Below, one piece after another: positions 1-36,967 of a stretch of 36,967 nt of DNA (the stretch's first letter is position 1; each line of letters opens with the position of its first letter). Below the pieces are notes generated by a model that made no database searches, was not told where the DNA came from, and worked only from the letters and a program-made list of their open reading frames with translations. This stretch comes from Clostridia bacterium (GTDB lineage Bacteria > Bacillota > Clostridia > Lachnospirales > Lachnospiraceae): contig QKDK01000197.1 in NCBI GenBank assembly GCA_003252135.1, forward strand, positions 1 to 36,967, in the 5' to 3' direction. A program made the position numbers and the translations under genes.

Positions 1-2
1 CG

Positions 3-74
3 AGCAGAGAAAGCGAATTATACAGGGTTCAGGATGTTATTTTTTATTACGCAGATCTTTTAAGGGACATGTAA
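3..74 (+). CDS. C-terminal tail of an unidentified upstream protein (partial)
   Basis: The third frame is open from the window edge to a TAA and encodes about 23 residues ending in YYADLLRDM. The composition (aromatic and acidic, amphipathic) looks like the end of a real globular protein, and the stop lies just before a good ribosome site (AAGGGAGG) that would serve the next start. The other two forward frames stop at 61-63 and 113-115 with less protein-like translations. No family can be assigned from so few residues. The tail may belong to another gene of the mannosidase locus, but that is a guess from position only. Confidence 0.4.
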   Translation, partial: SRESELYRVQDVIFYYADLLRDM

Positions 75-92
75 TATCAATAAAAGGGAGGA

Positions 93-131
93 ATGCCGAA
101 CAATCAGTATCGTGAGAGTTTGTCGGCATAA
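93..131 (+). CDS. 12-codon mini-ORF between the upstream gene and GH125
   Basis: An ATG preceded by AAAGGGAGG, the best ribosome site in the vicinity, opens a 12-residue frame ([12 protein letters not shown]) that ends 5 nt before the GH125 ATG at 137. The GH125 start has no Shine-Dalgarno sequence of its own at normal spacing, and the two frames differ. Translation of the short ORF could therefore deliver ribosomes to the GH125 start by coupling. It may equally be a chance ORF. Confidence 0.3.
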
Positions 132-136
132 CAGAT

Positions 137-1432
137 ATGGAATTCAATAAAGAAAGAAAAGAAAGCCTGATTCTGGCAGTACGTGAGATTGGAGAAAGGA
201 TGGCCAAAAAGCTGCCAGAAGAAGGATTTCCAAATCTAAAAAAAACATTTCTGCAATGTTTTAGCAATACGATAGAAACAACAGTAGAATGTATTAATGG
301 AAATGAGATATTTTTAATTACAGGTGATATTGAGGCAATGTGGCTTCGCGACAGCAGTGCGCAGGTAGTCCACTATCTTCCTTTTCTCAACCAGTATCCG
401 GAACTTAAAAGCATGGTCAGATCACTTATTCATAAGCAGTTTCAATATATCAGCATAGATCCTTATGCAAATGCCTTTAATATTGAACCCAATGGGCACT
501 GCTGGGAAAAGGATATTACAAAGGAAAATCCCTGGAACTGGGAGAGAAAATATGAAATAGACTCGCTCTGTTACCCTGTCTGGCTTTTAAATCAATATTA
601 TGAAATTACTGGTGACAGCTCGGTGTTTACTGAGCAGGTAAAGGAATCCATAAAACTGATTCTTTCTGTTTTTAGCACGGAGCAGCACCATGAAGAAAAA
701 TCCGATTACACCTTTGAACGGCTGAACTGTCCGCCCAGTGATACGCTGGTGAACCATGGGAAAGGCACTCTTGTTTCTTATACAGGCTTACTGTGGTCCG
801 GGTTTCGCCCGAGCGATGATGCATGCCGGTATGGGTATCTGATACCCTCCAATTTATTTGCATCCGTTATCCTTCAGTACATCATGGTATATGCAGATGA
901 GATTTTCTGTGATCGTGAGATGGCAGAGCAGGCCCAAAAACTAAAAAATGATATAACAGATGGAATTAAGAAGCATGGTATATATAAGCATGAAAAGTAT
1001 GGCGAGATCTATGCCTACGAAACAGATGGAACAGGCAACTATAATCTGATGGATGATGCAAATGTTCCAAGTCTGTTATCTCTTCCCTGGCTGACCTGCT
1101 GTGACAAGAATGATTCGATATATCAGAATACCAGAAACTTTTGCCTAAGCCCTGATAATCCATATTATTATCAGGGAAAAGCAGTCAAAGGGATCGGGAG
1201 TTCTCATACGCCTGACAGATATGTGTGGCATATTGCCCTGACTATGCAGGGACTTACGTCGCAGTCAGAAGAAGAGCAATTAATGCTTCTGAAAAAATTA
1301 TTGGCAACAGATGCAGGAACCGGGTTTATGCACGAGGGCTTTGACTGTGATGACCCAGAGCTATATACAAGATCCTGGTTCGCCTGGGCCAATTCACTGT
1401 TCGCACACTATTGTCTTGAATTATTTGCATAA
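137..1432 (+). CDS. GH125 exo-alpha-1,6-mannosidase
   Basis: A 431-residue protein of usual GH125 length, matching the metal-independent exo-alpha-1,6-mannosidases that trim alpha-mannosides of N-glycan or yeast-mannan type. Recognisable motifs run in order: [14 protein letters not shown] near residue 65, [10 protein letters not shown] with the likely catalytic acid Asp around residue 220, YLIPSNLFA, and [10 protein letters not shown] with the likely catalytic base Glu near residue 400, then [13 protein letters not shown]. There is no signal peptide, so the enzyme is probably cytoplasmic and acts on imported oligosaccharides. The start at 137 is the only in-frame ATG that keeps the whole N-terminal helical region, but it lacks its own ribosome site. 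A terminator hairpin follows. The family call is firm; substrate detail is inferred. Confidence 0.92.
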
Positions 1433-1441
1433 GATACACGA

Positions 1442-1484
1442 AGCAATGAAAAGCAGAGCAATGAAAAGCAGAGCAATGAAAGAA
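1442..1484 (+). repeat. 15-bp tandem repeat, almost three copies
   Basis: The unit AGCAATGAAAAGCAG occurs twice perfectly (1442-1456, 1457-1471), followed by a partial third copy from 1472. It lies directly downstream of the GH125 stop codon and upstream of the terminator. It looks like a replication-slippage repeat; no function is evident. Confidence 0.85.
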
Positions 1485-1507
1485 ATAACCGAATAAAGTA
1501 TAAATGA

Positions 1508-1548
1508 AAGAAGAGCACCCCCAAAAAGGAATGCTCTTCTTCTTTATT
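1508..1548. terminator. Bidirectional terminator between convergent GH125 and amt
   Basis: An inverted repeat (AAGAAGAGCA ... TGCTCTTCTT) with a short loop is flanked by an A-rich stretch on one side and CTTTATT on the other. It can end the plus-strand GH125 transcript, and with the A-run read as U on the opposite strand it may also end the minus-strand amt transcript. Confidence 0.8.
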
Positions 1549-1590
1549 GATATGAATTGGAAAAGTGATAGTTTTTTAAGTACTGCAGAA

Positions 1591-3291
1591 TCAGTCTTCT
1601 GTTCCCTGAAGTGCATCGTATCCTTCTTCGCCGGTACGTACTCTGATAACATTTTCAACATCGTATACGAAGATCTTACCATCGCCGATATGTCCGGTAT
1701 AAAGAACTTTCTTTGTTGTATCGATAACTGTCTTCACAGGAACCTTACTTACGACCATTTCAACAAGAACTTTAGGAAGAAGTGTCATATCAACCGGAAC
1801 ACCGCGATAGAATTCACTCTGACCTTTTTGAACACCACAACCTAAAACATTGCTTACTGTCATACCGGTAACACCAATTTCATTCATTGCCGATTTGAAC
1901 TCTTCAAACTTATTCTGTTTCATAAGAATCTCAAGCTTTGTGATCTTAACATCAGAAGCAACAGGTGTTTTGGATGTCTTAAGCTGTACCGGTACTGCTT
2001 CATCAACATGCACTTCTTTGGAAGAAGTTTTAGCAGCAGAGGTATTGATAGTAGGAATAGAAGGCATAAAGTCAGCATAGCTGCTTGCAAGTCCGTGCTC
2101 TGTAGAGTCAAGACCAGCGATTTCTTCATGCTCTGAACAGCGAAGACCAATGGTGTGCTTGATGATCTGGAACAAAATAGTTGCAGTAACGGCAACCCAT
2201 GCAATAACAGAAGCAACACCGAGAGCCTGAATAGCAAGTGCATGTACGCCAAAGCCATAGAAAAGGCCTGTGGATGTTGAGAATAAACCAACAAGGATAG
2301 TACCAAGAGCACCGCAGATACCGTGAACACCAACAGCACCAACCGGATCGTCGACCTTGAGAACCTTCTCAATAAATTCAATACCGAATACAACTGCAAA
2401 ACCAGCGATAACACCAATGAAGAAAGAACCAACCGGGCTGACTGCATCACAGCCTGCTGTAATTGCAACAAGACCAGCGAGAGTACCGTTTAATGTCATG
2501 GAAATATCAGGTTTTTTATAACGGATCCAGGTAATGATCATAACTGTAATGGTAGATACAGCTGCTGCAAGGTTTGTTGTCATGAAGATATGACCCATGG
2601 CATCAAGAGAAGTATCTCCTTCAGCATTTACTGTAGAACCGCCATTGAAACCGAACCAACAGAACCAGAGAATGAAAACACCGAGAGCACCAAGTGTTAA
2701 GCTGTGACCAAGAATTGCCTTTGGCTTACCATTCTTGTCAAACTTGCCGATACGAGGTCCGATAATAAGAGCACCAACAAAAGCTGCAACACCACCAACC
2801 ATATGAACGGCTGTAGAACCTGCAAAATCATGGAAGCCAAGCTGTGATAACCAGCCGCCGCCCCATATCCAGTGACCGGAGATCGGGTAAATAAAACCTG
2901 AAATCACAGCACTGTAAATACAGTAAGAGATAAATTTTGTACGTTCAGCCATTGCACCAGATACGATTGTAGCAGAAGTTGCACAGAATACAACCTGAAA
3001 GATGAAGAATGCGTATTTTGGAACGCCTGCCGGAAGCATATCGGAATAAGCTCCCTGTGTTAATAAGTCAACACCACCGATAACCAGATTGTTGGTACCA
3101 AACATAAGACCGAAACCGATGAGCCAGAACATAGGTGTTCCGATACAGAAGTCCATCAGGTTCTTCATAATAATGTTACCTGCATTTTTAGCTCTTGTAA
3201 AACCAGTTTCTACCATTGCAAAGCCTGCCTGCATGAAGAATACCAAAGCTGCGGCCCATAAGACCCAAATAGTATTAGCGGATGAATACAT
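1591..3291 (-). CDS. Ammonium channel Amt fused to a C-terminal PII domain
   Basis: The first ~410 residues are a standard 11-helix Amt/Mep channel. The twin pore histidines lie in STAVHMVGG and GVHGICGALG, and the family C-terminal motif GLDSTEHG is present. A linker of about 35 residues rich in Ser, Thr, Val and Lys then leads into a complete PII (GlnB/GlnK) domain of about 118 residues. Its T-loop QSEFYRGVPVDM keeps the YRG arginine that in E. coli GlnK plugs the Amt pore, but Val replaces the uridylylated Tyr51. The B- and C-loop motifs GHIGDGKIFV and RVRTGEEG are present. The ORF track starts 5 codons earlier, but that ATG lies inside the GGGAGG ribosome site; the second ATG (MYSSANTIW) fits spacing and family, giving 566 residues. 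The protein presumably gates ammonium uptake through a tethered nucleotide/2-oxoglutarate sensor. It sits beside glnN, as expected for nitrogen assimilation. Confidence 0.93.
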   Translation of the reverse strand: MYSSANTIWVLWAAALVFFMQAGFAMVETGFTRAKNAGNIIMKNLMDFCIGTPMFWLIGFGLMFGTNNLVIGGVDLLTQGAYSDMLPAGVPKYAFFIFQVVFCATSATIVSGAMAERTKFISYCIYSAVISGFIYPISGHWIWGGGWLSQLGFHDFAGSTAVHMVGGVAAFVGALIIGPRIGKFDKNGKPKAILGHSLTLGALGVFILWFCWFGFNGGSTVNAEGDTSLDAMGHIFMTTNLAAAVSTITVMIITWIRYKKPDISMTLNGTLAGLVAITAGCDAVSPVGSFFIGVIAGFAVVFGIEFIEKVLKVDDPVGAVGVHGICGALGTILVGLFSTSTGLFYGFGVHALAIQALGVASVIAWVAVTATILFQIIKHTIGLRCSEHEEIAGLDSTEHGLASSYADFMPSIPTINTSAAKTSSKEVHVDEAVPVQLKTSKTPVASDVKITKLEILMKQNKFEEFKSAMNEIGVTGMTVSNVLGCGVQKGQSEFYRGVPVDMTLLPKVLVEMVVSKVPVKTVIDTTKKVLYTGHIGDGKIFVYDVENVIRVRTGEEGYDALQGTED

Positions 3292-3339
3292 AAGAAAACC
3301 TCCCATTTTTATTATTTTGTCTTACTGTGCAGTCTCACG

Positions 3340-3408
3340 ATGTGCATATGCACATAATGTACTGACACATTCATTATATAGGATGAACCTTATCAAATTG
3401 ACTGTCAA
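3340..3408 (-). promoter_or_regulatory. amt promoter region with two dyads
   Basis: On the minus strand a TATAAT -10 box (3373-3378) lies about 80 nt upstream of the amt start. A perfect 16-bp palindrome ATGTGCATATGCACAT (3340-3355) falls just downstream of the expected start site. A second dyad, TTGACAGTCAA (3398-3408), overlaps where the -35 box should be but is too far (24 nt) to be a normal -35. This suggests a regulated promoter, perhaps with an activator at the upstream dyad. The regulator is unknown. Confidence 0.5.
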
Positions 3409-3487
3409 TAAGCAATATGGTCTAAATAAGTCTGTCAAATTGAAGCGGATCAAACTACCAAACATATCATTCCTTCGACGAGGATAT

Positions 3488-3526
3488 ACACAAAGGCGTG
3501 TACCAAAATGATACACGCCTTTGTGT
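3488..3526 (-). terminator. Strong stem-loop downstream of glnN
   Basis: A perfect 15-bp inverted repeat, ACACAAAGGCGTGTA and its complement, with a 9-nt loop lies 30 nt beyond the glnN stop. On the glnN strand it is not followed by a uridine run, so it may be an mRNA-stabilising 3' stem or a weak or factor-dependent terminator rather than a classical intrinsic one. It also insulates the amt promoter. Confidence 0.65.
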
Positions 3527-3555
3527 CGAATAGGGATATGTGATAAGCAATAAAT

Positions 3556-5640
3556 TTAGAATAACAAATCACCGTATGTAGGATATGGCCAGTAAGCTCT
3601 TCCGACAAGTGTTTCAAGTTCATCACCGGAAACTCTGAGTTCCTGCATTGCTGGTAATACGGTATCACGTACATAATCTGCCTGTTCTTCGGCTCCTTCG
3701 CTATCATACAGGTGGAGAAGTACGTCTTCAAGTGTTGCTGTCTTCTGGCTTAAGCTATTCTGAAGAGTTGAGATCTTTTTCAGTAAAACAACGTCAGAAT
3801 CTGAGGAAACATCAATACCAAGTGCTGCTTTGGAGCTTGCGGAATCTGCAAGAACCTTTGTATAAGCTGCAGCAGCAGGGTAAATCTCTTTGTGTGACAT
3901 CTCAACCATTGTTAAAGCTTCAATGTTGATCTGCTTGCAGTAACCTTCCAGAAGAAGTTCACAACGTGAACGGATTTCTGATTCTGAAAAGATTTTATGT
4001 TTGGTGAACAGTTTAATGTTCTTGTCTTTGATAAAGTAAGGAAGAGCATCTGCTGTTGTCTTTAAGTTAAGTAATCCGCGTTTCTCAGCTTCAATTACCC
4101 ATTCCTCAGAGTAGTTGTTGCCATTGAAAAGAATACGCATATGAGCAGTAAGTGTTTCTTTAACGATCTTAGCGATCTCAGCATCAATATCAGATGCGGC
4201 TTCAAGCTTATCTGCTATCTCACTGAGAGCATCAGCCATAATGGTATTGAGTACAATGTTTGGTCCTGAGATAGAGAAAGAAGAACCAAGACTTCTGAAC
4301 TCGAACTTATTACCTGTGAATGCAAATGGTGATGTACGGTTACGGTCTGTAGTATCCTTCATGAAATCTGGAAGGGTATCAACACCTGTGATCATCAAAG
4401 CTGCTTCGCCGTCTTTTCTTGATGTTCCTGAAACGATTGCTTTAACAACTTCTTCAAGCTCACTTCCGAGGAAGATTGAGATGATAGCAGGAGGAGCTTC
4501 ATTAGCACCGAGACGATGATCATTTCCTGCACTTGCAACAGAAACACGAAGTAAATCCTGGTGATCATCAACTGCTTTAATGACAGCTGCAAGGAACAGT
4601 AAGAACTGCTTGTTCTCTGAAGGTTTCTTGCTCGGGTCAAATAAATTCTTTCCTGTGTTCGTTCCGAGTGACCAGTTGTTGTGCTTACCGCTTCCGTTAA
4701 CACCTGCAAATGGTTTCTCGTGAAGGAGGCAAACAAGTCCATGACGGTCAGCAACTTTCTTCATAATCTCCATAGTCAGCTGATTGTGATCAGTTGCAAG
4801 GTTCGTTGTGGAGAAGATAGGTGCTAATTCGTGCTGTGAAGGAGCTACTTCGTTGTGTTCGGTCTTTGCATAGATACCGAGCTTCCATAACTCTTCGTTC
4901 AGTTCTTCCATGTAAGCCATTACTCTTGGTTTGATAGCACCAAAGTAATGATCTTCAAGTTCCTGTCCCTTCGGAGGTTTTGCTCCAAATAAGGTTCTTC
5001 CTGTATATACAAGGTCTTTTCTTTTCTTAAAGAGCTCTTTATCAACTAAGAAATATTCCTGCTCTGGTCCAACAGTTGAAGCAACTCTTGTCACTTCCTT
5101 ATCACCGATGGCATGGAGCACTCTGACTGCTTCTTTGCTTACAAGTTCCATGGAACGAAGAAGAGGAGTTTTCTTATCCAGTACTTCACCGCCGTAAGAA
5201 CAAAAAGCTGTAGGAATGCAAAGTGAGTTTTCTTTTATAAATGCGTAGGAAGTCGGATCCCATGCGGTGTACCCTCTGGCTTCGAATGTTGCTCTTAAAC
5301 CGCCTGAAGGAAAGCTGGATGCATCTGGTTCACCCTGGATCAATTCTTTTCCTGAGAACTCCATAAGAATGCTTCCGTCGCTCTGCGGAGAGATAAAGCT
5401 GTCATGCTTCTCTGCAGTAACACCTGTCATTGGCTGGAACCAGTGAGTATAATGTGTTGCTCCTTTTTCAATTGCCCAATCTTTCATCGCATTAGCTACG
5501 ACGTTAGCTAAGGTAATATCAAGCTTAAGGCCTTCTTTAATTGTTTTCTGTAAAGACTTATAGATATCTTTTGGAAGTCTTTCTTTCATTACAGAATCGT
5601 TAAATACCAGACTGCCAAATGTTTCAGGTACGTTCGTCAT
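3556..5640 (-). CDS. glnN: Glutamine synthetase type III (GlnN)
   Basis: A 694-residue protein of the large type III glutamine synthetase family, which makes glutamine from glutamate, ammonia and ATP in the cytoplasm. Family hallmarks are visible: the N-terminal block ending THWFQPMTG, the signature [15 protein letters not shown], the metal-ligand region [33 protein letters not shown], and [14 protein letters not shown]. The ORF track extends 37 codons upstream, but that extension covers the leader hairpin and part of the promoter. The ATG at 5640 is preceded by GAAAGGAAA at suitable spacing and gives the family N-terminus ([14 protein letters not shown]). The gene diverges from the purA-type gene and has a consensus promoter plus an attenuator-like leader. 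It is probably the main ammonia-assimilating synthetase here, since the other homologue in the window has an altered active site. Confidence 0.96.
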
Positions 5641-5668
5641 ACTATCACGTTTCCTTTCGTTTTTTTGT

Positions 5669-5724
5669 AAAAATAGAAAAAGGTACCCTAAGAAATCCGA
5701 GTGAATTTCCCAAGCACCTTTGCT
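5669..5724 (-). terminator. Attenuator-like hairpin in the glnN leader
   Basis: Read on the minus strand, the leader folds into a long stem whose outer arms are AAAGGT and ACCTTT and whose inner arms are GAAATTC and GGATTTC, followed by TTTTTCTATTTTT. That is a plausible intrinsic terminator lying between the promoter and the glnN ribosome site. Its 5' edge overlaps a small hairpin AGC-AAAGGT-GCT (5713-5724) whose six-nt loop has A at position 1 and G at position 4, the pattern recognised by ANTAR proteins. A second hexaloop hairpin is not evident. The termination potential is seen in the sequence; ANTAR control is inferred. Confidence 0.6.
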
Positions 5725-5737
5725 GTTCATGTCGGTG

Positions 5738-5767
5738 ATTATAATACTCATGAATGGGGTTTGTCAA
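5738..5767 (-). promoter_or_regulatory. glnN promoter
   Basis: On the minus strand TTGACA (5762-5767) and TATAAT (5738-5743) are both perfect SigA hexamers with an 18-bp spacer. Transcription would start near 5732 and give a leader of about 90 nt that includes the attenuator-like hairpin. Such a strong promoter followed by a terminator suggests control after initiation. Confidence 0.8.
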
Positions 5768-5878
5768 GTAAAAAAAAGTGTTTCTACAAAAAAAAGCTCA
5801 GATATTATCAGTGTTTATATTGACATAAGCACAGATTATGGATAGATATAAAAGACATAATTAAAATTGAAAAAGGGG

Positions 5879-5907
5879 TTGACAGTGATTTGAAGCATTT
5901 GTATAAT
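5879..5907 (+). promoter_or_regulatory. Consensus promoter of the purA-type gene
   Basis: TTGACA (5879-5884), a 17-bp spacer and TATAAT (5902-5907) form a perfect SigA promoter. The start site should fall near 5913, exactly at the first leader hairpin. The TTG start of the 103-codon ORF in the track (5890) lies inside the spacer, so that ORF cannot be translated from this promoter as drawn. Confidence 0.88.
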
Positions 5908-5911
5908 GACG

Positions 5912-5996
5912 ATAGACAACGACGTCTGAATCAGATAGTTCACCTTTTGGAAACTGCAAAGCAGCAGGGAAAAGCTGCATGCGGTTCTTCTGTTTT
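5912..5996 (+). promoter_or_regulatory. ANTAR-type antiterminator leader (two hexaloop hairpins plus terminator)
   Basis: Hairpin P1 is AGAC-AACGAC-GTCT (5914-5927) and hairpin P2 is CTGC-AAAGCA-GCAG (5954-5967). Both have six-nt loops with A at position 1 and G at position 4, the invariant pattern of RNA targets bound by ANTAR dimers. P2 overlaps the 5' arm of a terminator: AACTGCA-GCAGC pairs with GCTGC-TGCGGTT (5952-5986, 12 bp with a small internal loop), followed by the U-rich tail CTTCTGTTTT. P2 and the terminator are mutually exclusive, as in the EutV and NasR systems. An ANTAR gene lies 3 kb downstream in the same direction. No Rfam or covariance search was possible. Confidence 0.75.
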
Positions 5997-6239
5997 GCCC
6001 AAAGATATATTTGAGTTCAAGTCTTCTGATAATAGTGCTGTATGGATGCAATATTCACACATTACGCAGGATGATCAGATGAAACGCTATATATATGGAA
6101 AGAACAGTAACAATGAGAGGAAAATGTATAAAGCAAATGCAACGATATACTGTGTTTTCTGCCGCAACGGCGAACTGTCAGATACTATAAATATGCTATA
6201 AATATAGCGGTCTATTTTTAATAGAAGAAAGGGGTCATT
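5997..6239 (+). other. Remainder of the purA-type leader, about 240 nt
   Basis: Between the terminator tail and the gene there is an unusually long untranslated stretch. It contains a possible 25-codon ORF (listed separately). Near the gene are a small hairpin GCTAT-AAAT-ATAGC (6189-6207 region) followed by GGTCTATTTTT, and a TCTATT/AATAGA mini-hairpin just before the AAAGGGG ribosome site. These could fine-tune read-through or translation, but I see no known riboswitch. Confidence 0.4.
6124..6201 (+). CDS. Possible 25-residue leader peptide
   Basis: An ATG preceded at short spacing by GAGAGGAAA opens a 25-codon frame whose peptide contains a CVFC pair (MYKANATIYCVFCRNGELSD...). It ends 38 nt before the purA-type gene. 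It is the 3' part of the 103-codon ORF in the track, whose upstream start falls within a promoter. No homologue comes to mind. It may be a leader peptide or chance. Confidence 0.25.
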   Translation: MYKANATIYCVFCRNGELSDTINML

Positions 6240-7520
6240 ATGTTAACAGCAATCGTAGGAATCAACTGGGGTGACGAGGGAAAAGGAAGAATGGTGGATC
6301 TGCTGTCCGAAAAGCAGGATATCGTAATCCGTTATCAGGGAGGTAACAATGCAGGACATACAGTTATCAATCCACGCGGCAAATTCATTTTGAATCTGCT
6401 TCCATCTGGGATCTTAAGACCTGAAGTTGTTAATGTCATGGGAACAGGCATGGTCATAGATCTGGAGCATCTATGCAAAGAGCTTGGCCGGCTTCGTGAA
6501 AAAGGGATCGTTATAACGAAAGATAATCTCAAGATCAGCGATCGTGCAACGATCTGCATGCCATATCATGTTATGCAGGACTGTCTGGAAGAAGATCGTC
6601 TGAAAGATGCAAAGTTTGGTTCGACAAGAAGAGGTATTGCACCTGTTTACAGTGATAAATATATGAAGAAAGCCTTCCGAATGGGAGATCTGCTTCAGCC
6701 GGAAACACTGCGCAAGCGTCTGGATGGTATAACAGAGTGGAAGAATCTTACCATTGAAGGAGCTTATAAAGCAGAACCTTATAAAGCAGAGGATCTCTAT
6801 AACTGGCTCATGACATATTCAGAACCGATCATGGAATATATCTGCGATACAGGAGATTATCTTACACAGGCAGAAGCAGAAGGAAAACAGATTCTTTTTG
6901 AGGCACAGCTTGGAGCGCTCCGCGATATTGACTTCGGGATTTACCCATATACTTCTTCTTCCTCTACGATTGCTGCCTATGCACCAATCGGTGCCGGCAT
7001 ACCTGGAATGAAGATCGATAATGTCATCGGTATCATGAAAGCTTATTCGACCTGCGTCGGAGAGGGACCATTTACTGCAGAAATGTTCGGTGAAGAAGCA
7101 GAAGCGCTTCGTCAGGCCGGAGGTGAATATGGTGCAGCAACCGGGCGTCCTAGACGTGTCGGCGGATTTGACATAGTGGCATCAAAATATGGTGTACAGG
7201 TGCAGGGAGCGAACGAAATCGCACTGACAAAGCTTGATATCTTATCCGGTATGGACAAAATCCCTGTGGTAAAGAGCTATCTTATTGACGGCAGAGAGAT
7301 AACAAGATTTCCTTATGGTAAGGAACTGGAAGAAGCACAGCCAAACATTATATATTTGGATGGCTGGAAAGAAGACATATCAAAATGCCGTTCCATGGAA
7401 GAACTTCCTATACAGGCAGTTGATTATATTAAGTTTATTGAAGATGCAATCGGATGTCCTATCACTTATGTATCTGTCGGCGCAGAACGCGAAGCAATCA
7501 TAGAACGTTCAAAAAAATAA
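6240..7520 (+). CDS. Divergent adenylosuccinate synthetase (PurA) paralogue
   Basis: A 426-residue protein of PurA length. PurA joins IMP and aspartate using GTP in AMP synthesis. The catalytic Asp12 (WGDEGKG) and His40 (GGNNAGHT) are kept, as are LTKLD and the ATGRPRR arginines. Several IMP-site positions differ from E. coli PurA as I remember it: FEGAQGTLLD becomes FEAQLGALRD (Gln224 to Leu, Leu228 to Arg), GRGIGPAY becomes RRGIAPVY, YSTRVG becomes YSTCVG, and GPFPTE becomes GPFTAE. It may therefore be a specialised paralogue rather than the housekeeping enzyme. It sits behind an ANTAR-type leader and next to glutamine synthetase genes, implying nitrogen-dependent expression. The start has AAAGGGG at good spacing. 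Family certain; exact substrate uncertain, so no symbol is given. Confidence 0.85.
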   Translation: MLTAIVGINWGDEGKGRMVDLLSEKQDIVIRYQGGNNAGHTVINPRGKFILNLLPSGILRPEVVNVMGTGMVIDLEHLCKELGRLREKGIVITKDNLKISDRATICMPYHVMQDCLEEDRLKDAKFGSTRRGIAPVYSDKYMKKAFRMGDLLQPETLRKRLDGITEWKNLTIEGAYKAEPYKAEDLYNWLMTYSEPIMEYICDTGDYLTQAEAEGKQILFEAQLGALRDIDFGIYPYTSSSSTIAAYAPIGAGIPGMKIDNVIGIMKAYSTCVGEGPFTAEMFGEEAEALRQAGGEYGAATGRPRRVGGFDIVASKYGVQVQGANEIALTKLDILSGMDKIPVVKSYLIDGREITRFPYGKELEEAQPNIIYLDGWKEDISKCRSMEELPIQAVDYIKFIEDAIGCPITYVSVGAEREAIIERSKK

Positions 7521-7522
7521 TT

Positions 7523-7563
7523 CTTTCTGTTCGCCCGTAGGTAAAACGGGGTGAAAGTTTTTA
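7523..7563 (+). terminator. Terminator after the purA-type gene
   Basis: CTTTC and CCCGT pair with ACGGG and GAAAG across a 7-nt loop and a small internal loop, followed by TTTTT. It starts 3 nt after the stop codon region and separates this gene from the GS-like gene. Confidence 0.7.
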
Positions 7564-7583
7564 AAAAATTAAGAAAACTTAGT

Positions 7584-7613
7584 TTGCCCATTCGGGCAGG
7601 TGTGTGTTACAAT
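7584..7613 (+). promoter_or_regulatory. Candidate promoter of the GS-like gene
   Basis: TTGCCC and TACAAT with an 18-bp spacer. The -35 box overlaps a small dyad GCCC-ATTC-GGGC, which could be an operator. An A/T-rich inverted repeat (AAGTTTT ... AAAACTT, 7555-7580) lies immediately upstream. The leader would be about 35 nt and shows no terminator, so control here is likely at initiation. Confidence 0.5.
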
Positions 7614-7654
7614 AGAAAGAGTAAGTTTTTTTGCACGAAAGGATGGTAGAGGAT

Positions 7655-8893
7655 ATGTATTCGGAAGAAGAGGTTACCCAATTTATCCAGGAGAATGATG
7701 TAAAGTTCATTCGACTAGCATTTTGCGACATCTACGGAATACAGCGCAACATTTCAATCATGCCTACAGAGCTCGAACGTGCGATGCATGATGGAATTTC
7801 TTTTGATGCATCAGCACTCAGGGGATTTGGTGATGTTATTAACAGTGAATTGTTCCTGATTCCTGAACTGTCAACATTATCATTGCTGCCCTGGAGACCT
7901 ACTCATGGCAGAGTTGTACGTTTTTACTGCAACATTGTTTACCCGGATGGAACACCGTTTAAGATGGACAGCCGTTATATACTGAAGCAGGCTGTTGAAG
8001 AAGCAAGAAAAGAAGGCTTTATCTGCAACATCGGTACAGAATGTGAATTCTACCTGTTCCAGATGGATGCCGTAGGTAATCCTACAGATGTACCGCATGA
8101 TAATGCAGGGTATTTATCCATAGCACCGGAAGACAAAGGCGAGAATATCCGCCGCGAGATCTGTCTAACACTGGAGGAGATGGGCATAAGACCTGAATGC
8201 TCTTATCATGAAGAAGGACCGGGACAGCACGAGATCGATTTTATGTACAGCGATGCGCTGACGGCTGCAGACAATGTACTGACGTTCAAGTCAGTTGTTC
8301 GTACTCTTGCAGCACACAATGGCCTTCATGCAACATTCAGGCCAAAGCCAATTAAGACGCAGCCAGGCAATGGATTCCATGTCAATGTATCACCTCACAA
8401 AATGGGTGCCTTTGAGGATAATCCGGAGATCCTGGACAGTTTTATGGCCGGTATCATGAAGTATATAAGCGAGATGACCCTGTTCCTTAATCCATGCAGC
8501 GAATCCTATGAGCGTCTTGGCAATATGAAAGCACCAAAGTATATTTCATGGTCACCGCTCAACCGTACACAGCTTGTACGTGTACCGGCAGAACGCGGCG
8601 GGCACAGACGTGTTGAATTCCGTTCGCCTGACAGCATGACAAACCCGTATCTTGTCTGTGCACTGCTGATCTATGCAGGCATTGAAGGAATCAAGATGGG
8701 TCTGAAGCCTGAACCTGCATTGAACATCGACCTGATCAAGGCATCGGCAGATGAGGTCAGGAACCTTGAACGTCTGCCGCAAAGTTTCGAAAAAGCATAT
8801 GAACTTGCGATCAACAGTAATTTTATAAAATCACACATACCGGAAGAAATGCTTGAATGTTACCAAAAGCAAAATGATATGACAAAGATGTGA
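7655..8893 (+). CDS. Short type I glutamine-synthetase-like protein with altered flap residue
   Basis: A 412-residue protein of the glutamine synthetase superfamily (type I fold): N-terminal beta-grasp, then the catalytic barrel. Metal-site motifs are present: GTECEFYLF, GPGQHEIDF, GNGFHVNVS and RVEFRSPDSMTNPYL, plus NRTQLVRVP for the phosphate arginine. In normal type I enzymes the flap reads roughly PGYEAP with the Glu that deprotonates ammonium (Glu327 in Salmonella). Here it reads GNMKAP, putting Lys292 at that place. The protein may therefore use another amine, or be a sensor rather than a synthetase. The ORF track starts at a TTG (7631); I prefer ATG 7655, spaced from AAAGGATGG and AGAGG. 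It is followed after 17 nt by an ANTAR regulator. A glnA-nitR pair of this kind is, as I recall, known in Clostridium saccharobutylicum. Confidence 0.85.
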   Translation: MYSEEEVTQFIQENDVKFIRLAFCDIYGIQRNISIMPTELERAMHDGISFDASALRGFGDVINSELFLIPELSTLSLLPWRPTHGRVVRFYCNIVYPDGTPFKMDSRYILKQAVEEARKEGFICNIGTECEFYLFQMDAVGNPTDVPHDNAGYLSIAPEDKGENIRREICLTLEEMGIRPECSYHEEGPGQHEIDFMYSDALTAADNVLTFKSVVRTLAAHNGLHATFRPKPIKTQPGNGFHVNVSPHKMGAFEDNPEILDSFMAGIMKYISEMTLFLNPCSESYERLGNMKAPKYISWSPLNRTQLVRVPAERGGHRRVEFRSPDSMTNPYLVCALLIYAGIEGIKMGLKPEPALNIDLIKASADEVRNLERLPQSFEKAYELAINSNFIKSHIPEEMLECYQKQNDMTKM

Positions 8894-8910
8894 CGAAGGA
8901 GGATAATGCT

Positions 8911-9498
8911 ATGCTTTCCTCAATGAAAAATCACAATGTCCTTGTTGTGTCCAGTGTTGATAAAGGAATCAGTTTTTTTTCAGAACTGTTAGGGACAAAT
9001 GGAGACGAACCGGTATCAGTAGCACATAGTGGCAGCGAAGCCCGTAGAATGATGAATTCAGACAGCTATACCCTTGTTGTCGTTGACACCCCTCTTTCTG
9101 ATGAATTCGGACTGGAACTTGCAATTTATATTGCGGAGAATTCCAATGCCGGAACGATGCTGATCGTAAAAAGCGAGATATATGATGAAATCTGTTACAG
9201 GGTCGAAGATTATGGCATAATGACCATTTCCAAACCCATATCAAAGCAGTTGTTTCATCAGGCACATCGTATGCTGAATGCTGTTCGCGCAGGAATGCGG
9301 AAACTGGAAGAGGAGAATAGAAAGCTTCAGGTTAAAATTGAAGATTTACGTATGATAGACAGAGCAAAATATGTTCTTATGGAATACCTTAAGATGAATG
9401 AGGCCCAGGCACACAGATACATTGAGAAACAGGCAATGGATATGAGGATGACAAAACGGGCAGTTGCAGAAAGCATATTGAAAACCTACGTAAATTAG
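8911..9498 (+). CDS. ANTAR-domain antiterminator with degenerate receiver
   Basis: A 195-residue protein: a receiver-like domain (about 5-120), a coiled-coil linker (KLEEENRKLQVKIEDL), and a C-terminal ANTAR domain (about 140-192; MDMRMTKRAVAESILKTY). ANTAR domains bind paired hexaloop RNA hairpins and prevent terminator formation. Asp59 (VVVDTPLSD) and Lys108 (ISKPIS) match receiver positions. However, the acidic pair that binds magnesium is Ser14-Ser15 (VLVVSSVDKG), and the switch Ser/Thr region reads LIVKSE. Phosphorylation therefore looks doubtful, as in AmiR and NasT, which are controlled by partner proteins. The start at 8911 has AAGGAGG at ideal spacing; the upstream ATG of the track (8890) overlaps the previous gene. 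The upstream GS-like gene is the natural candidate partner. Confidence 0.88.
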   Translation: MLSSMKNHNVLVVSSVDKGISFFSELLGTNGDEPVSVAHSGSEARRMMNSDSYTLVVVDTPLSDEFGLELAIYIAENSNAGTMLIVKSEIYDEICYRVEDYGIMTISKPISKQLFHQAHRMLNAVRAGMRKLEEENRKLQVKIEDLRMIDRAKYVLMEYLKMNEAQAHRYIEKQAMDMRMTKRAVAESILKTYVN

Positions 9499-9659
9499 TA
9501 TATGATAGTACAGAAATAAAAATCCTGTTAGGGAGACCAATGATATCATTCGGTGACTGGATATGAAAACAATGACAGACTTACACCCTTGATAAAAGCT
9601 TGGTACCTGACATAAAATATGGTTTGCGTTGAAAATAACAAATGTTTATGAGGTAGAAA
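9499..9659 (+). promoter_or_regulatory. purF upstream region: dyad and promoter candidate
   Basis: A 12-bp palindrome AATGATATCATT (9539-9550) lies upstream of a possible promoter, TTGATA (9589-9594), 18-bp spacer, TAAAAT (9613-9618). GAGG at 9650 serves purF. No paired hexaloop hairpins or terminator are visible, so ANTAR control of purF is not suggested. No clear terminator closes the ANTAR gene either, so read-through is possible. Confidence 0.45.
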
Positions 9660-11081
9660 ATGAATAATTCTATGGAAAAACTGCATGAGGAATGCGCAGT
9701 ATTCGGGGTTAGCGTAACTTCAGAAGAAGCAGTTGGAATTACCTATAATGGGTTATTATCAATGCAGCACAGAGGCCAGGAAGGGGCTGGAATTGCTGCA
9801 ATGCCGATGCATGGCAATGGAATCGTATGCCATAAGGATGTCGGTCTCGTTGGGGAAGTTTTTACAGAGAAGGTTATAGCAAAGCTGCCTGCCAGCAATC
9901 TGGCGGTCGGTCATAACCGTTACTCAACAACAGGTTCGAACACCAGACAGAATGTTCAGCCGTTTGTTACAGAATTTCTGACAGGAAGAATTGCAACGGT
10001 TCATAATGGAAATGTTGTAAATGCCAAGACGCTCAAAAAGCAGCTGGAGAACAAAGGCCTTGATTTTGCAGCGACCAGTGACAGTGAAGTAATATCATCT
10101 CTGATTGCTTATCAGACGATATTAAAAGGCAATATTATTGAAGGAACAATAGCAGCGGTTCGTGAGTTAGAGGGAGCATTCTCTCTTATTATTATGTGCG
10201 GAGATCACAAGCTGATTGCTGTCAGAGATCCCAACGGTTTCAGACCTTTATGCATCGGAACGAACCAGTATGGGTGTGTGGTGGCATCGGAGAGCTGTGC
10301 CCTGGAGAACTGCGGATTTGAAATGCTCCGTGATGTCAGACCGGGCGAGATCATTGTTATTGAAGACGGCAGGATCATAGAAGAAAGAATGTATGCAGAA
10401 TCCAGAGAACGCGGTGTCTGTATCTTCGAATATGTTTACTTTGCGAGATCAGATTCGGTCATTGACGGTTTAAGTGTATATGAAGCCAGATGCAACATGG
10501 GCAGAATGCTTGCAAAAGAACATCCGGTCGATGCCGATGTGGTCTGCGGAATTCCGGACAGCGGTTTAGAAGCTGCTATGGGTTATGCAGAGGAAAGCGG
10601 ATTGCCCCTGGTACAGGGCTTTGCAAAGAACAGATATATCGGACGAAGCTTTATCTTCCCTACACAGGCACAGCGTGAGAATGCTGTAAAGATGAAGATG
10701 AATCCGCTCAGATACAATGTTAAAGGTAAAAGGATCATTCTGGTTGATGATTCCATTGTTCGCGGTACGACAGCAGCTAAAATTGTAAGCAGCATGCGTA
10801 ACGCTGGCGCGAAAGAAGTCCATATGAGAATTTCTGCGCCTCCATTTTTACATACCTGTCACTTTGGTACTGATATTGATGATGAAGCCAATCTGATCGC
10901 AAATCATCTGAGCATCGATGAGATCTGTAAAAAGATCGGCGCAGACACGCTAGGATTTATCAGTCTCGATGGACTTGAAAAGGCATGTGGAAAATGTTCA
11001 TTACAGTTTTGTACGGGATGCTTTGACGGTAACTATGGCATTCCGGTTTCAGAATATTCCAAGCAGGATCTTGAAGGTTAA
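9660..11081 (+). CDS. purF: Amidophosphoribosyltransferase (PurF)
   Basis: A 473-residue class II glutamine amidotransferase that makes 5-phosphoribosylamine from PRPP and glutamine, the first step of purine synthesis. An 11-residue propeptide precedes the catalytic Cys12 (EECAVFG), as in the Bacillus enzyme. The glutaminase domain shows QHRGQEGAG, VGHNRYSTTG and TVHNGN. The phosphoribosyltransferase domain has the PRPP loop IILVDDSIVRGTT. The Fe-S type cysteines are visible in GVCIFEYVYFARSDS, HTCHFGTD and CGKCSLQFCTGCF, so it is the iron-sulphur Bacillus-like form. It is the first gene of a glutamine-consuming run (purF-carA-carB). It is unusual to find purF away from the other pur genes and beside nitrogen regulation. 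Confidence 0.96.
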   Translation: MNNSMEKLHEECAVFGVSVTSEEAVGITYNGLLSMQHRGQEGAGIAAMPMHGNGIVCHKDVGLVGEVFTEKVIAKLPASNLAVGHNRYSTTGSNTRQNVQPFVTEFLTGRIATVHNGNVVNAKTLKKQLENKGLDFAATSDSEVISSLIAYQTILKGNIIEGTIAAVRELEGAFSLIIMCGDHKLIAVRDPNGFRPLCIGTNQYGCVVASESCALENCGFEMLRDVRPGEIIVIEDGRIIEERMYAESRERGVCIFEYVYFARSDSVIDGLSVYEARCNMGRMLAKEHPVDADVVCGIPDSGLEAAMGYAEESGLPLVQGFAKNRYIGRSFIFPTQAQRENAVKMKMNPLRYNVKGKRIILVDDSIVRGTTAAKIVSSMRNAGAKEVHMRISAPPFLHTCHFGTDIDDEANLIANHLSIDEICKKIGADTLGFISLDGLEKACGKCSLQFCTGCFDGNYGIPVSEYSKQDLEG

Positions 11082-11156
11082 AATCCTGCTTGCGTTATGA
11101 AAAAAGGTTATTTGCCCGGTGATGTATTTATTAAAGAAACGGATATGAGGTGAACT

Positions 11157-12290
11157 ATGAGTAAAACAGTGTATTTAGTACTGGAGAATGGAAAAGTATT
11201 TCAGGGTAAAGGGTTCGGTGCTGAAGGTGAAGTCACCGCTGAAGTAGTATTTACGACCGGTATGACCGGTTATCTTGAAACCCTCACAGATCAGAGCTAC
11301 CATGGACAGATGGTTATACAGACTTTCCCGCTGATCGGTAATTACGGAGTTATTCCCGCCGATTTTGAAAGCAACAGCGTCGGGCCTTGTGCATACATAG
11401 TAAAAAATCGGTGTCAAAATCCCTCGAATTTCCGTTCGGAAGGGGATCTTGACACCTTTTTAAAGGATAGGGGAATTGTGGGAATCTATGATGTAGATAC
11501 CCGTGCTCTTACAAGAATCATCAGGGAGAGCGGTGTCATGAACGGAAAGATCGTTTATGATATGACAGATATAAACTGGGAAGAGATCAGAGAATACCAG
11601 GTGACAAAGGCTGTTGCCAGCGTTACACGAAACATGACAGAAACAAAGGATATGAAAGATTCAAAACCACTTGCTGCTACCAACGACGTGGTCCTTGGAA
11701 TTGAAAAACCGGAAACACCATATAAAGTCGCGCTGCTTGATTTTGGTCTGAAAGATAATATCGTACGTGAACTGAACCGTTTTGGATGTGATGTGACGAT
11801 CTATCCGGGTGATACAGAGCCACAAACGATTATAGAATCAGAACCTGATGGAATCATGCTGTCAAATGGTCCTGGAGACCCGGCAGAAAATGTACAGATC
11901 ATTGAGAATCTAAAAGTGCTTACAAAGTCAGGCATTCCTATTTTTGGAATCTGTCTTGGGCATCAGCTGCTGGCGCTTGCCAACGGATTTACGACTTATA
12001 AATTAAAATATGGTCACAGAGGCGGAAATCAGCCTGCAAAGGATCTTGTAACAGGAAAGATCTATATTACAAGCCAGAACCATGGGTATGCAGTTTCCAA
12101 TGAAAGTATAGATTCAGTACTTGCAACAGAACGCTTTATCAATGTGAATGATGGAACCTGTGAGGGAATAGATTATAAGAACACGCCTGCGTTCTCGGTA
12201 CAGTTCCATCCGGAAGGAAGCGGCGGGCCGAGAGATACAGAGACCTTGTTCCAGAGGTTCACAAAGCTTATGCAGGAAAATGCAAGATAA
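11157..12290 (+). CDS. carA: Carbamoyl-phosphate synthase small subunit (CarA)
   Basis: A 377-residue glutaminase subunit of carbamoyl-phosphate synthase, which channels ammonia from glutamine to CarB for pyrimidine and arginine synthesis. The N-terminal CPSase domain shows GMTGYLETLTDQSY. The class I amidotransferase domain carries the nucleophile Cys266 in FGICLGHQ and the downstream HPE triad in VQFHPEGSGGPRD. SQNHGYAV is also typical. It starts with GAGGTGAACT before the ATG and lies 75 nt after purF and 21 nt before carB, so all three are probably one operon. No odd residues were noticed. Confidence 0.96.
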   Translation: MSKTVYLVLENGKVFQGKGFGAEGEVTAEVVFTTGMTGYLETLTDQSYHGQMVIQTFPLIGNYGVIPADFESNSVGPCAYIVKNRCQNPSNFRSEGDLDTFLKDRGIVGIYDVDTRALTRIIRESGVMNGKIVYDMTDINWEEIREYQVTKAVASVTRNMTETKDMKDSKPLAATNDVVLGIEKPETPYKVALLDFGLKDNIVRELNRFGCDVTIYPGDTEPQTIIESEPDGIMLSNGPGDPAENVQIIENLKVLTKSGIPIFGICLGHQLLALANGFTTYKLKYGHRGGNQPAKDLVTGKIYITSQNHGYAVSNESIDSVLATERFINVNDGTCEGIDYKNTPAFSVQFHPEGSGGPRDTETLFQRFTKLMQENAR

Positions 12291-12311
12291 TGATATGGAG
12301 GAGGATGTACT

Positions 12312-15300
12312 ATGCCGCTTGATAAAAGCATAAAAAAAGTATTGATTATAGGCTCGGGACCAATTGTGATCGGTCAGGCCGCGGAGTTTGATTATGCAGG
12401 AACCCAGGCATGCCGGGCGCTGAAAGAAGAAGGAATTAAGATTGTGCTCGTAAATTCTAATCCTGCGACCATCATGACAGACAATGTCATGGCTGATAAG
12501 ATTTATATAGAGCCTCTTAATTTAACAACAATAAAAAGAATCATAGAACTTGAAAGACCTGACAGTATACTGTCAGGATTCGGAGGACAGACCGGTCTGA
12601 CCTTGTCCATGCAGCTTGCCAGCGAAGGATATCTTGATCAGCAGGGTGTAAAACTATTAGGTGCTTCTCTTTCAACCATTGAAAAAGCCGAAGACCGTCA
12701 GATGTTCAAAGATACCATGCAGTCGATCGGACAGCCGTGCATACCGTCAAAGGTAGTGACCACGGTGGAGGATGCAGTTGATTTTACAAAAGAAATAGGA
12801 TATCCGATCATTGTACGTCCTGCTTATACCCTTGGCGGAAGCGGCGGTGGTATTGCAGAAAATGAAAAAGAGCTCCGCGATATTGCAGCTACCGGTCTTG
12901 ACTTATCGCCGATCACACAGATCCTTGTCGAAAAGTGTATATCCGGCTGGAAAGAAATCGAGTTTGAAGTTATACGTGACAAAGATGGAAATGTAATCAC
13001 TGTATGCTCCATGGAGAATTTTGATCCGGTAGGTGTTCATACAGGTGACAGTATTGTTATTGCACCTACCGTAACACTTGCGGATAAAGAGTTCCAGATG
13101 CTCCGTACCGCAGCACTTGATATAATCAATGAATTAAAAGTTGAAGGCGGATGTAACGTTCAGTTCGCTCTTCACCCAACATCGTTCGATTATGCAGTTA
13201 TAGAAGTTAACCCTCGTGTGTCCAGGTCATCAGCACTTGCTTCTAAAGCTACCGGTTATCCGATTGCCAAGGTTGCAGCTAAGATCGCTATCGGATACCG
13301 ACTTGATGAGATCATCAATGCAGTTACCGGAAAGACCTATGCAGCTTTTGAGCCAGCTCTCGATTATGTGGCAGTAAAATTCCCGCGCTGGCCATTTGAT
13401 AAATTTATTTATGCAAAACGTAATCTTGGTACACAGATGAAAGCGACAGGAGAGGTCATGGCAATTGCAGACAGCTTCGAGGCAGCGCTGATGAAAGCAG
13501 TAAGAGGTGTTGAGGTATCACTTGATACTTTACGTATGCCACGAATGGAAAAGTATTCCGATGCTGAATTGGAAGAAATCGTGATTCATCCGACCGATGA
13601 ACGTTTATTTGCTATATTTGAATTGCTCTACAGAGGAAGAACAATCGAAGAAATTCATGAGAAATCCATGATAGATAATTGGTTCCTTGAAAAAATTAAA
13701 TTATTATTTAACTTTGAGACAAACCGGCTTGGACTTGAAACAGGAAGCAATGAATGGTATGTGACAGGAAAGAAGCTTGGATACACTGATAAAGTTTTGA
13801 AACGAATGAACAATGGAACCATTCCTTTTGTACTGAAGGAATCCTACCATATGGTTGATACCTGTGCCGGCGAGTTCCCGGCAGAGACCCCTTACTTTTA
13901 CGGCGGATTCGATGTCAAAGAAAGCGGTGTGGAGAATGAAGCGCTTACCTTTATCGGAAAGAGTAAAAAACCAAGAGTGATCGTAATCGGTTCCGGACCG
14001 ATCCGAATCGGTCAGGGTATTGAATTTGATTACGCATGTGTTCACTGTGTTATGGCCTTACAGGAAATCGGATATGAAGTTATCATTATCAATAACAATC
14101 CGGAAACTGTTTCAACAGATTTCGACACAGCAGACAGACTGTATTTTGAACCGCTTCATGCAGAAGATGTCATGAATATCATTGAAATTGAGAAACCATT
14201 CGGTGTTGTGGTAGCATTCGGCGGTCAGACAGCAATCAAGCTGACGAATCATCTGGCAGCCAACGGGGTTCACATTATTGGTACATCGGCAGACGGTATT
14301 GACATGGCAGAAGACAGAGCAAGATTTGAGGCATTGCTTGAAAGTCTGAATATCAGTCGTCCGCAGGGATCGACTGTTATGACAACAGAAGAAGCTCTTG
14401 AGGTTGCCGCAAGACTTACTTATCCGGTTCTGATTCGCCCATCCTATGTACTTGGCGGTCAGAATATGATCATTGCCTATGAAGAAGCAGATGTAAAAGA
14501 GTATATGGAAGTAATCCTGCGCCAGAAACAGGATAATCCTGTATTGATCGATAAATATCTGAGCGGTATGGAAGTTGAAGTTGATGCGATCTGTGACGGA
14601 GAGAATATACTGATTCCTGGTATCATGGAGCATATTGAAAGAACAGGAATTCACTCAGGTGACAGTATTGCCGTATATCCGGGCCCTCATATTGATGATG
14701 AAATACGTGAACTGATCTTAAAGACAACTGAAAAGATCTGTAAAGGTCTGAAAGGGATTGGACTGATCAACCTTCAGTATATTGTAATGGACAAGGAACT
14801 CTACGTAATAGAAGTGAATCCAAGGGCATCACGTACTGTTCCATATCTCAGCAAGGTCACCGGCGTTCCTATGTGTGATCTGGCAACCAGAGCAAGTCTT
14901 GGCGAAAAATTAGTTAATATGGGATATGGTACAGGTCTGTATCCGATTTCTCCCTATACAGCAGTAAAGGTTCCGGTCTTTTCTTTTGAAAAACTGACAG
15001 ACGTAGATACACAGCTCGGGCCGGAAATGAAATCAACCGGCGAAGTACTTGGTCTGGGACGCAGCTTCCAGGAAGCTCTTTACAAGGGTATTGTTGCATC
15101 CGGCAGCAAGATGGAGAAGAGCGGCGGGGTTCTGATCACTGTCCGTGGAAGCGATAAGGTTGAAATCGTTGATGTGGCAAGAAAGTTCGAGAAGCTTGGC
15201 TTTACGTTATATGCAACCAGAGGCACTGCAAAAGTTTTGAGAAAGAGCGGACTCGAAGTAGAAACTGTGGCAAAGCTCCATGAATGGGAAGCAGAGAATG

Positions 15301-16463
15301 GTGAATTACTTGTTACAGAACAGATAGAACAAAACGAAGAAACAGAAAATAGTGATAAACCGGCTATGAACACCATGCAGCTGTTAGAGAGCGGAAAGAT
15401 AAAATACCTTCTCTCCACTTCGGCCAAGGGACGTAATCCTGCAAGAGACAGTGTTAAGTTAAGAAGAAAAGCCTGCCGTCTTGGCATTCCATGCCTGACT
15501 TCACCAGACACCGCCAATGCATTGGTAGACAGCCTGCTGAGTAATTTCACTTTATTAAATTCTGAGGTAATTGATATAAATCATCTTGACAGTGAAAGAT
15601 TGAAGCTGAAGTTTGCCAAGATGCAGACCTGTTCCAATGACTATATATATATTGACTGTATGGATAAAGAGATTGCTTCCCCTGAATTCCTGTCTGTAAC
15701 ATTACCAGAGCGCCACAAAGGCATCGGCGGTGATGGAGTCATACTCATTGAGAAGTCGGAGATCGCTGATGCAAAGATGCGTATGTTCAACATGGATGGA
15801 AGTGAAGGACAGATGGCTGGCAATCCGATCCGCTGCGTGGCTAAATTCCTTTATGATAAAGGGATTGTCAGGAATAAGCTTGTGAACATTGAAACAAAGA
15901 GCGGTGTAAAGCAATGCAAGCTTTATACCAAGAACAGCATGGTCTATAAGGTGGAAAGTGAGATGGGCAAGGCCGTTCTTACACCTGCTGAAATTCCAGT
16001 AGCACTTCCTAAAAGCATGAAGACCAAAGATACTGAGAAAATGATCATGAATCAGGATTACAGTATTGGTGGTGTTGATTACAAGATATCCTGTGTATCC
16101 ATGGGCAATCCTCATTGTGTCGTATTCACAGATGCGGTGGACAGTCTGGATCTTGGTGTAATCGGACCGATGTTTGAGCATGACAAGCTGTTCCCGGAAC
16201 GTGTCAATGCAGAGTTCGTTGAATTAGTCAGCGCTCATACCATAAAGATGCGCGTATGGGAAAGAGGAAACGGCGAAACAAAAGCATGCGGAACAGGTGC
16301 ATGTGCAGGAGCAGTTGCTGCAATCCTGAATGGATATTGCAAGAGCGATAAACCGATCAAAGTTATGCTGCCAGGCGGAGATCTTTATGTTACCTATACG
16401 GATGAAGGGGTAATCCTTTCCGGAGATGCAGAAAAAGTCTACGAAGGTATTGTAGTGGTATAA
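12312..16463 (+). CDS. carB: Carbamoyl-phosphate synthase large subunit fused to a DapF-like domain
   Basis: A 1383-residue protein. Residues 1 to about 1070 are a complete CarB: two ATP-grasp halves, each opened by a GSGP-IG-GQ motif (GSGPIVIGQAAEFDYAG and GSGPIRIGQGIEFDYA), and an MGS-like allosteric domain (STSAKGRNPARDS). Residues ~1094-1383 form a full-length diaminopimelate epimerase fold: FAKMQTCSNDYIYID, MRMFNMDGSEG, GNPHCVVF, NAEFVE and the second catalytic cysteine in ETKACGTGACAGAVAA (Cys1326). The first catalytic cysteine, expected as CGNG, reads AGNPIRC with Ala1169. The frame is open across the junction, with no stop and no convincing internal start, so the fusion appears genuine. 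dapL lies two genes downstream, suggesting dapF was once a neighbour. CarB function is secure; epimerase function is doubtful unless another residue substitutes. Confidence 0.93.
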   Translation: MPLDKSIKKVLIIGSGPIVIGQAAEFDYAGTQACRALKEEGIKIVLVNSNPATIMTDNVMADKIYIEPLNLTTIKRIIELERPDSILSGFGGQTGLTLSMQLASEGYLDQQGVKLLGASLSTIEKAEDRQMFKDTMQSIGQPCIPSKVVTTVEDAVDFTKEIGYPIIVRPAYTLGGSGGGIAENEKELRDIAATGLDLSPITQILVEKCISGWKEIEFEVIRDKDGNVITVCSMENFDPVGVHTGDSIVIAPTVTLADKEFQMLRTAALDIINELKVEGGCNVQFALHPTSFDYAVIEVNPRVSRSSALASKATGYPIAKVAAKIAIGYRLDEIINAVTGKTYAAFEPALDYVAVKFPRWPFDKFIYAKRNLGTQMKATGEVMAIADSFEAALMKAVRGVEVSLDTLRMPRMEKYSDAELEEIVIHPTDERLFAIFELLYRGRTIEEIHEKSMIDNWFLEKIKLLFNFETNRLGLETGSNEWYVTGKKLGYTDKVLKRMNNGTIPFVLKESYHMVDTCAGEFPAETPYFYGGFDVKESGVENEALTFIGKSKKPRVIVIGSGPIRIGQGIEFDYACVHCVMALQEIGYEVIIINNNPETVSTDFDTADRLYFEPLHAEDVMNIIEIEKPFGVVVAFGGQTAIKLTNHLAANGVHIIGTSADGIDMAEDRARFEALLESLNISRPQGSTVMTTEEALEVAARLTYPVLIRPSYVLGGQNMIIAYEEADVKEYMEVILRQKQDNPVLIDKYLSGMEVEVDAICDGENILIPGIMEHIERTGIHSGDSIAVYPGPHIDDEIRELILKTTEKICKGLKGIGLINLQYIVMDKELYVIEVNPRASRTVPYLSKVTGVPMCDLATRASLGEKLVNMGYGTGLYPISPYTAVKVPVFSFEKLTDVDTQLGPEMKSTGEVLGLGRSFQEALYKGIVASGSKMEKSGGVLITVRGSDKVEIVDVARKFEKLGFTLYATRGTAKVLRKSGLEVETVAKLHEWEAENGELLVTEQIEQNEETENSDKPAMNTMQLLESGKIKYLLSTSAKGRNPARDSVKLRRKACRLGIPCLTSPDTANALVDSLLSNFTLLNSEVIDINHLDSERLKLKFAKMQTCSNDYIYIDCMDKEIASPEFLSVTLPERHKGIGGDGVILIEKSEIADAKMRMFNMDGSEGQMAGNPIRCVAKFLYDKGIVRNKLVNIETKSGVKQCKLYTKNSMVYKVESEMGKAVLTPAEIPVALPKSMKTKDTEKMIMNQDYSIGGVDYKISCVSMGNPHCVVFTDAVDSLDLGVIGPMFEHDKLFPERVNAEFVELVSAHTIKMRVWERGNGETKACGTGACAGAVAAILNGYCKSDKPIKVMLPGGDLYVTYTDEGVILSGDAEKVYEGIVVV

Positions 16464-16500
16464 AAAATAAAAGATTGAAGCAGTTATTATTCATGTAAAT

Positions 16501-16568
16501 AAAAATACAAGTTCAGCAGTTAATAAAAATACAAGTTCAGCAGTTAATTAAAAATACAAGTTCAGCAG
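16501..16568 (+). repeat. Three tandem copies of a 24-25 bp AT-rich repeat
   Basis: AAAAATACAAGTTCAGCAG followed by TTAAT(T) is present at 16501-16524 and 16525-16549, and without the tail at 16550-16568. The last copy merges into the left arm of the inverted repeat that follows. It lies between carB-dapF and pyrG. Confidence 0.9.
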
Positions 16569-16661
16569 AAATTGTACCATATGTTAAAAATGAATACTGT
16601 CATGATAATATGAAAATAGTGTCATGACAGTATAGATATTTTAAAAGGTAAATTTCTGCTG
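16563..16661. repeat. Nested ~100-bp imperfect palindrome upstream of pyrG
   Basis: Outer arms CAGCAGAAATT (16563-16573) and AATTTCTGCTG (16651-16661) enclose inner arms ATACTGTCATGA (16594-16605) and TCATGACAGTAT (16622-16633). The sequence between them is also largely complementary (GTACC/GGTA, TTAAAA/TTTTAA). A 10-bp palindrome TGTCATGACA sits within (16620-16629). The whole can fold into one long hairpin and may be a MITE-like or REP-like element, a terminator-type structure (T-rich sequence follows), or an operator region for pyrG. Confidence 0.75.
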
Positions 16662-16725
16662 TGGTATTTTATTTTAAAAAATTAAATTCAAAATTAATAT
16701 TAGGGCAGAATGGAGGATAAAAACA

Positions 16726-18330
16726 ATGACGAAGTATATATTCGTTACAGGTGGTGTTGTATCAGGGTTAGGAAAGGGTATTACCGCTGCATCTCTTGGA
16801 AGATTACTGAAGGCGCGTGGGTTCAAGGTAGCCGCGCAAAAGCTCGATCCCTATATCAATGTGGATCCGGGAACCATGAGTCCTTACCAGCACGGAGAAG
16901 TGTTCGTAACAGACGATGGGGCAGAGACAGATCTTGATCTTGGTCACTATGAAAGATTTATTGACGAGGATCTGAATAAATTTTCAAATCTTACAACTGG
17001 AAAAGTATACTGGAATGTTTTAAATAAAGAAAGAAGAGGTGAGTACCTGGGAGAAACAATACAGGTCATTCCTCATATTACAAATGAGATAAAAGGGTTT
17101 ATATATAATGTCGGAAATAAAGCAAACGCTGATATTGTCATTACTGAAATCGGCGGAACAACCGGAGATATTGAGAGTCAGCCTTTTCTGGAGGCTATAC
17201 GACAGGTGTCTCATGAAGTCGGAAGCAAGAACTGTTTATTTATCCATGTAACACTGGTGCCTTACCTGGAAGCTTCAGGAGAACATAAGTCCAAGCCGAC
17301 ACAGCACTCTGTAAGAGAGCTTCAGTCCATGGGGATAACACCGAATATCATTGTCATGAGAAGCGATCACCCTGTGAATGAATCGATCCGAAAGAAGATC
17401 TCACTATTCTGTAATGTAAAACCTGACTGTGTTATAGAGAATATAACAATTCCCACACTGTATGAAGCACCGCTCATGCTGGAGAAGAATAATTTTTCTG
17501 ATATTGTCTGCAGAGAGCTTGAAATCGAGGACAGAGTAGCTGATCTTACAGAATGGACTGCCATGGTGGAAAGAATCAAGAGCAGGAACAAAACAGTTAC
17601 CATTGCGCTTGTCGGTAAATATGTGCAGCTTCATGATGCATATCTTTCTGTAGCAGAAGCTTTAAATCATGCCGGATATGAGTGCGGCTCGAAGATCAAG
17701 ATCATCTGGACAGACTCAGAAGGTATTACAGAAGAAAATGTTGATGAAACATTAAAGGGCAGTGATGGTATTCTGATACCGGGAGGCTTTGGAAACAGAG
17801 GAATCGAAGGTAAGATTCTTGCTGCAGGCTATGCAAGAAAAAATAATGTTCCATTCCTCGGTATCTGTCTTGGCATGCAGATTGCAGTTATCGAGTTTGC
17901 ACGTTCTGTATGCGGTATGAAGGATGCCAATTCAGGTGAATTTGATAATGAAACACCAAATAAGGTCATCGACTTTATGCCTGATCAGAATGAAGAGATT
18001 GCAAAGGGCGGTACCATGAGACTTGGCAGCTACCCTTGTAAAGTTGCAGATAACACCATGATGAGAAAATGCTACCAAAAGGACATGATCAACGAAAGAC
18101 ATCGTCATCGTTATGAATTTAATAACAATTACAGAGATCTGATGATAGAAAAAGGACTTGTGATCAGCGGAACCTCACCGGATGACCGTATCGTTGAAAC
18201 TGTAGAAGTACCGGAAAATGATTTCTTTGTCGGTGTTCAGTTCCATCCTGAGTTCAAGAGCAGACCAAACCGTGCACATCCTTTATTCCTTGGTCTTGTA
18301 AGCTCAGCATTAAAAAAGAAAGAATCCTGA
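16726..18330 (+). CDS. pyrG: CTP synthase (PyrG)
   Basis: A 534-residue cytoplasmic enzyme that converts UTP to CTP using ATP and the amide of glutamine. The N-terminal synthetase domain begins [16 protein letters not shown] and contains [15 protein letters not shown] and [11 protein letters not shown]. The C-terminal class I amidotransferase domain has the nucleophile Cys381 in LGICLGMQ and the HPE triad in [12 protein letters not shown]. Length is normal. The ATG follows GGAGG at good spacing. It lies 262 nt after carB-dapF behind a repeat-rich spacer, so it probably has its own promoter; none with good hexamers was found. It is the last of the three glutamine amidotransferases clustered here. 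Confidence 0.97.
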
Positions 18331-18384
18331 TCAAGCAAATCAGGCAGAAATAAATTGAAGTCAGTTGCAGAAATTAGAGACTTA

Positions 18385-18441
18385 CAAGTTTGTACCTCAC
18401 GCGTGGCTTCTCATTCAAACTTGATATGCGCGTAAAGGTGC
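18385..18441 (+). promoter_or_regulatory. Potential pseudoknot leader before dapL
   Basis: CAAGTTTG (18385-18392) pairs perfectly with CAAACTTG (18416-18423). The loop strand GTACCTCACGCG (18392-18403) can pair with CGCGTAAAGGTGC (18429-18441), just upstream of the GGAGG ribosome site. Together they have H-type pseudoknot topology. The loop also contains an 8-bp palindrome CACGCGTG. There is no uridine run, so a translational control element or an mRNA-stability element is more likely than a terminator. No known riboswitch class was recognised. Confidence 0.45.
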
Positions 18442-18459
18442 GAAGGAATGGAGGAAAGT

Positions 18460-19635
18460 ATGAAAATTAATAAAAACTATCTTGCCCTGGAAGACAGCTA
18501 TCTGTTTTCGACCATTGCAAAAAAAGTGAAGGCATACGCTGAAAAAAATCCGGATAAAAAAATCATTCGTCTTGGCATTGGCGATGTTACGATACCGCTT
18601 TGCAGCGCTTCAGTAGAGGCCATGAAAAAAGCATCAGAAGAGCAGGGTACAAAAGCAAATTTCCATGGGTATGGACCAGAACAGGGATATGAATTTTTAA
18701 AGACAGCTATTCAGTCATATTATAAAGAGTTTGCTGTATCCCTGGAAGCAGATGAGATCTTTATTTCGGACGGAGCCAAAAGTGATCTTGGCAATATACT
18801 TGACATTTTTTCCAGAGATAACGTTGTTCTTATCCCCAACCCTGTATATCCGGTATATCTTGACACCAACATAATGGATGGAAGGACCATAGTTTATATG
18901 GATGCGAATGAAGAGAATGGCTTCCTGCCTATGCCGGATCCGACCGTGAAGGCTGATCTTATCTATATGTGCTCACCGAATAATCCAACAGGGGCTGTAT
19001 ATTCAAAAGAACAGCTGGAAGAATGGGTTGCCTATGCTTTGAAAAATGATGCTGTTATTCTGTTTGATGCGGCATATGAAGCCTTTATAACAGAAAATGG
19101 GCTTCCAAGAAGTATCTTTGAAATTGAAGGTGCCAGACAATGTGCAATAGAATTTTGCTCTTTTTCAAAAACAGCCGGATTTACCGGAACAAGATGCGGT
19201 TATACTGTGGTTCCCATGGAACTGAAAAGAGAAGGTACTGTGCTGAACAAGCTATGGCTCAGAAGACAGACAACAAAATTCAACGGTGTATCCTATATTG
19301 TTCAACGTGGTGCTGAAGCTGTGTTTACAAAGGAAGGCCGCGAACAGATCAAGGCTGCGACTGTGTATTATCAAAAGAATGCAAAAGTAATCACTGAAAC
19401 AATGAAAGAACTTGGAATCTGGTTCGTTGGCGGTGTTAATTCACCGTATGTATGGATCAAGGTACAAGAAGGTATGACCTCCTGGGAGTATTTTGATTAT
19501 CTTCTGGAGGAGAAGAATATAGTCGGGACACCGGGAAGCGGTTTTGGCAGGAATGGAGAAGGGTACTTCCGTCTGACTGCATTTGGAGATGCTGATGCTA
19601 CCAAAGAAGCCATGGAACGACTGAAGAGCAAATAA
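18460..19635 (+). CDS. dapL: LL-diaminopimelate aminotransferase (DapL)
   Basis: A 391-residue PLP-dependent class I/II aminotransferase of the DapL group, which converts tetrahydrodipicolinate directly to LL-diaminopimelate with glutamate as donor. Hallmarks are MKINKNYLALEDSYLFSTIAKK at the start, IRLGIGDVTIPL, GYGPEQGYEFLK, SDGAKSDLGN, CSPNNPTGAVY, and the PLP lysine region SFSKTAGFTGTRCG. The start at 18460 follows GGAGGAAAGT; the ATG 12 nt earlier in the track lies inside that ribosome site. Its product is the substrate of DapF, a degenerate copy of which is fused to CarB upstream. That ties this locus to peptidoglycan and lysine synthesis. Confidence 0.95.
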   Translation: MKINKNYLALEDSYLFSTIAKKVKAYAEKNPDKKIIRLGIGDVTIPLCSASVEAMKKASEEQGTKANFHGYGPEQGYEFLKTAIQSYYKEFAVSLEADEIFISDGAKSDLGNILDIFSRDNVVLIPNPVYPVYLDTNIMDGRTIVYMDANEENGFLPMPDPTVKADLIYMCSPNNPTGAVYSKEQLEEWVAYALKNDAVILFDAAYEAFITENGLPRSIFEIEGARQCAIEFCSFSKTAGFTGTRCGYTVVPMELKREGTVLNKLWLRRQTTKFNGVSYIVQRGAEAVFTKEGREQIKAATVYYQKNAKVITETMKELGIWFVGGVNSPYVWIKVQEGMTSWEYFDYLLEEKNIVGTPGSGFGRNGEGYFRLTAFGDADATKEAMERLKSK

Positions 19636-19740
19636 GTTAACTCTTTGCATTAAGCGTATATTTATTGTATAAGTACACTTTTGACGCTAGGGAATCCTAA
19701 AATACAAAGGAAATTACCAGCTTTGCTATAAACTTTTAAA
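19636..19740. other. Spacer between convergent dapL and hypothetical gene
   Basis: About 100 AT-rich nucleotides. The best candidate terminator for dapL is weak: TGTA-TAAG-TACA followed by CTTTT (19667-19682), inside a wider AGCGT/ACGCT pairing. Nothing else is recognisable. Confidence 0.4.
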
Positions 19741-19741
19741 A

Positions 19742-19766
19742 TACAGAGGAGACTTACATCTCCTCT
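19742..19766 (-). terminator. Terminator hairpin overlapping the end of the hypothetical gene
   Basis: AGAGGAGA and TCTCCTCT (8 bp, 6-nt loop) enclose the stop codon of the minus-strand gene. On that strand the stem is followed by GTATTTT, a modest uridine tract. Confidence 0.6.
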
Positions 19767-20728
19767 ATGAACTCCTGAAGGGAAGCAACCGATACACATA
19801 GCTTCAGCCAGCGGCTGAGCATGGGAAGGTTGCTTTCTTCCTGTATTGCGGCAGAAAGGGCATCGGGGATTGGACCAAAGGATGAGAGCAGCGTCAGTAT
19901 AGAATCTGCTCTGCCTCTGGCCAGGCCTTTTGAAAGTGATATCGCATATTCTTCGCTGGAACGCATATGCTGATATTCTTCTCTCAGATACTGACACAGG
20001 ATGTCCTGATCCGATGTCATGGACAAAAGCTCTTCTTTAAGAAGAGAAAAAGCTTCGGGCATTGCTTTAAAATCCTGTTCATTTAGATTTATATTCTGAT
20101 AAGCACAAAGAAAAGCAGCAAAAGAATCGTGCTGTAGTATGCCCGGCGATCCGAGAATCATGCGGCAGCATGCACTGGTATCTGCGATTGAAAGATGAAC
20201 CCTGACTTTTTCAGGTTTTTTGAAACGATGTTCCATAAAGTGAAGATAACCGATGCGATCAAGAAGACTTTTGGCAGCTGCATGCAGAAGGCAGACAGCA
20301 TACGCGTGTTCAGAAGAAACAAAGGGATAAGATGTCTGACCAGATGGAAGGAATAAAAGAAGAAGGGGATTATCAAAGGAATAATCATCTCTGAATTTCT
20401 GGTATTCAAGAGCAGCCATGGTCTCTGCAGCTGTGCAGGTGCAATGATTGATATGCTTCAGATAACACTCCAGCAGTCCTTTATGAGTGAAAAGATGGTA
20501 TGAACCATTGCAGTCATTTGATGGTGCTATCCTTCCAAGTTCAGGAAAGCAATAGGAAAAAATCGCATGCACTCTGTCTGGATGAAGCTTTGGGTCAAGA
20601 TAGGAAGAGATAATGCATTCGCTGTGCAGAGATGGCAATTTTTTCTGACTGATAATATCTGCCAGAGCTTTTTGTTTTTCCATGGGAAACAGATGGAGCA
20701 GATCCTGTACGGCCTGTGTTTGATTCAT
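19754..20728 (-). CDS. Hypothetical protein with an Rpn-family-like C-terminus
   Basis: A 324-residue cytoplasmic protein without signal peptide or membrane segments. I cannot assign the first ~240 residues. The last ~70 residues (ISLSKGLARGRADSILTLLSS, followed by a Pro-Asp-Ala-Leu helix, RWLKL and EFIEEM) resemble the helical tail of Firmicute Rpn/PD-(D/E)XK putative-transposase proteins. No PD-(D/E)XK nuclease core is obvious upstream, so it may be a divergent or nuclease-dead relative. Cysteine is frequent (about 12). The start has AAGGAG at 8 nt. It is a single gene between convergent dapL and divergent pepM18, with dyads CTGTTC/GAACAG and TGTATC/GATACA (20766-20789) in its upstream region. 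Confidence 0.7.
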   Translation of the reverse strand: MNQTQAVQDLLHLFPMEKQKALADIISQKKLPSLHSECIISSYLDPKLHPDRVHAIFSYCFPELGRIAPSNDCNGSYHLFTHKGLLECYLKHINHCTCTAAETMAALEYQKFRDDYSFDNPLLLLFLPSGQTSYPFVSSEHAYAVCLLHAAAKSLLDRIGYLHFMEHRFKKPEKVRVHLSIADTSACCRMILGSPGILQHDSFAAFLCAYQNINLNEQDFKAMPEAFSLLKEELLSMTSDQDILCQYLREEYQHMRSSEEYAISLSKGLARGRADSILTLLSSFGPIPDALSAAIQEESNLPMLSRWLKLCVSVASLQEFIEEM

Positions 20729-21084
20729 ACGAAAACTCCTTTTATAATTTTAATTAGCATGTTAACTGTTCTGTATCCGAACAGATACATGGAATTTGGA
20801 TAGTAAAATCCTACCATATTATGATATGAAATTCTATATGAAGACAGCAATGATCTTTTTGCACAGGAATATCTTATATGGCAGAAAAATCGTATTTTTA
20901 TGTTTCGTTCATAGGCAGAAAGACCATTTTGGCTGTATAAATTTGTTGATATATTCCATGGAGTGACCACAGACAGGTGTTGAGAAATCATCTTTGGTAA
21001 GGTATAATAGAAATATTCAGAAAGCTTTAACAGGTCATTAGTGATCTGGAATTAATGAAAGTCAAGTCAGGAGGATACTTATTT
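20729..21084 (+). promoter_or_regulatory. Divergent intergenic region with the M18 promoter
   Basis: This 356-nt spacer holds a good plus-strand promoter: TTGAGA (20980-20985), 17-bp spacer, TATAAT (21003-21008). It also holds the two interleaved dyads near 20766-20789 on the side of the minus-strand gene. The middle portion shows no ORF or RNA gene I can support. Confidence 0.65.
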
Positions 21085-22482
21085 ATGCCAGGGAAGAAAA
21101 AGGAAAAGCAGGAAAACAGCAATAAAAATGCATGGCTGAAATATACAAAGGAAGGTACGGAGAAGGTATTTCAATATTGTGAGGGCTATAAAAAGTTTTT
21201 GTCAGAATGCAAAACTGAAAGAGAATGCGCAGAAGAAATCATCAGAATGGCCAAAGCTTCCGGTTATAAGGATCTTTACTCTGTAAAGAAAGCAAAGGCA
21301 GGAGACAAGCTGTATGTTAACAATATGGGGAAAGCTGTTGCTTTGTTCCACGTAGGCAGTGAGCCTCTTGAAAAAGGTATGAAGATTCTTGGTGCACACA
21401 TCGATTCACCGCGTCTTGACCTGAAACAGAATCCTTTATATGAGGACACAGAGCTTGCGATGCTGGAGACACATTATTACGGCGGCGTGAAAAAGTACCA
21501 GTGGGTAGCGATTCCGCTTGCCATTCATGGTGTGGCAGCAAAAAAAGACGGCACTCTTGTCAATGTAGTCATCGGAGAAGATGATAATGATCCTGTCATC
21601 GGAATTTCTGATCTTTTGATCCATCTTTCAGCAGATCAAATGGAGAAGAAGGCTTCCAAGGTAATCGAGGGTGAAGATCTGAACGTGCTTTGCGGCAGCA
21701 TTCCGCTGGATAAAGAAGAAAAGGAAGCTGTAAAAGCAAATGTTGCCAGATTACTGAAAGAAAAGTATGACTTTGAAGAAGATGATTTCTTTTCTGCAGA
21801 ATTCGAGGTAGTTCCTGCCGGTAAAGCAAGAGACTATGGCCTTGACAGGAGCATGATCATGGGATATGGGCACGATGACAGAATCTGTGCATATACATCA
21901 GCAAGCGCTCTGTTTGAGCTTACAGAAACAGACAGGACAGCAGTCTGCATACTAGTCGATAAAGAAGAGATCGGAAGTGTTGGAGCAACCGGTATGCATT
22001 CAAAATTCTTTGAAAATGCGGTAGCAGAGCTTCTTGACAGGATGGGTGATTATTCGGAGCTGAAGGTCAGAAGAGCAATGTCAAATTCTCATATGCTCAG
22101 TTCGGATGTCAGTGCAGCTTTTGATCCGAATTTCCCATCGGTAATGGAAAAGAAAAACACTGCTTATTTTGGAAAAGGAATTGTTTTCAACAAATATACC
22201 GGTTCCCGCGGAAAAGGCGGTTCAAACGATGCCAATCCAGAATTTCTGGCAAAGCTCCGTGCCATCATGGAAAAACACAGTGTCAGCTACCAGTCTGCAG
22301 AGCTTGGCAAGGTCGATCAGGGCGGCGGAGGCACCATTGCTTACATTATGGCAAATTACAATATGCAGGTCGTTGACTGCGGCGTAGCTCTGCACAACAT
22401 GCATGCACCATGGGAAGTCGCAAGCAAGGTCGATGTCTATGAAACAAAGAATGGATATGCTGCATTTTTAAAGGAGATCTAG
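21085..22482 (+). CDS. M18 family zinc aminopeptidase
   Basis: A 465-residue M18 metallopeptidase (aspartyl aminopeptidase / aminopeptidase I family), cytoplasmic, removing N-terminal residues from peptides. Metal and catalytic motifs are GAHIDSPRLDLK, GYGHDDRICAY, VDKEEIGSVGATG, SSDVSAAFDP and the C-terminal histidine in LHNMHAPWE. The M18-typical GSRGKGGSNDA and QGGGGTIA are present. ATG 21085 lies 10 nt after AGGAGG; the upstream ATG of the track precedes the ribosome site. dut follows after one nucleotide, so the two are co-transcribed. Confidence 0.93.
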   Translation: MPGKKKEKQENSNKNAWLKYTKEGTEKVFQYCEGYKKFLSECKTERECAEEIIRMAKASGYKDLYSVKKAKAGDKLYVNNMGKAVALFHVGSEPLEKGMKILGAHIDSPRLDLKQNPLYEDTELAMLETHYYGGVKKYQWVAIPLAIHGVAAKKDGTLVNVVIGEDDNDPVIGISDLLIHLSADQMEKKASKVIEGEDLNVLCGSIPLDKEEKEAVKANVARLLKEKYDFEEDDFFSAEFEVVPAGKARDYGLDRSMIMGYGHDDRICAYTSASALFELTETDRTAVCILVDKEEIGSVGATGMHSKFFENAVAELLDRMGDYSELKVRRAMSNSHMLSSDVSAAFDPNFPSVMEKKNTAYFGKGIVFNKYTGSRGKGGSNDANPEFLAKLRAIMEKHSVSYQSAELGKVDQGGGGTIAYIMANYNMQVVDCGVALHNMHAPWEVASKVDVYETKNGYAAFLKEI

Positions 22483-22483
22483 A

Positions 22484-22924
22484 ATGGAAAAGGCACAGAT
22501 TACAATAAAATATCATTCGGATGAAATCGAAAGGTTACGATATATTGACGGAAAATCTGACTGGATCGATCTTAGAGCGGCGGAACATGTTGTCATGGAA
22601 GCCGGTGAATTCAGACTGATCAGCCTTGGCATATCGATGAAGCTGCCAAAAGGTTATGAAGCAGTTATTGTGCCAAGAAGCTCTACATTTAAGAATTTTG
22701 GAATTTTGCAGACGAACTCCATGGGAGTTATTGATAACAGCTATTCCGGCGATAATGATATCTACATGATGCCGGCTCTTGCCATGCGAGATACAGAAAT
22801 CAATGTGAATGACAGAATATGTCAGTTCCGTATTCAAAAGAATCAGCCGCAGATAGTTTTTGAAATTTCAGAGACTCTTGGCGGCTCTGATCGCGGAGGA
22901 ATTGGATCAACAGGGCTTCAATAG
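22484..22924 (+). CDS. dut: dUTP diphosphatase (Dut)
   Basis: A 146-residue trimeric-type dUTPase that hydrolyses dUTP to dUMP, keeping uracil out of DNA and feeding dTMP synthesis. The five family motifs are visible: DLRAAE, PRSST, GVIDNSYSGDN, RICQFRI and the C-terminal glycine-rich RGGIGSTG. The ATG follows AAGGAG and starts one base after the aminopeptidase stop. A strong terminator follows. Confidence 0.94.
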   Translation: MEKAQITIKYHSDEIERLRYIDGKSDWIDLRAAEHVVMEAGEFRLISLGISMKLPKGYEAVIVPRSSTFKNFGILQTNSMGVIDNSYSGDNDIYMMPALAMRDTEINVNDRICQFRIQKNQPQIVFEISETLGGSDRGGIGSTGLQ

Positions 22925-22936
22925 AAGCATAATATG

Positions 22937-22982
22937 AAAAGGGAGACCCGTCTGGAAAGTACGAGGGGGCTCCCTTTTCTGG
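22937..22982 (+). terminator. Terminator after dut
   Basis: AAAAGGGAG-A-CCC pairs with GGG-GG-CTCCCTTTT, and the 3' arm itself ends in TTTT. It closes the M18-dut transcript. Confidence 0.85.
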
Positions 22983-23114
22983 TTAATTTTATAAGTTATG
23001 CACAGTCTGCATGGGTGGATTCGAATCGTACATATATTGCAAACAATATACAAAACAATCAAAATAGCTAAAAAGCGAAGCGGGTATTCATAAATGAAAG
23101 AAAACGAGTTGATG

Positions 23115-23143
23115 TTGACAAACACAGAACTATTGAGTAAACT
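23115..23143 (+). promoter_or_regulatory. Promoter of the iron alcohol dehydrogenase gene
   Basis: TTGACA (23115-23120), 17-bp spacer, TAAACT (23138-23143). The spacer upstream (22983-23114) is AT-rich and contains a 10-bp palindrome GATTCGAATC (23018-23027) and nothing else recognisable. Confidence 0.65.
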
Positions 23144-23182
23144 GAAGCTATAAAGACTATAGAATTGGAGGTAATTACGGAT

Positions 23183-24340
23183 ATGACAACTGAACTTAGA
23201 AAATTTGTTGCACCGGAGATAATTACCGGAATTGACGCAAGACTGATGATCGGAAGATATATAACACATTTTGCGACCAGCAGACCGATGATCGTCACAG
23301 ATACGAATATCCATCAGATGCCCTGGTTCCAGGATATTTTACATGAAATACAAAGATATATCAGTGATATCATAATTTATGATAAGGTGACTTCGAATCC
23401 GAGGGATTATGAGGTCATGGAAGGTGCAAAGCTTTTTCGCGCAAAGAAGTGCGATCTGCTGATCGCAGTCGGCGGAGGCAGTCCGATCGATTGCGCAAAA
23501 GGGATCGGCATTGTAGCGGTGAATGGCGGAAACATATTGGATTATGAAGGCGTTGACGAGATCAAGCTCCCCGGACCGCCGCTCATCTGCATCCCTTCGA
23601 CTTCAGGTGCGTCTGCCGATGTATCTCAGTTCGCTATCATTTGTGATACTGAGAATCAGGTAAAAAAGGCAATAATCAGTAAAAAAGTAGTTCCTGAACT
23701 TGCATTGATCGATCCAATACCATTAATGACCATGGATCCCTATCTTACAGCATGTACAGGCATGGATGCATTGACGCATGCGATAGAGGCTTATGTTTCC
23801 AATGCCAATTCTCCTTTAACAGACATTCACGCAATGGAAGCAATTCGTCTGATCTATCATTCTATTGAAGAAGCTATAAAACCGGACAGGAGTGTAGAGA
23901 CCATGTATCAGATGATGCTTGGTTCTCTTGGGGCTGGGCTTGCATTTTCCAATGCGAGTCTTGGTGCTGTTCATGCAATGTCGCACAGCCTTGGCGGACT
24001 GCTCGACCTGCCGCATGGAGAATGCAACAGTATGCTGCTGGAACAGGTCATTGAGGTGAATTTTAATGCATCTCCGGAACGTTACACGAAAATTGCAAGA
24101 ATTATGGGGATTGAGGAAGAAGGAGAAGAGATCAGACAGCTGCTGGTGGATAGAATCAGGCACCTGAGGGAAGCAGTCGGTATTAATAATTTCACCAGTG
24201 TTGAATGGCTGAGTGATGATATTTTAGATAAGCTTACAGATGGCGCATTGCTCGATCCCTGCATGGTGACAAATCCTGAGATACTGACAAAAGATGAGGT
24301 GAAAGCAATTTATGGAAAGATCTTACGACAACAAGGATAA
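23183..24340 (+). CDS. Iron-containing alcohol dehydrogenase
   Basis: A 385-residue group III (iron-dependent) alcohol dehydrogenase, NAD(P)-linked, likely acting on a short-chain aldehyde or alcohol. The nucleotide-binding region shows IAVGGGSPIDCAKGIG. Iron-ligand motifs appear in TGMDALTHAIEAYVS and AVHAMSHSLGGLLDLPHGE. ATG 23183 is used because the TTG start of the track (23165) overlaps its own GGAGG. Its last 29 bp overlap the next gene, indicating tight coupling with a c-di-GMP protein, which is an odd partner. The exact substrate cannot be read from sequence. Confidence 0.92.
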   Translation: MTTELRKFVAPEIITGIDARLMIGRYITHFATSRPMIVTDTNIHQMPWFQDILHEIQRYISDIIIYDKVTSNPRDYEVMEGAKLFRAKKCDLLIAVGGGSPIDCAKGIGIVAVNGGNILDYEGVDEIKLPGPPLICIPSTSGASADVSQFAIICDTENQVKKAIISKKVVPELALIDPIPLMTMDPYLTACTGMDALTHAIEAYVSNANSPLTDIHAMEAIRLIYHSIEEAIKPDRSVETMYQMMLGSLGAGLAFSNASLGAVHAMSHSLGGLLDLPHGECNSMLLEQVIEVNFNASPERYTKIARIMGIEEEGEEIRQLLVDRIRHLREAVGINNFTSVEWLSDDILDKLTDGALLDPCMVTNPEILTKDEVKAIYGKILRQQG

Positions 24341-25799
24341 GAAATCACCTAGCAGAGAGTCCATTATCGGCTTGGGGGAAGAATCATTCCGTAAAAATTA
24401 CTATCCTGAACTGCTCGAAAAAATAAATGATCTGGAACAGGTCAATGCCAGAAACCGGGCATTGATTTCGACCATGCCTGACCTTTTATTTGTCGGAAAT
24501 GCCAATGGAGACATCACACCATTTGCATTTTACTCACCTTCGAATGACAGGATGATTCAGGCAATATTATACAATGCGAATATAATGGACATTATGAATA
24601 AGGGAGTCACAAGAGCTCTGCGGGAAGGAACGCTGATAACGATTGACTTTCAGCTGTCTGAGGATTCCGTAGTGCAGTATTTTGAAGCAAGATTTCAAAA
24701 ATCTGAAACGGGTGAAGTACTGATCATGGTAAGAAATATGACAGAACGCATCCATCTTGAAAAACAGCTCCGAATGCTGGCAGAGCGAGACAGCCTGACC
24801 AGCATCTATAACAGAAGAAGCTTTGAACAGACCATGAAGAAGTATGACCAGAGATATGTAGAAAAGCTAACAGTTCTGTCTATTGATATTAATGGTCTGA
24901 AATTCATCAATGATACGCTGGGGCATTTTTTTGGCGATAAGATCATCGTAGATGCTGTCAGTATCATAAACAGGATTTTTTCAGAGATCGGTCACGTTGC
25001 AAGAATCGGCGGCGATGAATTTGGCATTATACTGGAAGGTATCGAAGAAAGTCAGGTTGAAGTACTGCTCAGCCGGATGAATCAGAAAGTGAAACAGTAT
25101 AACAGCAGAGGTAAGGACTGGGTCTTGTCGCTTTCGTACGGGTATGCGTTTCTGGAAAAAGGTACGGTGAATGTAGAATATATGTTTCAGGAAGCCGATA
25201 ACAATATGTACCAGAATAAACTGCTCAAGAAAGAAAGCACACACAGCACTTTTGTAAAAACATTTATGAGAGCGCTGGAGGCAAAAGATTTTGTTTCGGA
25301 AGGTCACGTGGCCAGAATGGAAAGACTGGCAGTCTTTATGGGAGAGATCCTGCTGCTGCGTCAGGATCAGGTGGACAGACTGGCACTTCTGACAAAATTC
25401 CATGATATAGGAAAGATCGGAATTCCTGATAACATATTGAAAAAACCGGCAAAACTGACAGATGACGAATGGAAGATCATGAGGACGCACCCCGCCATCG
25501 GAGAAAGGATCGCATTGGAATCCACCGATTTAAAGGATATAGCTCCTCTGATACTGAGACATCATGAGAGATATGACGGTAAAGGGTATCCGCTTGGAAT
25601 AGCCGGGGATGAAATACCGATTGAATGCCGTATTCTTGCGATTGTCGATACCTTTGATGCCATGACGAATGACAGACCATACAGTAAAGCTGTAACAAGA
25701 GACGATGCCGAGAATGAGATACGCAGATGCTCCGGCACACAGTTCGATCCATTGATGGTGGAGGTTTTTATACTGGTTATTAACGATTATGTTGACTGA
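24312..25799 (+). CDS. PAS-GGDEF-HD-GYP cyclic-di-GMP turnover protein
   Basis: A 495-residue soluble protein. An N-terminal PAS-like sensor (about 40-150, after a short coiled coil) is followed by a GGDEF diguanylate cyclase domain (about 155-315; DSLTSIYNRR and intact RIGGDEF). A C-terminal HD-GYP phosphodiesterase domain follows (about 320-490; HDIGKIGIP and HHERYDGKGYP). The allosteric I-site (RxxD, five residues before GGDEF) is absent, the region reading SEIG, so product inhibition is unlikely. Both catalytic domains look competent, so the net activity cannot be predicted. No membrane segments. The start overlaps the dehydrogenase end and has GAGGTG at 11 nt. Confidence 0.9.
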   Translation: MERSYDNKDKKSPSRESIIGLGEESFRKNYYPELLEKINDLEQVNARNRALISTMPDLLFVGNANGDITPFAFYSPSNDRMIQAILYNANIMDIMNKGVTRALREGTLITIDFQLSEDSVVQYFEARFQKSETGEVLIMVRNMTERIHLEKQLRMLAERDSLTSIYNRRSFEQTMKKYDQRYVEKLTVLSIDINGLKFINDTLGHFFGDKIIVDAVSIINRIFSEIGHVARIGGDEFGIILEGIEESQVEVLLSRMNQKVKQYNSRGKDWVLSLSYGYAFLEKGTVNVEYMFQEADNNMYQNKLLKKESTHSTFVKTFMRALEAKDFVSEGHVARMERLAVFMGEILLLRQDQVDRLALLTKFHDIGKIGIPDNILKKPAKLTDDEWKIMRTHPAIGERIALESTDLKDIAPLILRHHERYDGKGYPLGIAGDEIPIECRILAIVDTFDAMTNDRPYSKAVTRDDAENEIRRCSGTQFDPLMVEVFILVINDYVD

Positions 25800-25822
25800 T
25801 ATATTTTATTCCTGATTATGAG

Positions 25823-25861
25823 AAATACCCTTTCTTTCATGTATGGAAAGGGTATTTTTTT
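25823..25861 (+). terminator. Terminator after the GGDEF/HD-GYP gene
   Basis: AAATACCCTTTC and GAAAGGGTATTT form a 12-bp stem with an 11-nt loop, ending in a run of seven T. Textbook intrinsic terminator. Confidence 0.92.
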
Positions 25862-25966
25862 GCAGTGAACACGTTAATCTGGTCAGCTTACGTTGCATTC
25901 ATTTACCGAATGTGTTATCTTTTTAAAAGTGAACGAATTTTTGTGACAGAGTCAGGAGGAATAGTC

Positions 25967-27787
25967 TTGAATAAACGCTTTTTAATGGGAAATGAGGCCA
26001 TTGGCATCGGTGCGATCCATGCAGGAGTGCATCTTGTTACCGGGTATCCCGGCACACCTTCTACCGAAATACTGGAAACGGTGGCAAGAGAAAATGACGG
26101 ATCGATCTATGTTGAATGGTCAGTAAATGAAAAGGCAGCTTTAGAAGTCGCTGCAGGTGCCTCCTATGCGGGAGCACGAACCATGGTCACCATGAAACAG
26201 GTGGGATTGAATGTTGCGGCAGATCCGCTTATGAGTCTTGCTTATGTCGGGATTAAAGGTGGCATGGTCGTAGTTACAGCAGACGATCCGGGACCGATTT
26301 CTTCACAGACAGAGCAGGATACCAGACATTTTGCTCAGTTTGCAAAGCTTCCGGTCTTTGATCCGTCATCGCCGGAAGAAGCATACCTTATGATACAGGA
26401 TGCATTTGAATATTCTGAAAAATACCATACGCCTGTTATTTTCCGTCCGGTCACACGTGTGAATCACAGCTGCGCATCTGTGACCATGACAGAGCCAGCA
26501 GGGCAGAAGAAACCGGAAGGTTTTATTAAAGACTCATCAAAATGGGTCATATTTCCGAAACTGTCCTATCAGAATCATATTAAAATAGAAGAAAGAAACG
26601 AAGCGATGAAGGCAGAGCTCTCATCGTACCGTTTTAACTGTATAGATCTTGCAAGAAACATGACCGGAAATCCCGATCGGGCAAAAATCGGGATTGCAAC
26701 CGGTGGTGCAAGTTACGCGTATGTCAGAGAAGTGCTCAGTTCATATGGAGAAGATATTCCGTCGGTCTTAAAGATCGCAACAGCACATCCGTTTCCGGAA
26801 CAGCTGGCACTTGAATTCCTTTCGGGCCTTGAAAAAGTCATTGTGGTAGAGGAACTTGATCCTGTGATAGAACGTGAGCTCCTGACCTTATGCGGGAAGC
26901 ATCACCTGGCGGTCGAAATACATGGGAAGCTGACTGGTGATGTGAAAAATGCGGGAGAGAACAGCGTGGAATCTGTCGGTATTTCACTGGCACAGATGTT
27001 TGGAAGAGTTATGCCGAAAACACAGCTGTATCAGCTGCCTGAACTGCCGGTCCGTCCGCCTGTTCTTTGCGCAGGCTGTCCGCACAGGGTATCATTTTAC
27101 GCAGTGAAAACTGCAATGAAGGGCAGGAAAGCTGTATTTTCAGGAGATATCGGATGTTATACTCTTGGAAATGCAAAGCCGCTCGACATGGTAGATACCT
27201 GTCTTTGCATGGGAGCTGACGTAACGATCGCACAGGGGCTGCACCGTATTGAACCGGATGCTGTTAATTTTTCATTTATAGGAGACTCTACATTTTTTGC
27301 TTCCGGGATAACAGGTGTTGTGAATGCTGTTTACAACAAAACAGATATAGTCCTGATCATACTGGACAATGCAACGACAGCTATGACAGGTCATCAGCCG
27401 CATCCCGGTACGGGAAAGACCATGATGGGTGCCGTAGCCGAGAAAATCAGCATAGAAAAAACATTGCTCGCCGTTGGTGTGAAGAGTGTTGTGACTGCAG
27501 ATCCGCTCGACCTAAAGAGTGCTGCCAAGGCTGTCAGAGAAGCATCCGGAAAAACCGGTGTCAATGCTGTTATTTTCAAATCGCCCTGCATTGCAGTTAC
27601 TGCACCGTCTCCTGTATATCGTGTTTTGGAAGACGTATGCATTGGCTGTAAGAAATGCATCAGAGAGCTTGGATGTCCGGCTATGCATATGGAGAACAAC
27701 AAGGCTGTGATTGAACCGTCTCTTTGTTACGGCTGCTCGGTCTGTGCTCAGGTATGTCCGACGAAAGCAATCAAGGGAGGAGCGTAG
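25967..27787 (+). CDS. iorA: Indolepyruvate:ferredoxin oxidoreductase alpha subunit (IorA)
   Basis: A 606-residue subunit of an aryl-2-oxoacid:ferredoxin oxidoreductase, which oxidises indolepyruvate, phenylpyruvate or hydroxyphenylpyruvate to aryl-acetyl-CoA, CO2 and reduced ferredoxin. The start region NEAIGIGAIHAGVHLVTGYPGTPSTEI and the thiamine diphosphate part (CAGCPHR, FSGDIGCYTLG, GADVTIAQG, IGDSTFFASG) are typical. The C-terminus is a 2[4Fe-4S] ferredoxin domain with two cysteine clusters (CIGCKKCIRELGCP and CYGCSVCAQVCP). The start is a TTG at 25967, 7 nt after AGGAGG; the GTG start in the track lies next to the preceding terminator. A weak promoter (TTGCAT-17-TATCTT) may lie about 65 nt upstream. 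iorB follows after one base. Confidence 0.95.
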   Translation: MNKRFLMGNEAIGIGAIHAGVHLVTGYPGTPSTEILETVARENDGSIYVEWSVNEKAALEVAAGASYAGARTMVTMKQVGLNVAADPLMSLAYVGIKGGMVVVTADDPGPISSQTEQDTRHFAQFAKLPVFDPSSPEEAYLMIQDAFEYSEKYHTPVIFRPVTRVNHSCASVTMTEPAGQKKPEGFIKDSSKWVIFPKLSYQNHIKIEERNEAMKAELSSYRFNCIDLARNMTGNPDRAKIGIATGGASYAYVREVLSSYGEDIPSVLKIATAHPFPEQLALEFLSGLEKVIVVEELDPVIERELLTLCGKHHLAVEIHGKLTGDVKNAGENSVESVGISLAQMFGRVMPKTQLYQLPELPVRPPVLCAGCPHRVSFYAVKTAMKGRKAVFSGDIGCYTLGNAKPLDMVDTCLCMGADVTIAQGLHRIEPDAVNFSFIGDSTFFASGITGVVNAVYNKTDIVLIILDNATTAMTGHQPHPGTGKTMMGAVAEKISIEKTLLAVGVKSVVTADPLDLKSAAKAVREASGKTGVNAVIFKSPCIAVTAPSPVYRVLEDVCIGCKKCIRELGCPAMHMENNKAVIEPSLCYGCSVCAQVCPTKAIKGGA

Positions 27788-27788
27788 G

Positions 27789-28361
27789 ATGAGTATGAAT
27801 TGTTTGTTATGCGGTGTAGGCGGACAGGGAACCGTCCTTGCATCACGGCTGATTGCCTATGCAGCGATGCAAAAGGGCATGGAGGTCAGAACTGCCGAAA
27901 CCATAGGAATGGCACAGCGAGGCGGCTGTGTAGTGAGCCATGTAAGAACAGGGGAGGAGATACATTCATCTCTGATTCCGCTTGGAAGTGCCGATGTGAT
28001 CATCGCATTTGAACCAGCAGAAGCAGTTCGCTGTCTTCCTTATCTGAAGGAAGGCGGATTTATGATCGTGAATGATAAAGCTATCATGCCAGTCACTTCA
28101 AGTCTTGACGGCAGCGAGTATACTGCGGAAAAGATGCTTGATTTTCTTAAAGGCAAGGTATTTAATCTGAGAATTATTAATGGAGATGAGGTCTGCCGGA
28201 CATGCGGATCTCCAAAAGCATTGAATATAGCTTTGCTTGGTGCAGCAGCAGTGACTGGTGTTCTTGAGCTTACTGTCGAAGAAATGAAAGATGCCATCAG
28301 GGCAAGGGTGCCGGAAAAATATCTTGAAATGAATATGAAAGCATTTGAAGCCTGCATGTAG
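27789..28361 (+). CDS. iorB: Indolepyruvate:ferredoxin oxidoreductase beta subunit (IorB)
   Basis: A 190-residue gamma-type subunit of the 2-oxoacid:ferredoxin oxidoreductase family, partner of IorA. Motifs include LLCGVGGQGTVLASRLIA near the start and TAETIGMAQRGGCVVSHVR. The ATG at 27789 is one nucleotide after the iorA stop with GGGAGG inside the iorA end; the longer track ORF starts within iorA and is not needed. Length is normal for IorB. Coupled translation with iorA gives equal subunit amounts. Confidence 0.94.
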   Translation: MSMNCLLCGVGGQGTVLASRLIAYAAMQKGMEVRTAETIGMAQRGGCVVSHVRTGEEIHSSLIPLGSADVIIAFEPAEAVRCLPYLKEGGFMIVNDKAIMPVTSSLDGSEYTAEKMLDFLKGKVFNLRIINGDEVCRTCGSPKALNIALLGAAAVTGVLELTVEEMKDAIRARVPEKYLEMNMKAFEACM

Positions 28362-28403
28362 ATGAAGGAAGAGTTCTATTCCAAAGAGGGGGAAAGAGAC
28401 GCA

Positions 28404-29636
28404 ATGAAAATGAATGACTATCAGTTAAAAGCAATCAAGGAACAGTTCAAAACATTAAAAGAAAAAAGTGATTTCTATTCCAGAAAATTTGAAACAATTG
28501 ATCTTGACCTGATTTTGTCCGAGGAAGATTTTAAGAAGCTGCCGTTCACCTGGAAGGGTGATCTGCGTGATGCTTACCCCCTTGGCCTTCAGGCGGTTCC
28601 TGAAGAAGAGGTCGTACGTATTCATTCGTCATCCGGTACTACCGGTACACCGGTCATTATACCTTATACAAGACAGGATGTGGAGGACTGGGCCGTAATG
28701 TTTGAACGCTGTTACCAAACGGCCGGTGTCACACCGCTTGACAGGGTGCACATCACACCGGGCTACGGACTTTGGACAGCCGGTATCGGATTTCAGGCCG
28801 GTGCAGAAAAGCTTGGGGCGATGGTAGTTCCGATGGGCCCCGGTAACACCAATAAACAGCTGCAGATGATGATGGATCTGAAATCGACAGTGCTTTGTGC
28901 GACATCTTCCTATGCCCTGCTTCTTGCAGAGGAGATAGCAAAGAGAGGAATAGGAGATAAGATCTCACTGAAAAAGGGTGTCATCGGTTCAGAGCGCTGG
29001 GGTGAAAAGATGAGACAGAGAATAGCATCAGAGCTTGGAGTACAGCTATATGATATCTACGGACTGACAGAAATTTATGGCCCCGGCATTGGAATCAGCT
29101 GCGACGAGGACTGTGGAATGCACATCTGGGATGATTATCTGTATTTTGAAATTGTCAACCCAAAGACTGGAGAGACCGTTCAGGATGGAGAAATCGGTGA
29201 ACTTGTAATAACAACACTGAAAAAGCAGGGAGCACCGCTGATCAGATACAGGACACATGACCTTACCAGGTTCATTCCTGGTGACTGTGCATGCGGGTGC
29301 AAGTATCCAAGAATCGATACCATACTTGGACGGACTGATGACATGGTAAAAGTGAAAGGTGTCAATATCTTCCCGAGTCAGATTGATGAAATGCTCACAA
29401 AGATCGAAGGGGCATCAAGTGAATATCAGGTCATGATCGATCATCTGGACGGCAAAGACATTCTTACCTTGTTTGTTGAACAGGAAGACGGCTTTAATAA
29501 ATCTGCATTAGAAGAAAATCTGAAGGAAGCATTCAAGAACAGCATCGGTATTGATGCGAATATCATGGTCGTTTCCATGGGTGATCTTCCGCGCAGTGAG
29601 AAGAAGACAACAAGAGTATTTGATAATCGCTATTGA
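28404..29636 (+). CDS. Phenylacetate-CoA ligase family protein (PaaK-type)
   Basis: A 410-residue adenylate-forming enzyme of the PaaK group. The ATP/AMP loop is SSSGTTGTP; YGLTEIYGPGIG and YRTHDLTRF follow, then the C-terminal domain with RTDDMVKVKGVNIFP and the lysine-containing RSEKKTTRV. It interconverts an aryl-acetate and its CoA ester. Behind iorAB it could run in the acid-forming direction to make ATP from aryl-acetyl-CoA, or recapture arylacetates. ATG 28404 is preferred (GAGGGGG about 11 nt upstream); the track ATG 28362, directly at the iorB stop, is the alternative and would add 14 residues. It ends 8 nt from the convergent GH95 stop with no terminator between. Confidence 0.92.
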   Translation: MKMNDYQLKAIKEQFKTLKEKSDFYSRKFETIDLDLILSEEDFKKLPFTWKGDLRDAYPLGLQAVPEEEVVRIHSSSGTTGTPVIIPYTRQDVEDWAVMFERCYQTAGVTPLDRVHITPGYGLWTAGIGFQAGAEKLGAMVVPMGPGNTNKQLQMMMDLKSTVLCATSSYALLLAEEIAKRGIGDKISLKKGVIGSERWGEKMRQRIASELGVQLYDIYGLTEIYGPGIGISCDEDCGMHIWDDYLYFEIVNPKTGETVQDGEIGELVITTLKKQGAPLIRYRTHDLTRFIPGDCACGCKYPRIDTILGRTDDMVKVKGVNIFPSQIDEMLTKIEGASSEYQVMIDHLDGKDILTLFVEQEDGFNKSALEENLKEAFKNSIGIDANIMVVSMGDLPRSEKKTTRVFDNRY

Positions 29637-29644
29637 TAAGTAAT

Positions 29645-31978
29645 TCAGAGTTCTTTTGTGATCGGTATACCTCCCTGCAGGGATATCGTGATTTCTTTCT
29701 CTCTATAGATAATTCTGCACAAAGTATCCTGATCTGCCAGCAGATTCAGCCAGACATGATTATCAGGGTTCCAGGTAATATCTGCCGTGATGCCGCCGCG
29801 GGCACGAAGACCGTTCACGCTGCCCTTTTTCCATTCAGCCGGAATAGCGGGTAGAATCTGCAGGGCAGGAATATTTGCATGAGCTGCAGTACAAGAAGCT
29901 GATGGCGGTGCCAGGTAATGGCTTTGCAGGAGCATTTCAGCTATCCCGCTGGTAAACCCTGTATTTCCGTCCAGCTCATAAACGCCTTCTGTTGTTTCTG
30001 TTCCTCTGGTCGGAGGATGCATAATAAAATGATTGACTTCAGACAGGTTGTTCAGCATGGCATTGACATGGTGGAGCGTCATAGTACCGTCATGCAGACG
30101 TGCGGCGTAAAGCAGCAGCATGGAACGTGCCCAGCCCGTATCTTCAAAAGCTGCTTCCGGAGTTGTCCTTTTCAGAATGCTTTGTCTGGCTGCCTCAGCC
30201 AGAACCGGAGTGTGTTCAGGGGTGATCTGAGAGAAGGGATATAAGCCGAGCAGATGGCTGGTATGTCTGTGCCATGGATCGGACGCAGGATAATCGTGGT
30301 CCCATTCCGCCAGCGTATGATCCGCCATGACCCTGTAAGGCAGCAGCCGTAACAGAATATCCTGAGCCTGCTTGGCAAGCAGGGCGTCCGGATGCATGTC
30401 TGTTTCGGAAAAGGAAGAAAGAGTATGATAAGCCTCCAAAAAAATCAGGCATAATTCGCGGATCATCAGTATCTCATAGGTACAGCCATTGCTGATATGA
30501 TATACTTTTTCATCCTTAATAAAAGCATTTTCAGGAGAAATGGAGGGACCGCAGGTCAGCGTATTGTCCGGTTTCTCAAAAAGATAGGACTGGAAGAACA
30601 GCAGCGACTCACGAATCAGCGGGTAAGCAATATTCTGGAGATATTTGCGATCGGGATGAAAGCGGTAATGCTCAAAAACATGCGTCAGTATCCAGATTCC
30701 GCCGGTCGGACAAGGGGAGATAGGTGTTGCCCAGTAAGGAGCTGAATAACCAAAGGCATTAGAGACAAGTTCGGCGACCCAGCCAGGATAACCGTAATTA
30801 ATATCTGCAGTCTGACGACCGGATGGTACAAGCTCGTTCCTGATCCACTGCAGCAGCGGCAAAAGAGTTTCCGGCAATGCGGTAAGATCAGCCGGCCAGT
30901 AGTTCATCTGTGTATTGATATCAAGGTGCATATCACAGGTCCAGCCGATTCTGCAGGCGACCGAGTCATTCCAGATGCCCTGAAGATGCGCAGGGAGCAG
31001 AGAATCCTCTCTGGAGCTGCATAGAAGAAGGTAACGGCCGTATTGATATAAAAGTGCAGCGGCAGGCGCATCAGGAATTGTTAATCTGGTGCGATTCATA
31101 AAGGACGATATATCATTAGAATGATGTTCCCAAAGAGAAAGCATCGATAATTCAGAAGTCTTTAACAGGTGCGCTCGATTCTTATCATGAAGTGCTGCTG
31201 CATCAGCTGATTTATTCTGGAAGTTGGTCTTCATGCACAGAGAAAGAATTACATACCTGGCATCCGCAATTATAAGCGTGGAATTTTCATGATCAAGCTG
31301 TATGGAACCACTTGACCTGACAAGAAGATCCCCGGCAAGCAGTGTTCCGCAGGTACCATCACTATGAATGGATTCATAAGCGTGACCGTGAAATGAAAGC
31401 ATACCGCCCAAAGTTGATTTTGACACAGCGCATACGGCATCGGTATGACTCTTTCCTGTTTGATATGCGGCATATGATAAAAGCAGCGAAACAGGTTCTG
31501 AAAATTCAAGCTCATAGAAAAAGAGGTCATCAGGATGAGAAAGACCGGCTCTTTTCTTGCACTGGCAAAGAAGATTTGTTTCGTTTTTTACGGAGTAGCG
31601 ACAGGAAAAGATGCCATGCTGGAAATTCAGGCATCTTTCATATCCTGTAACATCGCCGTGATGACTGATCTGTGTAATGAACAGAGAGCCAACCGGAAGA
31701 TTTGTCCCGTAATTCTGTCGGCAGCCGATGAATTTTTTGGAGTACATAACGACATCATCAAAGTTTTCCTTCGAAGCAGCATCTCTCATTGCCTGAAATG
31801 CTTTTGCACTTTCTTGCTGATGATTATGGCTGCTTTTTTCACCGCTGTAATAGGTGTTTTCTGTAAGATCGATGCGATCTGTTATTGTACCGCCATATAG
31901 CATGGCACCCATATGACCGTTTCCCAGAGGAAGTGCTTCACCCCAGCGGGTGGCTTCTGTTTGGTAGCAGTACTTCAT
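29645..31978 (-). CDS. GH95 family alpha-L-fucosidase (or alpha-galactosidase)
   Basis: A 777-residue glycoside hydrolase family 95 enzyme. The N-terminal beta-domain begins with WGEALPLGNGHMGAMLYGG and LTENTYYSGE. The (alpha/alpha)6 barrel has the catalytic-site motifs DINTQMNYWPADL (paired Asn), GPSISPENAF (likely catalytic Glu), EWDHDYPASDPWHRHTSHL and ELDGNTGFTSGIAEML (Asp). No signal peptide, so it works inside the cell on imported oligosaccharides such as fucosylated glycans. It is the last gene of an ABC-transporter operon; RBS GGGGAGG precedes the ATG. Some GH95 members are galactosidases, so the sugar is not certain. Many cysteines and histidines for an intracellular enzyme. Confidence 0.92.
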   Translation of the reverse strand: MKYCYQTEATRWGEALPLGNGHMGAMLYGGTITDRIDLTENTYYSGEKSSHNHQQESAKAFQAMRDAASKENFDDVVMYSKKFIGCRQNYGTNLPVGSLFITQISHHGDVTGYERCLNFQHGIFSCRYSVKNETNLLCQCKKRAGLSHPDDLFFYELEFSEPVSLLLSYAAYQTGKSHTDAVCAVSKSTLGGMLSFHGHAYESIHSDGTCGTLLAGDLLVRSSGSIQLDHENSTLIIADARYVILSLCMKTNFQNKSADAAALHDKNRAHLLKTSELSMLSLWEHHSNDISSFMNRTRLTIPDAPAAALLYQYGRYLLLCSSREDSLLPAHLQGIWNDSVACRIGWTCDMHLDINTQMNYWPADLTALPETLLPLLQWIRNELVPSGRQTADINYGYPGWVAELVSNAFGYSAPYWATPISPCPTGGIWILTHVFEHYRFHPDRKYLQNIAYPLIRESLLFFQSYLFEKPDNTLTCGPSISPENAFIKDEKVYHISNGCTYEILMIRELCLIFLEAYHTLSSFSETDMHPDALLAKQAQDILLRLLPYRVMADHTLAEWDHDYPASDPWHRHTSHLLGLYPFSQITPEHTPVLAEAARQSILKRTTPEAAFEDTGWARSMLLLYAARLHDGTMTLHHVNAMLNNLSEVNHFIMHPPTRGTETTEGVYELDGNTGFTSGIAEMLLQSHYLAPPSASCTAAHANIPALQILPAIPAEWKKGSVNGLRARGGITADITWNPDNHVWLNLLADQDTLCRIIYREKEITISLQGGIPITKEL

Positions 31979-32015
31979 GGCTGGTATCCTCCCCGTTCAT
32001 CAAGTTGATAAGAAG

Positions 32016-32900
32016 TTATTCTTTTACGGCACCGGAAGTGAGTCCGCTGATGATATATTTTTGTCCAAGCAGGTAGATGATGATAACCGGAAGACAGGTA
32101 AGCATAATATCTGCAAAAACAAGATTCCAGTAAGAAGCATTCTTGCCAAAGAAATTATATACGGCAAGGTTCATCGGCCACATACTGCTTTTGCTCGTCA
32201 GGTATAACGGAGTTATGAAATCATTCCACACGCCCATGAACTCAAGAATGAATGCAGTAGCAAGAATTGGCTTTAACAAAGGAATGATAATGCCAAAGAA
32301 AAGCTGCAGGGGCCCTGCTCCGTCAATGACTGCTGCTTCATCAAGCTCTACAGGCACGGAGGATACAAAGCTCTTAATGGTAAATACGCAAAAGGGGATC
32401 ATGCTGCTGGTAAACACTAAGATCAGTCCGGCTCTCGTCTCTGCAAGGCGGAGAGTCTGCAGTACCTTCATAACAGTTACAAAATTCACAGGGATGAACA
32501 GACCGCAGATGGTAAAGTAATAAAGCATGGTATTCAGCTTACTTCTGTTTCTGCACATTACATAGGCAGCCATCGCACAAAGCAATACAGCAACTGCTGT
32601 CGAAAGAACTGAATAAGTCATGCTGTTGGTGAAGCCCTGAATAAGCTTTCCGTCTTCGATGACCTTGGTATAGTTCTCAAAATGCCACTCGGTCGGCAGT
32701 GCAATACTCATTCTTGCCGCTTCTCCCTTTGTTTTAAAGGAGTTGATAAAAACAAGATAAATCGGAGATATGACAAGGAGCGTAAGAAAGAGACAGAAAA
32801 GCTGTTTTAACAGAGTCTGTATGATTCTTGCTCTATGCTGCGTTGGCCTTAAGACAGGATTATGTTTTGTCTGTTGATTCTGATGCAGTTTTTTAGTCAT
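32016..32900 (-). CDS. Sugar ABC transporter permease, MalG type
   Basis: A 294-residue inner-membrane permease with about six transmembrane segments. The ATPase-coupling EAA loop reads ELDEAAVIDGAGPLQLFFGIIIPLLKP, and the C-terminus has the usual IISGLTSGAVKE. It pairs with the MalF-type permease upstream, overlapping it by 8 bp (ATGACTAA), with GGAGG inside the preceding gene. The N-terminus is basic (KKLHQNQQTKHN). No ATPase gene is in the operon, so a shared MsmK/MsiK-type ATPase elsewhere is expected. Confidence 0.94.
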   Translation of the reverse strand: MTKKLHQNQQTKHNPVLRPTQHRARIIQTLLKQLFCLFLTLLVISPIYLVFINSFKTKGEAARMSIALPTEWHFENYTKVIEDGKLIQGFTNSMTYSVLSTAVAVLLCAMAAYVMCRNRSKLNTMLYYFTICGLFIPVNFVTVMKVLQTLRLAETRAGLILVFTSSMIPFCVFTIKSFVSSVPVELDEAAVIDGAGPLQLFFGIIIPLLKPILATAFILEFMGVWNDFITPLYLTSKSSMWPMNLAVYNFFGKNASYWNLVFADIMLTCLPVIIIYLLGQKYIISGLTSGAVKE

Positions 32901-33774
32901 TCCGCACCTCCTGTTTGCTCATGTAGGTCACGATCATGACACCAAGAACGGTCGTGATCAGGAATAGAATGGTATTCAATGCAGTTGCCATACCGTAAGC
33001 TCCGTTGGCATACAGCTGGTAGGAATAAGTAGTAAGAACTTCAGTTGCATGTCCGGGACCGCCGTTTGTGAGTACATAAACAATATCAAATACTTTCAGA
33101 CCATAGGTGAGACCAAATACAAGGTTTATGGTGATCGCGCCGGTTAACATTGGCAGCGTGATATATCTGAGTTTGTGGAAGAAGTTCGCACCGTCTATGG
33201 ATGCTGCTTCGTAATAGGAGGATGGAATGGCATTCAGACCAGCTAAAAAGATGGTCATGACATAACCGATACCGCGCCATGCATCCACACCATATATAGA
33301 CTTCCATACAACACCAAGGTCAGACAGCCATTTTTGTTTCATAAAATCGAGATGAAGAAATTCAAAAGCTGCATTCAGAAGCCCGTCATTAAAATTGAGA
33401 ATGGATTTAAAGATCAAACCGATAACAAGGAAAGGGAGGATGGAAGGGAGATAAAAAATAGTCCGGTAAAAGTTTTTGCCCTTTAGCTTTTCTTTCAGCA
33501 GAATGGCAAGGAAAAGAGCAGGTATCAGCTTGACAATGTTGGAAATCAATGTAAATTTCAGAGTATTCAGAATACCCGAACTGTAATCGATGTTCGAAGT
33601 GAAGATCTGAATATAGTTATCAATTCCGATAAAGTTGATGATTCCTTTACTTCTGACATTCCAGTCGGTGAATGAATACCATACACCGAGTAAGCTTGGT
33701 GTCAGGAAAAAAACGATATATAGGATCAGGGGGGCGATGATGAACCATATGGGGTAGATTTTATTCTTTTTCAT
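32893..33774 (-). CDS. Sugar ABC transporter permease, MalF/UgpA type
   Basis: A 293-residue membrane permease with about six helices. It begins KKNKIYPIWFIIAPLILYIVFF and has the permease EAA loop YYEAASIDGANFFHKLRYITLPML. It forms the heterodimeric channel with the MalG-type partner. It follows the binding-protein gene after a 183-nt spacer that contains a strong hairpin, probably lowering its expression relative to the binding protein. Confidence 0.94.
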   Translation of the reverse strand: MKKNKIYPIWFIIAPLILYIVFFLTPSLLGVWYSFTDWNVRSKGIINFIGIDNYIQIFTSNIDYSSGILNTLKFTLISNIVKLIPALFLAILLKEKLKGKNFYRTIFYLPSILPFLVIGLIFKSILNFNDGLLNAAFEFLHLDFMKQKWLSDLGVVWKSIYGVDAWRGIGYVMTIFLAGLNAIPSSYYEAASIDGANFFHKLRYITLPMLTGAITINLVFGLTYGLKVFDIVYVLTNGGPGHATEVLTTYSYQLYANGAYGMATALNTILFLITTVLGVMIVTYMSKQEVRND

Positions 33775-33806
33775 AGTTCTCCTTACATCTGCATATTTTT
33801 ATGAAA

Positions 33807-33840
33807 AGCCCGGGAGAATTCTTTTAAACTCCCCCGGGCC
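33807..33840 (-). terminator. GC-rich hairpin between binding protein and permease genes
   Basis: GCCCGGGAG and its near-complement CTCCCCCGGGC form a strong stem with a 12-nt loop; on the minus strand the stem is followed by TTTTCAT. It is likely a partial terminator or 3' stabiliser that sets a high ratio of binding protein to permease, as is common in such operons. The rest of the spacer (33841-33957) shows no gene. Confidence 0.7.
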
Positions 33841-33957
33841 TGCATGAACTGCGAATATGCTTTTGGACGGGTGGATTGCAAAGAACCATCTGTGTAACAT
33901 TATACAGCAGTGCCTGATTTGCAACAAGTACGTCGTATCATACGTAGATCATTCTGA

Positions 33958-35361
33958 TTAGTTCCAGGCAGGATCGCCCTGAATAGCGGCGGAGATTGCC
34001 CTGTTTGCATCCATGTTGGAAAGTACGTCTTCAGCAGTGATTGTTCCCTGGCAGAAAGCGATCATATCAGCACCAAAATCCATCCAGTAATCGTTGGTGA
34101 ATTTTGTACCGGTCTGAAGAACAGGTGTGAGCATCTTGCTTTCATCGATTGAAGCCATGAATGCTTCTTCTTCAGGTAACCAGTGCTGAACAACATCTGG
34201 ATCATTAACGTGGATATTGGTATAGGAAGGTGAATTATCAAGGATTTCCTGAAGACTTTCTGTTGTGCATACAAAGCTGAAGAATGCTTTAACAAGATCT
34301 TCGTGCTCTGTTCCCTTGTAACCGAACATGGTAGGACCTGCAGGGTTGGTAGGGAAGTTCTGGTTGTCGCCAAGAGGAAGCAGGAATAAACCGAATTCGT
34401 CTGTTGTTCCTGTATCTTCTTTTAACTGCTGAATGTAGCTTGAGTTAGCCATAGCCATAGCAACATTTCTGTCGCCGAATTCATTTGCCATATTGGTGCT
34501 GCTTGTGCCGATCCAGTCTTCTCCAAAGTATCCAAGATCTGAAAGTTCTTTGAACTCATTCAGTACTTCAAGCATTTTTGCATTGCCTGCAAAAGTAGCA
34601 GTATTATCATTCAGAGAATCATACAGTCCAGGGGTAGCTTCTTCATATACGCCGCCGATCTGGAAGAAGGAAAGCTGATGCTGCCAGCCGTCAGCACCCG
34701 GAAGGAACCATGGTGTGATACCTGCTGCTGCGATAGTACCGCAGTCTGCAAGAAGTTCTGCATATGTTGTCGGAACTTCTGTGATTCCGAGTTCGGTGAA
34801 TAAGGTTTTGTTATATACCATAATATATTCCGGAGAGTTGTGCCATAACTGAAGTCCGTACAGGGTGTCGCCTACCATACAGGATGAAAGTCTGGCTTCC
34901 GGAATTACTGACATCCAGTCAGCTCCGGTAAAATCGATGCAGTAGTTCTCATAGTCAACGATTACAGATTCGATAGCAAATGGATTTGACTGAATCCAGA
35001 AGATATCTGAACATGTGCCGCCGGCAAGTCTTGTCTGAAGAACATCACTGTACTGGTCTGCAGGGATTGTCTGAAGATCTACTGTAACCCCATAGGTCTC
35101 TTCAAATCTTGCAATAGTTGCGTCATAGCGGTTGTCCATCCATCCGGCAGAAACAAGAATACTAAGTTCCTCCCCTTCAAAACTCTGCTCTGCTGCGTCT
35201 GTCGGTGCAGATGTTGCAGTAGCTGCTGTGGAATCACCTGAACTGCTGCCTGAATTGCTGCTGCCCGAATTACTGCCGGAACCAGCGTTGTTACCGCAGC
35301 CTGCCAGTAACATGATTGATAAAGCTACGGATAGAACGGATGCAAAAGCCTTTTTTCTCAT
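33958..35361 (-). CDS. Sugar-binding lipoprotein of an ABC transporter (family 1)
   Basis: A 467-residue extracellular solute-binding protein. It has a lipoprotein signal peptide with lipobox LLAGC (Cys22), then a Gly/Ser/Asn-rich flexible linker of about 30 residues (SGSNSGSSNSGSSSGDS) and an Ala/Thr patch before the mature domain. The body shows the family-1 pattern: ISLV-type beta strand, RFEETYGVTVDLQTIPADQY, and late aromatic residues. It delivers an oligosaccharide, probably fucosylated judging from the GH95 gene in the same operon, to the two permeases. RBS GAGGAGG precedes the ATG. The gene diverges from a YesM-type kinase that probably controls it. Confidence 0.94.
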   Translation of the reverse strand: MRKKAFASVLSVALSIMLLAGCGNNAGSGSNSGSSNSGSSSGDSTAATATSAPTDAAEQSFEGEELSILVSAGWMDNRYDATIARFEETYGVTVDLQTIPADQYSDVLQTRLAGGTCSDIFWIQSNPFAIESVIVDYENYCIDFTGADWMSVIPEARLSSCMVGDTLYGLQLWHNSPEYIMVYNKTLFTELGITEVPTTYAELLADCGTIAAAGITPWFLPGADGWQHQLSFFQIGGVYEEATPGLYDSLNDNTATFAGNAKMLEVLNEFKELSDLGYFGEDWIGTSSTNMANEFGDRNVAMAMANSSYIQQLKEDTGTTDEFGLFLLPLGDNQNFPTNPAGPTMFGYKGTEHEDLVKAFFSFVCTTESLQEILDNSPSYTNIHVNDPDVVQHWLPEEEAFMASIDESKMLTPVLQTGTKFTNDYWMDFGADMIAFCQGTITAEDVLSNMDANRAISAAIQGDPAWN

Positions 35362-35733
35362 TTTATTACCTCCTCATGGTAAAATGTAGATTTGTAACAA
35401 AGTTTCTGTTCGCTCCTTCATTATATGAAAAAGAATCGAAAGGGTCTATGCACTTTTTCAACAGGATTTTGTACTTATTTCACAGAAGATATAAAAATAA
35501 GAATTGAAATATGGTAAAAACTACAATGGATGTGCAAAAAATCCCGTAAATAAGCGGAGAAGAATAAAAAAATCTACAATTAACAGGGCGTTTTCTAAGG
35601 TGCAATTATCATAATTTAAATTTCTGCAGTTTGTACTATTGCTTTTAAAGAGTCCAGACGGTATTATGGTAGGAACGGATATATTTCAGAAAAGTGATAG
35701 CAAATGCATTGTAATATTGCAGAAAGGGAAAAA
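35362..35733. promoter_or_regulatory. Divergent regulatory region: binding-protein operon and kinase promoters
   Basis: A 372-nt gene-free, AT-rich spacer. For the minus-strand operon there is a TATAAT -10 box (plus coordinates 35420-35425) with a poor -35, suggesting activator dependence, plausibly a YesN-type regulator. For the plus-strand kinase there is TTGCTT (35639-35644), 17 bp, TATTAT (35662-35667). The central part shows no RNA gene. A stretch with GCGTTTTC (35588-35595) vaguely resembles half of a catabolite-repression site and is not claimed. Confidence 0.5.
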
Positions 35734-36967
35734 GTGAAAAAAAGACAAAGAAAGAAACTGAATATCAAAACGCAGTTTTTTCTGACATACATTATCATTG
35801 CAGTAATTACCGCAGCCAGCATCTCTCTCTTTTTTTACAGGAATATCTCACAGATACTGCTGGACAGAGAGACTTCCTCATTTCATGAGCTTGCGGGAAG
35901 CTTTATCACGGCAACTGAAAATGAGATTCAGTCCATGGATGACATATCGATCAATATAGGGTACAGCAATCTGATCCAGGACAGACTGAAAGAATACTTT
36001 GACCTGGATTTTAATGATCTAAAGGAATTCAAGGCACTGGTGGAGCTTTTTGTTATCATAAACGGAGTGGAATACAAGGTTCCTCAGATGCGTGTTTATG
36101 ATAACAGCGGAAAAGTCATTTCTATCGGAACCAATACCGATATGAAGACTGTCGATCTGTCTACGCTTTCATGGATCGAAAAGGTAAATGAGGAAGATGG
36201 CTACAAATATATCAGTCTGCCATATCAGACCTATGATTATGTGAATAATACCAGGGTGAATCCATATTATTTTTCGCTGTACAGGACCTACAACAACCAG
36301 TACAGGGAACGGGCAGGATATATAGAAGTGATCCAGTCCTGCAAAGCAGTGTTCAAGGAAATCATCTCGTATTCAAAAAAGAACCCTGACGGTATGCAGA
36401 TCTACGTATTCAATGAGGAAGGCGTGCTTGTCTACCCATTCGAGCTGAATGAGGATGAGAAAAGCTTCTATGATGCATATTATGAGCTTGCACAGGGAAA
36501 ACCCGCAAAGGAGGAAGCTTCAGACGCAAGTCTTAAAAATCCATTAACAGGCGAAGAAGAACTGGTGACATTTGAAAAATCAACATATACCGATTGGACT
36601 TATGTCTGTGCTCAGTCTAAGGCCTCTATTGTAGCACCGATACGAAGCTTTCAGATCATTGTTCTGATTTTCGGCGGGGTCATACTTTTACTAGCCATCG
36701 GGATTTCCTACTTTATGGCGAACCGGCTGACCAGACCGATCCATCAGATCCTTGATGTAATGGGACAGACAAAGATCGATACGCTTGGACATCTGCAAAA
36801 AACTGCCATGCGAACTTCGTTCAACGAGTTCGACAAGCTGAATGATGCGTTCCACCAGATGAGTGCGGACTTAAAGAGTTCTATGGATGAACTTCTTGAA
36901 ACAAGACAGCAGGAGATGAAATCAAGAAGTCTGGCGCTTCAGTCCCAGATGAACCCTCATTTTTATT
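35734..36967 (+). CDS. YesM-type sensor histidine kinase (partial, runs off the window)
   Basis: An open frame of 411 codons without a stop up to the window end, absent from the ORF track for that reason. The GTG at 35734 follows AAAGGG at 5 nt and begins MKKRQRKKLNIKTQFFLTYIIIAV, a basic start with the first membrane helix. A ~270-residue extracellular sensor region follows, then a second helix (IIVLIFGGVILLLAIGISYF), a HAMP domain (NRLTRPIHQILDVM) and the beginning of the His_kinase domain with LQSQMNPHFY, where the His is the phospho-acceptor of this family. An in-frame ATG at 35704 lacks a ribosome site. Such kinases work with an AraC-type response regulator, expected just downstream, and usually control a neighbouring sugar ABC operon. 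Confidence 0.93.
   Translation, partial: MKKRQRKKLNIKTQFFLTYIIIAVITAASISLFFYRNISQILLDRETSSFHELAGSFITATENEIQSMDDISINIGYSNLIQDRLKEYFDLDFNDLKEFKALVELFVIINGVEYKVPQMRVYDNSGKVISIGTNTDMKTVDLSTLSWIEKVNEEDGYKYISLPYQTYDYVNNTRVNPYYFSLYRTYNNQYRERAGYIEVIQSCKAVFKEIISYSKKNPDGMQIYVFNEEGVLVYPFELNEDEKSFYDAYYELAQGKPAKEEASDASLKNPLTGEEELVTFEKSTYTDWTYVCAQSKASIVAPIRSFQIIVLIFGGVILLLAIGISYFMANRLTRPIHQILDVMGQTKIDTLGHLQKTAMRTSFNEFDKLNDAFHQMSADLKSSMDELLETRQQEMKSRSLALQSQMNPHFY

Follow-up and report, generated by a model that had tools for sequence, protein, structure and literature searches.

Glutamine synthetase homologues linked to ANTAR proteins form a probable nitrogen switch in Clostridia

Two adjacent genes, coding for a glutamine synthetase (GS) homologue and an ANTAR protein, probably form a pair which senses cellular nitrogen and switches on ammonium-assimilation genes by blocking early termination, as judged from comparison of sequences. 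In many gut or anaerobic Clostridia, the alignments indicate, catalytic residues of the GS homologue are often lost and amino-acid-binding ones are usually kept. We consider it rather likely that the pair is a nitrogen switch of the NitR kind, with the GS partner acting mainly or solely as an amino-acid sensor and catalysis passed to type III GS (GSIII). To our knowledge, nitrogen sensing is poorly understood in Lachnospiraceae-like bacteria, Ruminococcus and related gut anaerobes.

The window, i.e. the whole stretch of 36,967 nucleotides that was analysed, is one contig of an assembly of 3.57 Mb in 399 contigs, 80% complete. Its + strand carries purA, the GS-like gene, the ANTAR gene, purF, carA and a carB-dapF fusion, and the neighbours of the GS-like/ANTAR pair on the - strand are glnN and an ammonium transporter gene. 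What was computed directly is linkage of the two genes, receiver degeneration, loss and retention of GS residues, and an RNA element that co-occurs with ANTAR. The features are:

1591..3306, - strand: ammonium transporter amtB, proposed regulon member (sequence; an element precedes homologous amtB in other genomes)
3492..3528, - strand: C[AAAGGC]G hexaloop in a hairpin between glnN and amtB (covariance model R1, 30.1 bits, E 5e-5; the seed alignment included this copy)
3556..5640, - strand: glnN, type III GS (PF12437, PF18318), start ATG 5640 after the leader
5671..5767, - strand: glnN leader with promoter, hexaloop and terminator with U-tract (sequence, folding, R1)
7655..8893, + strand: GS-like protein, 412 aa, type I GS (GSI) family, proposed sensor and partner (ATG 7655, stop 8893)
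7832..7834, + strand: Asp60 in place of B. subtilis Arg62, the feedback arginine
8528..8530, + strand: flap codon AAA, Lys292, replacing the catalytic Glu (Salmonella E327; B. subtilis flap Glu302/304)
8911..9498, + strand: ANTAR protein, 195 aa, with pseudo-receiver, coiled coil and ANTAR RNA-binding domain (PF03861, receiver columns, model)

The product of glnN is likely the catalytic GS of this genome, and the gene is also a proposed target. The amtB frame is 571 aa long, and the C-terminal part of its translation resembles, by reading, a PII signalling domain. A single 1383-aa frame at 12312-16463 joins the carbamoyl-phosphate synthase large chain to diaminopimelate epimerase (carB-dapF); two other genera have similar-ended frames, 1349-1350 aa long (L057:705-4754 and L080:10186-14238).

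The first-pass annotation of this DNA had described the two genes as 17 nt apart, the GS homologue as having GNMKAP for PGYEAP while keeping its metal-site motifs, and the receiver as missing its acidic pair. These readings agree with our data: both genes were found as described, separated by positions 8894-8910. The GS-like protein matches PF00120 (E 3e-85) and PF03951 (E 3e-21), scores 324 bits, below the cut-off of 429.15 for NCBIfam GlnA TIGR00653, and gives an AlphaFold2 model with pLDDT 89 and pTM 0.91. When it is aligned with solved GS chains, SYERL-GNMKAPKYISW stands under SYKRLvPGYEAPVYISW, with a one-residue deletion just ahead of Lys292, which exactly occupies the column of the flap Glu; in relatives that share the deletion, this column holds Glu (GEMEAP, GENEAP). 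The PDB-chain alignment and these relatives rule out a flap Glu at a shifted position, and the Glu-to-Lys change is a true one. Apart from it, the checked catalytic residues are present (14/15), metal ligands and glutamate-backbone residues included, and judging by these the protein may retain some enzymatic activity.

Asp60 and Lys292 constitute a reversed charge pair; the feedback arginine is lacking in the window's clade. An acidic residue occupies site 62 in 21/41 proteins with flap K/R versus 16/125 with flap E/D. A single compensating swap of Glu-Arg for Lys-Asp was considered and is weakened as an explanation, because Asp, Gly or Asn stands at the Arg62 site also beside a flap Glu in the same clade. 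The C-terminal "thong", the tether of the two GS rings, is absent from the window protein and from 21/23 rows of its clade but present in 91/91 others; the usual double ring is therefore probably not formed in this clade.

The ANTAR protein matches PF03861 (E 2e-15, 56.6 bits versus cut-off 27.3), and its Response_reg score of 27.6 bits lies under the cut-off of 30.2. The residue set of a phosphorylation-controlled, EutV-type response regulator (acidic pair, phospho-Asp, Thr, Lys) is incomplete in its receiver: Ser-Ser occupies the columns of the acidic pair and Val that of Thr, and the phospho-acceptor Asp and Lys are still there. The receiver is thus degenerate, not wholly stripped; its nearest relatives mostly have Asn at the phospho-acceptor column. 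The structural model (pLDDT 92) matches AmiR (1qo0) and the EutV-RNA complex 6ww6 (TM 0.76), the latter being the closest full-length solved ANTAR structure by TM-score. The acidic pair is retained in 0/142 GS-linked versus 5/12 unlinked receivers (p 1e-6), and phospho-Asp in 6/142 versus 11/12. Since the acidic pair is absent from all GS-linked ANTARs, receiver degeneration is a property of GS linkage, not of flap-Lys proteins.

This linkage was surveyed in 150 genomes of the window's family, nearly all one per genus, with most ANTAR regions retrieved. An ANTAR domain, almost always single, is present in 131/150 genomes, and every complete receiver-ANTAR examined in the family directly follows a co-oriented GSI homologue (128/128). 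Beyond the family, 28/40 loci of the class are GS-linked. Among the nearest relatives in named genomes 73/79 are linked, with four more at contig edges; linked relatives include Sedimentibacter, Niameybacter, Acetanaerobacterium, C. methylpentosum, many Ruminococcus and Oscillospiraceae, and a few spirochaete MAGs.

Three ANTARs lack a receiver (two PyrG-ANTAR fusions and one 67-aa ANTAR-only protein), and their three genomes are the ANTAR-positive ones without GSI. One fusion is a complete CTP synthase (PyrG) with C-terminal ANTAR (L112:7625-9373, - strand), and its genome carries the hexaloop element described below before glnN; the other, from a different genus, is cut by the contig end (L132:6816-7118, - strand). 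The 585-aa ANTAR frame in genome G019, considered as a GS-ANTAR fusion, was rejected as such, being a CTP synthase-ANTAR fusion. The 67-aa protein, scarcely more than an ANTAR domain, adjoins a gene similar to LL-diaminopimelate aminotransferase (L133:6926-7129, - strand); its genome has apparently lost the receiver along with GS. As for ANTAR-negative genomes with GSI, the contig of G137 stops inside the GS gene, and the other three have longer frames, of 474-479 aa, presumably of another GSI type. A genus-mate of the window (L052, genome G039) has an ANTAR-linked GS from the other main clade, with four of its catalytic residues gone; it seems that the two genes were exchanged together within the genus, unless the contig was misplaced in assembly.

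While the linkage is constant in the family, the GS itself is not. All 15 catalytic positions are kept in only 49/128 family GSs; 71/128 retain the flap Glu and 57/128 do not, and metal ligands are lost in 20/114. Residues E131, H210, G265 and R321 are invariant (128/128), and R339, R355, R344, D50 and E327 are often changed. Named relatives keep R321 in 72/72 and E131 in 69/71 cases, and two near relatives (L270, L288) have neither E131 nor G265. In B. subtilis, the equivalents Glu132, Gly239 and Arg296 contact amino and carboxyl groups of Met-Sox, and Arg314, Arg329, Arg333 and His243 contact the phosphate of the substrate analogue (PMC9249791). Three of the four invariant residues thus hold the amino-acid backbone of Glu/Gln. 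Taken together, the invariance pattern and these contacts indicate that the amino-acid backbone site is kept, with the ammonium, phosphate and n2-metal sites free to change. A Ruminococcus group of ANTAR-linked GSs carries E129K, E212K, H269T/S and mostly E327G; these substitutions are hard to reconcile with catalysis. Such Ruminococcus-type GSs, with two metal-site Glu changed to Lys (or Arg), were seen at L256, L258, L260-L262, L264, L267, L271 and others.

On the GS tree, where the window protein falls into a clade of 23 (SH-aLRT 100), the flap changed between acid and non-acid state at least 15 times, and loss of metal ligands required at least 10 changes. GSIII is encoded in 148/150 family genomes. 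In G083, the sole ANTAR-positive genome without it, none of the 15 GS residues is lost, as expected if GS decay needs a substitute enzyme. Receiver degeneration and GS decay are not simultaneous; GS decay is later and repeated. The first-pass annotation had proposed as a test that the flap Lys and the degenerate receiver co-occur, which as stated they do not: all GS-linked ANTARs are degenerate, also beside fully catalytic-looking GSs, and the flap loss affects part of the family (57/128) and occurred repeatedly. Its broader idea of a GS sensor acting on a non-phosphorylated ANTAR protein has gained strong comparative support (128/128 linkage, 28/40 beyond the family, acidic pair 0/142 versus 5/12, backbone contacts).

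The proposed RNA counterpart of the pair is a hairpin in which a C-G pair closes a short stem over the loop AARGGC. Loop and 3' arm together make up the 5' arm of an intrinsic terminator, and the stem's own 5' arm lies outside that terminator. Covariation was assessed on sequences picked by the terminator, not by the hexaloop stem: 94% of cells are paired, with 38 double-change cells versus 12.4 in shuffled alignments, and slid versions of the stem reach at most 53% pairing. The hexaloop C[AARGGC]G follows the A1/G4 rule of ANTAR targets, and hexaloop, short stem and terminator overlap, by which Ramesh 2012 defined such targets, are all present. The two hexaloops (P1 + P2) of the same work are not: around the element no conserved second hexaloop was found, and a P2-like loop does not keep A1. 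The path to the single-hexaloop element was a search for dual hexaloops before glnA, with 9/114 hits versus 1.4 expected. In 29/47 cases versus 1/47 shuffled controls the loop lies 9-32 nt downstream of the end of a near-consensus promoter; the hairpin therefore lies at or near the 5' end of the transcript, usually with no space for an upstream P1. EutV-RNA work defines the minimal ANTAR motif as one hexaloop with G4 (PMC8934654).

Genes downstream of the element, identified by reading of their sequences, are glnN, amtB, gdhA, asnB, gltB, pyrG, purF, an AGCS transporter, canonical glnA and some pseudo-GS; the element also precedes glnN in Sedimentibacter saalensis, C. cuniculi and Yanshouia hominis. 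Using a covariance model at E <=1e-3, and leaving out G137 with its cut-off ANTAR region, we found the element in 93/131 ANTAR-positive versus 1/18 ANTAR-negative genomes (Fisher, p 9e-8; the genomes are related, not independent events). Weak matches occur in a few ANTAR-negative genomes (G048, G072). Judged by these features, the hexaloop element is the probable RNA target of the ANTAR protein. Paired nearby copies were seen in a congener of the window, in tandem at L185:5241-5321 and at L186:720-758 and 2353-2392, the 2353 copy preceding an asparagine-synthase-like gene.

In the window, the glnN leader contains a promoter (TTGACA 5767-5762, TATAAT 5743-5738, - strand) and the hexaloop AGC[AAAGGU]GCU at 5724-5713, overlapping a terminator of -19.5 kcal/mol (z -4.1). 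Its match to R1 (5727-5677, 15.5 bits, E 0.26) is weak on its own. The hairpin at 3492..3528 precedes the own promoter of amtB and has no clear U-tract, so it is possibly just the glnN terminator. No element was found in the leader of the window's GS-like/ANTAR operon, and an Rfam scan of the window gave no match. Two further elements occur elsewhere in the genome, upstream of an apparent kinase/branched-chain-type ABC cluster and of an apparent BMP-type ABC cluster. The purA leader region (5913-5967, + strand) contains two A1/G4 hexaloop hairpins with no clear terminator, possibly by chance.

We infer from these data that the GS homologue binds the ANTAR protein directly and controls it in the following way. 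The receiver would take its input from the neighbouring GS homologue, not from phosphorylation. With the amino-acid site filled, under nitrogen-replete conditions, the GS homologue would hold the ANTAR protein; with the site empty, under nitrogen limitation, it would release it. The ANTAR protein would bind transcripts for nitrogen assimilation, that of glnN among them, at the hexaloop of their 5' end, where the freed dimer would stabilise the hairpin, block the overlapping terminator and so allow the genes to be read. In the window's lineage GSIII would do the catalysis and the GS homologue would survive mainly or only as a sensor. The ligand would ancestrally be glutamine. The flap Lys puts a positive charge where the glutamine amide was received, which suits a carboxylate, and in proteins carrying it glutamate would be an equally possible ligand. 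By analogy, binding of Bacillus TnrA and GlnR at GS is a plausible model for flap residues retuned to a partner.

An unlikely alternative, in our estimate, is that the GS is still a working ligase, perhaps minor or of altered specificity, and that the ANTAR gene is adjacent because its product regulates that operon, without any sensing by GS. The 14/15 residues of the window protein and the 49/128 fully catalytic-looking GSs fit this explanation, and canonical glnA leaders bear the RNA element themselves, so that autoregulation alone could explain the adjacency there. The linkage nevertheless persists despite metal-ligand loss in 20/114 GSs and the Ruminococcus substitutions E129K/E212K/H269T-S, and GSIII is almost universal. 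The window's own operon leader carries no element, which makes this operon no obvious autoregulated target, and GS-linked receivers without the acidic pair need some non-phosphate input. That input being phosphate after all, with the GS adjacency merely historical, is very improbable: the phospho-acceptor Asp and Lys in the window receiver speak for it, against the Ser-Ser pair of the same receiver, the complete absence of the acidic pair from GS-linked receivers (0/142, with Asp in only 6/142) and the Asn found mostly at the Asp column of the nearest relatives.

The hexaloop-terminator could also be real but read by another factor, or be an ordinary conserved terminator, with the GS-ANTAR pair regulating something else. 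The exact A1/G4 hexaloop, the covarying stem with its 5' arm outside the terminator, the promoter immediately upstream (29/47 versus 1/47 shuffled), the nitrogen genes downstream and the near-absence of the element without ANTAR make this less likely still than a working ligase, even though there is one hexaloop instead of the EutV dual motif, the hairpin before the window amtB is symmetric and without U-tract, and some ANTAR-negative genomes give weak matches. The switch of the NitR kind, which we prefer, has its own counter-evidence: a single hexaloop was seen where EutV antitermination needs two; the window GS keeps 14/15 residues, its glnN element is weak and the amtB-side hairpin has no U-tract; its own operon leader has no element, G048 and G072 give weak matches, and L270 and L288 are without E131/G265. 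The chances are about even for a wider statement, that clostridial GS homologues repeatedly turned into dedicated, catalytically dead sensors of amino acids, gating an antiterminator through a pseudo-receiver and controlling a family-wide single-hexaloop nitrogen regulon, and that ANTAR in some genomes was fused instead to CTP synthase, another enzyme that uses glutamine.

If true, this would be a general nitrogen switch for these anaerobes, in which GS has turned into a receptor and acts on RNA instead of DNA. It would provide a gradation found in nature, with full enzymes at one end and metal-less pseudoenzymes at the other, in which sensing can be told apart from catalysis; a predicted regulon and a ready reporter assay; and a candidate, present in many genomes, for the kind of ANTAR target with one hexaloop that the EutV structure paper deemed possible (PMC8934654). 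ANTAR beside glnA, partner-controlled pseudo-receivers, GS-bound regulators and ANTAR targets before nitrogen genes are already known singly. Their combination, the repeated GS decay with intact backbone site, the single-5'-hexaloop regulon and the CTP synthase-ANTAR fusion are unreported in the literature searched, the NitR originals being outside its coverage; nor did that literature, which leaves out most subscription papers, contain a GS pseudoenzyme regulating ANTAR.

The closest known system is NitR. This ANTAR protein adjoins glnA in Clostridium saccharobutylicum, an adjacency already mentioned in the first-pass annotation, and is reported to induce GS/GOGAT genes on nitrogen limitation (review PMC6316151); a similar ANTAR gene in C. 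thermocellum is Clo1313_2030 (PMC6316151, PMC4676874). In both systems a GSI gene and genes of ammonium assimilation are linked with an ANTAR antiterminator, and our loci have GSI directly upstream of the ANTAR gene and nitrogen-gene leaders as putative targets. In NitR, however, glnA is treated as an enzyme, whereas the window GS is without flap Glu, Arg62 equivalent and C-terminal thong. GS as a sensor, a single 5' hexaloop and a GSIII/amtB regulon are not described for NitR in the accessible literature, which does not include the original NitR papers.

In AmiC-AmiR and NasS-NasT, a neighbouring ligand-binding protein controls the ANTAR protein by binding, not by phosphorylation (PMC3369931, PMC3795266). 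The pair described here likewise joins a pseudo-receiver ANTAR to a neighbouring gene for a proposed ligand-binding partner, ligand binding being judged from residues only; unlike there, the partner is a GSI homologue and not an AmiC/NasS-like binding protein. Resemblance to EutV lies in the ANTAR fold (TM 0.76 to 6ww6) and the A1/G4 hexaloop overlapping a terminator, but the EutV receiver works and its RNA offers two hexaloops, contacted in turn, in place of one 5'-end hexaloop and a receiver without acidic pair. Finally, the feedback-inhibited GS of Bacillus senses glutamine in its active site, where the tails of TnrA and GlnR bind at the flap and D50 loop (PMC9249791). Our GS homologue is proposed similarly to sense in its amino-acid site and to control a regulator by direct binding; the difference is that it has lost catalytic residues and that its proposed target is an RNA-binding ANTAR protein with no TnrA/GlnR tail.
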